Notes under the pieces: generated by a model
Told to the model about the DNA's origin: nothing
What the model saw: the letters and a program-made list of their open reading frames with translations, nothing else
Database searches by the model: none
Translations under genes and position numbers: made by a program
Source: Candidatus Cloacimonadota bacterium
Lineage (GTDB): Bacteria; Cloacimonadota; Cloacimonadia; Cloacimonadales; Cloacimonadaceae
DNA: 58,007 nucleotides
Direction of reading: 5' to 3'
NCBI GenBank assembly: GCA_028706475.1
Contig: JAQWBI010000009.1
Location: 1-58,007, forward strand
Shown here: in pieces, positions 1-58,007 of the stretch
Layout of the letters: each line of letters opens with the position of its first letter
How positions within the stretch are numbered: position 1 is the first letter of the stretch

Positions 1-445
1 GCTGATCGCCAGTCTAAATATCTCCCAAATTTGTCAAGAAAAGCTCGCTTGGAACCATCTCGACCTGCTTTTCTCTAAGAACACAAGGAAAGTAGCATAA
101 TGAAGTGGGAGGTATTGAACAGTCTCAATCCGAAGATTCGAATCAATTAGAAAAAATGGATTGACAGATTTGGACATCTAAATTCTTGTGTACAAACATA
201 GTAAAAGCGCCTTGAGCGTGAAGCACAAGTCCCATATTTAGCAGGGGCTTATAGTTCTTTAGGAGGAATAATGATATCCTACTATCAGGATACTCATTGT
301 GAGTATCGTGGTGGCTGTTGCTTCGGCGGCAGTCTGAATAATTTAATAACAAGCCAGCGGCATATCCACTTGATAGCGAGGCGGAGCTGTATCCAGCATA
401 TCGTGTGCATTTCAGGTGAAATCTGCCCAAATAGTGGAGGTTCCA
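1..445. other. Non-coding leader region upstream of the S10 operon
   Basis: I see no convincing conserved gene here. The region has a lone TTGACA at 161-166 without a good -10 at 16-18 bp. It also has a strong AGGAGG (261-266) before a 60-codon ORF and overlapping inverted repeats at 275-307, listed separately. The long minus-strand reading frame across this region has unremarkable composition and runs into rpsJ, so I treat it as spurious. The str genes (rpsL, rpsG, fusA, tuf) that often precede rpsJ are not visible. Confidence 0.5.
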
Positions 446-453
446 GTGAGTAA
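271..453 (+). CDS. Possible 60-codon leader peptide overlapping the rpsJ start
   Basis: An ATG at 271 lies 4 bases after a consensus AGGAGG (261-266). The frame stays open for 60 codons and ends with TAA at 451-453, five bases past the rpsJ GTG start (446). The predicted peptide is rich in Cys (residues 10, 16, 17 and others) and resembles no family I know. Two alternative hairpins lie just after its start codon. Its layout would allow translational coupling or ribosome-position sensing ahead of rpsJ. It could also be chance: composition is not clearly protein-like, and only the Shine-Dalgarno and the overlap support it. Confidence 0.25.
275..307 (+). promoter_or_regulatory. Mutually exclusive hairpins in the S10 leader
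   Basis: Two inverted repeats share bases. TATCCT (275-280) pairs with AGGATA (287-292) across a 6-nt loop. GATACTCA (289-296) pairs perfectly with TGAGTATC (300-307) across a 3-nt loop. Bases 289-292 are needed by both, so only one can form. They start 9 nt after a strong Shine-Dalgarno sequence and within the short leader ORF. The arrangement is what an attenuation or translation switch would look like, but no U-tract follows, so a terminator is not supported. Regulation is inferred. Confidence 0.4.
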
Positions 454-772
454 ACAGGAAAATCGTATTCGGATTAAGTTGAAAGCTTATGACCATCGTT
501 TATTGGATCAATCTGTCGCGGAGATCGTGAAGAGCACACGTAACACTGGCGCCAAGGTTGTGGGGCCAATCCCGCTGCCTACAGATCGTACAATATACAC
601 GGTTTTACGTTCACCCCATACCGACAAGAAATCTCAAGACCAATTCCAGATGTTGGTTCACAAACGTTTGGTTGACATCATGAATCCTACCCAGCAGACT
701 ACCAATGCTTTGAAGAAGCTCAGTCTGCCTGCGGGAGTTCATGTGGAGATCAAGGCAAATACCAGGAGCTAA
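446..772 (+). CDS. rpsJ: 30S ribosomal protein S10
   Basis: First gene of the S10 operon. S10 sits in the 30S head and also partners NusB in antitermination. The 108-residue product shows the family hallmark [11 protein letters not shown] near the N-terminus and the GPIPLPT and SPHTDKKS stretches. I chose the GTG at 446 because GGAGG (436-440) is 5 nt upstream and it gives the family length (~103). An in-frame ATG at 416 would add ten unconserved residues. The stop is 2 nt before rplC. The upstream short ORF overlaps the start, so translation may be coupled. Confidence 0.97.
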
Positions 773-774
773 GC

Positions 775-1407
775 ATGATCGGACTTATCGGAAAGAAAAT
801 AGGTATGACTCAGATATTTGACGAGAGCGGCAAAGTGATTCCGGTTACCGTGATACAAGCCGGTCCGTGCAAAGTGATCTGTAAACGTACAATCGAAACC
901 AATGGTTATGATGCCATCCAGGTGGGTTTTGAAGAGATACCTGAACGTAAGGTGTCAAAGCCCATGCTGGGACATTTCAAGAAATACGGCAGTGCAAACT
1001 ACCGTTTTGTAAGAGAATTTCGCCCCGCCCTCGGCCAGCAGCTCGATCAGTATAACACTGGTGATGCTCTGGACGCCACATTGTTTGGTGCGGGTGAGAC
1101 AGTATCTGTTACCGCAAAATCCAAAGGTCGTGGTTATACCGGTGTGATGAAGCGTCATGGTTTTGGCGGATTCATCGCTACCCACGGTTCCCACGAATCG
1201 TTCCGCGGCCCCGGTTCCATCGGTCAATGTGCCCAGCCATCACGCGTGTTCAAGGGTATGAAAATGGCGGGACAACATGGCAATGCCAATGTAACCACGC
1301 GTCATTTGGACGTGGTGAAAGTGGATGCCGAGCGGAACCTGGTAATGGTCAAGGGTGCTGTACCCGGCCATCGCAATTCCTTAGTAGTATTACATAAGGA
1401 ACAGTAG
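775..1407 (+). CDS. rplC: 50S ribosomal protein L3
   Basis: Early-assembling 23S rRNA-binding protein whose loop reaches toward the peptidyl-transferase centre. The 210-residue length matches the family (209 in E. coli). The start reads GKKIGMTQIF, typical of L3. The extension loop carries KMAGQHGN, with Gln167 at the place of the glutamine methylated by PrmB in E. coli. It begins 2 nt after rpsJ and is followed by rplD after 10 nt with a GGGGGAG ribosome site. Nothing is missing or unusual. Confidence 0.98.
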   Translation: MIGLIGKKIGMTQIFDESGKVIPVTVIQAGPCKVICKRTIETNGYDAIQVGFEEIPERKVSKPMLGHFKKYGSANYRFVREFRPALGQQLDQYNTGDALDATLFGAGETVSVTAKSKGRGYTGVMKRHGFGGFIATHGSHESFRGPGSIGQCAQPSRVFKGMKMAGQHGNANVTTRHLDVVKVDAERNLVMVKGAVPGHRNSLVVLHKEQ

Positions 1408-1417
1408 GGGGAGACAA

Positions 1418-2053
1418 ATGGTAAAAGCAAAAAAATATAATATCCAAGGTGAGATGATCGGAGAAGTGGAACTTCCGCTTTCCGTATTCGACGTGGATGT
1501 AAACTCTCCCAAAGTGCTATTGCACGAAGTTGTTACTATGTATCTCAGCAATCAGCGTCAAGGTACAGTGCAAAAAAAGAATCGCTCCATGACCCAAGGC
1601 AGCACGAAGAAGCTTTTCAAACAGAAGGGAACCGGTAATGCCCGCATGGGAACCCGCCGTTCACCCGTCCGCGTACATGGCGGCAAGGCTTTTGCGCTCT
1701 ACCCGAAAGATTGGACCCGTCCCATTCCGCGTACCAAGAAGCGTATGGCTCTGAAGGTTGCCCTTACCGATCGGGCGCGCAACGGCCGCATCTGCATCAT
1801 CGAAGGTCTCAATTTCGACACAGCCAGCACCAAGCAAGCTCTGGAAATCCTTGCCAAAGTGGCTCCTGAAAGAGGCCGCAAACTGGTGGTTACCAATGGA
1901 CATCACCTTCCTACAGTTAAAAGCTTCAGCAATCTGCCGGACGTGATGACCGATCGCGCAGAGCAACTGCATGCTTATGAGATTCTGAAGAGCAGCTACA
2001 TCATCTTAAGCGATGATGCACTGAAAAAAGTAGAGGAGGTATTCAGCTCATGA
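1418..2053 (+). CDS. rplD: 50S ribosomal protein L4
   Basis: 23S rRNA-binding protein lining the exit tunnel; in enterobacteria it also represses its own operon, which cannot be judged here. The product is 211 residues. The tunnel loop motif [15 protein letters not shown] is clear and precedes the basic loop. Family length is about 201-210. The 3' end overlaps rplW by 4 nt (ATGA), implying coupled translation. Confidence 0.97.
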
Positions 2054-2337
2054 TACATCCGCGTAATATAGTTATAGCTCCCATCATCACAGAGAAGAGC
2101 AGCACACAAGTAGCTACAGACAATATCTACACCTTCAAGGTATCGATAAATGCCAATAAGATTGAGATCGCCAAAGCCATCGAGCACATCTTTGCAGTGA
2201 AGGTTTTGGCAGTAAACACCATCCGTATGATGGGCAAGCCAAAACGTTTGGGCAAATACAATGGTAAGCGCCCGGATTGGAAGAAGGCGATCGTAACCCT
2301 GCGCGAAGGCGACAAAATAGCCGATTTTGAGGTATAA
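2050..2337 (+). CDS. rplW: 50S ribosomal protein L23
   Basis: Exit-site 50S protein that docks trigger factor and SRP. At 95 residues it is the usual bacterial size. The N-terminus ([11 protein letters not shown]) and the internal [12 protein letters not shown] loop match L23. Translation starts inside the rplD stop region (4-nt overlap). rplB follows after 2 nt. Confidence 0.97.
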
Positions 2338-2339
2338 AA

Positions 2340-3170
2340 ATGGGAATTAAGCATTATAAACCTACTACCCCTTCCCTCCGCTATCGCACGGGTTATAGCT
2401 TTAATGAGATTAGCGCCTCCACTCCGGAAAAATCTCTGCTGAAACCCAAGCCGAAAACCGGTGGACGTAACAACCGCGGTCGCATCACCTGCCGTCATCG
2501 TGGCGGTGGACACCGTAAGCACTACCGTATTATAGATTTCAAACGTGATAAGATCGGTATTCCGGCCAAAGTTGCCTCCATCGAATACGATCCCAATCGC
2601 ACTGCTCGCATCGCACTACTGCACTATGTTGACGGCGAAAAGCGCTACATCATTGCTCCCGACGGATTGGAAGTGGGCAGCAAGCTGATGAGCGGTCCCG
2701 AAGCAGAAGTAGCGGTAGGCAATGCTCTCCCCCTGGATAGAATACCTTTGGGTAGCGTGGTTCACAACATCGAGCTGAAGAAAGGCCGTGGCGGCCAGAT
2801 CGCTCGCAGTGCCGGCGCCTTTGCTCAAGTAGTGGCCAAAGATGGTGACTACGTTCATGTGAAGATGCCCTCCAATGATGTGCACCTGATCCGCAAGGAA
2901 TGCCTTGCCACAATCGGCCAGGTAAGCAATCTTGATCACTCTCTGATCAAAATTGGCAAAGCCGGGCGTAAACGCTGGATGGGAATTCGCCCCACCGTTC
3001 GCGGCGTGGTAATGAACCCGGTTGATCACCCCATGGGTGGCGGTGAAGGGAAATCATCCGGCGGCAGACATCCCGTATCCCCCTGGGGCAAACCTGCCAA
3101 GGGTGGAAAAACCCGCAAAACCCGCAAGTATTCCGATAAGTATATCGTGAAAGCGGTTAAAAAGAGATAG
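2340..3170 (+). CDS. rplB: 50S ribosomal protein L2
   Basis: Core 23S-binding protein needed for subunit joining and peptidyl transfer. The 276-residue product has the RNA-binding fold and the C-terminal [13 protein letters not shown] loop with the functionally important His. Many bacteria read HPHGGGEG here; the Met variant is, as I recall, common in Bacteroidetes-related lineages, which fits an FCB placement. Length agrees with the family (~273-276). rpsS follows after 15 nt. Confidence 0.98.
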
Positions 3171-3185
3171 TGTGAGGATATAGAT

Positions 3186-3461
3186 ATGTCACGTTCAATT
3201 AAAAAAGGCCCCTTCGTTGACGATCACTTGATGAAGAAAGTTGTAGTCCTCAATGACGATAACAAGAAAAGCGTGATCAAGACCTGGAGCCGTCGTTCGG
3301 TGATAACTCCGGACTTTATCGGTCATACTTTTTCCGTTCACAACGGTCATAAATTTGTACCCGTGTACGTAACGGAGAACATGGTGGGGCACAAGCTTGG
3401 TGAATTCTCACCCACACGTACCTACCGTGGCCATAAAGAAAAGAAGAAAAAAGGCAGATAG
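3186..3461 (+). CDS. rpsS: 30S ribosomal protein S19
   Basis: 30S head protein near the A site. The 91-residue product has the family opening [14 protein letters not shown] and the [13 protein letters not shown] core, and ends in a basic Lys/Arg tail. Position between rplB and rplV is the standard S10-operon order. Confidence 0.98.
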
Positions 3462-3471
3462 GAGATAAGAA

Positions 3472-3810
3472 ATGGAAGCAACAGCAAAATTGCGTTTCGC
3501 TCGTGGTTCTGCCCGCAAAGCCAGACTGGTCTTGGACACCATTCGCTACAAACGTGTAAGCGAAGCCCAAAACATCCTGCGTTTCTCACGTCGCAGAGCG
3601 GCTGGTATTGTTAGTAAAGTGTTGGATTCAGCAATAGCCAACGCCCAGGTAAAGGATCCCAAGATCGACCTCAACCAGGTTTATGTAAGCCAGGCGATGG
3701 CCGATGAGGGTCCTCAGATGAAAAGATTCATGCCAAGAGCTCAGGGAAGAGCATTTGAGATCAGGAAACAGACCTGTCATATTTCCCTGGAGATCCAGAC
3801 TTTAGAATAG
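3472..3810 (+). CDS. rplV: 50S ribosomal protein L22
   Basis: 23S-binding protein whose beta hairpin lines the nascent-chain tunnel. The product is 112 residues. RGSARKARLVLDTIR near the start and KRFMPRAQGRA in the hairpin are diagnostic. It begins 10 nt after rpsS with an AGGAGAT ribosome site. Its stop overlaps the GGAGG used by rpsC. Confidence 0.97.
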   Translation: MEATAKLRFARGSARKARLVLDTIRYKRVSEAQNILRFSRRRAAGIVSKVLDSAIANAQVKDPKIDLNQVYVSQAMADEGPQMKRFMPRAQGRAFEIRKQTCHISLEIQTLE

Positions 3811-3820
3811 GAGGAATACC

Positions 3821-4468
3821 TTGGGACAAAAAATACACCCCATTCTGTACCGCATCGGCGTAAATAAAGACACCGATTCCATCTGGTTTGCTCAAGGCTC
3901 GTCTTATGTGGATTCTCTCCAGGAAGACATAAAAATACGCAGCTACATTCAGAAGCGTCTGGCCGATAAAATGGTCTCCAAGATCAAGATTTACCGGAAG
4001 ACCAGCTCCATTCAGATAGATATCTCTACTGCCCGCCCCGGTTTGGTGATCGGTAAGAAAGGTGAAGATATCGAGAAGTTGCGTGGCGAGCTGAACATAC
4101 TGATAAACAAAAACCGCCCTGCCCCGGTCGCTGTATCCATCAACGTGGAACAGATCGACAAGATGTGGTTGGATGCCCGCCTTGTGGGTAGAGAGATTGC
4201 CCGCCAGCTGGAAGAACGCGTTTCTTTCCGCCGTGCGATGAAAATGGCAATACGTAATGTGATGAGAGACAACGCTCTCGGAGTAAAAGTTCAGGTTTCC
4301 GGACGCCTTGGCGGCGCAGAAATCGCGCGTACCGAGCGTTACAAACAGGGACGCACCCCGCTCCACACTATTCGTGCTGATATAGACTATGCCCTTGTGG
4401 AAGCACAAACCACATACGGCGTGATCGGCATCAAAGTGTGGATCTACAAAGGCGACATATTGTCATAA
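3821..4468 (+). CDS. rpsC: 30S ribosomal protein S3
   Basis: mRNA-entry protein of the 30S head with helicase activity. The 215-residue product contains the KH domain with [14 protein letters not shown]. The start is a TTG ([12 protein letters not shown] follows), with GGAGG at 3810-3814 six nt upstream; no ATG alternative preserves the conserved GQKxxP N-terminus. Family length is 210-240. rplP follows after 10 nt. Confidence 0.97.
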
Positions 4469-4478
4469 GGAGAGAGCA

Positions 4479-4898
4479 GTGTTAGCACCAAAAAAAGTAA
4501 GACATCGCAAGATGATGAAGGGCAGACGCAACGGTCTATCTTGGACCGGCTGCAATGTCGATTTTGGCGATTATGGCTTGATAGCCCTGGATGATGCTTT
4601 CATCTCCAGCCGCCAGATCGAAGCTGCTCGTATTGCGATCACTCGTCACATGAAACGTGTTGGTAAGGTTTGGATCCGCATTTTCCCGGACAAACCCATT
4701 ACCAGTAAACCGGCAGAGACCCGTATGGGAAAAGGTAAAGGCGCCCCGGAATATTGGGTGGCGGTAGTTCGTCCCGGTCGTGTAATGTTTGAGATCGAAG
4801 GCGTAGACCTTGCCACAGCCAAAGAAGCCATGCGTCTGGCCGCCCACAAGCTCCCCATCAGAACCCGTATGGTTGCCCGTGAAGGAGTGGAATTATGA
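4479..4898 (+). CDS. rplP: 50S ribosomal protein L16
   Basis: 50S protein at the A-site tRNA and central protuberance. The 139-residue product opens [15 protein letters not shown], the L16 signature, and has [13 protein letters not shown] in the middle. The start codon is GTG with AGGAGAG upstream. It overlaps rpmC by 4 nt. Confidence 0.97.
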
Positions 4899-5089
4899 AG
4901 ATCGACGAAATACGCGACCTCAGCACCCACGAGCTGCAGGCCAGAATCGAAGAACTCCGCATCGAGCTCTTTAACTTGCGCTTTCAAAAAGCCAAAAACC
5001 TGCTCGATCGCACAGACCGCATCCGGATCGCCAAACGCGAGATTGCCCGGATACTCACCATCATCAAAGAAAAAGAGCTAAAGGCTTGA
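4895..5089 (+). CDS. rpmC: 50S ribosomal protein L29
   Basis: Small helical-hairpin protein at the tunnel exit that helps bind trigger factor and SRP. The 64-residue product contains [11 protein letters not shown] followed by the [11 protein letters not shown] helix, both diagnostic. The start overlaps the rplP stop (ATGA), and rpsQ follows almost immediately. Confidence 0.96.
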
Positions 5090-5090
5090 G

Positions 5091-5351
5091 GTGAAAGTGG
5101 AAAACACACGTAGAATGATCAAACAGGGTGTGGTGGTTTCGGATAAAAACGACAAAAGCATCGTCGTTCGCGTTCAACGCCAATACATCCATCCGCTATA
5201 CAAAAAGACCGTCCGCCGCCATAAGAAGTTTATGGCTCACGACGAAAACAACGAGGCCCGCGAAGGTGATATCGTACAGATTCGCGAATCACGTCCGCTA
5301 AGTGCCCGTAAACGCTGGACTCTGCACAAGATTGTAGAGAGAAGTAAATAA
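5091..5351 (+). CDS. rpsQ: 30S ribosomal protein S17
   Basis: Primary 16S rRNA binder with an OB fold. The 86-residue product shows [16 protein letters not shown] and the [19 protein letters not shown] stretch. It starts at GTG only one base after the rpmC stop; the AGGCTTGAGG sequence upstream is a weak ribosome site, so coupling to rpmC is likely. Confidence 0.96.
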
Positions 5352-5363
5352 GGGAGTTTGGGA

Positions 5364-5732
5364 ATGATTCAAGTACAAACCATATTGAATATCGCCGATA
5401 ACTCCGGCGCTAAAAAAGCCATGTGCATCAAAGTCTTGGGTGGCTCCAAACGCAAGTATGCCACCGTAGGCGATGTGATCGTGGTAGCCATCAAATCCGC
5501 TACTCCAGGCGGCAAAGTGAAAAAAAGTGCTGTCGAGAAAGCCGTGATCGTGCGTACTGCCAAAGAAGTACGTCGTCCGGACGGATCTTACATCCGTTTT
5601 TCCGACAACGCCGCTGTAGTGATCGATGATAAACTCGAGCCCAAGGGTACCCGCATCTTTGGTCCAGTGGCTCGCGAACTGCGTGAAGCCGGATACATGA
5701 AGATTGTATCCCTTGCTCCGGAAGTATTGTAG
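5364..5732 (+). CDS. rplN: 50S ribosomal protein L14
   Basis: 50S protein at the inter-subunit bridge with 16S h14. Using the ATG at 5364 gives 122 residues, exactly the usual bacterial length and the canonical N-terminus [17 protein letters not shown]. An in-frame TTG at 5358 would add two residues and sits too close to AGGGAG (5351-5356). The C-terminus [15 protein letters not shown] is typical. Confidence 0.97.
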
Positions 5733-5740
5733 GAGGATGC

Positions 5741-6058
5741 GTGGGAAAGAAACTGAATCTCAAAAAAGGTGACTTTGTAGTGGTCATATCCGGTGAAGAC
5801 AAAGGCAAGAAAGGACATGTATTGAGAGCCTATCCCAAAACCGGTCGTGTGATTGTGGAAAAAGTAAACCTGATAAAAAAACACGCCAAGCCAAGTCAGC
5901 GCAATCCCCAAGGCGGAATCATCACCAAAGAAGCTCCGGTCAATGCTTCGAATGTGATGCTTTTCAACGAGAAACTGGGTGGGGTATCAAAACCCGTGAT
6001 CCAGGTTCGTGAAGGACGCCGTATTCGCGTTTGCAAAAAGTCCGGCGACGAGCTGTAA
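5741..6058 (+). CDS. rplX: 50S ribosomal protein L24
   Basis: Assembly-initiator protein near the tunnel exit. The 105-residue product contains a KOW motif (GDFVVVISGEDKGKKG). It starts at GTG with AGGAGG overlapping the rplN stop. A C-terminal GVSKPVIQVREGRRIRVCKK segment fits L24. No oddities. Confidence 0.96.
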   Translation: MGKKLNLKKGDFVVVISGEDKGKKGHVLRAYPKTGRVIVEKVNLIKKHAKPSQRNPQGGIITKEAPVNASNVMLFNEKLGGVSKPVIQVREGRRIRVCKKSGDEL

Positions 6059-6075
6059 ACTAAGGAGCAACAACA

Positions 6076-6621
6076 ATGAACCGACTCAAAGAGAAATATA
6101 AGAGCCAGGTAGTTCCAGCCCTTACCAAGCATTTTGGCTACAAGAATCCTCATCAGGTTCCTAAAATGGTCAAAATAGTAGTTAGTATGGGCGTGGGAAG
6201 TGCCACTCAAAACAAAGCGATACTGGATAATGCAGTAAAGGATTTGGAGCAGATCACCGGCCGTAAGGTCTTGGTTACCAAAGCTCGCAAATCCATATCG
6301 AACTTCAAGTTGCGCCAGGGAATGCCCATCGGTTGCAAGGTGACCTTGCGCGATGAGATCATGTATGAATTCTTCGATCGGCTGACTTCCATCGCCATTC
6401 CCAGAATTCGCGACTTTCGTGGGATCAAGAATGATTCTTTTGACGGCAGAGGTAACTATTCCTTTGGTATCAAAGAACAGACCATCTTCCCCGAAATCGA
6501 GTTTGACAAAGTGGATGCCGTGCGCGGTATGAACATCACCATAGTAACCACAGCTCACAACGACGAAGAATGCCGTCAGCTCCTGCGTGAGCTTGGCATG
6601 CCGTTCCAAAGAGCCGAATAA
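6076..6621 (+). CDS. rplE: 50S ribosomal protein L5
   Basis: 5S rRNA-binding protein of the central protuberance. The 181-residue length is typical (~179). Conserved segments include [28 protein letters not shown] and the C-terminal [15 protein letters not shown]. It starts at ATG after AAGGAGC. rpsN follows after 9 nt. Confidence 0.97.
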
Positions 6622-6630
6622 GGAGAGATT

Positions 6631-6816
6631 GTGGCAAAGACCTCATTGATCATCAAGCAACAAAGAACTCCCAAGTTCAATGTAAGAAAGTACAACCGTT
6701 GCAAGATTTGCGGCCGCCCGCGTGCATTCATGCGCCACTTTGGCATGTGCCGCCTTTGCTTCCGCAAATACGCTTCCGAGGGACAGATCCCCGGAATCAC
6801 CAGAAGTAGCTGGTAA
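6631..6816 (+). CDS. rpsN: 30S ribosomal protein S14, zinc-binding type
   Basis: 30S head protein. At 61 residues this is the short zinc-ribbon (type Z) paralogue, with CKIC and CRLC pairs, rather than the ~100-residue zinc-free form. No zinc-free partner is visible in this window, so it is probably the main S14. It starts at GTG with GGAGAG upstream and ends in the usual SSW. Confidence 0.97.
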
Positions 6817-6833
6817 AACCTAAGGAGATATAA

Positions 6834-7247
6834 ATGAGCGTATCTGATCCGATAGCTGATGCATTGACCAAAATCCGCAATGCATATCGTGCCGGACACT
6901 CACAAGTGATCGTCAATCACAGCAAAATAGTAGAAGCGCTGGTGAAGATCCTTGCTGAGGAAAACTTTGTAAATAGCTTTCAGGTATTAGACAAAGATCC
7001 GGAGCACAAATTCAATTACAAGCGTATATTGGTAATTCTGCGTTACACAAATGACGGACGACCCGTAATGCAAGGATTAGTAAGAGTTTCTAAACCCGGA
7101 AGACGTGTTTACGTCAAAGCAGACAAATTGCCCAGCGTGTACAACAACACTGGCTGTGCGGTGATATCCACTTCTTCGGGAGTGATGGTGGATCGCGATG
7201 CCAGACTCAACCACGTTGGCGGCGAGTATGTCTGCCGTGTTTGGTAG
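6834..7247 (+). CDS. rpsH: 30S ribosomal protein S8
   Basis: Central 16S-binding protein of the platform. The 137-residue product has the opening [13 protein letters not shown] and the C-terminal [26 protein letters not shown] region, both characteristic. Slightly longer than E. coli S8 (130). ATG start after AAGGAGA; rplF follows after 9 nt. Confidence 0.97.
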
Positions 7248-7256
7248 GAGGAAATT

Positions 7257-7829
7257 ATGTCCCGCATAGGAAAATCACCTATCAAACTTAGCTCCGATGT
7301 GAATGTAAAGATTGAAGACAACACAATCACCGTAAAAGGTAAGCTGGGCGAACTCAGCTATACCCTGATGCCTGGAATCAGCCTCGAGCTCAATGAAAAC
7401 GTACTTAGCGTAAAACGCGCAAACGAAACCAAGAACCTACGCGCCATTCATGGCCTTTCCCGCGCCTTGATCCAGAATATGGTTACCGGTGTAAGCGAAG
7501 GCTACAAAAAGACTCTCCATGTGATCGGTACCGGTTACAGTGCAGAAGTGGTGGGCCCATGGCTCAAGCTTACATTGGGATACTCACACGATATCCTGAT
7601 GCGCATTCCTGCCGGACTGAAGGTGGAAGCCAATGCTGTGCCGCGTTCCAAAGGCGGCCGCAGTGATTTCTCATCCATCATAAACATCGAGGGAATCAGC
7701 AAACAATTGGTTGGTCAGTTTGCCGCTGAAGTGCGTGGCTGTCGTCCTCCGGAAAACTACAAAGGTAAAGGTGTTCGCTATCATGATGAACACGTTACCA
7801 TCAAAGCCGGAAAAGCCGGAAGCAAATAA
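7257..7829 (+). CDS. rplF: 50S ribosomal protein L6
   Basis: 50S protein near the factor-binding site. The 190-residue product opens MSRIGKSPI and contains the two-domain L6 fold, with GTGYSAEV at the domain junction. It ends in the C-terminal RPPENYKGKGVRYHDEHV signature. It is a little longer than E. coli L6 (177), mostly through an internal insertion of polar residues. GGAGGAA upstream of ATG. Confidence 0.97.
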   Translation: MSRIGKSPIKLSSDVNVKIEDNTITVKGKLGELSYTLMPGISLELNENVLSVKRANETKNLRAIHGLSRALIQNMVTGVSEGYKKTLHVIGTGYSAEVVGPWLKLTLGYSHDILMRIPAGLKVEANAVPRSKGGRSDFSSIINIEGISKQLVGQFAAEVRGCRPPENYKGKGVRYHDEHVTIKAGKAGSK

Positions 7830-7842
7830 GAGGTAATGTAAA

Positions 7843-8214
7843 ATGATAAAATCTAATAGTAAGATAAAGAGTTCCCTACGCGCCAGACGCCGTGCCGCAA
7901 TCCGCAAACGCATATCAGGCAGCAGCGAACGGCCCCGCCTCGTGGTATTTCGTTCAAATAAATATATCTACGCGCAGATTATCGACGATAGCAAAGGGAT
8001 CACCCTATGCTCGATGTCTTCCAAAGCCAAAGATTTTTCTGCTGGTGAAGCCAAAACCAAGACTGAGATCAGTCATGAAGTTGGCAGAGCACTTGGCAAA
8101 AAAGCTCTGGCAGCCGGAATCAAAACCATCGCCTTCGATCGTGCCGGATACAAGTATCACGGCAGAGTGAAAGCTCTGGCTGATGGCGCCCGCAAAGCCG
8201 GGCTTGAGTTCTAA
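7843..8214 (+). CDS. rplR: 50S ribosomal protein L18
   Basis: 5S rRNA-binding protein of the central protuberance. The 123-residue product has [20 protein letters not shown] and the C-terminal [19 protein letters not shown], which identify L18. ATG start 13 nt after rplF with a weak AGAGGT ribosome site. Confidence 0.97.
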
Positions 8215-8227
8215 ACAGGAGGAAAGC

Positions 8228-8749
8228 TTGAATTACCAACACAATCAGAATCTTGAAGAAGAAACCCTGGTAGAGAAGATTATCGATACCAAGCGCGTGG
8301 CAAAAGTTGTAAAAGGTGGCCGTAATTTCTCCTTTTCCGCCATAGTGGTGGTGGGAGACAAGGCTGGAAACGTTGGCGTGGGCAGCGGCAAGGCAAACGA
8401 GATCGTGGATGCGATTCGTAAAGCCAAAGAAAAAGCCGTGAAAAGCATGTTCCATGTACCAATCGTGAAAGGAACCGTGCCCCATGATATCGTAGCACGT
8501 TTTGGCGCCAGCCGTGTGATGATAAAACCTGCCTCTCCGGGTACCGGAGTAATCGCGGGGAACACTACCCGTGCCATCTTTGAGGCCGCCGGGATCCAAA
8601 ACATCCTGTGCAAGTCTTTGGGCAGTAACACCCCCACGAACGTGGTGAAAGCTACCATCCTTGGCCTCAAATCCATGCGCACCATCTCCGATGTAGCCCG
8701 TCTGCGCAATAAAACAGTTGCTCAGCTCACCGGCAGGGAGGAGAAGTGA
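8228..8749 (+). CDS. rpsE: 30S ribosomal protein S5
   Basis: 30S protein in the decoding-fidelity region. Starting at TTG 8228 gives 173 residues, close to the family (~167), with AGGAGG at 8217-8222 five nt upstream. A longer reading frame from 8183 would run into rplR and lacks a ribosome site. The dsRNA-binding domain motif VAKVVKGGRNFSF and the GTGVIAGNTTRAI loop are clear. The stop overlaps the GTG of rpmD. Confidence 0.96.
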   Translation: MNYQHNQNLEEETLVEKIIDTKRVAKVVKGGRNFSFSAIVVVGDKAGNVGVGSGKANEIVDAIRKAKEKAVKSMFHVPIVKGTVPHDIVARFGASRVMIKPASPGTGVIAGNTTRAIFEAAGIQNILCKSLGSNTPTNVVKATILGLKSMRTISDVARLRNKTVAQLTGREEK

Positions 8750-8934
8750 AACAGCTAAAAGTTACCCTAATCCGCAGCACCATAAATCGTATTGAAGCGC
8801 ACAAGAGGGTTGTAAAATCCCTTGGCCTGAACAAACTCAACAGCAGCCGGATTCACGAAGATAACCCCGTGATCCGCGGTATGATCAACAAAGTATCGTA
8901 CCTGCTAAAAGTAGAAGAAGTGCAGGGAGAATAA
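8746..8934 (+). CDS. rpmD: 50S ribosomal protein L30
   Basis: Small 50S protein. The 62-residue product shows LKVTLIRSTI and the KSLGLNKLN segment typical of L30. It starts at GTG overlapping the rpsE TGA (GTGA), with GGGAGGAG just upstream. rplO follows after 2 nt. Confidence 0.95.
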   Translation: MKQLKVTLIRSTINRIEAHKRVVKSLGLNKLNSSRIHEDNPVIRGMINKVSYLLKVEEVQGE

Positions 8935-8936
8935 CA

Positions 8937-9392
8937 ATGTTAACACTCACCAATATTGGCAGACCAGCCGGCAGGAAGAACAAAAAACGTCTGGGCAAGG
9001 GTCAGGGTTCGGGATACGGTCATCAGGCCGGTCGTGGACACAAAGGTAATAAGGCCCGTGCCGGTGGCAATGTTCCAGCTTCCTTTGAAGGTGGTCAGAT
9101 GCCTATCAACCGCCGTCTGCCCAAGCGCGGATTTAAAAACATCTTCCGAGAGGGCTATCGTAGCCTAAACCTCTCCCGTCTGGTAGGTTTGGAAGAGACC
9201 GATTTCGACATCGCCAAGCTCGAAGCAATGGGCTTGATCCCGTCTAAAGGTCAAAAAGCTAAAGCTCCGGTGAAAGTACTGGCCGGAACTACTGAAGAAT
9301 TCACCAAAGCTGTTCATATCAAAGCGAACGCTTTTTCCAAAAACGCTAAAGCGCTCATCGAGAAGAACGGCGGCAAGGCGGAGGTAGTTTAA
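8937..9392 (+). CDS. rplO: 50S ribosomal protein L15
   Basis: Late-assembling 50S protein. The 151-residue product has the glycine/basic-rich N-terminus with RLGKGQGSGYGHQAGRGHKG and FEGGQMPINRRLPKRGF, both diagnostic. ATG start. secY begins one base after its stop. Confidence 0.97.
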   Translation: MLTLTNIGRPAGRKNKKRLGKGQGSGYGHQAGRGHKGNKARAGGNVPASFEGGQMPINRRLPKRGFKNIFREGYRSLNLSRLVGLEETDFDIAKLEAMGLIPSKGQKAKAPVKVLAGTTEEFTKAVHIKANAFSKNAKALIEKNGGKAEVV

Positions 9393-9393
9393 T

Positions 9394-10707
9394 TTGCTGA
9401 AGACTATTACAAACATGTTCCGGATTCCGGACCTGAAGAAGAAGATCCTGTTCACAGCGCTCTTCCTGGTTCTGTACCGCATGGGCAGTTTTGTGCCCAT
9501 ACCCGGTGTGGATGCCACTGCGCTGCGTGCATTCTTTGAAGGCGCCAGAGAGGGTGGAAACACTCTGTTTGGATTGCTCGATCTCTTCGTGGGTGGAAAC
9601 TTTGAACGTGCTTCGGTGTTTGCCTTGGGAATTATGCCTTACATTACGGCGTCCATTGTGATCCAGTTGTTGGGTAGCATTATTCCCTATTTCGAGAAGC
9701 TTCGTAAAGAAGGAGCCGAAGGACAGAAGAAAATGAATCAGATAACCCGCTATGGCACGGTAGGCTTAGGTGCCTTCAATGCCATCACCATCACTTTGTG
9801 GCTTACAAACCTCAGTGGTGGAGTGGTTCCGCATCCCGGATTTCTGTTCCATTTCACCGGTATAGTAACCTTGGTAACGGGTACCATGATAGTAATGTGG
9901 TTGGGTGAGCAGATCACCGAAAACGGCATTGGTAATGGTATTTCGCTCATCATCTTTGCAGGTATAATCGCTCGTTATCCGGAAGGTTTTATCCGGATGT
10001 TCCAAAAAATTGCCGCAGATCCCACTTATGCCTGGAAAGCTATTTTTGCGATCGTCCTCATGGTGGCAGTTACGGCTGCAGTTATCTTTGTAACCGAAGC
10101 TACCCGTAAGATCCCGGTTCAATATGCAAAGCGTATTGTAGGACGCAGAGTATATGGTGGACAAAGCACCTACATTCCCCTGCGCGTGAACACTGCTGGC
10201 GTGATCCCCATCATCTTTGCACAGAGTGTGCTGATGTTTCCTGCTACTATAGCTGCCTTCTTCGGAAGCAGCGGCGGCTTCTGGGTTACTCTCCAGCGTT
10301 GGTTGTCCCCCGGAGCAGCTCTGTACACCATTTTATACGTTGCGCTGATTATCTTCTTTGCCTATTTCTACACAGCCATTGTGCTGAACCCAACCGAGAT
10401 GGCAGAGAACATGGTAAAGTATGGCGGTCATATCCCCGGTAAAAAACCCGGCAAGAAGACCGCCGAATACATCAATAGTGTGCTCACCAGAATCACCCTT
10501 CCGGGTGCTGTTTTCTTTGCCTTTGTAGCTCTGCTGCCCGAGATCATGAGCAATCGTTTTGATCTGCCTTTCTATTTTGGCGGAACGGGACTCATCATTG
10601 TGGTGGGTGTTGCTCTCGATACTCTTCAGCAGATAGAATCACACCTGGTAATGCGTCACTACGACGGCTTCATGAAAAAGGGTAAGCTCAGAGGACGCAG
10701 CAGCTAA
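9394..10707 (+). CDS. secY: Protein translocase subunit SecY
   Basis: Channel subunit of the Sec translocon in the inner membrane. The 437-residue product has about ten hydrophobic segments. It carries the conserved FxxALFLVLYRMGSFVPIPGVD start and the EQITENGIGNGISLIIFAGI loop, and ends in a cytoplasmic basic tail. I chose TTG 9394, nine nt after GGAGG (9380-9384); an ATG at 9415 would remove only 7 residues. It sits between rplO and map without adk, which commonly occupies this position. Confidence 0.96.
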   Translation: MLKTITNMFRIPDLKKKILFTALFLVLYRMGSFVPIPGVDATALRAFFEGAREGGNTLFGLLDLFVGGNFERASVFALGIMPYITASIVIQLLGSIIPYFEKLRKEGAEGQKKMNQITRYGTVGLGAFNAITITLWLTNLSGGVVPHPGFLFHFTGIVTLVTGTMIVMWLGEQITENGIGNGISLIIFAGIIARYPEGFIRMFQKIAADPTYAWKAIFAIVLMVAVTAAVIFVTEATRKIPVQYAKRIVGRRVYGGQSTYIPLRVNTAGVIPIIFAQSVLMFPATIAAFFGSSGGFWVTLQRWLSPGAALYTILYVALIIFFAYFYTAIVLNPTEMAENMVKYGGHIPGKKPGKKTAEYINSVLTRITLPGAVFFAFVALLPEIMSNRFDLPFYFGGTGLIIVVGVALDTLQQIESHLVMRHYDGFMKKGKLRGRSS

Positions 10708-10709
10708 GC

Positions 10710-11468
10710 ATGATCTACTTGAAGTCACCTTCCGAAATCGAAAAGATCAGAGCCGCCTGTAAGATAATCGCCGAATTGCTCGATTCTCTTGAAGAGATGA
10801 TGAAACCGGGCATTTCCACCTGGGAGCTGGACGCTTTTGCGGAAAGCTTTATTCGTAATCGCGGCGGCAGGCCTGCATTCAAGGGATATCAGATTCCGGG
10901 GCTCAAACCTTTCCCCGGCACCCTGTGCACATCGCCAAACAGCGTTATCGTGCATGGCATTCCCTCCAGAAAAGTAGTTTTGGAAGAGGGTGATATTATC
11001 GGCATCGATGTCGGTGTAATCAAGGATGGTTACTATGGCGATGCAGCCCGTACCTACGGGATCGGTGGCATCAGCAGCGAAGCTTCCCGTTTGATGGAAG
11101 TTACCGAAGCTGCTTTAGCGATTGGTATTCGTGCGGCTGTTGCGGGAGCCAGAGTTGGCGACATTTCTTCCGCCATCGGTTCATACATCAGAACTCAGGG
11201 ATACTACGCCGCAGATGACCTCACCGGACATGGTGTGGGACGTGAACTGCATGAAGAGCCTCAGATACCAAATACCGGCCGGGCCGGATATGGCCCACGA
11301 TTGAAGGCCGGGATGACTGTGGCCATCGAACCCATGGTAAACATCGGCACAAACCGCGTAATCGAAAAGGGATGGGAGTTTATGGTGGCAGACGGAAGCC
11401 TTTCTGCTCATTATGAACACACTATTCTGATAAGCGATGCCGAAGCTGAGATACTTACAAAAGCGTAA
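10710..11468 (+). CDS. map: Type I methionine aminopeptidase
   Basis: Removes the N-terminal Met from nascent proteins. The 252-residue product shows the full pita-bread metal site: Asp100, Asp111, His174, Glu207 and Glu236, within [33 protein letters not shown] and HYEHTI. His82 (VHGIPS) is the usual substrate-side histidine. No N-terminal zinc extension, so type Ia. It starts 2 nt after secY, and infA follows after 14 nt. Confidence 0.97.
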
Positions 11469-11482
11469 GAGAAGGAAGATTC

Positions 11483-11701
11483 ATGAGTAAATCAGGCGTT
11501 ATTGAAGTGGAAGGCGTGGTTACAGAAGCGCTACCTAATACTACTTTTCGCGTTGAGCTGGAAAATGGCCACGAGATATTGGCTCATTCCTCCGGCAAGA
11601 TGCGGATGCATTATATAAGAATACTGCCCGGAGACAAGGTGAAAGTTGAGCTTTCTCCTTATGATCTTAGTCGCGGCAGAATCACTTACCGCTATAAATA
11701 A
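11483..11701 (+). CDS. infA: Translation initiation factor IF-1
   Basis: OB-fold factor that binds the 30S A site during initiation. The 72-residue length is exact for the family. [33 protein letters not shown] is split over the expected strands and [13 protein letters not shown] closes the protein. GAAGGAAGATTC precedes the ATG. rpmJ follows 40 nt later. Confidence 0.97.
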
Positions 11702-11741
11702 GAGAATTGCTTATTCCTTCGGGAATTGCAAGGAGATAACA

Positions 11742-11858
11742 ATGAAAGTCAAAGCATCAGTTAAGATAATCTGCAAAGATTGTAGAATAATCAAACGCCA
11801 TGGCGTTATTCGAGTTATCTGCAGCTCTAACCCTAAACACAAGCAAAGACAGGGTTAA
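11742..11858 (+). CDS. rpmJ: 50S ribosomal protein L36, zinc-binding type
   Basis: The smallest 50S protein, 38 residues. [14 protein letters not shown] and the later [14 protein letters not shown] supply the zinc ligands (three Cys and one His), so it is the zinc-containing form, consistent with the zinc-type S14 in the same operon. AAGGAGATAAC precedes the ATG. rpsM starts 15 nt downstream. Confidence 0.96.
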
Positions 11859-11873
11859 GAAAGGAGGACCAAC

Positions 11874-12242
11874 TTGGCACATATTGCAGGTATTGAGATT
11901 CCCAAGACAAAGCGGCTCTTCATTGGTCTTACCTATATCTATGGCATCGGCAGAAGCCGGGCCATCGAGATATGCCAAAAAGCCAATGTCGATTTTATGA
12001 AGAAAGTCGCTGATCTCTCTTTGGATGAGGAAAAGGTACTGCGCGATATCATTCAGAACGAGTATATCGTGGAAGGATCTTTAAGAACCCAGGTTGCCAT
12101 GAACATCAAACGGCTCATGGAAATTGGTAGCTATCGTGGTCTGCGTCACAAACGCGGCCTTCCGGTGCGTGGCCAGAGAACCCACACCAACGCCCGCACC
12201 CGCAAGGGTCCCCGTTCCAGCACCATAAAGAAGAAGAAATAG
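11874..12242 (+). CDS. rpsM: 30S ribosomal protein S13
   Basis: 30S head protein bridging to the 50S. The 122-residue product begins at TTG ([13 protein letters not shown] follows), with AAGGAGG upstream. The C-terminal [20 protein letters not shown] signature and a poly-basic tail are intact. Typical length is ~118-125. Confidence 0.97.
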
Positions 12243-12253
12243 GAGCATGATTC

Positions 12254-12643
12254 ATGGCTAAGAAAATCAGAACAAAGAAAAAACGCGTACGCCTTTCCTT
12301 TGATGAAGGAATGATCTTTGTGCACTCCAGCTTCAACAACACCATTGTTTCGCTCACCGATCGTTCCGGCAACGTCCTTGCCTGGAGTTCGGGTGGCAAG
12401 GTCGGCTACAAAGGCTCTCGCAAAAGTACTCCTTTTGCCGCACAGATGGCTGCTACAGAAGTTGCTAAAGCCGGAGCTGAAATGGGTATCCAAAAAGTAA
12501 GTGTTGTCGTTAAAGGACCCGGTGGCGGAAGAGAATCTTCCATCCGCGCTATCAATGCTGCAGGCATTAAAGTAACCATGATCAAGGACGAAACCCCGAT
12601 TCCGCACAACGGTTGCCGTCCCCCAAAAACCAGAAGGATATAA
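12254..12643 (+). CDS. rpsK: 30S ribosomal protein S11
   Basis: Platform protein contacting the E-site codon. The 129-residue product contains [21 protein letters not shown] split across the expected strands and ends in [16 protein letters not shown], the S11 signature. ATG start. rpsD follows after 9 nt. Confidence 0.97.
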
Positions 12644-12652
12644 GGAGAAATC

Positions 12653-13270
12653 ATGGCTAGATATACCGGACCAAAAGCAAAAGTATGCCGCAGATTTGGC
12701 GAAAACATCTTTGGCACAAATAAATACGACCGCATCCTTGCCAAGCGTAAATATCCTTCGGGGCAGCATGGCAACCTGATGCGTCGTAAATTCTCGGATT
12801 ACGCGGTTCACCTGCGCGAAAAGCAAAAACTCCGCCTCACCTATTGCCTGATGGAAAAGCAGTTTAAAAACTACTTTGTAAAGGCTGCCAAGGCTGGCGG
12901 CGTAACGGGTGACAACCTGATGCAATTGTTGGAGCGTCGCTTGGACAACGTTATCTACCGCATGGGCTTTGCCGCTACCCGAATGCAGGCGCGTCAATTC
13001 ATCAATCATGGTCATTTTATGATCAACGGCAAAAAAGTAGATATCCCATCCTTCCTGTTGAAAGATGGCGATATCGTGGAAGTGCGTCCCAAAAGCCGCG
13101 GCATGAAAATGATCGTGGAAGCGCTCGACCGCTCTGAAGCTACTTCTCCCTACAATTGGTTAACTGTAGATAAAGAAAACATGCGCGGCAGCTTTGATAA
13201 GATTCCTGTCGCTAGTGAGATTCCAGTATCAGTAGATCTGCGTCTTATCGTCGAATTCTACTCCAAGTAA
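12653..13270 (+). CDS. rpsD: 30S ribosomal protein S4
   Basis: Primary 16S-binding assembly protein involved in accuracy. The 205-residue product opens MARYTGPKAKVCRRFG and has a C-terminal S4 domain (RLDNVIYRMGFAATRMQARQ). Only one Cys is in the N-terminal region, so this is the zinc-free variant, in contrast to S14 and L36 here. It lies directly upstream of rpoA (20 nt gap). Confidence 0.97.
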   Translation: MARYTGPKAKVCRRFGENIFGTNKYDRILAKRKYPSGQHGNLMRRKFSDYAVHLREKQKLRLTYCLMEKQFKNYFVKAAKAGGVTGDNLMQLLERRLDNVIYRMGFAATRMQARQFINHGHFMINGKKVDIPSFLLKDGDIVEVRPKSRGMKMIVEALDRSEATSPYNWLTVDKENMRGSFDKIPVASEIPVSVDLRLIVEFYSK

Positions 13271-13290
13271 TAAACCCTTAGGAGTTTGAT

Positions 13291-14439
13291 ATGATGTATC
13301 TTGAACCCTTGCAAATGCCGGAATTTGTGGAACACGACAAAGAAACGTATTCCCGCAATTATGGCAAATTTGAAATCGGCCCTTTGGAACCTGGATTTGG
13401 AACCACTATGGGAAACACCCTGCGCAGGATTCTGTTGTCCTCCATCCAGGGAGCTGCAGTACGCTTCATACGGATAGAAGGATTGCATCATGAGTTTACT
13501 CCGATTCCCGGAACTAATTCAGACTATCTGGATTTGATTCTGCGGGTCAAACAACTCGTGATCGAATCCACCACCGTGGAAGAAAGCACCATTGTTCTGG
13601 AACACAAAGGCAAAGGCATTATTACTGCCAATATGATCCAGGAAAATGCTCACGTCAAGATTATCAATAAAGACCTGTATCTACTGGAAGTAACTGAAGA
13701 TATCGATCTGAAGATAGAAATGATCGTGGGAATAGGTCGCGGATATGTGTCTGCTGATCGTCAGAATACCGAAGGGAAAGCTCTGGGATTTATTCCCATA
13801 GACAGCATCTATTCCCCTATTCTAAAAGTGAATTTCACCGTAAGCCATCAGCGTGTTAAAGAACGTATGAATTTCGACAAGCTGATCCTGGAAGTTCACT
13901 CCAACGGCGCCATTGAACCCATGATCGCTCTATTCCTTGCTGCCAAGATTCTCAAAGATATGGCAGCCAAAATCAGTCTCTTTGAGACCGAACCTGAATA
14001 CATCCGCGATGTAGATCTTGATCCCGATCTCGAAGAAAAAGAACGCATCTTACGCATGAGCGTGAAAGAAATCGAACTCACAGTACGTGCTGCAAACTGC
14101 CTGGAAATGGCAGAGATTGAAACTATTGGAGACTTGGTTTCGAAGACAGAAGCTGAGATGCTGAAATTCCGTAATTTCGGTAAGAAATCACTGGAAGAAA
14201 TTGTACAAAAACTTAAAAAATACGATCTGGAACTGGGTATGGATGTGGATAGCATCTACCGTAAGATAAAAGAAGCTCGCAGCCGCGGCATCATTCCCGC
14301 CGATGAATTGGCTCTTGCAGCCGTTTCCGCAACCGAACCGGAAACGAAACCTGCCAAAGCTGAAAAAGCCGCAACCACCACTCCCCGGAAACCAGTGCCA
14401 AGCCCCAAAAAGAAGGTGAAAAATGCGACACAGAGTTGA
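13291..14439 (+). CDS. rpoA: RNA polymerase subunit alpha with an extended C-terminal tail
   Basis: Alpha assembles the RNA polymerase core and contacts UP elements and activators. Residues ~1-235 are the dimerisation domain (GPLEPGFGTTMGNTLRRILLSS). Residues ~255-335 are the C-terminal domain, with TVRAANCL holding the Arg equivalent to E. coli R265 and NFGKKSLEEI. At 382 residues it exceeds the usual ~330; the last ~50 are Ala/Lys/Pro/Thr-rich and probably disordered. TTAGGAG lies upstream of ATG 13291; a second ATG at 13294 is possible. The end overlaps rplQ by 17 nt. Confidence 0.97.
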   Translation: MMYLEPLQMPEFVEHDKETYSRNYGKFEIGPLEPGFGTTMGNTLRRILLSSIQGAAVRFIRIEGLHHEFTPIPGTNSDYLDLILRVKQLVIESTTVEESTIVLEHKGKGIITANMIQENAHVKIINKDLYLLEVTEDIDLKIEMIVGIGRGYVSADRQNTEGKALGFIPIDSIYSPILKVNFTVSHQRVKERMNFDKLILEVHSNGAIEPMIALFLAAKILKDMAAKISLFETEPEYIRDVDLDPDLEEKERILRMSVKEIELTVRAANCLEMAEIETIGDLVSKTEAEMLKFRNFGKKSLEEIVQKLKKYDLELGMDVDSIYRKIKEARSRGIIPADELALAAVSATEPETKPAKAEKAATTTPRKPVPSPKKKVKNATQS

Positions 14440-14827
14440 AGGTAGAAAATTCGGACGTGAAACCGATGCAAGACGCCTGATGATGAGAAATCTCGTCAAA
14501 TCCATGGTCGAATATGGTCAGATCAATACCACTCTGGCCAAAGCCAAGGAAATGAGACGCTTTGTAGAACGCGTGGTAACCTACGGAAAGAACAATACCG
14601 TTCACTCCCGCAGACTTGCCTACAGCGTGCTCGGCGACCGCGACTTGGTGAAAAAGCTCTTCGACAACATAGCTCCTGCTTTTGCTAACCGCAACGGTGG
14701 CTATACCAGAGTTATCAAAGCCGGATTTCGTAGAGGCGATAACGCCCCGATGGCAATCATTCAGTTCGTGGAAGAATCCACGATTACCCCCAAGAAGGAT
14801 GCCACCAAAGCCGAAGGCCTGAAATAA
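14423..14827 (+). CDS. rplQ: 50S ribosomal protein L17
   Basis: Last gene of the ribosomal operon; L17 lines the tunnel-exit surface. The 134-residue product opens MRHRVEGRKFGRETDARRLMMRNL, split as in the family, and contains YTRVIKAGFRRGDNAPMAIIQ. It begins inside rpoA, with AGAAGG six nt upstream of the ATG, so the last codons of rpoA double as its start region. A rho-independent terminator follows 27 nt after the stop. Confidence 0.97.
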   Translation: MRHRVEGRKFGRETDARRLMMRNLVKSMVEYGQINTTLAKAKEMRRFVERVVTYGKNNTVHSRRLAYSVLGDRDLVKKLFDNIAPAFANRNGGYTRVIKAGFRRGDNAPMAIIQFVEESTITPKKDATKAEGLK

Positions 14828-14853
14828 TAGACTATTACTTTGAGTCTATATAT

Positions 14854-14885
14854 AAACCGGTGTCCGCGGATACCGGTTTTCGTTT
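14854..14885 (+). terminator. Rho-independent terminator of the ribosomal operon
   Basis: AAACCGGTGTCC pairs with GGATACCGGTTT (one G-U pair) around a 2-base centre, followed by TTCGTTT. It lies just after rplQ and before a 290-bp non-coding stretch, so it probably ends the S10-spc-alpha transcript. Confidence 0.8.
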
Positions 14886-14887
14886 AG

Positions 14888-15074
14888 CTCGAATAATCAA
14901 ATGGAGTTCATTTGCCCTTATGTATCTTATTGTATACCTATATGTTTTATGATCAAATGGACTTCAATATCTAGTGTGGATTCTATGCATTGCCCTAAGT
15001 CCAAGTCACCTCTTAACTTATTTTAATAGATATAGATAGCATAGGTGTCTTGAACTCCATTCGCATTATCCGAG
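14888..15074. mobile_element. MITE-like 187-bp element with ~23-bp imperfect terminal inverted repeats
   Basis: The left end at 14888-14910 reads CTCGAATAATCAAATGGAG plus TTCA. The right end (15051-15074) is its reverse complement with about four differences and one extra base. A degraded third copy of the core (ATCAAATGGACTTCAA) begins near 14952. There is no ORF. The same end sequence occurs alone at 21021-21050 and 38641-38697. It occupies most of the 350-bp gap between rplQ and the next gene. Mobility is an inference from the symmetric ends and the dispersed copies; no target duplication is obvious. Confidence 0.4.
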
Positions 15075-15130
15075 TTTATCCCCTATCCGGGTTCTGATGC
15101 TGTGCAAAATGGCAAAGCATAAAAGAACAT

Positions 15131-15159
15131 TTGACAATATCAGCCAGTGTATTTAGTCT
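15131..15159 (+). promoter_or_regulatory. Possible promoter for the 15178 gene cluster
   Basis: TTGACA (15131-15136), a 17-bp spacer and TAGTCT (15154-15159) resemble a housekeeping promoter with a weak -10. It is 19 bp upstream of the ATG at 15178, giving a short leader containing TGAGGTG. Confidence 0.35.
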
Positions 15160-15177
15160 TGCCTCCATGAGGTGTAA

Positions 15178-17643
15178 ATGATTTCTTCACGTATTGCTAG
15201 AGTATTGATCATGATAGTTTTGCTTATACCCTTTGGGGGATATATGGCTTATCTGCATGCTCAAGGACTTATTAGCCAACCGGAATTGGAACAGATCTCT
15301 GATATGCTTTCACAAAAGGATTTTGCACTTTCCCACACCGCTTTTCACCGGGATTGGGATCCCGCTTGCAGAGCAAAGTCCGATTGGCACATGGAAATCC
15401 TGGGCGGAGGTATCTCTGCGGCGGACAAGCTGGAAGAATTGAAACAGATAATGCACAGCGATAGTAAAGCAGAAATACTGGATTACTTTGGTTATGTGGC
15501 TAAAAGTAGCACTGCATACCAGTTTGATCTGCCCAAAATGCCCCGCATTCGCAAACCCAAAGATTTCCTGAAGCATATTGAACTATGCCTGGATAGCATC
15601 AATGCTATATATCAGAAGTGCTTCAGCGCTCTCAGTTCCGCTCAGAGCGACAGTTTGCTGGCATTTCTTATTCAAATGATGCTAGAAGAAGAGGATAAAG
15701 ATTTCTATAAATCCTATTTTGCCAAAAAGGGCCTTCCCTGGCTGGAAAGCGTGGAAATGGACAGCTACATTGCCATGATGGAGAAGATGGATATGGGAGC
15801 GCTTATCGCCTCTTCAAAGGCAATGCTGGAATTGCGTGACAGAATTGCCCAGTATAAACCCCAAAACCGAAAACAGATTGTTTACAAAAGCAAATGGGGC
15901 ATCATGATCATCGGAAGCCCCGGAAACGACAGCTATTCTGCCGTAAGTATCCCGGATATGGCAAATAATCAGCTCTGTATGATCCTGGAACCCGATGGAG
16001 ATGATATATACCGAATTCCCCTCGAAAGCTCCCGTACGCATCCTTTTACGATTTTGGTGGATCTCAATGGTAATGATCTGTATAGTTGCCCAGAACCTTC
16101 CCTGTTTGCCCGGGGAGGATTGTGCTTTAGCGCAGATTATGCGGGAGACGATTTCTACCAATTGGCGGATTTCTCGTTCTCCGCAGTAATGGGAAGTATG
16201 TGGCACACGGACAATGCTGGCAACGACAATTATCGAGGCGGATTGTTCGCACAAGGTGCGGGAATACTGGGTATTGCCTGCCTTGAAGATAACAAAGGAA
16301 ACGACTCTTACAGCGCATACAGCATGGCTCAGGCTTTTGGCGGCACCTACGGAGTAGGTTTACTTGCAGACAGAGCTGGGTCGGATACTTACTATCTGGG
16401 AGGTAAATACTATCATGCGCCTCTGATGCCAAACGATTTCCGTACTATGGGACAAGGCATGGGATTTGGCATGCGTCCCGATTTGGCAGGCGGTCTGGGC
16501 TTTCTCTTCGATGAAGCGGGAAACGACAAATACTTGGGCGGAGTATATGCCCAGGGCGTGGGATATTGGTTTGCCACGGGTATTCTGATGGATCTCAGCG
16601 GGAATGATATTTACAATGCTGTTTACTATCCCCAGGGCTCGGGTATCCACATGGCTTCAGGTATGCTCTACGATGAGGCGGGAAACGACTGTTACTATTC
16701 CCGTAATGGTCCCGGACAGGGTGCCGGGCATGATTATGGCTTTGGTCTGCTGATCGATGCCGCCGGAGACGATGCCTACTCCATCCACGGCGGAAACGGA
16801 TTGGGAATTTCCAACTCCCTGGGGATTTTTATTGATAAACAGGGCAACGACCGCTACGAGCGTAAAGAGCCCCAAAACTATGGTTTTGCAGGTTTCAGCC
16901 GCAATTCCGGAGGGCTGGGGATCTTTTTGGATGCTGGAGGTGAAGACCTGTATCCCGACAGCGCTTGCGCAAACGACAGCACTTGGTACAAAGGCACTTA
17001 TGGCATGGGCAGAGATCTGAACTTGAATGTAGTAAGCGCACCGCCGGTGGAAGAGGACGAAACGCAATTGGCTCCCCCTGCTGAAGACGCTCCTATCGAA
17101 GATATCTTTGCCGCCGCTTCCGAATGGGAAGTGGGCAACGCCATAAACCGCGTGCGTAAAGCACGGGAAATCATGCTTAGCAGAGCCTCTGAGGCTTCAG
17201 CATACATTCTGGAGCACAAACTTGCCAATCAATCCGGATTGGAGTATCGTGCCTTGCAAGCTCTTTGCGACGCCGACAGCGCTTTTTGTGACGCACTTTT
17301 GAACTACAGCAGCGATCCCGATTCTCTGAAGGCAAAGACGGCCATCTCACTCCTGGCAGGTAAGCGGGATCAACGTCTTTTGCCGGTCATCGCCGCTCAT
17401 CTGTCTGCAGAGCGCTACCTGGCAACCTGTATAGCAGTTTTGGCTTACATGGATGGCCCTGAAAGCCTTGCAATGCTTTTAGAACACAAGGATATCCCAA
17501 ATGAACGCCTGCGTTTTCTGGTGGCAAGATCCATCAGCCTGCACCAAAGCGAAGAGGCAAAGGAGGCCATCGCTTCTTTTGACGATGATCCCTCCTTTTT
17601 GATTCAGACTTTAATCCGAAACCTGCCGGAGGATAACAAATGA
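15178..17643 (+). CDS. Secreted protein with 13 G-[N/D]-D-x-Y repeats and a HEAT-like C-terminus
   Basis: I do not recognise the family. Residues 1-29 look like a signal peptide ending near AYLHAQG. Residues ~45-240 are mostly helical. From ~245 to ~592 a motif of two hydrophobics, x, D, x, x, G, [N/D], D, x, Y recurs 13 times. The Tyr positions are 253, 278, 302, 327, 352, 378, 405, 452, 479, 506, 534, 560 and 592, mostly 24-28 apart. After an acidic/proline linker (~620-640) the last ~170 residues have alternating helices like HEAT repeats. The Asp-rich turns suggest a metal- or Ca-binding solenoid, by analogy with RTX repeats but without the GGxGxD consensus. It overlaps rsmG by 4 nt, so it heads that operon. 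Function unknown. Confidence 0.85.
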   Translation: MISSRIARVLIMIVLLIPFGGYMAYLHAQGLISQPELEQISDMLSQKDFALSHTAFHRDWDPACRAKSDWHMEILGGGISAADKLEELKQIMHSDSKAEILDYFGYVAKSSTAYQFDLPKMPRIRKPKDFLKHIELCLDSINAIYQKCFSALSSAQSDSLLAFLIQMMLEEEDKDFYKSYFAKKGLPWLESVEMDSYIAMMEKMDMGALIASSKAMLELRDRIAQYKPQNRKQIVYKSKWGIMIIGSPGNDSYSAVSIPDMANNQLCMILEPDGDDIYRIPLESSRTHPFTILVDLNGNDLYSCPEPSLFARGGLCFSADYAGDDFYQLADFSFSAVMGSMWHTDNAGNDNYRGGLFAQGAGILGIACLEDNKGNDSYSAYSMAQAFGGTYGVGLLADRAGSDTYYLGGKYYHAPLMPNDFRTMGQGMGFGMRPDLAGGLGFLFDEAGNDKYLGGVYAQGVGYWFATGILMDLSGNDIYNAVYYPQGSGIHMASGMLYDEAGNDCYYSRNGPGQGAGHDYGFGLLIDAAGDDAYSIHGGNGLGISNSLGIFIDKQGNDRYERKEPQNYGFAGFSRNSGGLGIFLDAGGEDLYPDSACANDSTWYKGTYGMGRDLNLNVVSAPPVEEDETQLAPPAEDAPIEDIFAAASEWEVGNAINRVRKAREIMLSRASEASAYILEHKLANQSGLEYRALQALCDADSAFCDALLNYSSDPDSLKAKTAISLLAGKRDQRLLPVIAAHLSAERYLATCIAVLAYMDGPESLAMLLEHKDIPNERLRFLVARSISLHQSEEAKEAIASFDDDPSFLIQTLIRNLPEDNK

Positions 17644-18281
17644 ACCCGGAAAAAAAGAGATTTGAAGACTATCTGATCAAGCTTGATCTACCTGATGTGC
17701 CCGTCTTGATGGGGAAGTTTGAATACTACCACAGTCTCCTGGTGGAGCACAACAAGGGGGTAAATCTGATCTCCCGGAAGATGTCGGTTAATAGCTATTG
17801 GATACAGCATTTTCTTGACAGTCTTCTAGCTATCCAATGTTTGGACTTTAGGGATAAAACCGTTTTGGACTTCGGTTCCGGCGGTGGTTTACCCGGGATT
17901 CCCATCAAGCTGGTAAGCCCGGATTGTGAACTTATCCTGCTAGATAGCATTGCTAAAAAGACCAAAGTACTAAATGACATTGTGGAAGCGCTATCTTTAC
18001 CCAGGACGAGAGTGGAGTGTGCCCGCTTGGAAGATTACGCATTTGTAGCACGGCGACCCAGCTTCGACATCATATTGTGCCGGGCGGTTGCGCTGAGCGA
18101 GCGTTATTATTCTCCGCTCAGACGGTTGTTGAAGCCATCCGGTCATCTGGTGATGTACAAATCGCGCTCTATGGATGATCTGGAGGGTATCCGCTACGAA
18201 AAGTTACTGCAGATAGAGGACGAAAGCTTGGGCTTGCGCAGATTGATACAGATTGCCCAGCGAGATCTGATGAAACGCTAA
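17640..18281 (+). CDS. rsmG: 16S rRNA (guanine527-N7)-methyltransferase RsmG (GidB)
   Basis: SAM-dependent enzyme that makes m7G527 in 16S rRNA. The 213-residue product has the SAM-binding DFGSGGGLPG (77-86), a following GIPIK, and the family's N-terminal helical region with NKGVNLISR. ATGA overlap with the upstream repeat-protein gene indicates coupling. Directly followed by parA and parB, the order commonly seen near chromosomal replication origins. Length is standard. Confidence 0.95.
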   Translation: MNPEKKRFEDYLIKLDLPDVPVLMGKFEYYHSLLVEHNKGVNLISRKMSVNSYWIQHFLDSLLAIQCLDFRDKTVLDFGSGGGLPGIPIKLVSPDCELILLDSIAKKTKVLNDIVEALSLPRTRVECARLEDYAFVARRPSFDIILCRAVALSERYYSPLRRLLKPSGHLVMYKSRSMDDLEGIRYEKLLQIEDESLGLRRLIQIAQRDLMKR

Positions 18282-18302
18282 AAGGATTGATAAAGATACT
18301 AT

Positions 18303-19067
18303 ATGGCAAAGATTATTACGATTGTGAACCAGAAAGGCGGTGTGGGAAAGACCACCACTACCGTGAACCTTGCTGCAGCCTTAGCTGTGCTGGAGAAACG
18401 CACCTTGCTCATAGACCTTGATCCGCAGGGCAACGCAACCAGTGGAGTCGGTATCGACAAAGACAAGGTGGAACTGCAGGTGTACGACGCCCTTATCGGA
18501 AGAGTGCCAATTACAGATTGCATCCTGCCTACCAGCACCCAAAACCTCTTTTGTGTACCGGGAAACATCAATCTCACCGGTGCTGAAATCGAACTGGTTC
18601 ACGAATTTGCCCGTGAACACAAGCTCAAAGAAGCCCTAAAACCTGTCTTGAACGACTGGGATTATATATTGATAGACTGTCCGCCTTCGCTGGGCCTGCT
18701 CACGGTGAATGCAATGACAGCCTCCAGCGATGTATTGGTACCCATTCAATGCGAATACTACGCTCTGGAAGGCGTCAGCCAATTGCTCACCACAATCCGC
18801 CTGATTCAAAAGAACCTGAATCCCGCCCTGAACATCATTGGCATCCTGCTTACAATGTTTGACAAACGCGTGAATCTGAGCATGCAGGTAGCCAAGGAAG
18901 TGCATCGCTATTTCAAGGAAAAAGTGTTTCGCAGTGTGATTCCGCGTAACATCAAGCTTACCGAAGCTCCAAGCTTTGGCAAACCCATCTTTCTATACGA
19001 TATCCGCTCGCCTGGTGCCATGAGTTACCTGAACCTGGCCAACGAAGTTATCGAGCGCAGCAAATGA
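18303..19067 (+). CDS. parA: Chromosome-partitioning ATPase ParA (Soj)
   Basis: Deviant Walker ATPase that binds DNA and moves ParB-bound origins. The 254-residue product has KGGVGKTT (11-18), the switch DLDPQGNATSG and the IDCPPSLG Walker B region. At this length, with no N-terminal DNA-binding extension, it is the chromosomal Soj type and not a plasmid type Ia ParA. It follows rsmG by 21 nt and precedes parB by 10 nt. Confidence 0.96.
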   Translation: MAKIITIVNQKGGVGKTTTTVNLAAALAVLEKRTLLIDLDPQGNATSGVGIDKDKVELQVYDALIGRVPITDCILPTSTQNLFCVPGNINLTGAEIELVHEFAREHKLKEALKPVLNDWDYILIDCPPSLGLLTVNAMTASSDVLVPIQCEYYALEGVSQLLTTIRLIQKNLNPALNIIGILLTMFDKRVNLSMQVAKEVHRYFKEKVFRSVIPRNIKLTEAPSFGKPIFLYDIRSPGAMSYLNLANEVIERSK

Positions 19068-19077
19068 AGAGGAAAAC

Positions 19078-19926
19078 ATGAATGAACGCCTTGGACGCGG
19101 CCTTTCGGCATTGATCCCAAACAACGATAAAACAGAGACTATATCTGCCGGAATAGGCACTCTGCCCATTGAGCGCATCCACCCCAATTGCTTTCAACCA
19201 CGCAAGAAGTTTGAACCCGCCAAACTGCAGGAATTGGCTAAATCCATCCTGGAAAATGGTATTATCCAACCCTTGATCGTTACCAAAAGTGAAGGCAGCG
19301 ATTACGAACTGATAGCCGGTGAACGCAGGTTGGAAGCGGCAAAGTTGGCAGGTTTGGACTCTGTTCCCGTGGTGATACGCTCAGTATCCAAAAAAGAGCA
19401 ATTGCAGATGGCGATCATTGAAAACATCCAGCGTGAAGACCTCGATCCCATCGAGGAAGCCCTCGCTTATCAGGCTCTTGCAGAAGACTTTGGCCTTACT
19501 CATTCCGAGATAGCTCAAGTGATGGCAAAAGAGAGAACCACCATCTCCAATAGTCTGCGTCTGCTAAAACTGCCCGAAGATGTGATCAATCTGGTTGCAT
19601 CCGAAAGCCTCAGCGCAGGGCATGCCCGAGCCGTCCTGGCAGTGGAACCGGATTATCAAAGCCAATTTGCGCAGTTTATCATCAAATACAAACTTACCGT
19701 AAGGCAAGCGGAAGAAAAGGCTAAAAGCTTCGTGCAGAGTATGTTGAACAAGAAAGAGACATCCTCCAAAACTGCTTTCACCCGAAGCCTGGAGCAAGAA
19801 CTGAGCTCGCTGTTTATGTTGAAAGTGAAAGTCACGCAAAGCAAAGACCGGGGAAAGATTACCCTGGAATACAAAAGCCCCGAAGAATTGGAAAGGCTTA
19901 CCAAACTATTGGATAAACTGAGGTAA
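19078..19926 (+). CDS. parB: Chromosome-partitioning protein ParB (Spo0J)
   Basis: CTPase clamp that loads at parS sites and recruits ParA and SMC. The 282-residue product opens RLGRGLSALIP and has the IRPNxFQPRKxF-like region (HPNCFQPRKKF), the CTP-binding AGERRLEAAKLAG, and IIENIQREDLDPIEEA before a helix-turn-helix. I did not see a canonical parS palindrome in the window by eye. It ends 2 nt before the next gene. Confidence 0.96.
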   Translation: MNERLGRGLSALIPNNDKTETISAGIGTLPIERIHPNCFQPRKKFEPAKLQELAKSILENGIIQPLIVTKSEGSDYELIAGERRLEAAKLAGLDSVPVVIRSVSKKEQLQMAIIENIQREDLDPIEEALAYQALAEDFGLTHSEIAQVMAKERTTISNSLRLLKLPEDVINLVASESLSAGHARAVLAVEPDYQSQFAQFIIKYKLTVRQAEEKAKSFVQSMLNKKETSSKTAFTRSLEQELSSLFMLKVKVTQSKDRGKITLEYKSPEELERLTKLLDKLR

Positions 19927-19928
19927 AT

Positions 19929-21002
19929 ATGCAAAAAGTAATTGTTACCGGTGGAGCCGGATTTATTGGTGCAAACTACATTCACTGCCTCTTTGAGGAT
20001 CCCGCCTTTGAAGGTAAGGTACTCAATATCGATGCGCTTACTTACGCCGGTAATCCCGAATCTCTGGCAGATTTGGATGCCCGCTACGGCGGAAACCGCT
20101 ATTTCTTTGAACAGGCCGATATCTGTGACGTTCCCCGCATTAACAAGATTTTTCAGGATTTTACTCCGGATACCATCGTGAATTTCGCGGCGGAATCTCA
20201 TGTAGACCGCTCCATCGACGGTCCTCTGCAGTTTGTGCAGACAAACGTGATGGGCACGGCCACTCTTTTGGTAGCCGCTTTGGACTTGTATAAAAACATG
20301 AGCGATGAAGCCAAAAAGAGCTTTCGCTTTCATCATGTTTCTACCGATGAAGTATATGGCTCCCTGGGCGATACCGGTATGTTTACCGAAGATACTCCCT
20401 ACGATCCCTCTTCTCCTTACTCCGCATCCAAAGCCGGTAGTGACCATCTGCTGAGGGCATGGCATCGGACATTTGGCTTGCCCGTAACGATCTCGAACTG
20501 CTCAAACAACTACGGCGCCTATCAATTTCCGGAAAAACTGATCCCGCTGATGATTCTGAACTGCCTGGCACACAAGCCACTGCCAGTATACGGCAAGGGT
20601 TTGAACGTGCGCGATTGGCTGTATGTAGCGGATCATTGTGAGGCTATCAATAGCATTATCCGCAAAGGAAAAACAGGCGAAACCTACAATATCGGCGGAC
20701 ACAACGAGATGAAAAACATCGATATCGTACATATCATCTGTGACCTGCTGGATGAGCTGGCGCCATCTGATACATTGAAAAGCTACAAAGAACTTATCAG
20801 CTATGTACAAGACCGTCCCGGTCACGACCTGCGTTATGCCATCGATGCCGGAAAGATCGAACGGGAACTGGGCTGGAAACCCCGTGAGACCTTCAAAACC
20901 GGAATCCGTAAAACTGTGACCTGGTATCTGCAGAATCAAGACTGGTGGAAACATATTCAGGATAAAAGCTATCAGCAACAGCGCCTGGGTATCATCAGAT
21001 AA
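19929..21002 (+). CDS. rfbB: dTDP-glucose 4,6-dehydratase
   Basis: Converts dTDP-glucose to dTDP-4-keto-6-deoxyglucose for deoxysugar (for example rhamnose) synthesis. The 357-residue product is an extended short-chain dehydrogenase: TGGAGFIG (7-14), STDEVYG (138-144) supplying the catalytic Thr-Asp-Glu, and YSASK (164-168). RfbA, RfbC and RfbD partners are not in the window, so it is isolated from its pathway. It follows parB by 2 nt and is probably co-transcribed. No clear terminator follows; repeat-rich DNA begins right after. Confidence 0.93.
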   Translation: MQKVIVTGGAGFIGANYIHCLFEDPAFEGKVLNIDALTYAGNPESLADLDARYGGNRYFFEQADICDVPRINKIFQDFTPDTIVNFAAESHVDRSIDGPLQFVQTNVMGTATLLVAALDLYKNMSDEAKKSFRFHHVSTDEVYGSLGDTGMFTEDTPYDPSSPYSASKAGSDHLLRAWHRTFGLPVTISNCSNNYGAYQFPEKLIPLMILNCLAHKPLPVYGKGLNVRDWLYVADHCEAINSIIRKGKTGETYNIGGHNEMKNIDIVHIICDLLDELAPSDTLKSYKELISYVQDRPGHDLRYAIDAGKIERELGWKPRETFKTGIRKTVTWYLQNQDWWKHIQDKSYQQQRLGIIR

Positions 21003-21020
21003 AGCTCACCCACTCCGTTA

Positions 21021-21050
21021 TGAACTTGGATAATGTAAATGGACTTACAT
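21021..21050 (+). repeat. Dispersed box repeat (solo copy)
   Basis: TGAACTTGGATAATGTAAAT followed by GGACTTACAT matches the end sequence of the 14888-15074 element and the copy at 38641. It lies 18 bp after the rfbB stop. As at 38641, a copy of the ~64-bp palindromic repeat follows downstream. Confidence 0.55.
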
Positions 21051-21065
21051 GAAAGCCCATAGGAT

Positions 21066-21297
21066 TCGACACGTCCCCTTCACCCCAAACCTTCGCTTTG
21101 CTTAGCTTTGGGGACCCCGGAAACCACCCCACAAAAACGCTTTGCATTTCCGTGGGGACCCCGGAAACCACCCCACAAAAACGCTTTGCATTTCCGTGGG
21201 GACCCCGGAAACCACCCCACAAAAACGCTTTGCATTTCCGTGGGGATCCCGGAAACCACCCCACAAAAACGCTTTGCATTTCCGTGGGGATCCCGGC
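21066..21297. repeat. Tandem array of a 44-bp unit
   Basis: Four near-perfect 44-bp units start at 21110, 21154, 21198 and 21242. A partial fifth is at 21286 and a degenerate first unit at about 21066. Units differ mainly by GGGGACCCC versus GGGGATCCC. Each unit contains CCACCCCAC, AAAAACGCTTTGCATTTCC and GTGGGG, so CCCCAC can pair with GTGGGG. The period is not a multiple of 3, so the frames open on both strands are a by-product of repetition. There are no spacers, so it is not a CRISPR array. It starts about 60 bp downstream of rfbB. Confidence 0.9.
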
Positions 21298-21334
21298 AAT
21301 CTGAACTTCCCCCCCCTTTTCCCTCAGGAGTACT

Positions 21335-21398
21335 GAAGCAGATATCATCGTGTTATCATCGAGTGACCACTGCTTTATAACGGCTTGATATCGGCTTC
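21335..21398 (+). repeat. 64-bp imperfect palindromic repeat, copy A
   Basis: Begins GAAGCAGATATCATCG and ends CGGCTTGATATCGGCTTC, around a centre GTTATCATCGAGTGACCACT. The two arms are imperfect reverse complements. It lies after the 44-bp array. The same family occurs at 30339, 38755, 47180 and 53719. Confidence 0.75.
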
Positions 21399-21500
21399 TG
21401 CACTACTTGGAATAGTACGCATAGTGTGGAAATAGAATCTTGCCCTTTATGAATATCCAGCTTAAGCATAGCAGAGGGCAGCTAGTAACAACCTTGGTGC

Positions 21501-21809
21501 ATGAACGAAAGAATAACAATTGTATGGAATGGTAAAGACAATAATGGCAATGTGTTTAGCTCGGTCATTACAGGCCTGGCTCCATGCACACAGTATTATG
21601 TAAGAGCTTATGCAACGGATGATTCTGGGATTACTACGTAGGGAGGTCTTGTATCTTTTAGCACTATCGATAATCAACCTCCCACTCCAGTGGCTATGCC
21701 AGCCAGTTCAATTACCACTACGGGATTCACCGCAAACTGGCCTGGCACCCTGCAACACGTTCTACTGCCGAATCCTTCGATGATCTGGTCTGTGAGAAAT
21801 GGGGGATAA
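21501..21809 (+). pseudogene. Decayed fibronectin type III domain gene fragment
   Basis: One frame through 21522-21809 encodes a recognisable fibronectin-III C-terminal half: ITGLAPCTQYYVRAYATDDS, then a TAG at the place where Tyr of the usual YG occurs, then GGLVSFSTI. A second domain start follows (PPTPVAMPASSITTTGFTAN). It has no signal peptide and ends at TAA 21807. It is therefore a 5'- and 3'-truncated remnant of a surface protein. A related domain is intact in the lipoprotein at 54256. Confidence 0.6.
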
Positions 21810-21812
21810 TTC

Positions 21813-21841
21813 TTGACAAACAGATGCAGATACCTTATGCT
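21813..21841 (+). promoter_or_regulatory. Probable promoter of the PreT-PreA-like gene
   Basis: TTGACA (21813-21818), a 17-bp spacer and TATGCT (21836-21841) lie 40 bp upstream of the ATG at 21882. GGGAGA (21871-21876) is the ribosome site. The preceding DNA is a pseudogene, so a dedicated promoter is expected here. Confidence 0.5.
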
Positions 21842-21881
21842 TACCTTATAATGTAATTGTTTGTATTCAAGGGAGATAGAT

Positions 21882-24332
21882 ATGTATTTATCCGATGCAC
21901 AACTGATGAGCGAAATCCGGCGCTGCGAATATTGCGCCACCAAACCCTGTAAAACAGCCTGTCCCTGCGACTGCTCTCCGGCAGATTTCATGATGGCTGC
22001 TTCTGGCGGAACAAAGTCCGACTTCAAGCGCGCTGCCGGCATCATCCTGGCATCCAATCCTTTGGGCGGGATTTGCGGTGATGTTTGCCCAGATCACCAT
22101 TGTGTAGCGGCATGCTCCCGCGAGAAATTCGATACGCCCATCCAGATTCCCGCTGTACAAGCCACCATCATCAAAAAGGCCCGTGAATTGGGTGCAAATC
22201 CTGAGTTCATTTTGCCTCAGGAGAAGGGGATCAGGATCGCTATTATCGGCGGAGGTCCTGCCGGGATAGGAACCGCAGTCAGCTTGCGACAATTGGGCTA
22301 TTCTCCGGAGATCTTTGATGCGGACAAGTTGGGCGGCCAGGCGGCTCTGATCCCTCCCGGAAGGTTGGATAGAGGTATGCTCATGGCAGATCTGATGTGG
22401 GTTAGTGAAGCTTTCAATATCGTACATCATCAGCAAAGCGTAGCCGATCCCAAAGCACTGTTTGAACAGGGCTACGCGGCAGTGGTAGTAGCCGGAGGGT
22501 TGAACGATCCCATCCGTCTGAACATCCCCGGTGATGAAAAAGCGATCTATGGCATGGACATCCTGAAACAACCCGGATGTTTCCTGTTTAAAGGCAAAAA
22601 GGTAGCTCTAGTGGGCGGAGCCATTGCAGCGGATCAAGCCCTCACTATCGCTCAGGCCGGAGCTGCACATGTGGAGATGATCACATTGGAAACCTTTGCC
22701 GAGATGCCACTAACAAAAGACGAAAAAGAAATTCTGATAGAGAATGGCGTACTTTTCAGCCATCGCACCCGTATTTCCGAGATTGTGAACGAGGGAGAAC
22801 GTACGGTGGGGATCAAAGTACGTCCAGTGGTTTTACCCCCCGGCCAAAGCTTTCATCCCTCTCGCATCAAGGATGAAGAAGGTTCTTCCGAGCAATTTCG
22901 GAAATTCGACATGGTGATCATCGCTGTGGGTAACCGCCCCGCTTTCAGGATAGAAGGCAAAGGCATCTACAGCTCCGGTGACATGGTAAATGGCCCCAGC
23001 ACAGTGGTGGAAGCGGTAGCTGCGGGGAAAAACACTGCTTTCAAGATTGATGCGGATCTGCGCAAGGCGGGGGACTATATTGAGCCAGGAAAAGCTACTA
23101 AGAGCACATATGTGGTTCCCGGTTGGAACAAGCTCCCCGTGCCGCTACAGACAGATTTCTTTGGGCGCAAAATGCGTTCTCCTTTCATCCTCTCCGCTGC
23201 TCCTCCTTCCGATGGTTACGAGCAGATGAAGAGCGCTTATGAAGCAGGCTGGGCGGGGGGCATCATGAAGACCAGTTTCGACAATCTGGATATTCACATA
23301 CCCAGCGAGTATATGTTTGTTTGGGGCGACAAAGGGAAGACCTTCGCCAATTGCGATAATGTGTCCGAACATCCCATCGACAGAGTGTGCGAAGAAGTGG
23401 CGCGGCTTGTCAAAGAATACCCAGATAGGCTCACAATGGCCTCAACGGGAGGACCTGTTACCGGGCACGATGAAAGCGACAAAGCGGGTTGGCAATCCAA
23501 CACCAAAAAGTTGGAAACCGCAGGCGCAATGGGCATAGAGTATTCATTATCCTGCCCTCAGGGTGGTGACGGTACTCAAGGCGACATCGTAGCGCAAGAT
23601 CCGGCTCTTACTGCCAAGATCATCGATTGGGTGATGCAAATATCCGATCCGGAGATTCCCAAACTCTTTAAGCTAACCGGAGCCGTTACAGCCATCTATC
23701 CCATCATCAGCGCGGTAAAGGAAGTGTTTGACCGCTATCCGGAAAAGAAAGCAGGCGTAACCTTGGCGAACACCTTCCCTTCCCTCGGTTTCCGTAATGG
23801 GCAAGGGAAATGGGATGACGGCATCATCGTGGGTATGAGCGGCGAAGGGGTATTGCCCATCAGCTATCTTAGCCTTGCCAGAGCCGGCAGCATGGGAGTA
23901 TTCATTTCCGGAAACGGTGGTGCAATGAATCATCATGATGCGGCGAATTTCCTGGCTCTGGGAGTGGGGAATGTGCAGTTTTGCACTTTGCCGGAACGCT
24001 ATGGTTACACAATCATCGATGAACTGGAGAGCGGACTGAGTCACTTGCTCCAGGAACGTGGCATCAAGAGCGTGAGCGAGTTAATCGGCATAGCGCAACC
24101 CAAACCGATTAGGGATTTTATGGAGATCAAACCGAAGTACAAACACAGTTCGCTGAGGGACAAAGAACTCTGTGTGCAGTGCGGCAATTGTACCCGCTGT
24201 CCTTACCAGGCCATCAGTCTGGATGATGAGGGTTATCCCACAGTAGATGAAGAGAAATGCATGGGCTGCAGCCTGTGCGTACAGCTTTGCTGGACAAATG
24301 CCCTGGAGATGAGAGATAATCAACCCAAATAA
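21882..24332 (+). CDS. Fused PreT-PreA-like dihydropyrimidine dehydrogenase
   Basis: The 816-residue product has the order of the eukaryotic enzyme in a compact form. A Cys-rich N-terminal FeS domain comes first (Cys15, 18, 23, 27, 29, 31, 65, 69, 74, 78). Next are an FAD domain (IGGGPAGIG, 122-130), an NAD(P)H domain with VALVGG (~240), an FMN barrel from ~395 and two C-terminal [4Fe-4S] motifs (CVQCGNCTRC, CMGCSLCVQLC). E. coli keeps PreT and PreA separate. The active-site loop LSCPQGGDGTQGDIVAQD has no Cys at the place of mammalian Cys671; as I recall E. coli PreA also differs there, so uracil/thymine as substrate is not assured. Start at ATG 21882, after GGGAGA. No pyrimidine-catabolism neighbours are seen. 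Confidence 0.8.
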   Translation: MYLSDAQLMSEIRRCEYCATKPCKTACPCDCSPADFMMAASGGTKSDFKRAAGIILASNPLGGICGDVCPDHHCVAACSREKFDTPIQIPAVQATIIKKARELGANPEFILPQEKGIRIAIIGGGPAGIGTAVSLRQLGYSPEIFDADKLGGQAALIPPGRLDRGMLMADLMWVSEAFNIVHHQQSVADPKALFEQGYAAVVVAGGLNDPIRLNIPGDEKAIYGMDILKQPGCFLFKGKKVALVGGAIAADQALTIAQAGAAHVEMITLETFAEMPLTKDEKEILIENGVLFSHRTRISEIVNEGERTVGIKVRPVVLPPGQSFHPSRIKDEEGSSEQFRKFDMVIIAVGNRPAFRIEGKGIYSSGDMVNGPSTVVEAVAAGKNTAFKIDADLRKAGDYIEPGKATKSTYVVPGWNKLPVPLQTDFFGRKMRSPFILSAAPPSDGYEQMKSAYEAGWAGGIMKTSFDNLDIHIPSEYMFVWGDKGKTFANCDNVSEHPIDRVCEEVARLVKEYPDRLTMASTGGPVTGHDESDKAGWQSNTKKLETAGAMGIEYSLSCPQGGDGTQGDIVAQDPALTAKIIDWVMQISDPEIPKLFKLTGAVTAIYPIISAVKEVFDRYPEKKAGVTLANTFPSLGFRNGQGKWDDGIIVGMSGEGVLPISYLSLARAGSMGVFISGNGGAMNHHDAANFLALGVGNVQFCTLPERYGYTIIDELESGLSHLLQERGIKSVSELIGIAQPKPIRDFMEIKPKYKHSSLRDKELCVQCGNCTRCPYQAISLDDEGYPTVDEEKCMGCSLCVQLCWTNALEMRDNQPK

Positions 24333-24355
24333 AAAAACCCGTCGTGAAAGACGGG
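24331..24355 (-). terminator. Terminator between convergent redox genes
   Basis: CCCGTC and GACGGG flank a 6-nt loop. Read on the minus strand the hairpin is followed by seven T residues, so it is a good terminator for the minus-strand hydrogenase-like operon. Read on the plus strand it has a short ATTTG tail and may also serve the gene ending at 24332. Confidence 0.8.
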
Positions 24356-24379
24356 ATTTGTAATATATCTTAGTGTTAT

Positions 24380-27300
24380 CTAGAAGCTTACGGGGTTCTT
24401 TCTCATCTCGTACAATCTGCTGATCTCCAGCTCCAGAGGGCTGTTTGCGGATACAGCAACCTCATTCAGATCTGCCTTATCTACTCCACTAAAGCTATGT
24501 GGGGTGTATCCTTGCAGCTCTTTTATCAGTTCTTCTGCAAGATTGTTCCAATACGGGATATCTGCTGTTGCAGGAGAGATGAGTCCTGTGCTGTAAAACA
24601 GCCGTGAGAGCTCGCCAAACAGAGATGATCTGAGAGGATTCTGGAACAGTGTGAGCTTGCCTCCATCACCGATAGCATGCGCTTCCAGCTCCAGATAACT
24701 GGGTTCGGGAAGGATCAACTGGCAATCGCAAGCTTCAGCTTTATATGATGTTACACACACCTTGAACTTGGCATCTGCAGATGAAGCAGAGCCGAAGCTG
24801 ATACTGAAATCAAGCGAACCTTCAGAAATTGGACGAGGATTAAGCGCCACAAATCCGCTGTGATTCATGTAATCCGTAGTATGCATAACATTCTTTTGAC
24901 CAGCAAGATTCCACAACTCTCCGGCAAGGCCCTCTGGAATGCGGTTCTGGTTGTAGATAAACAGGCGCCCGGCCTTGGCTTCCAGCTTGCTCAGATCGGG
25001 ATAACTCTCATCTGCAAACTTTGTAAAAGCGTCATCTTTCGGCATTGCAACCAGGATCAGCTTTTCCCCTTTCATCTGCTGCAAACGGAGCATACTAAGT
25101 AGAGTGCGGTTTAAACTCCCTACCAGTACATACTCATTGAAATCTGCTAGGCGTTCAAGTGGATTAACCTTCGGGCTGATATCCAGATACCTGTCGCTAA
25201 ATGCTCTGTAACTTGCGTCCGCACTTAGTTCACAATTCAAGGCATTGGCTATTCTACTGGCCACCAACATTTCTTCCAGACTGATGTGAGGGCTAATTTC
25301 CACACTGCTGCTTCGCGATACTTTTAGTGCGCTTTGCATCAGATCCAAGGCCTCGCCCCAGCTGATCTGACTGTATTCGCCATTCTTTAGCATCAGAGGA
25401 TTCTGAAGTTTGTTCTGGATGGCCTGCCAACCAAAGCGCCCCTTGAAACAGAGGTTTTTGCCATTGAATCCGGCTTCATCTGGAGTGGTGATACGCGCTA
25501 CTTCCCTAGCCTGGATTTCTACTGAAATATCACAGCCCACACCACACAAAGCGCAGTTTTGCCTAATCTTATCTTTCGGAGCTGGATTCATTTTATAGTG
25601 CAGATTACGCTCCACCAGCGCTCCCACGGGACATACTTCGATGCATTTCCCGCAGCTCATGCAATTGGTCTGAGTTAAAGACTCTCCAAATTCAGGTGCC
25701 ATCACGACTGTGAAGCCTCTGTATATGAAGCCCAGAACGCTTGCGCCCTGGATATCAGAGCAGGTACGCATACAGCGGGCACAATTGATACACTTGTTGG
25801 CATCACGAATGATGTAAGGATGGCTGTAGTCAATAGGATGGCGGGATATTCCACCCATAAAGCGATCTGGATCTATCTCGTATTCGGAACAGTATTTTCT
25901 GAGGGAGCATTGAGTGTTTACCTGACAACCACATTCGATGCAACGTGCAGCTTCTGCTCTGGCTTGAGTCTCGCTGAAGCCGGTTTCTACTTCGTTAAAA
26001 GTGCTCTGAGCCAGCTCCAAAGGGATCTCCGGCATCTTCTCACGGATTTTCTTCTTGAATCCTTCGTATTCCTTGTAGGATACATCCTGCACGCGTTTTG
26101 CCTTTTTGGAGTCAAAGACAAATCTCGCTTTTGGCAACTCTCCTTTCAGCAGGTATTCGCTGATGGCTTCGGCTGCTATACGACCATCCGCAATCGCTTC
26201 GATGGCAGTAGCTGCTCCGCGCTGGAAATCTCCTCCAGCAAAGATGTTTGCTACTCCGCTGTACATGGTGTGATCATCCACGATTGCAGTCTGCCAGCGG
26301 GAAATGGGGAATTTTTTGCCTTCCACTTCGTTTTCGGGCATGGTAAAGGGGCTTACATCCGGTACTTGTGAGATGGCGGCGATAATGCTGTCATAGACCT
26401 CTGTGAAGTATTCACCGGTAGGTTCTGGCCTTCTTCTGCCACTTTTGTCGGGCTCGCCCAAGCGCATCTTTTCGATCTTAACTTTTTTTAGAGTGCCATT
26501 CTCCCCCAGATACTCCACGGGATTACAGAGGAAGTGGAAATGCACTCCCTCGTGTTTCGCAGCTTCGATCTCGAAAGGCTCGGCAGGCATTTCTTCCTTG
26601 CTGCGACGATAGATTACAGTTACATCGCATCCCAATCTGATAGACGTGCGGGCGCAATCGATGGCAGTGTTTCCTCCTCCTACGATAGCAACCTTCTTGC
26701 CTATAGCATAGGTATTGCCCTTGGCATGCGCTTTCAGAAAATCCACTCCCAGATAGCAACCGTGCAAGTCGCTTCCGGGCACGGGCATCGCCACGGCATT
26801 CTGTGCACCAACAGCCAGATACACGGCATCGTAATCCCGGCTAAGGCTTTGCAGATCAAGCTCTTTACCCAGTGCTTTACTGTAATGGATTTTCATGCCT
26901 CCGCTGCACATCATGGCGATTTCTTCGTCCAAGACCTTTTTGGGCAGGCGGTATTCGGGGATGCCAAAACGCAACCAACCACCGCAAGCATCTTCCGCCT
27001 CATACAAATCTACAGTAAAGCCTTCAAAGCTAAGATAGTAGCCGCAAGTAAGGCCGCTTGGCCCACCGCCGATGATGGCCACTCTTTTCCCGTTGTCGCT
27101 TTTTCGTTCCGGAACGTACTGCCAGTAGTCTTTCAGGTCTTCATCCGCAGCAAAGCGTTTCAACTGTCTGATAGCGATAGGTTCATCCACTATCTGCCGG
27201 CGGCATTCCGCTTCGCAAAAGGCGGGACACACTCTGCCGATGCTTAATGGCATGGGAAGGGTATCTTTGATTACTTTCACCGCTTCGTGGTATTTGCCGT

Positions 27301-27658
27301 TGGCGATTAGCGAGACATAGGTTTGGATGTCCACATGATCCGGGCATGCCACCTTGCAGGGCGCTTCACAATCCGCATAGTGATCGCTGATCAGGAGTTC
27401 CAGCGCCATTTTCCGAGCCGCATGGATCTCTTCGCTGTCAGTCGTGATCTGCATTCCGGGGCTGATAGCCGTTCCGCAGGAGGTTACAAATCCCCGCTTG
27501 CCTTCCACTTTCACCGCACACACCCAGCAAGAGCCGTAGGGTTTCAATTCTTCGTCATTACACAGCGTGGGTATGTGGATGCCCTGACTTTTTGCCAGTT
27601 CCAGAATAGTGATGCCTTCGGGGGCTTCGATGCTTTTTCCGTTCAATATTACTTGCAT
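24380..27658 (-). CDS. Multidomain NuoG/GltD-like FeS flavoprotein fused to a degenerate molybdopterin domain
   Basis: This 1092-residue subunit has, in order, a [2Fe-2S] domain (Cys33, 44, 47, 61) and a GltD-type FeS region (Cys97, 101, 105, 144, 148, 152). Then come FAD (IGGGPSG, 196-202) and NAD(P)H (IVGGGNTA, 325-332) domains, ferredoxin clusters at 573-590, 623-633 and 666-676, and the MopB-type cluster CALCGVGC (702-709) with Cys737. From ~755 a molybdopterin-oxidoreductase-like domain follows, but I find no Cys/Sec-containing active-site motif. The H-cluster motifs of HydA are absent. It is encoded 6 nt after the HydB-like gene, so it likely takes the HydA position of a trimeric NAD-dependent complex. 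It may bifurcate or confurcate electrons between NADH, ferredoxin and a third carrier such as NADP; the acceptor is unknown. Confidence 0.75.
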   Translation of the reverse strand: MQVILNGKSIEAPEGITILELAKSQGIHIPTLCNDEELKPYGSCWVCAVKVEGKRGFVTSCGTAISPGMQITTDSEEIHAARKMALELLISDHYADCEAPCKVACPDHVDIQTYVSLIANGKYHEAVKVIKDTLPMPLSIGRVCPAFCEAECRRQIVDEPIAIRQLKRFAADEDLKDYWQYVPERKSDNGKRVAIIGGGPSGLTCGYYLSFEGFTVDLYEAEDACGGWLRFGIPEYRLPKKVLDEEIAMMCSGGMKIHYSKALGKELDLQSLSRDYDAVYLAVGAQNAVAMPVPGSDLHGCYLGVDFLKAHAKGNTYAIGKKVAIVGGGNTAIDCARTSIRLGCDVTVIYRRSKEEMPAEPFEIEAAKHEGVHFHFLCNPVEYLGENGTLKKVKIEKMRLGEPDKSGRRRPEPTGEYFTEVYDSIIAAISQVPDVSPFTMPENEVEGKKFPISRWQTAIVDDHTMYSGVANIFAGGDFQRGAATAIEAIADGRIAAEAISEYLLKGELPKARFVFDSKKAKRVQDVSYKEYEGFKKKIREKMPEIPLELAQSTFNEVETGFSETQARAEAARCIECGCQVNTQCSLRKYCSEYEIDPDRFMGGISRHPIDYSHPYIIRDANKCINCARCMRTCSDIQGASVLGFIYRGFTVVMAPEFGESLTQTNCMSCGKCIEVCPVGALVERNLHYKMNPAPKDKIRQNCALCGVGCDISVEIQAREVARITTPDEAGFNGKNLCFKGRFGWQAIQNKLQNPLMLKNGEYSQISWGEALDLMQSALKVSRSSSVEISPHISLEEMLVASRIANALNCELSADASYRAFSDRYLDISPKVNPLERLADFNEYVLVGSLNRTLLSMLRLQQMKGEKLILVAMPKDDAFTKFADESYPDLSKLEAKAGRLFIYNQNRIPEGLAGELWNLAGQKNVMHTTDYMNHSGFVALNPRPISEGSLDFSISFGSASSADAKFKVCVTSYKAEACDCQLILPEPSYLELEAHAIGDGGKLTLFQNPLRSSLFGELSRLFYSTGLISPATADIPYWNNLAEELIKELQGYTPHSFSGVDKADLNEVAVSANSPLELEISRLYEMRKNPVSF

Positions 27659-27664
27659 GCTATA

Positions 27665-29431
27665 TTATCCTTTCCTGATCGCGTTGAATTTGCACACTGT
27701 GTAGCATGTCCCACAGTGTATGCATTTTTCTTGATCGATTATATGTGGTTGTTTGATGGATCCTGAAATGCAGGAGACCGGGCATTTCCGCGCGCAAGCC
27801 GTGCAGCCGATGCATTTGTCTGCGATCACTTCATAACGGATCAGAGCAGTGCAGACTCCGGCTGGGCAGCGTTTCTCCTCTATATGCGCCAGGTATTCGT
27901 CCATAAAATAGCGCAACGTGGTCAGCACCGGATTGGGAGCCGTTTTTCCCAAGCCGCATAGGGATGCTTTGCAGATATTGGAAGACAGCTCTTCCAAACG
28001 CTGAATGTCTTCCGGAACACCTTTTCCTTCGGTGATGCGAGTTAATATCTCCAGCATGCGTTTGGTCCCGATACGGCAGAAAGTGCATTTTCCGCATGAT
28101 TCGTTTTGGGTAAAATTCAAGAAAAAGCGCGCTACATCCACCATACAGGTACCTTCGTCCATCACCACCATTCCCCCGGAGCCCATAATTGCACCAGTGG
28201 CATCGATGGAATCATAATCCACAGTGGTATCCAGCAATGACGCCGGGATGCATCCACCGGAGGGACCGCCTATCTGTACTGCTTTAAAGGGCTTTTCGGT
28301 CTTCATGCCTCCGCCAACTTTATAGATGATGTCCCGAAGCGTGATGCCCATCGGGACTTCGATCAGACCGCTGCCGGCGATCTTGCCTGCCAGGGCAAAT
28401 ACCTTGGTTCCGGGCGATTTGTCGGTACCAATCTTGTGAAACTCGCTTGCACCGTGATTGATGATCCAAGAGATGTTTGCCCAGGTTTCCACATTGTTGA
28501 TATTAGTGGGACATCCCCACAAACCGCTGGCAGCTGGATACGGAGGGCGAAGGGTGGGCATGCCGCGTTTGCCTTCGATGGAATGCATCAAAGCTGTCTC
28601 TTCTCCGCACACAAAAGCTCCTGCCCCTTCTTTGATATGTAAAGTGAAATTGAAGCCGGTTCCCAGTATGTTTTGTCCCAAAAAACCATGCTCTTCAGCG
28701 GCAGCGATGGCCAGTTTCAGATGATGGATCGCCTTGGGATATTCGGCGCGGCAATATACATAGCCTTCATCTGCACCAATAGCATAAGCACCGATGATCA
28801 TGCCCTCGATCACATTGTGCGGATCACCTTCCAAAGTGCTGCGATCCATAAATGCTCCGGGATCGCCTTCATCGGCATTGCAGACCACATATTTCTTTGT
28901 GCCTTTGGAATCACGGGCAAGGCTCCATTTCTTGCCGGTGGAAAATCCTGCCCCTCCGCGACCGCGCAGACCGGAATCCGTTACTTCGTTCAGGATATCT
29001 TCCGGTTTCATTGCTAGAGCCTTTTTCAAAGCGGAGTATCCGTCTTTCGCGATATAGTCTTCAATCGATTTGGGATCTATTACACCGCAATTGCGCAGTA
29101 CAATCCTGGTCTGTCCTTGCAGCAAGCTATTGCAACTGCCTGGATGAGTGTCTGCCAGTATGATGTTGGCTTTCGGAAGCTCACCCCTGCGATATTCTTC
29201 GATAATGTCTATAATCCTGGCGGGATCTACTTTACCCAGGCTCAGTCTGCCCGCAGTGCCGCCATCAAGTTCCACAATCGGTTCTTCAAAACACATGCCG
29301 ATGCATGCGGTTTGTTTTAGCTCCAATCCACCCTGGCGGTCATTGTATTCTTTTATTGTGTTGTACACTTCCAAGGCCCCGGCTGCTACTCCGCAACTAG
29401 CCAGGCCTACTTTCACTGTGATCGGTTTCAT
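27665..29431 (-). CDS. hydB: HydB/NuoF-like NADH-binding FMN-FeS subunit
   Basis: The 588-residue product is the HydB/HndC form of NuoF. It has an N-terminal thioredoxin-like [2Fe-2S] domain (ACIGMC), then an FMN/NADH core (GRGGAGFSTGKKW, CNADEGDPGAFMDR). Next is the N3-type cluster (ESCGKCTFCRIGT). A C-terminal ferredoxin domain has CIGCTACARKCP and CIHCGTCYTVCK. These extra N- and C-terminal clusters separate it from complex I NuoF. It would oxidise or reduce NAD in the cytoplasmic complex. It overlaps the upstream HydC-like gene by 4 nt (ATGA). Confidence 0.9.
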   Translation of the reverse strand: MKPITVKVGLASCGVAAGALEVYNTIKEYNDRQGGLELKQTACIGMCFEEPIVELDGGTAGRLSLGKVDPARIIDIIEEYRRGELPKANIILADTHPGSCNSLLQGQTRIVLRNCGVIDPKSIEDYIAKDGYSALKKALAMKPEDILNEVTDSGLRGRGGAGFSTGKKWSLARDSKGTKKYVVCNADEGDPGAFMDRSTLEGDPHNVIEGMIIGAYAIGADEGYVYCRAEYPKAIHHLKLAIAAAEEHGFLGQNILGTGFNFTLHIKEGAGAFVCGEETALMHSIEGKRGMPTLRPPYPAASGLWGCPTNINNVETWANISWIINHGASEFHKIGTDKSPGTKVFALAGKIAGSGLIEVPMGITLRDIIYKVGGGMKTEKPFKAVQIGGPSGGCIPASLLDTTVDYDSIDATGAIMGSGGMVVMDEGTCMVDVARFFLNFTQNESCGKCTFCRIGTKRMLEILTRITEGKGVPEDIQRLEELSSNICKASLCGLGKTAPNPVLTTLRYFMDEYLAHIEEKRCPAGVCTALIRYEVIADKCIGCTACARKCPVSCISGSIKQPHIIDQEKCIHCGTCYTVCKFNAIRKG

Positions 29432-29904
29432 TGCTCCTCCACGAAAGAGTAACGCTCCAAAATGGCCGGTATGGCTTCGGGACTCAATTTTCCATAGGTA
29501 GTGTCATCTATCATAATCACCGGAGCCAGGGAACAACAGCCCAGACACGCTACTTCTACCAAAGTAAAGTTCATGTCACTGGTGGTATCTGCGCCTTCTT
29601 CCAGTTTCAAAGCGGAAATCAGCGCATCTTTGATGCTGTCAGCATCTGAAACATGGCAGGCTGTGCCTTTACAGACCCTGATGATGTGCTTTCCCTGAGG
29701 CTTCAGTTTGAATATCGAGTAAAAGGTGGCTACTCCGTAGATATCTGCAGCGGGTATACCCATTTCCCGGGCGAGGTAACGCATAACATCTTTGGAAAGA
29801 TAGCCGAACAGGTGCTGTGCTTCCTGCAGGAGAGGGATCAGGACTCCGGGTTTACCCCGGTATTTTTCGATCATTGCGTCCAGCTGTGTGAGGTCTTTAT
29901 CCAT
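29428..29904 (-). CDS. hydC: HydC/NuoE-like [2Fe-2S] subunit
   Basis: The 158-residue product is a NuoE-family subunit with a helical N-terminus (YGVATFYSIF) and a thioredoxin-like [2Fe-2S] domain with CKGTAC and CLGCC pairs. It is first in a three-gene minus-strand operon: hydC, hydB, then the GltD/NuoG fusion. AAGGAA lies upstream of ATG 29904. In bifurcating hydrogenases it pairs with HydB as the flavin-FeS core; that role is inferred here. Confidence 0.9.
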   Translation of the reverse strand: MDKDLTQLDAMIEKYRGKPGVLIPLLQEAQHLFGYLSKDVMRYLAREMGIPAADIYGVATFYSIFKLKPQGKHIIRVCKGTACHVSDADSIKDALISALKLEEGADTTSDMNFTLVEVACLGCCSLAPVIMIDDTTYGKLSPEAIPAILERYSFVEEQ

Positions 29905-30338
29905 CGCAATTCCTTTTGCTTAGCTTTTGTGGTAACTGCAAATCCTGCAAGAGGATAACTGCGCTTACCAATACGGCGATAAATCTGAGTAAGGGCAAAA
30001 CTGTCAAATAAAATATACAGTAACCAGCTTTTTGCCACTCCTGGACTGGTAATGAACACAATGGACAATTGATAATGGAAGCTTCCAGCAGCAGGAGATG
30101 ACTTGGGTAAAGATCGCTGTCGCAATACAGACGTGAAAATGTCCTGATGTGCAAAGCTACAATACAGATAGGATAGAAATTTGGCAATTAAAAATCATCG
30201 GTGTGGGGGATAAAGAGTTATATAGCATGCAGATCATGCAGATCGAACGGGTTTACACAGATTATTCTGTTTGAAGAATGTGAAATTCTCGCTACGCACA
30301 GCTCCAACTGCAGCACCAGTGTGAATTCTGTAGTGCCG
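29905..30338. other. Intergenic region between divergent units, no gene seen
   Basis: Apart from the possible hydC promoter, I see no conserved coding signal, RNA gene or strong hairpin in these 434 bp. A palindromic repeat copy follows at 30339 and leads directly to the ribosome site of the ABC ATPase gene. Confidence 0.5.
29979..30007 (-). promoter_or_regulatory. Possible promoter of the hydC operon
   Basis: On the minus strand TTGACA (30007-30002), 17 bp and ATTTAT (29984-29979) precede hydC by about 75 bp. The -35 is perfect and the -10 poor. Confidence 0.35.
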
Positions 30339-30401
30339 AAATAGATATAGTCCCGTTATCATCTAGTCGTCACTCGATGATAACGGCTTTATATCTGCTT
30401 C
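30339..30401 (+). repeat. 64-bp imperfect palindromic repeat, copy B (divergent)
   Basis: Core CCGTTATCATC pairs with GATGATAACGG across a TAGTCGTCACTC-like loop. The outer arm GATATA...TATATCTGCTTC follows the family pattern. It ends 19 bp before the GGGGGAGA ribosome site of the gene at 30435, so it would lie in that gene's leader. Confidence 0.65.
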
Positions 30402-30434
30402 ATATCTATTTCAGCAAAAGGGGGAGATAGCACA

Positions 30435-31223
30435 ATGAGGGAAATACTGTTAACCCCGATGTCAGAATTCCGGAGGAATTATATTGACACTTTTGGCATA
30501 TTGCTTGTTTTGGCATATATAGGTGGAAATATTAGTCTTATGGAAATCATCAGAACCATCTCTATGGTCAAGGATTATGACCTTGGAAAAGTAAAAGTAA
30601 GAGCATTGAACGGGATTGACGTCAGCATCTCTTCCGGGGAGTTTGTCGCCATAATGGGGCCTTCAGGATCAGGTAAAAGCACATTGATGCACATTATCGG
30701 CTGTTTGGACAGACCCAGTGCGGGAGAGTATTATCTGGATTCGGATCTTGTGAGTAAACTCCCTAAAAAGGCTCTGGCGGGCATCCGTAATCGCAAGATA
30801 GGTTTTGTGTTTCAGTCTTTTAACCTCTTGCCTCACCTGAGTATCCTGAAGAATGTAGAATTGCCCTTGATGTATTCTGGAGTCTCAGCGCGAAAGCGTC
30901 GTGCGAAAGCCTTGGAAATATTGGATGGTGTAGGACTCTCTGATCGTCTGAAACATAAACCCAATGAGCTTTCTGGGGGGCAGCGGCAGCGCGTGGCGAT
31001 CGCCCGCGCTATTGTGAACGATCCCTCAATTCTCCTGGCAGACGAACCTACCGGAAACCTGGATTCTCAGGCTGGTGGAGATATCCTGGAAATCTTTGCA
31101 AATCTGCACAGGGCCGGCAATACGGTGATCATGGTTACCCACGATCCAACTGTGGCAAGCCGGGCAGACCGTATTATAAAAATCAAGGACGGACTGGTGG
31201 ATAATGGCGATCTCGCTGAGTGA
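30435..31223 (+). CDS. ABC transporter ATP-binding protein, MacB/LolD type
   Basis: ATPase of an MacB/LolD-like exporter. Walker [11 protein letters not shown]-loop [11 protein letters not shown], signature [14 protein letters not shown], Walker [13 protein letters not shown] and a switch His (VTHDP) are intact. From ATG 30435 (GGGGGAGA 7 nt upstream) the protein has 262 residues. The first 35, with a hydrophobic stretch, are not typical; family members usually begin like [13 protein letters not shown], so ATG 30540 is a serious alternative though its ribosome site is distant. It overlaps the permease gene by 20 nt. Confidence 0.88.
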
Positions 31224-32436
31224 ATCACTGCACATCGGAATCTCCGATATCATGACGCGTAAAGTGCGCAGCTTGGTGACCATTCTGGGCATAGTGCTGG
31301 GTGTGATGTGCATCATGGTGGTCTTGGCGATCTTAAGCGGGATGAACGCCACAACGCTCAGTTGGATGGAGGAAAGCGGAGGTATAAACAAGATTGAGGT
31401 GGGCAGGAATTGGGATTATGACTTCAGCAAAGGGGGATATGCCTCTCTGGATATCTATGAGGTGAACCGCATCCGGGAATTGATTCCCGAAGCTAAAGCG
31501 ATGAATCCCACGATAAATCTTTGGGACTCTCAATTGAGTTTCAAGGGCACTACATACGACGGCCCCTGCCTGGGTGTGATGCCGGATTTTCAGATAGCGG
31601 AAAACTGGTATATAGATAAAGGAAGATTCATCAATAATCTGGATGTGCGAGAAAGCAGTAATGCAATCGTGCTGGGTTCCTCCGTAGCGCGTGATCTCTT
31701 TGCCGGTAAAGATCCTCTGGGGCAAAATGTTAGCGTGAATGGAGTGGTGTTTCGGGTGATCGGCATCATGACTGAGAAAGTGTGGATGAACGAATCTGGC
31801 GGTATGTGGAGCGGCAACGTGATGGAATACCTGAATCAGCGCAGTTTCATTCCGATATCGGTGGCAATGAATAAGTTTGGCGGCGATAATAAAGTGGACC
31901 AGATTCAGGTAATAGCACACAATCCCGAGCAAGCATTGGCCCTTCAACAAAAGCTGAAAGGCATATTACTCAATATCAAGCGTGGGAAAGAGGTGTTTCA
32001 TGTCTCATCGGCAAAGGAAGATATGATGCAGATGGAGCAGAACGCAAAAATCTTCAGCATGATCTTTGTGCTGATCGGTGTGATCTCCCTGTTGGTCGGC
32101 GGAATCGTGATTATGAACATAATGCTGGCCTCCATCAAGGAACGCACGCGGGAGATTGGGGTCAGGATCGCCGTAGGAGCGCGCAGATTCGACATCTTCA
32201 TCCAGTTTCTGGTACAAACTGTATTGGTAACCGGTATGGGAGGTCTATTGGGAATAATCTTGGGATACTCCATTCTGGATATGGTAGGCAAGTTTTTACA
32301 GATGCCCTTGATAGCAAATCCCTCGATGATAATGACATCATTGTTGGTCTCGGTGGGAGTGGGGCTGGTGTTTGGAATTGCCCCTGCCATCAAAGCAGGA
32401 AATCTGGATCCTGTTGTAGCCTTGAGGGAGGAATGA
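31204..32436 (+). CDS. ABC transporter permease, MacB/FtsX family
   Basis: The 410-residue product has an N-terminal transmembrane helix (~20-45) and a large periplasmic MacB-type domain (~50-275). Three C-terminal helices follow in the FtsX domain, including ASIKERTREIGVRIAVGARR, the coupling-helix signature. With the ATPase it forms a tripartite-type exporter module or a lipoprotein releaser. No MacA-like adaptor is next to it, so the substrate is not indicated. YihY-like gene follows after 1 nt. Confidence 0.9.
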   Translation: MAISLSESLHIGISDIMTRKVRSLVTILGIVLGVMCIMVVLAILSGMNATTLSWMEESGGINKIEVGRNWDYDFSKGGYASLDIYEVNRIRELIPEAKAMNPTINLWDSQLSFKGTTYDGPCLGVMPDFQIAENWYIDKGRFINNLDVRESSNAIVLGSSVARDLFAGKDPLGQNVSVNGVVFRVIGIMTEKVWMNESGGMWSGNVMEYLNQRSFIPISVAMNKFGGDNKVDQIQVIAHNPEQALALQQKLKGILLNIKRGKEVFHVSSAKEDMMQMEQNAKIFSMIFVLIGVISLLVGGIVIMNIMLASIKERTREIGVRIAVGARRFDIFIQFLVQTVLVTGMGGLLGIILGYSILDMVGKFLQMPLIANPSMIMTSLLVSVGVGLVFGIAPAIKAGNLDPVVALREE

Positions 32437-32437
32437 T

Positions 32438-33514
32438 ATGGGAAAGAAGAAACGAAGCGGAAAGTCATTTGTGTACAATATCTTAAGTGCAATCTGGCGT
32501 AAGCTCGTAGTTAGTTTGTACCGCATCTGGCTGAATATCAGCAATCCCATCCGGCGCAAGAAGTTGTGGAAGAAATCCAGCAGCTTCGTCTCCCTGGTGA
32601 TAAACTGCAGCATCAAGAAACGGATCCCGCGGGAAGCTGGTAGCCTGGCCTATGTAACGATTTTGGGATTCATTCCCTTTATTACCTTTATCGTGATGAT
32701 TGCTCCTGATCTGCCCTTTCTGAACCTGAAAGACAAGATTGCAGACGTGGTGGCAAAGAACTTCATTCCAGGCTCGGCAGAAGCGGTGATGGATATGATC
32801 AATGAGATGATCGCTCGGAGGATGGGGCTAAACATCATGGTCTTTGCCATCCTGCTGATATCCTCGTATCTGCTGTTCAATAATATTCGAGCCACTTTCG
32901 ACAGCATCCTCAGCACTCATGCGCGGGAGAATCCCGATATTCTGGCTCAGTTTGTGAAGTTCTTTGGCACGCTTGTCTTTGGTTTCATTATCTTGGTACT
33001 GCTGTTTTCCAGCTCCTCTTTACCTATCATTTCGCGTTTGGTAAAGCTGAAGATATTCACCTGGCTGATGTTTATCCTGCCTTTTGTAACTCAGTTTATG
33101 GCGCTATATTTCCTCTATAAGCTCCTGCCCACTGCACGTATCAAACAGCGAAGCCTGATCGTGGGGACATTCTGGACTACCGTTATTTGGTCCCTGATCA
33201 AGACGTTTTTTGATTATTATATCTATAATATCACCAGTTATCAAGCCGTTTATGGCGTGCTGGCAGCTTTACCGATCTTCCTTTTCTGGATCTATGTAAA
33301 CTGGCTAATCATTCTGGGGGGCATAGTCTTGGTGAGTGTTATCGATAAAGATGTGCGTGAAGAGGTGATTCAGAAAAAACCGGAACAAGTGGTAAAGGTA
33401 ACCTTGGAGATGTACAGCGACAGTAAACTGAACAATCGCTTGGAAACATATATAAACAAGAAAGATATAAAAGATTTAGTCGATCAATTCGACGAGGATG
33501 GAATTCATGAATAA
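32438..33514 (+). CDS. YihY/BrkB-family inner membrane protein
   Basis: The 358-residue product has about six membrane segments after an N-terminal basic region. It carries the family landmarks REAGSLAYVTILGFIPF and the later AVYGVLAALPIFLFWIYVNW. These proteins were once called RNase BN, which is wrong; their molecular role is uncertain. A soluble basic/acidic tail of ~50 residues ends the protein. It starts 1 nt after the permease and its end overlaps purH's ribosome site. Confidence 0.85.
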   Translation: MGKKKRSGKSFVYNILSAIWRKLVVSLYRIWLNISNPIRRKKLWKKSSSFVSLVINCSIKKRIPREAGSLAYVTILGFIPFITFIVMIAPDLPFLNLKDKIADVVAKNFIPGSAEAVMDMINEMIARRMGLNIMVFAILLISSYLLFNNIRATFDSILSTHARENPDILAQFVKFFGTLVFGFIILVLLFSSSSLPIISRLVKLKIFTWLMFILPFVTQFMALYFLYKLLPTARIKQRSLIVGTFWTTVIWSLIKTFFDYYIYNITSYQAVYGVLAALPIFLFWIYVNWLIILGGIVLVSVIDKDVREEVIQKKPEQVVKVTLEMYSDSKLNNRLETYINKKDIKDLVDQFDEDGIHE

Positions 33515-35054
33515 ATACGCACTTATCAGCGTATCAGATAAAACTGGAATTGAGATTCTGGCCATGGGACTGGAAAACTTGGGCTATACGATTCTCTCTA
33601 CCTCACGTACCGCCAAGCATCTAAGGCAGTTCTGCAATTCATTGGTGGAAGTGAGCGATTACACCGGCTTTCCGGAGATTCTGGACGGTAGAGTAAAGAC
33701 CCTGCATCCCAAGATTCACGGTGCGATCCTGGCGGATCGGAATAAAGAGAGCCATTTGCGCAGCCTGAAAGAACACGATATAGGACAGATCGATATTGTG
33801 GTAGTGAACCTCTATCCCTTTGCCGAAGTGAGGATGGAGGAGAACAGCAGTCACGAACAGATCATAGAAAACATCGATATCGGGGGGCCCAGCTTGATCA
33901 GGGCTGCCGCAAAGAATTACCGCAATGTAACCGTGCTCTGTGACTATCGTGACTATGAGCCGACTCTGGAGCATCTGAAGCAAGATAGCCAGATCCCGGA
34001 GTGCTGGAGCAGTTATTTAGCGCAAAAGGCCTTTGCTATGGTGAGCAATTACGATGCTGTGATCGCTGATTATCTGGAAGACTTCCGCAGCGAAACCGTT
34101 CCGGAAGAGAGCATGCCTCCATTTATCGACATCAGCGCAAACAAGCATCAATCCCTGCGTTACGGCGAGAACCCACATCAGAAGGCTGCATTCTACACCT
34201 GTCACCCTGATGGCTGGAATGTATTGCACGGCAAGGAACTATCTTTCAACAACATTATGGATATCGATGCTTCTCTGAAGGCGATACGCTTGTTCAAGGA
34301 TCCTACTGTAATCATCATCAAACACTGCAATCCTTGTGGCATAGGCAGTGGTAGCAATCTCTCCGAGGCATACCGGAACGCTTTTGCAACAGATACAGTA
34401 GCTCCCTATGGCGGCATTGTGGTGGTAAACAGGCGCTTGGATTTGGAAACCGCCGTGATGATAAACCGCATCTTCACCGAGATCATCATCGCACCTGGTT
34501 ATGAGAAGGGAGTGCTGGATGTCCTGATGAAAAAGAAGAGTCGCCGTTTGATCTCTTACGAGCCTTCTTTCTTGATCAAAGCCTCAAACCGGTATGAGAT
34601 CAAGACCATGCAGTGGGGTTATTTGGCCCAGGAGTGGGACTTGGTGGCGGAAGACATCGGATCCTGGAAGGTGGTGACTCAGCGACAGCCCTCTTCGGAA
34701 GAATTTGACGCCATGGTGTATGGCTGGAAGGCTGTAGCACTCTTGAAATCCAATGCCATAGCCCTGGCTTATCCCAATCAGATAGTAGGCTTTGGCATAG
34801 GACAGACCAGCCGCATAGACAGCACATCGATCGCGATATGGAAAGCTAATAAATTCAAACACGAACTCAGTAAAGCCGTATGCGCTTCAGATGGCTTTTT
34901 TCCCTATCGAGACAGCATCGATGAGCTGTATCAGGCGGGTGTGAAAGCGGTGATACAACCCGGTGGCTCCAAAGGTGATGAAGAATGCATTCAGGCCTGC
35001 GATGAGCTTGATATGACGATGGTATTTACCGGATATCGACACTTTAGACATTAA
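33507..35054 (+). CDS. purH: Bifunctional AICAR transformylase/IMP cyclohydrolase PurH
   Basis: Catalyses the last two steps of IMP synthesis. The N-terminal IMP cyclohydrolase domain begins ALISVSDKTGI. The transformylase domain has RYGENPHQKAAFY and the KHCNPCGIG motif with the catalytic Lys-His. The 515-residue length fits. I chose ATG 33507 with GAGG nine nt upstream over ATG 33498, which lies on that site. It overlaps the preceding gene by 8 nt. No other purine genes are in the window. Confidence 0.96.
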   Translation: MNKYALISVSDKTGIEILAMGLENLGYTILSTSRTAKHLRQFCNSLVEVSDYTGFPEILDGRVKTLHPKIHGAILADRNKESHLRSLKEHDIGQIDIVVVNLYPFAEVRMEENSSHEQIIENIDIGGPSLIRAAAKNYRNVTVLCDYRDYEPTLEHLKQDSQIPECWSSYLAQKAFAMVSNYDAVIADYLEDFRSETVPEESMPPFIDISANKHQSLRYGENPHQKAAFYTCHPDGWNVLHGKELSFNNIMDIDASLKAIRLFKDPTVIIIKHCNPCGIGSGSNLSEAYRNAFATDTVAPYGGIVVVNRRLDLETAVMINRIFTEIIIAPGYEKGVLDVLMKKKSRRLISYEPSFLIKASNRYEIKTMQWGYLAQEWDLVAEDIGSWKVVTQRQPSSEEFDAMVYGWKAVALLKSNAIALAYPNQIVGFGIGQTSRIDSTSIAIWKANKFKHELSKAVCASDGFFPYRDSIDELYQAGVKAVIQPGGSKGDEECIQACDELDMTMVFTGYRHFRH

Positions 35055-35102
35055 AATGTTTGACAGAATGGCGCTCGTGAAAAGATTGGCAAATGTGCTT
35101 GC

Positions 35103-35193
35103 GGAGATGTGTCCGAGTTGGCTGAAGGAGCACGATTGGAAATCGTGTAAACGTGTGAGCGTTTCTAGGGTTCGAATCCCTACATCTCCGCCA
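35103..35193 (+). tRNA. tRNA-Ser (anticodon GGA)
   Basis: Acceptor GGAGATG pairs with CATCTCC, the discriminator is G and CCA is encoded. The anticodon stem-loop CACGATTGGAAATCGTG gives GGA. The long variable arm (about 18 nt with an internal stem) marks a class II tRNA. The T-arm AGGGTTCGAATCCCT is perfect. It lies between purH and sppA. Confidence 0.97.
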
Positions 35194-35303
35194 CGACTTT
35201 TTTATTGTTCAGGGGAAGGCTTTTCACAAAACCCATCTTTAGTGCAGCTTGTAATAGAGCTGCATTCCCTTTTAACAAAACCATTTTTACGAAGGAGGCT
35301 CAG

Positions 35304-37028
35304 ATGAGCACCAGAAAGATTATCATGATCGTAGTAGCAGTATTGATCGTACTGATTGCCCTTTCCTTTTGGACGGGCAAGCAGATTAGTAAAATAAGCC
35401 AGGTAGGCGTTCCAGTCACCCCTGTAGAAGCCGGAAGCTGGTTACACTTGAATCCCGGAGCATACATCCCTGAATACAGCGAGATATTACCCTTCAATAT
35501 CTTTGGTATGAAGGAGATGAACAGTATGCAGGGATTGGTGGCCAAGATTCGTAACGCCAAAAGCGACAAGCGTATAGACGGTATCCTGATCGAGCCCATG
35601 GGCCTACAGGTCTCCTATGCCACTTTGCACGAACTGGAACTGGCAATACAGGACTTCAAGACCAGCGGCAAGCCCGTGGTGGCTTTTGGCGATATGATGA
35701 ACCAGGGAGACTATCTGCTGGCCAGCTTTGCTGACGAGATATACATGGAACCCTCGGCTTCCGCAGGATTGATGCTTACCGGCAGCTCTGCCAACATCAC
35801 TTTCTACAAGGAAGTCTTCGACAAAATCGGCGTGAAGATGCATGTGATCCAAGCCGGTGAGTTCAAAGGTGCTGGAGAGCCCTACAGTCAGACCTCTCTT
35901 TCTGAAGGAACCCGTGCCAATATCGCCGAGGTAATATCAGATCGCTTCAACCTGCTTACAGATGGCATTGCAAAACGTAGAAACATCACAAATGACGATG
36001 TTTTGGCAGTTTATAACAACCGTGAGGACTTCTTTATCTCTGCCGATCAAGCTCTACAGATGAAGCTGATTGACAAAGCTGAACCGCGCCGTGCCCTCAT
36101 CGATAAATACGCAATCGACAAGGACAAGCTGGTAAGCACTTCATCCTATAGTGTGCGCTCTACCGCCAGCAAAAACGCTCTGGTGGCAGTAGTATATCTG
36201 GAAGGTAACATCATGGGCAGCACCGGTTCAATGGGTCAAAGCATCATCTCTCACGCAAAAGTAAGTAAGATTGTAGAGAGCATCGAAGCAGACCCTGCAG
36301 TAAAAGCGGTGGTGGTTAGAGTAAACAGTCCTGGCGGCAGTGCCTTGGAAAGTGAGTATATCTATCAGGAACTCAAGCGCTTGAACGACAAGATTCCCGT
36401 GGTGATATCCATGGGCGGAACAGCGGCGTCCGGAGGTTACTACATCTCCTGTGCTGGTCAATATATCTATGCTGATCCAGGTACCCTGACCGGTTCGATC
36501 GGAGTAATAATGATGCTGCCCGAAGCCACCGAACTCAGCCGTAAAATCGGCGTGCGTTCGCAAACCATCAAATACGGTAAATATGCCGGAGCACTAAACC
36601 CGTTGGAACCCTATCCCGCTGATCTCCTGGCTTCACTCAAACGCGATTCACAGGGCACATACAATGAATTTAAAGACCGCGTGATGAGTGCCAGAAACAT
36701 CAGTCCTGAAAAGATTAACAGCATTGCTGAAGGTAGAGTTTACAGTGCAGAAGACGCTATGGCTTTAAACCTGGTGGATGAGATCGGTTCTTTGGATGCC
36801 GCCATTGCCAAAGCCGCACAACTGGCCGGGCTTCAAGACTATAGTTCCAGGAACTTCCCCCGCAAGAAATCCCTCCTGGAACTGATGAAAGACATTGAAT
36901 TTATGAATATGCAATTGAAGAATCTTCTGAAGCACAGCGAATGGAATCTGGAAGAACTGGCAGAGGCCATAATGGCGAAGATTGAGCTACAGGAATGGCT
37001 ATATCTGATGCCGATCAAGGTCGACTAG
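35304..37028 (+). CDS. sppA: Signal peptide peptidase SppA, long (67K) type
   Basis: Membrane-anchored serine protease that degrades released signal peptides. The 574-residue product has one N-terminal membrane helix (~5-22) and duplicated clp-protease-like domains. The Lys-Ser dyad is visible: Lys188 in the N-terminal half (GEFKGAGEPY) and Ser376 in the C-terminal half (TAASGGYY). ATG 35304 is preceded by AAGGAGG (35292-35298), which overrules the longer frame from 35205. rng begins 1 nt later. Confidence 0.93.
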   Translation: MSTRKIIMIVVAVLIVLIALSFWTGKQISKISQVGVPVTPVEAGSWLHLNPGAYIPEYSEILPFNIFGMKEMNSMQGLVAKIRNAKSDKRIDGILIEPMGLQVSYATLHELELAIQDFKTSGKPVVAFGDMMNQGDYLLASFADEIYMEPSASAGLMLTGSSANITFYKEVFDKIGVKMHVIQAGEFKGAGEPYSQTSLSEGTRANIAEVISDRFNLLTDGIAKRRNITNDDVLAVYNNREDFFISADQALQMKLIDKAEPRRALIDKYAIDKDKLVSTSSYSVRSTASKNALVAVVYLEGNIMGSTGSMGQSIISHAKVSKIVESIEADPAVKAVVVRVNSPGGSALESEYIYQELKRLNDKIPVVISMGGTAASGGYYISCAGQYIYADPGTLTGSIGVIMMLPEATELSRKIGVRSQTIKYGKYAGALNPLEPYPADLLASLKRDSQGTYNEFKDRVMSARNISPEKINSIAEGRVYSAEDAMALNLVDEIGSLDAAIAKAAQLAGLQDYSSRNFPRKKSLLELMKDIEFMNMQLKNLLKHSEWNLEELAEAIMAKIELQEWLYLMPIKVD

Positions 37029-37029
37029 T

Positions 37030-38547
37030 ATGCGTAAAAACAGTGTAAACACAGAAATCATTGTAAATGTGCATCCCTTGGAAAAGCGAGTAGCGATCCT
37101 GGAGGACAACCGACTGGTCGAGCTTTTTATAGAGCGCAAAGACCGCCAAAACCCAGTGGGAAACATCTATAAGGGCATAGTGAAGGATGTCCTGCCGGGC
37201 ATGGGCGCCGCTTTCATCGAGATTGGCCTGGAACGCACGGCATTCCTGCATTACAGCGATATCGTATTGGACTTTCTGGAAATCTATGAGGACGAAAAGC
37301 CCCGTAAACGCCCCAATCCTGCCGATAGCTCTCAGATAGGGAAGTTGTTGAAACCGGGACAAGAGATTGTGGTGCAAGTGCATAAGGGACCTATTGGCTC
37401 CAAAGGCGCTCGACTTACCGGCCAGATTTCCGTCCCCGGAAAGTTCCTCGTTCTATTTCCCAATAAAAACAAGATTGCCATCTCGCGGAAAATTTTCTCA
37501 CAGAGTGAACGCTCCCGCATCCGAAACATTCTTGCCGATGTGAAAGACCCAGCTTACGGATTGATAGTTCGCACTGAAGCAGATGGTGCAGATGAGGACG
37601 ATATCCGTAATGAATACAAGGCTTTGGCCAAGACCTGGCGCCTCATCGAAAAGCAACTGCAATTCGCTAAAGCTCCGGTCTGTGTATTTGAAGAAAACGC
37701 TCTGGAAAACTTCCTGATCCGCGATCTCTTCGGTGAGCACGTTGATCGCCTCGTGATAGATGATAATGGCTTTTACAATAATATCTTACATCAATTGGAG
37801 GATATCTCTGCGGATCTGATCCCGTCTGTGGAGCTTTACAAGGAAGACAGCCCAATATTCGACGCCTGGTCCATAGAAAAGAAGATCGAGACCATTTTCC
37901 ACTCCCGCATATATCTACCCTCTGGCGGCAATATCAAGATCGAGCAGACAGAAGCCCTGGTGGCCATCGACATCAATACAGGCAGTTTCACCGGCAAAAG
38001 CCACTACGATGAAACCGTGCGCAAAACAAATCTGGAAGCCGCTGCCGAAGCTGCCCGGCAAATCCGCCTGCGTGACCTATCCGGGGTTATCGTGATCGAC
38101 TTCATAGACATGACAGACGATAAGTTCAAAGCTGAAGTGCTGGATATATTACGAAAAGGGCTCCGGCGGGATCGCGCCAAAAACAAGGTGTATCCTTTTA
38201 CTGATCTGGGTATGGTGCAAGTGACCCGTAAACGCATGCGCGCCACTATTATGGCAAACTTCTCTGAACCCTGTCCCTTCTGTAACGGCAGTGGTCGCAT
38301 CATCAGCAAAGATGCCGTGACCATGCGTATTTATCGCTGGCTGGTTCGCAGCGAGTACTTCATTCGCAATAAAAACCTGCGCATCATGGTGAATCCCGAG
38401 TTGCTGAATCACATCAAGGTACACAACGAGGAATTCATCAATTATCGGGATCAGATAGATTTTGCCGAAGACAGTGCGATAAGAGTAGATCAATTCAAGG
38501 TTTTCAGCTTACCAGGCATGGAGGATGTAACCTCGAAGTATTCTTGA
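37030..38547 (+). CDS. rng: Ribonuclease G/E family protein
   Basis: Endoribonuclease for rRNA/mRNA processing. The 505-residue product has an N-terminal S1 domain (GNIYKGIVKDVLPGMGAAFIE split over strands) and a catalytic DNase-I-like region with DINTG and IDFIDM. A zinc-link CPFCNGSG follows. It lacks the long acidic C-terminal scaffold of RNase E, so RNase G is the better match. It follows sppA by 1 nt and is followed by a hairpin terminator 33 nt downstream. Confidence 0.93.
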   Translation: MRKNSVNTEIIVNVHPLEKRVAILEDNRLVELFIERKDRQNPVGNIYKGIVKDVLPGMGAAFIEIGLERTAFLHYSDIVLDFLEIYEDEKPRKRPNPADSSQIGKLLKPGQEIVVQVHKGPIGSKGARLTGQISVPGKFLVLFPNKNKIAISRKIFSQSERSRIRNILADVKDPAYGLIVRTEADGADEDDIRNEYKALAKTWRLIEKQLQFAKAPVCVFEENALENFLIRDLFGEHVDRLVIDDNGFYNNILHQLEDISADLIPSVELYKEDSPIFDAWSIEKKIETIFHSRIYLPSGGNIKIEQTEALVAIDINTGSFTGKSHYDETVRKTNLEAAAEAARQIRLRDLSGVIVIDFIDMTDDKFKAEVLDILRKGLRRDRAKNKVYPFTDLGMVQVTRKRMRATIMANFSEPCPFCNGSGRIISKDAVTMRIYRWLVRSEYFIRNKNLRIMVNPELLNHIKVHNEEFINYRDQIDFAEDSAIRVDQFKVFSLPGMEDVTSKYS

Positions 38548-38580
38548 TACTGTTTCAAAAACCCAATTTGGTTACAATTC

Positions 38581-38607
38581 AGGCGGATACTCATCCGCCT
38601 GTTTAGT
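38581..38607 (+). terminator. Terminator after RNase G
   Basis: AGGCGGAT (38581-38588) pairs perfectly with ATCCGCCT (38593-38600) over a 4-nt loop, followed by GTTTAGT. It ends the purH-sppA-rng direction of transcription. Confidence 0.65.
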
Positions 38608-38640
38608 TGTGGAACGGTGAATACTAGTCCAATACGCGGT

Positions 38641-38697
38641 TGAACTCGGATAATGCTATTGGAGTGCAATTGACCTTATGTATATTAATGTATACCT
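38641..38697 (+). repeat. Dispersed box repeat, copy with extended arm
   Basis: TGAACTCGGATAATGCTATT followed by GGAGTGCAATTGACC and TTATGTATATTAATGTATACC aligns with 14888-14938 over about 50 bp. It is followed 58 bp later by palindromic repeat copy C, the same order as at 21021 and 21335. Confidence 0.6.
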
Positions 38698-38754
38698 CAG
38701 AGGTCACTGTGTACGGTTCTTCCCACCTTCAACCTCTCTGTTTCATCGGGATAT

Positions 38755-38818
38755 GAAGCAGTTATAATCGGGTTATCATCGAGTGACCACTGCATTATAA
38801 CGGCTTGATATCAGCTTC
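38755..38818 (+). repeat. 64-bp imperfect palindromic repeat, copy C
   Basis: Arms GAAGCAGTTATAATCGGG and CGGCTTGATATCAGCTTC flank TTATCATCGAGTGACCACTG. The centre is identical to copy A over about 20 bp. It lies between two converging gene ends, where an RNA hairpin could act as a terminator or 3'-end stabiliser. Confidence 0.75.
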
Positions 38819-38884
38819 GGCACAGGGTTATCTTCAGGGGATCTTTCCAGTGGCGAAGCTGAGAGATGAGTTGGTTAAAGGAAA

Positions 38885-39700
38885 CTAAGGTAGGAGGGAA
38901 GGCGACACATTTGCCACATATTCGTTGATAACATCGAAATCCCGAGCAAACTCCGCTCCGGTAAAACCCGTGATGTCATCGTAACTTACCTGTCTGAGAT
39001 ATTCTTGCAAATAATGGCGGGATAGGGGAAGATAAGTCCAATGCCAGGGTTCATAGCTATAGCCACCTTCTCGATCAGAGCTGTAAACTATATTAAATCC
39101 ATAGCTTGTGGCGTTGTTTTGTAGCCATTGTAAGTTTCGTTTGCCAATGGGACTATCCCAAAAAGAGAGCTCAACTGAGCAGAAATCTACATCTGTGCCC
39201 CAGTGATGGCGGGATGTGGTAGGCATGGATGAACTTTTGAGGATCTCTGTGATGATACTTCGTTTGCGATCCTCATCCAAGCTCTCAAAGTGTTGTCCAC
39301 CATGCAGTTTGATCTTTCGTTCCCAGATAGTCTTTTGGAGATCGAAACTCCAGGTAGCGGAGACCAGATTTAAAAAGATATCGTCCCTTGCGGCAGCAGC
39401 AACCAACGAATCCAGCGCTGCCTTTGTGCGTTTATGCAGATACATTCCGGGATAATAGTTGTAACTGTGGATGAGCTCAAAATCGGTATTCTCCGCGGGT
39501 TTGAACCTGCCCATAAGCAGTGATTTTGAGACTGGTTCCACAGCAGGTGCCGGGCTGGAAATCGGGACATCTTCTACTTCTGTGGGAACCATGCCGCTTG
39601 TTCCGGCCAAGCAGGGCAAAATTATTATTGCCAAAAGGATTAGAAGCCTTTGTCTTTGTTCTGAGATGCGCTTAGGCTTCGTCCTCATCATCGACATCAT
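38885..39700 (-). CDS. VanY-like D-alanyl-D-alanine carboxypeptidase
   Basis: LAS-family zinc peptidase, likely trimming peptidoglycan stem peptides in the periplasm. The zinc site is clear: SRHHWGTDVD (His and Asp) and EPWHW (final His). A signal-anchor (LLILLAIIILPCLAG) and a Pro/Ser-rich linker precede the domain. About 271 residues. The start is uncertain: a TTG at 39706 and ATGs at 39700, 39697 and 39691 are in frame, all overlapping the end of rmuC. I give the first ATG. Confidence 0.85.
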   Translation of the reverse strand: MMSMMRTKPKRISEQRQRLLILLAIIILPCLAGTSGMVPTEVEDVPISSPAPAVEPVSKSLLMGRFKPAENTDFELIHSYNYYPGMYLHKRTKAALDSLVAAAARDDIFLNLVSATWSFDLQKTIWERKIKLHGGQHFESLDEDRKRSIITEILKSSSMPTTSRHHWGTDVDFCSVELSFWDSPIGKRNLQWLQNNATSYGFNIVYSSDREGGYSYEPWHWTYLPLSRHYLQEYLRQVSYDDITGFTGAEFARDFDVINEYVANVSPSLLP

Positions 39701-41063
39701 ATACAAGCTCGCTCAAAGCTGGCTTGCTGCTTTCGGGCAATTCTTCCACGTTGCGCAGTTTCTTCACGATCTGGCGGCTGCGATGGCTGGCGTTATCCAG
39801 TTCACGACCGGCTTCATCGATCTTTTTGCGGGTTTTATCCAAGACCTCTCCAAAGAGCCCAAATTGCTTTTTGACCTCTGCCAGGGTCTTCCACACTTCG
39901 CTGCTTTTCTTTTGGATGGCCAGGGTTTTGAAGCCCACTTGCAGACTGTTCAGCAGAGCGGAAATGGTGGTGGGACCGCAAAGTATCACAGAGTAATCCC
40001 GCATAATCAGTTCGAAGAGACCGGGGATGCGCAGGACTTCGGCATATAGACTCTCGAAAGGTAAGAAAAGTAGGGCAAAATCTGTAGTGACCGGGGGATT
40101 GATGTATTTGTCCCGGATGTCTTTAGCACTGCTTTTAATGCGATTGACAACCGCTTTTTGATAGATGCTGATGCTGTCCACATTTCCGCTTTCATATGCA
40201 TCCACCAGCTTATGATAATCTTCGATTGGAAACTTGGCGTCGATGGGCAGATACACTCTGCTGTTATCGTCGTCTCTGCCGGGTAGGGCAATGGCAAATT
40301 CTACCATAGCATCACTGCGTTTATTGGGTTTGTAGTTCTTTTCATACTGCCCGGTAGTGAGGATATCTTCCAGGATGTTTTCCAGTTGCAATTCGCCCAA
40401 TACACCGCGGGTTTTCACTCCGATCAGAGCTTTCTTCAAGTCCCCCACGCCGGTGGCAAGATTGCGCATTTCCCCCAAGCCTTTATGAACGGCTTCCAGC
40501 TGTTTGCTTACTTGGTTAAAGGATTCTCCCAAGCGCTTTTCCAGCGATGCGTGCAGCTTTTCATCCACGGTCTTGCGCATCTCCTCCAGCTTGTTCTCAT
40601 TACCGTTGCGGATCATCTCCAGACGGTCTTCTACGCTCTTTTTGAGCTTTTCGGATTGTTCACTACTCAGGTTGCTGAGATCACCGAACTTTTTGCTCAA
40701 GCTTTCGGTGAGATTATCCAGGGATTTCCCAAGTTCGGCGCGGTTTTTGGCGGAATCTTCATTCATCAGTTTGCTCAAGGCGGAAAGGCTCGTACTCAGT
40801 TCTGTGCGGGAATCTCCGGCGATTTTCAATTGGCTGTCGCTGAAGTTTTTGATCTGGGAAGCAAGCTCGAGGCGATTGTCTGTATTCAGCTTTAGAAGGT
40901 CTTGCCTGAGGCTGTGGCTTTCGTCTTTCAAGGTGCGGGAAAGCATCTCCAGTTCTGCCTTTAGAAGCGTAAGTTCTTGCTTCTGATCCTGGGGTAGGCG
41001 TCGGAGTATGATTGTCATTAGGATTATGCTGATGGCCAATAGACCTATTATAATGTATTCCAT
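39672..41063 (-). CDS. rmuC: DNA recombination protein RmuC family
   Basis: RmuC-family protein, nuclease-fold, associated with limiting inversions at short inverted repeats in E. coli. The product has 463 residues: an N-terminal membrane helix (EYIIIGLLAISIILMTIIL), ~170 residues of coiled coil and the conserved RmuC domain with GVLGELQLENILED and YLPIDAKFPIEDY. ATG 41063 has GGGAG eight nt upstream. The end overlaps the VanY-like gene. The inverted-repeat elements in this window make its presence notable, though no link is shown. Confidence 0.92.
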   Translation of the reverse strand: MEYIIIGLLAISIILMTIILRRLPQDQKQELTLLKAELEMLSRTLKDESHSLRQDLLKLNTDNRLELASQIKNFSDSQLKIAGDSRTELSTSLSALSKLMNEDSAKNRAELGKSLDNLTESLSKKFGDLSNLSSEQSEKLKKSVEDRLEMIRNGNENKLEEMRKTVDEKLHASLEKRLGESFNQVSKQLEAVHKGLGEMRNLATGVGDLKKALIGVKTRGVLGELQLENILEDILTTGQYEKNYKPNKRSDAMVEFAIALPGRDDDNSRVYLPIDAKFPIEDYHKLVDAYESGNVDSISIYQKAVVNRIKSSAKDIRDKYINPPVTTDFALLFLPFESLYAEVLRIPGLFELIMRDYSVILCGPTTISALLNSLQVGFKTLAIQKKSSEVWKTLAEVKKQFGLFGEVLDKTRKKIDEAGRELDNASHRSRQIVKKLRNVEELPESSKPALSELVYDVDDEDEA

Positions 41064-41091
41064 ATCATTTGCTCCCAAATAGTTGGGACTA

Positions 41092-41161
41092 TGCCCGTGG
41101 AATGTGGGATTCCACGGGCTGCCCCATAGCTGCCGGCACTCATAAGTCTGTAGGGTGCCGG
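41092..41161 (-). terminator. Hairpins between glyA and rmuC
   Basis: Two stems lie in the 110-bp gap. CCGGCAC (41133-41139) pairs with GTGCCGG (41155-41161). GCCCGTGGAA (41093-41102) pairs perfectly with TTCCACGGGC (41110-41119). Neither has a T-run on the minus strand, so they may be attenuators or 3'-end structures and not efficient terminators. Confidence 0.4.
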
Positions 41162-41173
41162 TGAATAGAGTGT

Positions 41174-42472
41174 TTATGCGTTCAGTTCAGGATAGAGCGG
41201 GAATCTGGCTGTAAGTGTGCGTACTTCCGCTTTGATCTTGGCCAGTTCTTCTTCGTTTTCGAAATTGTCGCGGACTCTGCGGATGAGGGCGGCGATGGTC
41301 TTCATCTCGTTTTCGCCCATACCGCGAGTGGTTACGGAAGGTGTACCCAAGCGGATACCGGATGCCACAAAGGGGCTGCGGGTATCGAAGGGGACTGTGT
41401 TCTTGTTGGCAGTGATTCCTGCCAGATCCAAGGCTTCTTCCATCTTTTTCCCGCTGGGACCGCCCTTTTCTTCTGGGCCTAGATCAATCAGCATCAGGTG
41501 AGTGTCGGTGCCGCCGGAGACGAGGTCAAAGCCTTCTGCCTTCAGAGCACTAGCCAAAGCTGTGGCATTGTCCACCACCTTTTTCATGTAGGATTTGAAG
41601 TCTGGGCTCAGCGCTTCACCAAAGGCTACGGCTTTTGCGGCTATAGCGTGCATCAGAGGGCCACCCTGGATGCCGGGGAACACCTTACCGTCGATCTCTT
41701 TGGCATATTCTTCTTTACAGAGGATGAGGCCGGCACGTGGACCGCGCAGGGTTTTGTGGGTTGTGGAAGTTACAACGTCGGCATATGGGACGGGATTTTC
41801 ATGCAGACCGGCAGCCACTAATCCGGCGATGTGAGCCATATCTACCATGAATTTGGCTCCTACCATGTCAGCGATTTGGCGGAAGCGGGCAAAATCGATC
41901 TTGCGGGGGTATGCTGAAGCTCCGGTAAGGATCATCTTTGGTTTGTGTTCCCTAGCCAGGCGTTCGATTTCTTCATAGTCGAACTGTTGGGTATCTTTGT
42001 TCACATTGTAATGGATCACGTTGTAAAGCTGACCGCTGAAGGATAGCGGGTGGCCATGAGTGAGATGGCCACCGTGAGCCAGTTCCAGAGCCAGAACTGT
42101 ATCACCGGGCTGAACCAGAGCGAAATACGCGGCCATATTGGCTTGCGAACCGCTGTGGGGTTGCACGTTAGCATGTTCGGCACCAAAGAGTTGTTTGGCG
42201 CGTTCGATGGCCAGGCGCTCAACTTCATCGATGAATTCGCAACCGCCATAGTAACGTCCGTATAGACTATAGTTTACTTTGCCGGTCTTTTTGCTCCAGC
42301 GGTAGGGGTATCCCTCGGCATACTTGTTTGTAAGAATACTGCCTTGGGCTTCCATAACTGCTAGTGAGGTAAAGTTTTCGCTGGCAATCAGCTCCAGATT
42401 ATCCTGTTGCCGGCACAGCTCTTTGGAGATAGCGGCAAATACTTCGGGATCCTGTTTTTGGATGTGTTTCAC
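41174..42472 (-). CDS. glyA: Serine hydroxymethyltransferase
   Basis: PLP enzyme interconverting serine and glycine with tetrahydrofolate. The 432-residue product has [25 protein letters not shown], the substrate-binding HSGSQAN, and the Schiff-base lysine in [21 protein letters not shown] differs from the usual YPGKRYYGGCE order, but [11 protein letters not shown] follows ~12 residues later, so a short insertion lies between. It overlaps rpiB by 4 nt, consistent with one operon from the ptb genes. Confidence 0.96.
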
Positions 42473-42903
42473 TTCCTTTCTCCTTGATGTATTTTATTTA
42501 TTCTGTTTTCGTGTCTGCCCCCGGAATAGGGAGTTTCTAACCAAGTTTGTACAATCTCGATGGCGTAAGCAGTGGCGGTGAAACGTCCTGCCAAAACCAA
42601 TACATTGGCATTGTTGTGCATACGGGAAAGCCTTGCTACATCTGTGATAGAGCATAGAGCTGCCCGTATACCGGGTACTTTGTTTGCAGTGATGCTCATA
42701 CCGATTCCGCTGCCACAGATCAGGATGCCCATCTCGCACTCGCCGGAAGCAACCGCTTTAGCCGCGGGGTAGCCGGTATCGGGGTAATCCATGCTGTCTG
42801 TACTGTGAGTACCAAAATCGATAAACTCGTGTTGCTGGAAGGCCAGTTTTATCTCTTCTTTCAAAGAGAATCCGGCATGATCGGCGGCTATTGCCAGTTT
42901 CAT
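42469..42903 (-). CDS. rpiB: Ribose 5-phosphate isomerase B
   Basis: Interconverts ribulose- and ribose-5-phosphate. The 144-residue product has ADHAG near the start, the catalytic Cys63 in [14 protein letters not shown], and the C-terminal [11 protein letters not shown] motif. The start at ATG 42903 with GGAGGAACG immediately upstream is preferred over a longer frame. It overlaps both the upstream ptb-like gene and glyA by 4 nt. Confidence 0.95.
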
Positions 42904-43808
42904 CGTTCCTCCGCCATCAGACAACTGAGGGCTATGCAATAGTATTTGGAGTTTTCGCTCTCACTGCGGCTCATCACCACTACGGGCTTTGTGGTTCCCT
43001 GGATCAATCCGGCGAGTTCACCTTCGGCAAAGAGCATCAAACCCTTGTAGAAGGCGTTGGCTGTCTCCAGATTGGGGAAGATCAGGATGTCGGCATCGCC
43101 GTCGACGAGGCTTTGTACGCCCTTGATCTCTCCGGCTGCAGGATCGCAGGCCAAAAAAACGTCCATGGGGCCATCGATAACGCATCCTTTGATCTGTCCG
43201 CGTTCTGCCATCTTGCAGATCAAGGCGTAGTCAATCGTATTCGGCATGGAGGCAGAGACCTTTTCCGTGGCGGTGATCAGGGCAACTTTAGGACATTCTA
43301 TGCCCAAAGTATGCGCCATCTTCACACTGTAATTTACCATGGCAATCTTTTGATCAAGATCCGGACACGGCAAAACGGCAGTATCAGAGATCAGGAGCAG
43401 TTTGTGGTATTTGGGCAGCTCCAGAGCGCAAGTGTAGCTCATTATAGCTTTTGGTGGTAGCAAGCCGCGTTCTTTGGAAAGCACTTCGCGTAGGAAATTG
43501 TCTGTGCCTACCAGGCCTTTCATCAAGACATCCGCAGCTCCGGTCTTCACCATGCGAACGGCTTCACGGGTCGCCAAATCCATTTCCGGCAAGTCTATGA
43601 TACTATAAGCATCCGCTTTGATGGAGAAGGGGTTCAAAAGCTCTGTGATGCGGGCTTTACTGCCGATCAAAATGGGGTATACAAAGCCTTCGGAAGCCGC
43701 TCTGCAGATGGCGCCGATGGTATTGGCGTCTTCAGCCATGGCCACGGCAATCCGTACTTTTTGGGACAGAGATTGTGCCTTTGCAGCTATTTCGTTCAGG
43801 GATTTCAT
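42900..43808 (-). CDS. Phosphate butyryl/acetyltransferase family protein, second copy
   Basis: Member of the PTA/PTB family that transfers acyl groups between CoA and phosphate. The 302-residue product has KTGAADVLMKGLVGTDNFLR and a C-terminal MSRSESENSKYYCIALS, matching Ptb more than Pta. It overlaps rpiB and the first ptb-like gene by 4 nt. No acyl kinase (buk/ackA) is adjacent. Identity to the neighbour is moderate, so the duplication is old. Confidence 0.85.
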   Translation of the reverse strand: MKSLNEIAAKAQSLSQKVRIAVAMAEDANTIGAICRAASEGFVYPILIGSKARITELLNPFSIKADAYSIIDLPEMDLATREAVRMVKTGAADVLMKGLVGTDNFLREVLSKERGLLPPKAIMSYTCALELPKYHKLLLISDTAVLPCPDLDQKIAMVNYSVKMAHTLGIECPKVALITATEKVSASMPNTIDYALICKMAERGQIKGCVIDGPMDVFLACDPAAGEIKGVQSLVDGDADILIFPNLETANAFYKGLMLFAEGELAGLIQGTTKPVVVMSRSESENSKYYCIALSCLMAEER

Positions 43809-44716
43809 GAGCTGTATGCCAGCATCGCCGCCAGGGCAATGGAATATAGTTTGCTGCGCTCGCTATCGCCGCGGGATGTGAGCACGCAGGGGACTCTGGC
43901 GCCCATCACTACGGCGCAAAGCTCGCTCTTCAGCAGCTTTACCACGGTCTTGTAGAAGGCGTTTCCAGACTCTATGTTTGGGAAAAGAATGCAATCCGCA
44001 TCTCCGCAGACATCACTCTTCATGCCTTTTATTTGTGCGCTTTCTTTGTCGATGATCAAGTCCATACCCAAAGGGCCTTCGATGGTTGCGCCTTTGATCT
44101 GGCCACGTTGCGCCATCTTCGAGATGATGGCTGCATCAGCACAGGAAGGGATCTTCGGCAAGGTCTGTTCACTGGCCGCCAAAAGCCCTACTTTGGGATT
44201 GTCTATACCCAGAAAGTGAGCGGTTCTGATCAGGTAATTAGTAATGGTGACTTTCTGTGCCAGATCGGGCAGGGGGATGATCGCCACATCACCGAAAATG
44301 AGCAGTTTATGATAGTTTCTGGGCTCAGCAACAGTCACGTGGGAAAGGATTGAGCCCGGATCCATTAGTCCCTTTTCTTTATCCAGGATGGCCCGCATAT
44401 AGCGGTCTGTAGAGAGCAGCCCCTTCATCAGGAAATCACCCTCACCTTTGTTGATTAAATCCACTGCTAAAGCGGTTGCGGCAAGATCGTTGTCGCTATG
44501 CACGATCTTGATGGTGCCGGCATCGATGCCGTGTTCATTGCATACTGCCTTGATCTTTGCCTCATCACCCACCAGGGTGCCTTCGATGATGCCCATTTTT
44601 ACTGCTTCAGAAACAGCCATAATAGTGTGAGTGTCTATTGCCCATGCTGCAACAAGACGTTGTTTAGTACGAGTTCCCAGAATGTCAAACATCTGGTCCA
44701 GTTTACGAATTTCCAT
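43805..44716 (-). CDS. Phosphate butyryl/acetyltransferase family protein, first copy
   Basis: The 303-residue product aligns along its full length with the next gene: GEGDFLMKGLLSTDRYMR, LAQKVTITNYLIRTAHFLGI and LTSRGDSERSKLYSIALA. Its likely reaction is acyl-CoA + phosphate to acyl-phosphate. It heads a minus-strand cluster ptb-ptb-rpiB-glyA with 4-nt overlaps at each junction. Acyl preference (butyryl, isobutyryl or 2-methylbutyryl from amino acids) cannot be read from the sequence. Confidence 0.85.
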   Translation of the reverse strand: MEIRKLDQMFDILGTRTKQRLVAAWAIDTHTIMAVSEAVKMGIIEGTLVGDEAKIKAVCNEHGIDAGTIKIVHSDNDLAATALAVDLINKGEGDFLMKGLLSTDRYMRAILDKEKGLMDPGSILSHVTVAEPRNYHKLLIFGDVAIIPLPDLAQKVTITNYLIRTAHFLGIDNPKVGLLAASEQTLPKIPSCADAAIISKMAQRGQIKGATIEGPLGMDLIIDKESAQIKGMKSDVCGDADCILFPNIESGNAFYKTVVKLLKSELCAVVMGARVPCVLTSRGDSERSKLYSIALAAMLAYSS

Positions 44717-44744
44717 CGTTACTCCATTTATTAGTTATGCTTAC

Positions 44745-46136
44745 TTAAAAATACCATGAACAAATCAGATTGGGCTGATTGGGGGCGATGTCCAGATTGC
44801 GGGTCTCGCTGTGCACCAGCTTGCCTTGGGGCGAGAAGTATTCCAGGCGCAGACTCTGTTCACCTTCCGGAACAACCAGTTCCGTAATTAAAGCTTCGGA
44901 GGGAAAGAACTGAGATATCCTCAGATCGGCGTCTTCACTGAGGAACACCGCAGCATCAGCAACCAGGCCAAGCAGAGTTGCACCAAGGTCCGAAGATTTT
45001 TCTTGGGCTTTCTTCTTTGCTTCTTTGGCTGCGAGCCCCTTCAGAACAGTACGGCTGGCGCTTTTGAGAATGATCATTGGCTCTTTGAGTTCAAAGCTCT
45101 TGCGTGCTACCAGACTCATGTCTTCCAGCTTGTTCAGGCTTTGGCGTCTGCCATCAGAGAGAACCACATCCACTCTGGCTACCTTGGCACTGCGTTCTTC
45201 CAATGTGGGGATGGAAAACTTGAAGTAGTAGCCTTCGTCTATGCCTTCCCAGGGGATCACGTCCAGGTCGGATGTCTGTCCTACCGTACCCAGGATCAAG
45301 AGGTCTTTTGATGTGTGGATATGCATTTCCAGAGGACTCTTATAAGGCCCTCGGTTTACAAAGCTGATTACACGCAACACATTGCCCTTTGCCGTGTCTT
45401 GGGGATGGATGAGTGCCGGAGCTGGAAAGGGATATAACTCCGGTTGGCTTTTGAAGGCATAAAGCACGTTATCATAATCGATGCGGGCGTCGTCCATTTG
45501 CCCGTTGGCATCGTACATCAACATACTGATGTAGCGTGCCAGAGCTGAGGAATGGAAGCGACCGCGAGAGCTTTTCAGCTTTACTTTGGCTTTACTCTCC
45601 GTGCCCATCTCTTTGGCGAGACGCGCATACTTCTGCTCCAGCAAGCTCAATTTATCGTCCACACGACGTACTTCCACCATCGCTGCGTCACGATTGCCCA
45701 GTTCCAGGTAGTTGATGGCCTTAAACACGTTGATATAGATGTCTTCGTAGTCTTCCCCGGAATACTCCAGGGTGGGATCGTTCAAGACCATGGAACCGGT
45801 AGCTCTGATCACACTTTTGGTATAGAGCTCTTGGATGGCATCTTCCGCTTGCTGCAGCAGTTCATTGCTCTGCTGCCAATTACCTTGATAATGGTGGAGC
45901 ATTCCGGCATCGAGATAATATAGCAAGCGCTCTTTTTGCTTGTACATGCCGGGCTTCTCCACTATTGAGAGAGCTTTTGAAATATCCCTAGCGGCTAATG
46001 CCTTATCCAGATCCATCCGTGTACGATAGGATGTGATGTTTGCCGCACAGGAGCAGAATAAAACAGCAACAAGCATTGGCAGAATCCGCACAAGGATCCT
46101 GCGAACAGAGCTGTTCCGCTTGTTTACCGGGCTCAT
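44745..46136 (-). CDS. COG3014-like TPR lipoprotein
   Basis: The 463-residue product has a basic N-terminus and a hydrophobic segment ending in a lipobox-like FCSC (Cys30). A TPR-like region of ~200 residues follows and then a beta-rich C-terminal half. It resembles the uncharacterised COG3014 lipoproteins that often lie next to LpoB-like genes, as here (10-nt gap). Such pairs are thought to act in the outer membrane or periplasm; the exact function is unknown. Confidence 0.65.
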   Translation of the reverse strand: MSPVNKRNSSVRRILVRILPMLVAVLFCSCAANITSYRTRMDLDKALAARDISKALSIVEKPGMYKQKERLLYYLDAGMLHHYQGNWQQSNELLQQAEDAIQELYTKSVIRATGSMVLNDPTLEYSGEDYEDIYINVFKAINYLELGNRDAAMVEVRRVDDKLSLLEQKYARLAKEMGTESKAKVKLKSSRGRFHSSALARYISMLMYDANGQMDDARIDYDNVLYAFKSQPELYPFPAPALIHPQDTAKGNVLRVISFVNRGPYKSPLEMHIHTSKDLLILGTVGQTSDLDVIPWEGIDEGYYFKFSIPTLEERSAKVARVDVVLSDGRRQSLNKLEDMSLVARKSFELKEPMIILKSASRTVLKGLAAKEAKKKAQEKSSDLGATLLGLVADAAVFLSEDADLRISQFFPSEALITELVVPEGEQSLRLEYFSPQGKLVHSETRNLDIAPNQPNLICSWYF

Positions 46137-46146
46137 TTACTGCTAC

Positions 46147-46746
46147 TTATTTAAAGCGATTGCGCTCAACGAGCTTCATGATCTCTTTATTACCTATCCA
46201 GACCGTTTCCGTGGTTTCCACATCGATGAGTTCCAAATCTACCTGATAGTATTTGGCTGAGGTGCGGTCCACGCTGTCCATGATGGTCTTCAAGGTACCT
46301 TTCAGCATGTAATCTGCCCCCAATTCTTGCGCCATTCTCTTGGCAGTCTCTTCAGACGCGAAATACTGCTGATCGGTGCGTTCGTCACGCACTTCGTCGC
46401 GCATATCTTTTGACGCTACAAAGCGTACGGCTCCGCTGTTGATAAGCTCGCGTGAGATGTCGCTCACAAAGGTGCCCATCTCGATATGTTCACTTGAAAG
46501 ATTTCGCATGGTGCCGATAATCACAACCGGGCTGCGACCGTGTTGTTGTTGAAAAGTGCTCAACCAGGGGCGGGACACAACGTCCCGGATCATTTCTTCT
46601 GCCACAAGGCGGCTGTCTGTAGAATTCCATTTCCCACTCAAATCGGCAACGGTATCGGTGGGTACGCGCTGAACCTTTACACTGGGACCGCAGGCTGCTA
46701 CCAGCAGTGCCAGGCAGATCACGACCATCATTACTATTCTTTGCAT
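46147..46746 (-). CDS. LpoB-like lipoprotein
   Basis: The 199-residue product has a signal peptide with lipobox LVAAC (Cys19). A mature domain of the LpoB/COG3417 type follows (VVIIGTMRNLSSEHIEMGTF, DMRDEV, AQELGADYMLKGTL). LpoB activates PBP1b in enterobacteria; here the assignment is by family resemblance. The first gene of a two-gene operon with the COG3014-like gene. GGAGGAAAG precedes the ATG. Confidence 0.75.
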   Translation of the reverse strand: MQRIVMMVVICLALLVAACGPSVKVQRVPTDTVADLSGKWNSTDSRLVAEEMIRDVVSRPWLSTFQQQHGRSPVVIIGTMRNLSSEHIEMGTFVSDISRELINSGAVRFVASKDMRDEVRDERTDQQYFASEETAKRMAQELGADYMLKGTLKTIMDSVDRTSAKYYQVDLELIDVETTETVWIGNKEIMKLVERNRFK

Positions 46747-46761
46747 CTTTCCTCCATCTAT

Positions 46762-46790
46762 AGTATGGGCTTAATTATATTATGAGACAA
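46762..46790 (-). promoter_or_regulatory. Possible promoter of the LpoB-like gene
   Basis: On the minus strand TTGTCT (46790-46785), 17 bp and CATACT (46767-46762) lie just before the ribosome site. The leader would be very short. Confidence 0.3.
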
Positions 46791-47063
46791 CATATTAGCT
46801 CGATCCTCAAGGAATGTTTGTATTTTGGAATAAGGAACGCAAGGTCACTTTTTTGTCAAGCCAAAATTCCCGTTTTCCGCTTAACTATCTACGTCTTGAC
46901 CATTCATGACTGGTGACAGACCGGGTTATCATTGAGGCACAGTATTTGAAGGCATCACGAAAGAGCTTTGACAGTAATACCCCTATATATGCCATTTTCC
47001 TGCACATAGATACCTGTTTTGAGACAGATTTGGTAAGAATCTAAGGCTAATTGCCATGGAGCA
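46791..47063. other. Intergenic stretch with no gene seen
   Basis: I find no coding or RNA signature. A short CGGGTTATCATTGAGG near 46922 resembles the core of the palindromic repeat family but lacks its second arm. The MITE-like element begins at 47064. Confidence 0.5.
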
Positions 47064-47330
47064 CTAGTGACTCGTCAAGGTACGAATGTCGTTTTCTACT
47101 GGGCTGCCATACTACAATTTGGCAGATAATCCACCGACCGGTTCAACAGCTTTATTCCTCCTCTGGATTATCGATACTTGAACCTGATATTATCGGGTTA
47201 TCATCGAGTGAACACAGGATGATAACGGCTTGATATCAGCTTCAACACTGCATAGAACAAAGGGAATGAGGAGAATGATTCAAAAGCTCCCTTTGGTCGT
47301 TGTGGTACTCCAAGCTTGACATGACACTAG
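47064..47330 (+). mobile_element. MITE-like non-coding element, copy 1 (267 bp)
   Basis: It starts CTAGTGACTCGTCAAGG and ends CTTGACATGACACTAG. The two ends are inverted repeats over 17 bp with 13 matches. Its full length matches, in reverse orientation, 53617-53899 at high identity. Flanking sequences diverge exactly outside the CTAG at both ends, which defines the borders; CTAG may be the target duplicated on insertion. It contains palindromic repeat copy D and no ORF that could be a transposase. Confidence 0.75.
47180..47243 (+). repeat. 64-bp imperfect palindromic repeat, copy D (inside the MITE-like element)
   Basis: CGGGTTATCATC and GATGATAACGG form a near-perfect stem over a GAGTGAACACAG loop. 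Outer arms GATATTA and TGATATCAGCTTC extend it. It sits near the middle of the 267-bp element. Confidence 0.75.
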
Positions 47331-47361
47331 AAGCTACCGCTGATGGATGCAAGGTAACACT

Positions 47362-47637
47362 CTATTGATCCAGGATTTGGCGTATAACGGGACTGATCTG
47401 GCTGGCAGTAAATGGTTTGGGTATGAAGGGTATTGTGTTTCCCAGTAGACCATTACTAAGGACTATGTCATCAGTGTATCCAGACATAACCAGGATCTTT
47501 TGAGCAGGCTGCAGTTTCTTGACTTCCTCCACCAATTCCATACCGTTCATCCCAAGCATTACGATATCTGTGATCAGGAGATCAGGGCAATTGTTGAAGC
47601 GAAAGTATTCCAGGGCTTCGCTTGCTGTTGATGTCAA
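47362..47637 (-). pseudogene. C-terminal fragment of a response-regulator receiver domain
   Basis: The 91-codon frame encodes the second two-thirds of a receiver domain: CPDLLITDIVMLGMNGMELV with the phospho-acceptor Asp, ILVMSGYTDD, and PFIPKPF with the conserved Lys. The first strand and acidic pair (DDE) are missing, and the frame is closed upstream by a TAG. It probably derives from a hybrid histidine kinase and begins next to another gene fragment, so it is judged a remnant. It ends 32 bp from the MITE-like element. Confidence 0.65.
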
Positions 47638-47639
47638 AA

Positions 47640-47803
47640 GCTAGGATAACACCGGGATGCAGGCGGTTAGCGCTAGACAGTGCCGCTACGAAGTAGTTGC
47701 CCCAAAATACCGGCATCATATACAGCGATTCTCTGCGACCCAACAGCATTAGAAAGTTCGCGATCAACACCGAGCACAGAACGCTCAAGATAAGATATAA
47801 CAC
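47640..47803 (-). pseudogene. N-terminal fragment of a small membrane-transporter-like gene
   Basis: The frame starts LYLILSVLCSVLIANFLMLLG and continues LYMMPVFWGNYFVAAL, like the first two helices of a DMT-type transporter. Homology ends at about 47650, where the receiver fragment begins in another frame. Family assignment is weak; the truncation is clear from the join. Confidence 0.35.
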
Positions 47804-47811
47804 AGCCTTAC

Positions 47812-48213
47812 TTACACTCTTGTTTCCCAGTTTGCTCCAGGATCCAAATAGCGACAGCTATCTACGAAAAGTTCGTACAACACATAGTCTGCATCGGAAG
47901 CGTCCTTCCAATATTGATAAATAAAGGGGGCAAAATCCGCTACGGATTTCTTTACGGAGAGGTCTGTAATAATCTCCAGATTGCCGGCGATCCGAAAGTA
48001 ACCGTTACCCCGCGCATCACTTTGCAACACAAGACACTCCACCTGTGGATTAGCTTTGATCTGAGCTACTTTGGCATCTTGACTGCCGGTAGCAAAATAA
48101 AGCCTGCCATTTTGGTTGATCATGGTCATTGGCCGCAGACTGGAACGGTTATTTTTGATAGTGGAGACCACAGCCATGTGAGTGGGAGCGGGAAGTTTGA
48201 TTGTGCTTGTCAT
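47812..48213 (-). CDS. Pyridoxamine 5'-phosphate oxidase-like flavin protein
   Basis: The 133-residue product has the split-barrel layout of the PNPOx-like family: VSTIKNNRSSLRPMTMIN, LYFATGSQDAKVAQIKANPQ and a late FRIAGNLEI strand. Members bind FMN, F420 or haem; no residue here decides which. It overlaps fetB by 4 nt (ATGA) and is therefore the last gene of fetA-fetB-PNPOx. A role beside metal export is not established. Confidence 0.7.
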   Translation of the reverse strand: MTSTIKLPAPTHMAVVSTIKNNRSSLRPMTMINQNGRLYFATGSQDAKVAQIKANPQVECLVLQSDARGNGYFRIAGNLEIITDLSVKKSVADFAPFIYQYWKDASDADYVLYELFVDSCRYLDPGANWETRV

Positions 48214-48980
48214 ATTTCCTCCAGGGGCAGATAGTATTTATCGAAACGCTTGCGTAAGTAAAGCCTGATGCCCAGATAATCTGTGAGGCAGACTCCGCTG
48301 AAAATGGCAATCATTATCATCATCTGATACTTGATGGCCACCAAGGGTGAAGCTCCTCCCAGGATCTGGCCGGTCATCATCCCAGGAAGACTAACGACGC
48401 CCATGGAGGCTACAGAAAGCAATTGCGGCAATAAGGAAGCATGCATAGCCTTGCGAAAGGTAGGCAAAGCTGCTTCCCAGAGTGTCGCTCCCAGACTAAG
48501 GCGGGTGTAATATGCCTTCCAGTTGTCGGTAAGTCCGCTTTCAAAACGCTCCATAGCCAAAGCCAAGCTGTTCATGCTGTTGCCCAGAATCATACCGTAA
48601 ATGGGGATGGCGAACTCCGGAGAGAAAATGGGTTCGGGGCGAATCACCATGATCAGGATCCATGGCATCACCACTAAACTGGTGCTTAACAGTGCGGTAG
48701 CAAAGATGGGTAACAAGATGCGACGCTGAAATTTGAGCCTACTTCGCAAGGTGAAAACTGCGTTTGAGACCATTACCAGCATCCACAGCAGTGTGAGCCA
48801 GGAGATCCTTTGAGTGAAGAGGAATTCCAGCCAGACTCCCATCAAGCTCAATTGTACAATCATTCTGCCGAAGGAACTGAAAAGCTGACCGATCAGCTTC
48901 AATTTCAACTGAATAAAGATCAGGATCGGGAAGATCAAAAGCAGCAGGGCAAATCCTAATCCAAGATATGAGATATCCAT
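48210..48980 (-). CDS. fetB: FetB/YbbM-family ABC permease
   Basis: The 256-residue integral membrane protein has about seven hydrophobic segments and the family's MILGNSMNSLALAMERF and VSLPGMMTGQILGGASPLVAI stretches. In E. coli FetAB (YbbLM) exports iron and supports peroxide resistance. It starts directly at the stop of fetA (TGA-ATG), so both are one unit. Confidence 0.88.
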   Translation of the reverse strand: MDISYLGLGFALLLLIFPILIFIQLKLKLIGQLFSSFGRMIVQLSLMGVWLEFLFTQRISWLTLLWMLVMVSNAVFTLRSRLKFQRRILLPIFATALLSTSLVVMPWILIMVIRPEPIFSPEFAIPIYGMILGNSMNSLALAMERFESGLTDNWKAYYTRLSLGATLWEAALPTFRKAMHASLLPQLLSVASMGVVSLPGMMTGQILGGASPLVAIKYQMMIMIAIFSGVCLTDYLGIRLYLRKRFDKYYLPLEEI

Positions 48981-49634
48981 TCACAGCTCCTTGTTATCGA
49001 TGACCATGCCGTCTTTCAAAGTCCAGTTTCGGTCCCAACGGGCATGCCACAATGGATCGTGGGAGATCGCAATTACTGCGCCGGGATAGTGCTTGAATAT
49101 GCAGTCCGAGATAATCCCGGACGTATTCTGATCCAAAGCAGAGCTAATTTCGTCCAGCAAAAGTATCTTGGGATTCAACAGCAAGGTTCTCACCAGGGCA
49201 ATTCGCTGCTTCTCTCCGCCGGATAGCTGTTCGGCTTGCTTTGTAAGATGGCTTTCAGGCAAACGAAAGTTCTGAAACAGACCCAACATACGCTCTCTGC
49301 GCTCCTCGCTTCTGTGGGATCGGTTGGAGTGGAACCACAGCGGTTCCAGCAATATATCCTGCACGGTTCCTTCACCCAGATAGGGCTCTTGCATCACCAT
49401 GCAGATTTGGCTGCGTAGCTCAAAAGGAGGGTACTCCCGAAGATCTTTGCCTTCGTACAGAATGCTGCCTTCATAATTCTGATTCATCAGATTCAAAGTG
49501 TTCAACAATGAACTTTTACCCACACCTGTAGGTCCCACGATCAGAATCCGTTCCGATACTTTCACACTGAGCCTGATGTCAGATAGCAGCGTTTTATCGC
49601 CGTAATATAGACGTTTGATGTCGATTTCCAGCAT
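48981..49634 (-). CDS. fetA: FetA/YbbL-family ABC ATPase
   Basis: The 217-residue ATPase has Walker A GPTGVGKSS, Q-loop VMQEPYLGEGTV, signature LSGGEKQRIALVRTLL, Walker B ILLLDEISSALD and switch His (ISHDP). The short length and its pairing with a YbbM-type permease identify it as FetA and not a general MacB/LolD ATPase. First gene of the operon. Confidence 0.88.
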   Translation of the reverse strand: MLEIDIKRLYYGDKTLLSDIRLSVKVSERILIVGPTGVGKSSLLNTLNLMNQNYEGSILYEGKDLREYPPFELRSQICMVMQEPYLGEGTVQDILLEPLWFHSNRSHRSEERRERMLGLFQNFRLPESHLTKQAEQLSGGEKQRIALVRTLLLNPKILLLDEISSALDQNTSGIISDCIFKHYPGAVIAISHDPLWHARWDRNWTLKDGMVIDNKEL

Positions 49635-49788
49635 TTGGACTACTCCCGTGTCCTGTAACTAATGTATGTAACAATTATTCTGCTATGCTTTGCGTCAGTA
49701 CCCATTCTGTCAATGAATATCTGCATTTCGTGAAATTCATCGGGGCTATGGGTACTTGTCCCACCGTAATGGAGGATTCCGATTGTAT

Positions 49789-49808
49789 CGGAGCTTTCCG
49801 AAGCTCCG
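49789..49808 (-). terminator. Hairpin downstream of the OMP fragment
   Basis: CGGAGCTT and AAGCTCCG form a perfect 8-bp stem over a 4-nt loop. On the minus strand it follows the stop at 49825 by 16 bp. No clear T-run follows. Confidence 0.4.
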
Positions 49809-49824
49809 GTGTAATAGTGGACGT

Positions 49825-50037
49825 TTAGAATAAATTATAGCTAGGGCCAAGACCCAGCATTTGTTTCCATTGCATTTCGTGTACTTGTTCTTTGTCGTAG
49901 CGCATTTCAAATAGCAGGTTTGCGCTGATCAATCCAAAGGGTTTGGTAGTTAGTGTATTTTTCCACACCATGTCCGGGGATTTCCAATCATCGGTTGGCA
50001 GATCGTCTTCTTTTGAATTAAAGAATGCTTGATACAC
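49825..50037 (-). pseudogene. C-terminal fragment resembling a DUF3078-type outer membrane protein
   Basis: The 70-codon frame ends QWKQMLGLGPSYNLF, and has ANLLFEMRYDKEQV before it, like the last two strands of DUF3078/outer-membrane beta-barrel proteins (terminal Phe). No signal peptide or earlier strands are present, and the frame is closed upstream by TAA. I regard it as a 3' remnant. Confidence 0.45.
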
Positions 50038-50040
50038 TTA

Positions 50041-50272
50041 AAACCTGCCGCAAAAAGTGGATTGTAATGGGGCATCGATCTGCTTCTTCAGTTCCGACAC
50101 AAACTCAAGACCGCCGTCTAGAGTAGCAGCACCGAAGATGGCTACTAAAGATGTGGTCTGTACTCCCAGTCGAGCGATCGCGGCAATTGCCCCAAAGGAA
50201 AGGATGATTCCATCATTAGCAGCATTTAGACTATACCAGTTAACATAATCAGAAAACAGCGAAGTGTAAGAA
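50041..50272 (-). pseudogene. Possible VIT-family membrane-transporter fragment
   Basis: A minus-strand frame with no start codon of its own encodes NAANDGIILSFGAIAAIARL followed by TTSLVAIFGAATL and EFVSEL. The ANDGI and G-A-x4-G-x-x-[F/Y]-V-S spacing resemble the first helices of VIT/CCC1 metal transporters. It then runs on in other sequence. Weak; it may be chance. Confidence 0.25.
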
Positions 50273-50376
50273 ATATAGTAAAAAAGTAAGTTAATCGCCT
50301 CAGTGAAGATTTGCAGTTGACAAATCTGAGGGACTCACAATATTGCAAAAAATTGAAAACTGGAACGAGGTCCGCA
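50273..50376. other. Short leader before the M20 peptidase gene
   Basis: Part of the 742-bp gap between fetA and the peptidase, which otherwise holds the remnants listed. I see no promoter with both boxes; ACGAGG at 50365-50370 is the ribosome site. Confidence 0.4.
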
Positions 50377-51495
50377 ATGCAAAATGATGTTATCAGCTAT
50401 TTTATGCAATTGGTGCGCATTGATAGCGAATCACTGAATGAGAGGGCAATGGCAGACACAGTCAAAAAGGATCTGGAAAGCATTGGTGCAAAAGTAGAAG
50501 AAGACGATTGCCACAAAAAGACGGGGGGAAATGCCGGAAACATCTATGCATATCTTCCCGGAAACATAGATAAACCTCCAATTTTATTCTGCGCTCACTT
50601 GGATACAGTAAAGCCCGGAAACGGAGTAAAACCAAGAATTGAGAATGGAACAATCTACAGCGACGGAATTACCATCCTGGGCAGCGATGATAAATCCGGC
50701 GTAGCGGAGATAATCATAGGTCTAAAGCGTATTGTTGAAAGCGGCATGGATCATGCTCCGGTGGAGATTCTCTTTACCGTTAGCGAGGAAATCGGTCTTT
50801 TGGGGGCCAAAGGTTTCGACAAGAGCCGCCTAAAATCTGCCTTTGGTTTTGCCTTGGATTCTCATCAGGTTGGCGAGCTTTTGATCGGCGCTCCTGCACA
50901 GAACTCGTATAAAGCGGTTGTTCACGGTGTGGAGGCTCATGCGGGAGTCGAACCGGAAAAAGGGTTGAATGCCATCCGGATAGCTTCTGAAGCCATTGCC
51001 GCCATGCCCATGGGCAGGATAGATTTTGAGACCACCTGCAATCTGGGTATTATCAATGGCGGTGAAGCCACGAATGTGGTTCCCAACAAGGTTTTCCTCT
51101 ATGGTGAAGCTCGCAGCCACAATCCTGGAAAATTAGAACGTGTATGTAAAGATATCCATCATGCCCTGGAGAGCACCATAGCACGGTATGCGGAGCAGGG
51201 TGCTCGGCTGGAATATACTTGCGAAAAAGAGTACGAAGCCTTCAGAGTGGGCGAAAACGATCCCATAGTAATCTTGACCAAAAAAGCCTTGCAAAAGCTG
51301 AATATCTCCTGCCAACCTACAGTTGGCGGCGGCGGCAGCGATGCTAACATCATCTTTGCCACGGGTCTCCCGATGGTCATTACCGGAACGGGGATGGATA
51401 AAGTTCACACAGTTCATGAAAACATAAAAACCGACCAGTTGCTAAAGGGTACTGCCTTCATCGAGGAATTGGTACGTGTATATAGCGAAGGCTAA
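50377..51495 (+). CDS. M20-family metallopeptidase, PepT-like
   Basis: Zinc-dependent peptidase or deacylase of the M20 family. The 372-residue product has His74 and Asp76 (CAHLDTVKP), the bridging Asp (GSDDKSGVA), the catalytic Glu pair SEEIG (Glu137, Glu138) and a C-terminal metal His (HTVHENI). These support a tripeptidase-like member; ArgE/DapE are less likely. I chose ATG 50377, six nt after ACGAGG, over a frame start at 50311. It is followed 3 nt later by dapB, so it belongs to the diaminopimelate gene cluster. Confidence 0.88.
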   Translation: MQNDVISYFMQLVRIDSESLNERAMADTVKKDLESIGAKVEEDDCHKKTGGNAGNIYAYLPGNIDKPPILFCAHLDTVKPGNGVKPRIENGTIYSDGITILGSDDKSGVAEIIIGLKRIVESGMDHAPVEILFTVSEEIGLLGAKGFDKSRLKSAFGFALDSHQVGELLIGAPAQNSYKAVVHGVEAHAGVEPEKGLNAIRIASEAIAAMPMGRIDFETTCNLGIINGGEATNVVPNKVFLYGEARSHNPGKLERVCKDIHHALESTIARYAEQGARLEYTCEKEYEAFRVGENDPIVILTKKALQKLNISCQPTVGGGGSDANIIFATGLPMVITGTGMDKVHTVHENIKTDQLLKGTAFIEELVRVYSEG

Positions 51496-51498
51496 ACA

Positions 51499-52245
51499 AT
51501 GAACACAATCTGCCTGATCGGTTATGGCAAGATGGGCAGAATGCTCCATCAGTTGGCTCCGGACAAGGGCTTTGAAGTAGTAGGTATTATCGATCCAGCC
51601 TGGGATGGCGCTGTGCGAGAAATAAGCCCGGAAAGCCTGAATAACGCAGATGTTGCCATCGAATTCAGCCATCCATCCGTGGTGTTGAACAATTTGGAAC
51701 GGCTGATCAAACTGAGGCAGACCTGTGTGATCGGTACCACTGGGTGGCATCAGGAATTGCCTCGCATCATGGAAAAAGCAAAAGCCAGCGGCATCGGCAT
51801 GGTTTATGGCGCAAACTTCTCTTTGGGGATGAACCTGTTTTCCAGATTGATCGCAGATGCAGTGAAGCTGATGGACAAATTTGACGATTACGACCTTCTG
51901 GCATGGGAGCAACATCATGCTCAGAAAGCGGATAGCCCTTCCGGCACGGCGGTGGAATTGGCGAAACTGATCCTGGATAATAGCTCCCGCAAGAGCAAGG
52001 TGGTTTGGGACAGGCTGGAACGGCGCCCGGAAGCAGATGAGCTTCATTTTGCCAGTATGCGGGGCGGAAAGATACCTGGGACTCATGTCTTGGCTTTCGA
52101 CAGCGAGGCAGATACCATTGAGCTAAGCCACGTAGTGCGATCCCGTGCAACCTTCGCTTTGGGTGCTTTACAGGCGGCAAAATGGATTGCCGGGAAAAAA
52201 GGTGTATTTAACTTTAAGGATCTGATAGCGGATATACTATGCTGA
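51499..52245 (+). CDS. dapB: 4-hydroxy-tetrahydrodipicolinate reductase
   Basis: NAD(P)H-dependent step of lysine/meso-diaminopimelate synthesis. The 248-residue product has an N-terminal Rossmann motif (GYGKMGRM), GTTGW (79-83), and the active-site EQHHAQKADSPSGTA with His139/140 and Lys143. It overlaps dapF by 7 nt. Confidence 0.95.
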   Translation: MNTICLIGYGKMGRMLHQLAPDKGFEVVGIIDPAWDGAVREISPESLNNADVAIEFSHPSVVLNNLERLIKLRQTCVIGTTGWHQELPRIMEKAKASGIGMVYGANFSLGMNLFSRLIADAVKLMDKFDDYDLLAWEQHHAQKADSPSGTAVELAKLILDNSSRKSKVVWDRLERRPEADELHFASMRGGKIPGTHVLAFDSEADTIELSHVVRSRATFALGALQAAKWIAGKKGVFNFKDLIADILC

Positions 52246-53018
52246 TCCCTTTCATCAAGATGCAAGCTCAGGGCAATGACTTTGTAGTGTTGGATGTTTT
52301 TGAACAATCATTATCTGAGGTCGATTTTCATGCTTTGGCTATTGCTGTCTGCGAGCGTCATTTTGGAGTGGGAGCCGATGGTTTGGTGCTAATGTCTCCA
52401 TGCCTGGAAGCAGACGCCCGGATGACAATCTTCAATAACGACGGGTCTTTAGCGGAAATGTGTGGCAGCGCTCTGCGCTGTGTGTCTTCTCTGATGATGC
52501 AAAAAACCGGTAATTGCGACTTGGATATCCTTACCGATTCCGGATTAAAGCATGCCCGGCGAGATGGGGAGAAGGTTACGGTGAATCTGGGTAAAGCCAG
52601 GCTACTACGCAAGGGCTATCCAGTGGAGCAATTTACCGGTGACCTTGTGAACATCGGTAATCCGCATTATGTGGTGTTTGTAGATAGCCTGGAGGACGAT
52701 CCTCATCTGAAATATGGCACTATACTGGAAAACCATCCTGCCTTCGAAAAGCCCGTAAATGCTCATTTTATCAAGGTGTGCAACCGAGCCAGAATTCAGA
52801 TGAAGATATGGGAACATGCCTGCGGACCTACTTTGGCATGTGGAACCGGAGCCGCATCCTCGGTTTTTGCTGGCATCCAGCGCGGTATTCTCGATAGCAA
52901 AGTGGATGTGGAAGTTCCGGGCGGTGAGCTGCAGATTGATTACCTTTGTGACGGCAGCCTCCTGCTTTCCGGTACGGTTGCGGAGTCCTTTCGGGGAAGC
53001 TATCCATGGAAAATCTAG
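52239..53018 (+). CDS. dapF: Diaminopimelate epimerase
   Basis: Converts LL- to meso-diaminopimelate for peptidoglycan and lysine. The 259-residue product has MQAQGNDFVV, catalytic Cys75 (AEMCGSALR) and Cys201 (LACGTGA), and WEHACGPTLA. The first motif is usually MCGNGxR; here N-G is replaced by S-A. It overlaps the next gene by 13 nt. Confidence 0.95.
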   Translation: MLIPFIKMQAQGNDFVVLDVFEQSLSEVDFHALAIAVCERHFGVGADGLVLMSPCLEADARMTIFNNDGSLAEMCGSALRCVSSLMMQKTGNCDLDILTDSGLKHARRDGEKVTVNLGKARLLRKGYPVEQFTGDLVNIGNPHYVVFVDSLEDDPHLKYGTILENHPAFEKPVNAHFIKVCNRARIQMKIWEHACGPTLACGTGAASSVFAGIQRGILDSKVDVEVPGGELQIDYLCDGSLLLSGTVAESFRGSYPWKI

Positions 53019-53620
53019 GCAAGTATCTTCAGGAGACCAGAAAAGCCAAGGGGATAGACTATGCCCAAATCTGGGAGGATATCCGCATCGGAGAAGCTCA
53101 GATTCGCGCATTAGAAGAAAACCGGCTGTTCGACTTGGGTCATTATGGCTTTGTAAAAGTATTGGTTTACAACTATGCCCGCTATCTGGAAGCCGATTTG
53201 GACGCCGTGATGCAGGAATTCCGGGTGATGATGCCGGCAAACACCAAAAAGGAGTTCAAGCCCAGCAAAGTAGTGAAAGAAAAGAAGATAATGCTCTCCA
53301 CAAACTTCCTCTGGACTGTGGGAATAGTGGTTATTGTGGCTATTTTGGGCTCAATCCTATTTCAGGGATATCGGCAGGGTTGGCTCAAAACACCGGATTT
53401 CTTTAGCAGGGAAGATAAGCCTCAGCAAAGCGAACCGGTAGAGGACGAACCGCTGGTAACGCGTGATAGCCTCCGGATTAGAATGCGCATATTGAGTGAA
53501 AGCATTCCCCAAAGCAACGTGATAACAAGTGACAATCATACTTTTCACATTGCTGCGGATACCACTGATTATATCGGCAATATCCTGGGGGAAAGCCCCG
53601 TAAACGTCCCGATTCACTAG
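53006..53620 (+). CDS. RodZ-like HTH-transmembrane protein, 3' end at an inserted element
   Basis: The 204-residue product has an N-terminal helix-turn-helix of the RodZ type (GKYLQETRKAKGIDYAQIWE; YGFVKVLVYNYARYL) and a transmembrane helix at ~95-118, then an acidic linker. RodZ links MreB to the membrane in rod-shape control. The periplasmic part is short, about 50 residues, versus the family's DUF4115 domain. Its stop TAG (53618-53620) is the TAG of the element's terminal CTAG. So the gene may have been shortened by insertion. Confidence 0.7.
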   Translation: MENLGKYLQETRKAKGIDYAQIWEDIRIGEAQIRALEENRLFDLGHYGFVKVLVYNYARYLEADLDAVMQEFRVMMPANTKKEFKPSKVVKEKKIMLSTNFLWTVGIVVIVAILGSILFQGYRQGWLKTPDFFSREDKPQQSEPVEDEPLVTRDSLRIRMRILSESIPQSNVITSDNHTFHIAADTTDYIGNILGESPVNVPIH

Positions 53621-53899
53621 TGTCATGTCAAGCATGGTGTGGTAATCTGCGAGTTGCCACAACGACCTAAGGGAGCTTTTGAATCATGCTCCTCATTCCC
53701 TTTGCCCTATGCAGTGTTGAAGCTGATATCAAGCCGTTATCATCCTGTGTTCACTCGATGATAACCCGATAATATCAGGTTCAAGTATCGATAAACCAGA
53801 GGAGGAATAAAGCTTTTGAACCGTTTGGTAGATTATCTGCCAAGTTCGAGTTTAACGGTCCAGTAGACAAACGACATTCGTACCTTGACGATTCACTAG
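53617..53899 (-). mobile_element. MITE-like non-coding element, copy 2 (283 bp), inverted relative to copy 1
   Basis: The reverse complement starts CTAGTGAATCGTCAAGG and ends CTTGACATGACACTAG, matching 47064-47330 along the full length. It is 16 bp longer, from small indels in the flanks of the palindrome. It contains palindromic repeat copy E. Sequence outside the CTAG ends is unrelated between copies. Its left end supplies the stop codon of the RodZ-like gene. Confidence 0.75.
53719..53782 (-). repeat. 64-bp imperfect palindromic repeat, copy E (inside the MITE-like element)
   Basis: GAAGCTGATATCAAGCCG, TTATCATC, then GATGATAACCCGATAATATC and AGGTTC: the reverse complement of copy D, identical over its full 64 bp. 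Confidence 0.75.
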
Positions 53900-54255
53900 C
53901 ATTGTAGCTGTTTGTACTGTGCTGATTTAGCGAAATGGATTCCCTCGAAGTGGAAGAGTCCTACAGTATCCCTGTCTGGCTTACCCCGACTACGCATCCC
54001 AAGGGTCTCTCAAAGACATCCTGAGTGCGGCTTGGAAACTGCTCAGGTAGAGCTTTAGATGGATGTGAGATATCAGCTTATAAGTTTCTGTGACCTCGTT
54101 TATACAAGCTTTGGTGATGTGAACTGGAGTTTCGTAAGGACTCAAATCTATGTTTTGGATAATGGAGGGGATGTGAGTAGACAAATTGTTGCTTGACATA
54201 TTCTCTCTGAATAATCCTATGGGAAAAACTGTGTTTACTACAGATTGAGGAGACT
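53900..54255. other. Intergenic region, no gene seen, with a possible promoter at its end
   Basis: No convincing coding frame is seen. A short minus-strand frame at 53990-54199 has no recognisable features. TTGACA at 54193-54198 with a poor -10 (CCTATG after 17 bp) is the only promoter-like signal before the lipoprotein gene, whose ribosome site GAGGAGA is at 54247. Confidence 0.5.
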
Positions 54256-55530
54256 ATGAAAAGAACAGTTATTTGTTTCGCTTGTTTTGTTTTGCTTTTA
54301 TTGACGGCTTGCGGGGATAGCGGCACCGATCCCAATAAAGGCTTGCCGGTTATCGAAACCCTTCCTGTGTCTCAGATAGAGCTTGGCATTCCGAATATAA
54401 GTATCAAAATTATCTCTCCGGGCGATTCACCTCTTACCGAGCTGGCCCTATGCTGGGGTGAAAATCCCAATCCTGATCTTAGTGGAGACCATTATGACCT
54501 CGATCCATACTATGATGAGTATCCCTATACCATGTCTCACACTCTCTACGGACTGGAACCGGGAGCGAAAGTATACGTGAGGTCTTATGCCAAGAATGAG
54601 CATGGAGAAGTTTGGGGAAATGAGATCAGCTTCACGATGTTACCAATGCACTGGGACGTTATTGATCTGGGACAGAATTTTACCATCAACAGTATTCACT
54701 TTCATGATGCTAATAATGGCTGGCTCTGTGGTAGTAATGGGCAGGTAAAACAAAGCATTGATGGCGGAATGACCTGGTTCGACGTTAATACTGGAACCAA
54801 TTCGTACTTGTCAGATATGTTTTGGCTGGATACCAATACTGGTTGGATTGTAGGTAGTCAGAACACAGTGCTCCGTACCACCAGCGGCGGCAGAAGTTGG
54901 CAGTTGATTGATGCCGGCACTGTCGAAAGCGAACAGTTCAGCGGCGTTTACTTTGAAGACACTTCAACAGGCTATCTGGTATCTATTTACGGAGCTGTGA
55001 TCAAGACCACAGATGGTGGAGAAAGTTGGACACAGATACGTAATGAGGGTACCTTGTGTTTTAATGAAATCTGGGCACAAGGATCTACTATAATAATGTT
55101 TGGTCAGGGTTTACGCATCAGCAATGACGGCGGTGAAACCTGGACGACGGGCTTGAACACTAACCACGAGTACTATGGATACTTTTACCGGGAACCCGGA
55201 TTCATGTGGGTGGTCGGAGAGGACAGTGATACAGGCGATGGGAAAGTGTATCGCACGGAAGACATGGGACAAACATGGAGTCTGATCAAACACTTGTGTG
55301 ACTATACCATAAACGAAATCTGTGCCGCTCCAGGAAGCTCCAAGATGTGGTTTGTAGGTGATTATGGGTCCATTTACAGCTCCACGAATGACGGCCTTTC
55401 CTGGACAATGAACTACAACCTTCTTGGATCTGTAATGTTCAAAACTATCTGTGCGGTGGATGAAAACACAGTCTGGATTGGGGGATCCTTGGGGAGACTG
55501 CTAAAGCTGAAGACAGCAGAATCACAGTGA
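54256..55530 (+). CDS. Lipoprotein with a fibronectin-III-like domain and Asp-box (YCF48-type) repeats
   Basis: The 424-residue product has a lipobox LTAC (Cys19), then a domain of ~100 residues ending GLEPGAKVYVRSYAKNEHGE, which is fibronectin-III-like. After it are six Asp-box motifs of the S/T-x-D-G-G-x-T-W kind (SIDGGMTW, TTDGGESW, SNDGGETW, TEDMGQTW, STNDGLSW and a variant TTSGGRSW). These predict a beta-propeller related to BNR/YCF48 repeats. It is likely anchored to the outer membrane and faces the cell exterior or periplasm. Its binding partner is unknown. Related domain remnants are at 21501. Confidence 0.8.
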   Translation: MKRTVICFACFVLLLLTACGDSGTDPNKGLPVIETLPVSQIELGIPNISIKIISPGDSPLTELALCWGENPNPDLSGDHYDLDPYYDEYPYTMSHTLYGLEPGAKVYVRSYAKNEHGEVWGNEISFTMLPMHWDVIDLGQNFTINSIHFHDANNGWLCGSNGQVKQSIDGGMTWFDVNTGTNSYLSDMFWLDTNTGWIVGSQNTVLRTTSGGRSWQLIDAGTVESEQFSGVYFEDTSTGYLVSIYGAVIKTTDGGESWTQIRNEGTLCFNEIWAQGSTIIMFGQGLRISNDGGETWTTGLNTNHEYYGYFYREPGFMWVVGEDSDTGDGKVYRTEDMGQTWSLIKHLCDYTINEICAAPGSSKMWFVGDYGSIYSSTNDGLSWTMNYNLLGSVMFKTICAVDENTVWIGGSLGRLLKLKTAESQ

Positions 55531-55807
55531 GTTTATGCAGTAGGACTAAGCTCCGGTCGTAACCGAAACCACCTTGCATTACAGGTGATGTAGATTGAGG
55601 CTATGGATGATCACGCCTTGTGGCACCGTATATCCATCATCATGCCTTGATCTTGGTTCATACAGGTATTGTGATGAGAACTAGATCATCATTGAAGTTA
55701 CGATAAGGTATAAGATACAGTGCATCCAGTTATTTTTGGTTTGAGAATACTAAATGCTTGACAAAAAAACGCCGCTAAAAAAGTTTGGAAAAACATATTT
55801 AAAAATG

Positions 55808-55882
55808 GGTCCAGTAACTCAGTGGTAGAGTATCTGCCTTTTAAGCAGAGAGTCGATGGTTCGAGTCCATCCTGGATCACCA
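55808..55882 (+). tRNA. tRNA-Lys (anticodon TTT)
   Basis: Acceptor GGTCCAG pairs with CTGGATC (one G-U), discriminator A, CCA encoded. The anticodon arm TCTGCCTTTTAAGCAGA gives TTT. The T-arm GATGGTTCGAGTCCATC is perfect. Confidence 0.95.
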
Positions 55883-55891
55883 AATATTTGC

Positions 55892-55966
55892 GACCCCTTC
55901 GTCTATCGGTCAGGACTCAAGATTTTCATTCTTGCAAGAGGGGTTCGATTCCCCTAGGGGTCGCCA
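55892..55966 (+). tRNA. tRNA-Glu (anticodon TTC)
   Basis: Acceptor GACCCCT pairs with AGGGGTC, discriminator G, CCA encoded. Anticodon arm CAAGATTTTCATTCTTG gives TTC. The D-arm GTCTATCGGTCAGGAC and T-arm AGGGGTTCGATTCCCCT are intact. It lies 9 nt after tRNA-Lys. Confidence 0.95.
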
Positions 55967-55982
55967 AATATATATAGAGCTA

Positions 55983-56004
55983 AGGTGCGTCTGCGCCTTT
56001 TTTA
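55983..56004 (+). terminator. Terminator between the two tRNA-Glu genes
   Basis: AGGTGC and GCGCCT form a 6-bp stem (one G-U) around GTCT, followed by a T-tract. The Lys-Glu transcript may end here; the third tRNA would then need its own promoter or readthrough. Confidence 0.6.
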
Positions 56005-56008
56005 TTGC

Positions 56009-56084
56009 GTCCCGTTCGTCTAGTGGCCTAGGACTCGTGATTCTCAGTCATGCAACAGGGGTTCGATTCCCCTACGGGATGCCA
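56009..56084 (+). tRNA. tRNA-Glu (anticodon CTC)
   Basis: Acceptor GTCCCGT pairs with ACGGGAT (one G-U), discriminator G, CCA encoded. Anticodon arm CGTGATTCTCAGTCATG gives CTC. T-arm AGGGGTTCGATTCCCCT is shared with the first tRNA-Glu. Together the pair reads both Glu codons. Confidence 0.94.
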
Positions 56085-56228
56085 TTATTTTGTCCGGAAG
56101 TATCAACCTACAATATAATCTCCAAGCATTACTATCTGCTATCTTGACCTGTCTTTGAATAGATCTTTATATTCTTTTTCGCTCGTACATGTAAAAAAAT
56201 GCCGATCAGGATGCTTGGATGATTATTG

Positions 56229-57950
56229 TCAAACCTCCACATTACATTGCTGACAGGCGTTCAACTCGCTGCGGATGGTTGCCCACACAAAGCGGCGGTC
56301 TCTACTGGTTACCAGGTTACGGGCTTTCTGGTGATCCTGCATGGCGCCAGCGATGCCTTGAAGTATCTGTAGCTGGGCATTGGGAGATTCTTTGGGAGTG
56401 ATGACCAACACTATTAAACGCACCAAGTTGCCGTCAGGACTGTCCCATTCCAGGCCTTGTCTGGTATGAAAAGCGAATACAAAGGATTTCTCCAGGTTTT
56501 CCAAGCGGGCGTGGGGAATGGCAATTGAGCCTCCCATGGCTGTGCTCATCTGTTCTTCCCGCAGTTTTATCTCGTGATAAATGGTGTCCCGGCTGATCTT
56601 GGTTTTTCGAGCCACGATACTGCTCATGTAGCGCAGCATCTCATCGCGGGTGCTGCTTTCTGAATCGATATATACATCGTCTTCGTCAAACAGGATGTCA
56701 AAAATGCTTCGTTTCAACTTACGCACGGTTTGAGACAGCCAGGGGCCAAAGACGATGGTTGAGATAATGGCAGCAGCAATGATGCTTACCAGTACTTTTT
56801 CGGAGATCAGGCCGCTGGAATATGCCAGCATGGCTACCACAATGTGCATTTGCCCGCCCGGAGTATGACTGATGGCGATCACGGAGAGATTGGATTTGCT
56901 TTGCCCAGACCACTTTGAGCCAAGATATGCTGCCAAATAGCGTGCTCCAATACCAATTGCGCTGATCACCAGTACCAGGAACCAATCGAAATTGGCGATA
57001 AAATCCAAGTGTAAACCGATGTTGGCAAAGAAAATGGGTACAAACACAGAATAAACTAGGCGATTCATCACAAAGCGGTCTTGTTCGGTGATGTGAGTGG
57101 TTTCACCCAGGATGGTTCCAGCAATGAAGAAACCGAATAAAGAGTGAATTCCGATGTTCAGGGTTGCAGCGCCAAAGATGGCACCCACTACCATGATAAA
57201 AGTAATCTTCAGACCGGAGTTTTCTCCCATATGGTTGTGGATAAAGGTCATAGCCTTGTCCACGACTCTTCGCAAAAGGGTCAGGCTGATGACGGTGAAT
57301 GCCAGTGTAAGCAGTACTAAGCGGACGATAAAGCTGATCTCCAGCGATCCGTGAGCAAAAAGACCCAGGATGATAGTGAAGATCACCCAACCGGCTATGT
57401 CGTTGATAGTAAGAGCAGATAGGATCAAGAAACCCACATCAGTTTTCAGGATGTTCAAATCCCTCAATCCCCGAATGGCTACGGGGAGGGCGCTGATGGT
57501 CATGATAGCAGAGATAAACAGGGCAAACAGCACTCTTTGAGAGGGATCGGTAAGATAGCGTTCCGGCAGGAAATAGATGGGGACAAAGCACAGAATGATG
57601 GGCAAAACTAGATCTATTGCGGAGAGCTTGATGGCGTCTTTGCGTTGTTTCCACACACGGGAGAAATTGATCTCCAAGCCCGTCTCCATCAGCAGAAAAA
57701 AGTTGCCAAACCACGCCAGAGCTTCCAACATGGAGCGTTGAACTACATCATCGGGGAAAAGATAACTTTGCACCCCAGGAGCAAGCTTGCCTAATATGGC
57801 AGGACCCAAAACTATACCCACCAGAAGTTCTGCAGTCACACTGGATTGCTTCAGTTTCTCGAAGAGGTAGCCTGCGATCTTGCAGAGCCCCAAAAGCAAT
57901 GCAAACTGGATGAGAAACAGCATCAAATGGTGTTCTGTAATAGGTCCCAT
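56229..57950 (-). CDS. CPA2-type cation/proton antiporter with a C-terminal PTS EIIA domain
   Basis: The 573-residue product has ~12 membrane helices of the Kef/CPA2 type (LLVGIVLGPAILG; INDIAGWVIFTIILG with the ion-site Asp; HSLFGFFIAGTILGE) and then a cytoplasmic domain of ~150 residues. That domain resembles PTS fructose/nitrogen EIIA, with the phospho-acceptor His in GGSIAIPHARLENLE. Such fusions may let the phosphotransferase system tune ion transport; here this is inferred from the fold. ATG 57950 is preceded by AGGAGA; a TTG at 57953 adds one residue. Confidence 0.85.
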   Translation of the reverse strand: MGPITEHHLMLFLIQFALLLGLCKIAGYLFEKLKQSSVTAELLVGIVLGPAILGKLAPGVQSYLFPDDVVQRSMLEALAWFGNFFLLMETGLEINFSRVWKQRKDAIKLSAIDLVLPIILCFVPIYFLPERYLTDPSQRVLFALFISAIMTISALPVAIRGLRDLNILKTDVGFLILSALTINDIAGWVIFTIILGLFAHGSLEISFIVRLVLLTLAFTVISLTLLRRVVDKAMTFIHNHMGENSGLKITFIMVVGAIFGAATLNIGIHSLFGFFIAGTILGETTHITEQDRFVMNRLVYSVFVPIFFANIGLHLDFIANFDWFLVLVISAIGIGARYLAAYLGSKWSGQSKSNLSVIAISHTPGGQMHIVVAMLAYSSGLISEKVLVSIIAAAIISTIVFGPWLSQTVRKLKRSIFDILFDEDDVYIDSESSTRDEMLRYMSSIVARKTKISRDTIYHEIKLREEQMSTAMGGSIAIPHARLENLEKSFVFAFHTRQGLEWDSPDGNLVRLIVLVITPKESPNAQLQILQGIAGAMQDHQKARNLVTSRDRRFVWATIRSELNACQQCNVEV

Positions 57951-58007
57951 CAATTCTCCTATTAGGTTACACTAATCAAGCATTGGCGGTCATTTGACCT
58001 TTTACAT

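Follow-up and report, generated by a model that had tools for sequence, protein, structure and literature searches.

Two non-coding sequences of about 270 bp stand in opposite orientation around a 6.3-kb segment of the 58,007-nucleotide stretch of DNA analysed here (the window), which belongs to a 2.06-Mb draft MAG of 90 contigs from the Cloacimonadota. The locus raises the question of what these two sequences are, and whether their inverted arrangement has any bearing on the genes that they enclose. The present analysis shows that the pair is real, and that it represents an ordinary remnant of a mobile element of a known kind. Both sequences belong, with high confidence, to a MITE that derives from an IS630-family insertion sequence, is non-autonomous, and keeps little beyond the outer ends.

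The inverted pair and its dispersed copies

Copy 1 occupies positions 47064..47330 (+) and copy 2 positions 53617..53899 (-), inverted with respect to copy 1, with lengths of 267 and 283 bp, respectively, including the flanking CTAG on both sides. The left end of copy 1 (47064..47091, +) is CTAGTGACTCGTCAAGGTACGAATGTCG and its right end (47311..47330, -) is CTAGTGTCATGTCAAGCTTG as read directly; the corresponding ends of copy 2 are CTAGTGAATCGTCAAGGTACGAATGTCG (left, 53872..53899, -) and CTAGTGTCATGTCAAG (right, 53617..53632, +). A repeat search of the window yielded the arm pairs 47064-47094/53869-53899 (97%) and 47092-47305/53657-53870 (92%). Over the aligned columns the two copies are ~91% identical (9% differing), and they also differ by a gap of ~15 bp near the right end. 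Inspection of the ORFs of both copies revealed no transposase. The preliminary description of paired, CTAG-bounded, non-coding elements of ~270 bp in opposite orientation and devoid of a transposase agrees with these coordinates, ends and identity. The gene content that it gave for the interval also matches the genes found there, namely a response-regulator fragment, a PNPOx-like protein, fetB/fetA-type ABC genes, an M20 peptidase, dapB, dapF, and rodZ. The first of these, a response-regulator receiver fragment at 47362-47637, looks like a remnant, because the matching domain in the congener G005 sits in a hybrid histidine kinase ORF of 918 aa. For dapF, the best matches come from metagenome-assembled genomes of Candidatus Cloacimonadota.

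The MITE, whole or partial, is present in at least 40 places in the genome of the window (40 of 149 candidates were scored), with identities of 76-100% among the scored copies and E values down to 1e-106, a similarity far beyond chance. Dozens of instances of its end motif are present in the same genome, and the motif recurs across the family and the order. Coding sequence is found on both flanks of only one of the 40 copies, whereas 84% of randomly chosen window positions are coding. Some of the copies are truncated, diverged, or nested with other repeats.

Two further arrangements were observed among the repeats. In another genome (G030:C119; L172 1355-1562), two short MITEs with the same end type lie head to tail and have one CTAG in common. 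Insertions of another palindromic repeat (TGGAGTTCATTTGACC ... GGTCAAATGGACTTCA) lie within or beside some MITE copies; they were seen at L041 1000-1700 and at L016, L028, L030, L035, and L036, and the window has a one-mismatch match to the repeat at 14951-14966.

The autonomous partner and its transposase

The end pattern of the MITE was sought in 107 genomes of the order and is present in 19 of them. Complete elements with these ends, 1208-1209 bp (~1.2 kb) in length, were found at two loci, one in the order (G073:C141:208-1415, L169) and one in the congener G005 (G005:C23:8883-10091, L187). The two ends of the IS630 element are unlike each other, and this asymmetry is retained in the MITE. 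The right end of copy 1 is identical to the transposase-5' ends of both elements over 20/20 bp, and its left end matches the transposase-3' end at 21/28 (G005) and 23/28 (G073) positions. An autonomous element with matching ends, the existence of which had been left as a check, is thus available in two genomes.

The ORFs of the G005 and G073 elements match DDE_3 (PF13358, E 2e-29) together with HTH_32/HTH_29, and score 162-163 bits against the NCBIfam model transpos_IS630 (NF033545), for which the cut-off is 100. We assign the element family to IS630 because the transposases that come with the matching ends match both of these models. The acidic triad D, D, E is in place; as judged by eye, 41 residues separate its second and third members. 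In both elements the transposase consists of two overlapping ORFs that meet at a conserved A8 run (TTCTAAAAAAAAC), which suggests that the protein may be produced by programmed frameshifting. The junction of the two frames lies at about 1054-1114 in L187, about 685-736 in L169, and about 534-541 in L231. The G005 element interrupts an ORF, putatively encoding a polysaccharide deacetylase, at ...GGAACTAG, and the flanks joined at one CTAG stay in frame.

In the window's own genome, a relic of an IS630 transposase gene was found at C74:456-972 (517 bp). Over 520 bp it shares 84.6% identity with the G005 element; it retains the A8 run and lacks both element ends. The relic emerged in a protein search; the DDE_3 profile search of the same genome gave no match. 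No intact IS630 transposase was found among the 90 contigs of this draft, and the solo-end candidates at the starts of contigs C51, C60, and C28 revealed no intact autonomous copy. It appears that this genome has lost a working IS630 transposase and that the relic is what is left of it.

We have also considered as a partner the DDE_Tnp_1 fragments at two contig ends of the own genome (G000), which were rejected, since they belong to an unrelated element with ends in TGGCATTCCCCCA. The fragments (G000:C14:46353-46501 and C21:1-137; L051 and L052) are transposase C-termini cut by the contig ends and have a common TGGCATTCCCCC-type end. They probably represent a multicopy IS that was collapsed in the assembly.

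The internal insert and the hairpin

The window MITEs are long forms of an element that also exists in a shorter version. Insert-free forms of 127-146 bp were found in the own genome (127 bp, C18), in G029 (146 bp), and in G019 (about 135 bp). The long form, with a full length of 267-283 bp, corresponds to the short form plus an insert of ~127 bp between near-direct repeats TTCAAAAGCT. In copy 1, the insert is placed at 47152..47278 (+), between TTCAACAGCT (47142-47151) and TTCAAAAGCT (47279-47288), and in copy 2 at 53684..53810 (-), bounded by AGCTTTTGAA (53674-53683 and 53811-53820); both sets of boundaries are inferred.

At the centre of the insert is a hairpin of ~65 bp, with the core at 47178..47245 (+) in copy 1 (arms 47178-47210 and 47213-47245) and at 53717..53784 (-) in copy 2. 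The same hairpin is dispersed on its own in the genome of the window and in G003, one of the 11 congeners (loci L201-L205 and L206-L219). One stand-alone copy lies in the window itself, outside any MITE, at 21336..21397 (+). In G003 the hairpin is found alone at many places, and of the 40 genomes searched the remaining 38 lack it. Y1 transposase genes are present in 7 of the 12 genomes of the genus, including the own genome and G003. In G003 the hairpin nearest to a Y1 gene is ~0.6-1.1 kb away, and in the own genome none was found within the flanks of the Y1 genes that were examined. We put forward tentatively, and with somewhat more doubt than conviction, that the hairpin is a mobile REP-like family that entered the IS630 MITE and subsequently multiplied as part of it. 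If so, one small mobile element would be riding inside another, with a hairpin family confined to two of the tested species of the genus, and the nested hairpin could show how MITEs acquire internal modules.

The fold of the element might instead be what matters, that is, selection could be acting on the MITE as a structured non-coding RNA or a regulatory repeat with a function of its own, transposition being merely its origin. It indeed folds better than shuffled sequences (z of -3.05 as DNA and -4.56 as RNA), but strong folding is inherent to inverted-repeat elements, and Rfam gives only three tRNAs in the window and no match for the MITE. Likewise, the loop of the hairpin is well conserved, nearly constant around TCGGGTGAACACAG across the stand-alone copies, whereas the stem of the 28 stand-alone hairpins pairs imperfectly and has few two-sided changes, which lends little support to selection on the base pairing. 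The intergenic location of the copies would suit such a function; their truncation, divergence, and nesting with other repeats speak against it. We consider this explanation improbable, and retain the reading of the sequences as copies of an IS630-family MITE.

The pair and the order of the enclosed genes

The preliminary description treated the two copies as a special pair that could permit inversion of the segment by recombination. For 40 randomly placed copies, ~4.7 neighbour pairs at distances of up to 6.6 kb are expected, and the probability of at least one is 0.996; two such pairs, on contigs C9 and C20, are observed among the 40 scored copies. The closest scored relative of copy 1 is L004 on contig C4 (93.6%) and that of copy 2 is L006 on contig C42 (93.3%), both values being higher than the 91.0% between the two copies. 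Each copy is thus nearer to a relative elsewhere, and the pair therefore did not originate as a pair. That the two copies enclose the 6.3-kb segment in inverted orientation is a coincidence.

The congener G009 has the window's gene order, PNPOx-fetB-fetA-(gap)-M20-dapB-dapF-rodZ. An antiporter-like gene lies beyond rodZ in the window, and in G005 and G008 rodZ points at this gene too, with the orientation unchanged; in G009 this gene also follows rodZ, but in reversed orientation. Since the segment keeps the gene order of its congeners, there is no sign in the comparable ones (G005, G008, and G009) of its inversion or of its mobility as a unit, and we take its gene order, as far as these genomes go, to be the ancestral one; a population mixed for the two orientations is conceivable. 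A composite unit, or a substrate for recombination by which the segment would be flipped or mobilised, is very improbable. Arms of 214 bp with 92% complementarity are in principle long enough for RecA-dependent recombination. However, the spacing is that expected by chance, the closer relatives of both copies lie elsewhere, the gene order and the rodZ-antiporter orientation are unchanged, and the pair has no transposase. The inverted pair is explained without any special recombination.

Insertion sites and target duplication

The rodZ gene (53006..53620, +) ends with a TAG stop codon at 53618-53620, inside the CTAG of copy 2. The RodZ protein has the same length as its congeners', and the congener proteins end at the same residue, followed by a stop codon. 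A truncation of rodZ by copy 2 is thereby ruled out. The CTAG of copy 2 supplies the C-TAG at the end of rodZ, and the insertion therefore made use of the stop codon and left the protein length unchanged. The species available for these site comparisons have rodZ proteins of 46-69% identity. In the 11 congeners searched, no MITE was found beyond the bare hairpin (G003) or a 29-bp stretch (G010). The element is hence not fixed in the relatives, a possibility that had been raised against its mobile origin.

Intact MITE ends carry TA inside CTAG. TA duplication is documented for the IS630 family (PMC2170065), and IS630 itself prefers the TA in 5'-CTAG-3' (Tenzen and Ohtsubo 1991, cited in PMC2170065). 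Because the target itself is CTAG, duplications of 2 bp (TA) and of 4 bp (CTAG) look alike. In two copies an unusual tetramer is repeated identically at either end (L019, CTAC/CTAC; L022, CCAG/CCAG), and in several old copies the tetramers at the two ends are unequal.

An IS5-family derivative with a 4-bp YTAR target, which CTAG and the matching tetramers of L019 and L022 would fit, is extremely unlikely, as every element found to carry these ends encodes an IS630 transposase, the DDE_Tnp_1 (PF01609) fragments of the own genome are part of an element whose ends are different, and other MITE copies have unequal end tetramers. Of the earlier proposal, the non-autonomous mobile element with CTAG ends stands, and the IS5-like YTAR origin is largely refuted.

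Proposed origin

The copies are short (267-283 bp) and dispersed, they contain no transposase ORF, and an autonomous IS630 element with matching terminal repeats encodes a DDE_3 transposase. On the IS630-family MITE reading, a transposase acting in trans would have recognised the asymmetric ends, excised the MITE, and reinserted it at the TA of CTAG targets, the copies now being almost always intergenic. Duplication of the target TA would account for the CTAG on both sides of each copy. The working transposase would later have been lost from the window genome, leaving the relic, and a related species retains the complete element. The hairpin-based insert may have been gained before or during the spread of the MITE here. 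An IS630-MITE system is documented here in the Cloacimonadota, with a partner IS, a relic, and short and long forms.

Comparison with known systems

A literature search on repeats in Cloacimonas gave nothing relevant among the hits listed. The inner hairpin resembles the REP/RAYT systems in that it is a palindrome scattered in stand-alone copies, here through two species of the genus. It differs from them in its length of ~65 bp, compared to 20-40 bp for REP elements (PMC3733652), and in that no close flanking of a Y1 gene was found.

The IS630 element of Shigella sonnei and ISY100 have the transposase family in common with the present system. The TA duplication described for them (PMC2170065) would be a further likeness, and so is, for IS630, the CTAG preference. 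Both are autonomous, and ISY100 has a single transposase ORF, unlike the two overlapping ORFs of the Cloacimonadota IS.

The Correia elements/NEMIS of Neisseria are TA-bounded MITEs with forms of 107 and 155 bp (PMC2229807). As here (127-146 vs 267-283 bp), a short form coexists with a longer one that has internal sequence. The likeness is one of form; in the present case the insert is ~127 bp and its hairpin also occurs independently in the genome.

RUP (repeat unit of pneumococcus), paired with IS630-Spn1, offers the nearest precedent. RUP is 107 bp long, has terminal repeats that match IS630-Spn1, and is inserted at TA (PMC2229807). Both RUP and the present MITE are small, non-coding, intergenic, and high-copy, with IS630-type ends. 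The present MITE is longer and has an internal hairpin module. Moreover, the host species of RUP carries IS630-Spn1, whereas here the partner IS was found complete only in related species.
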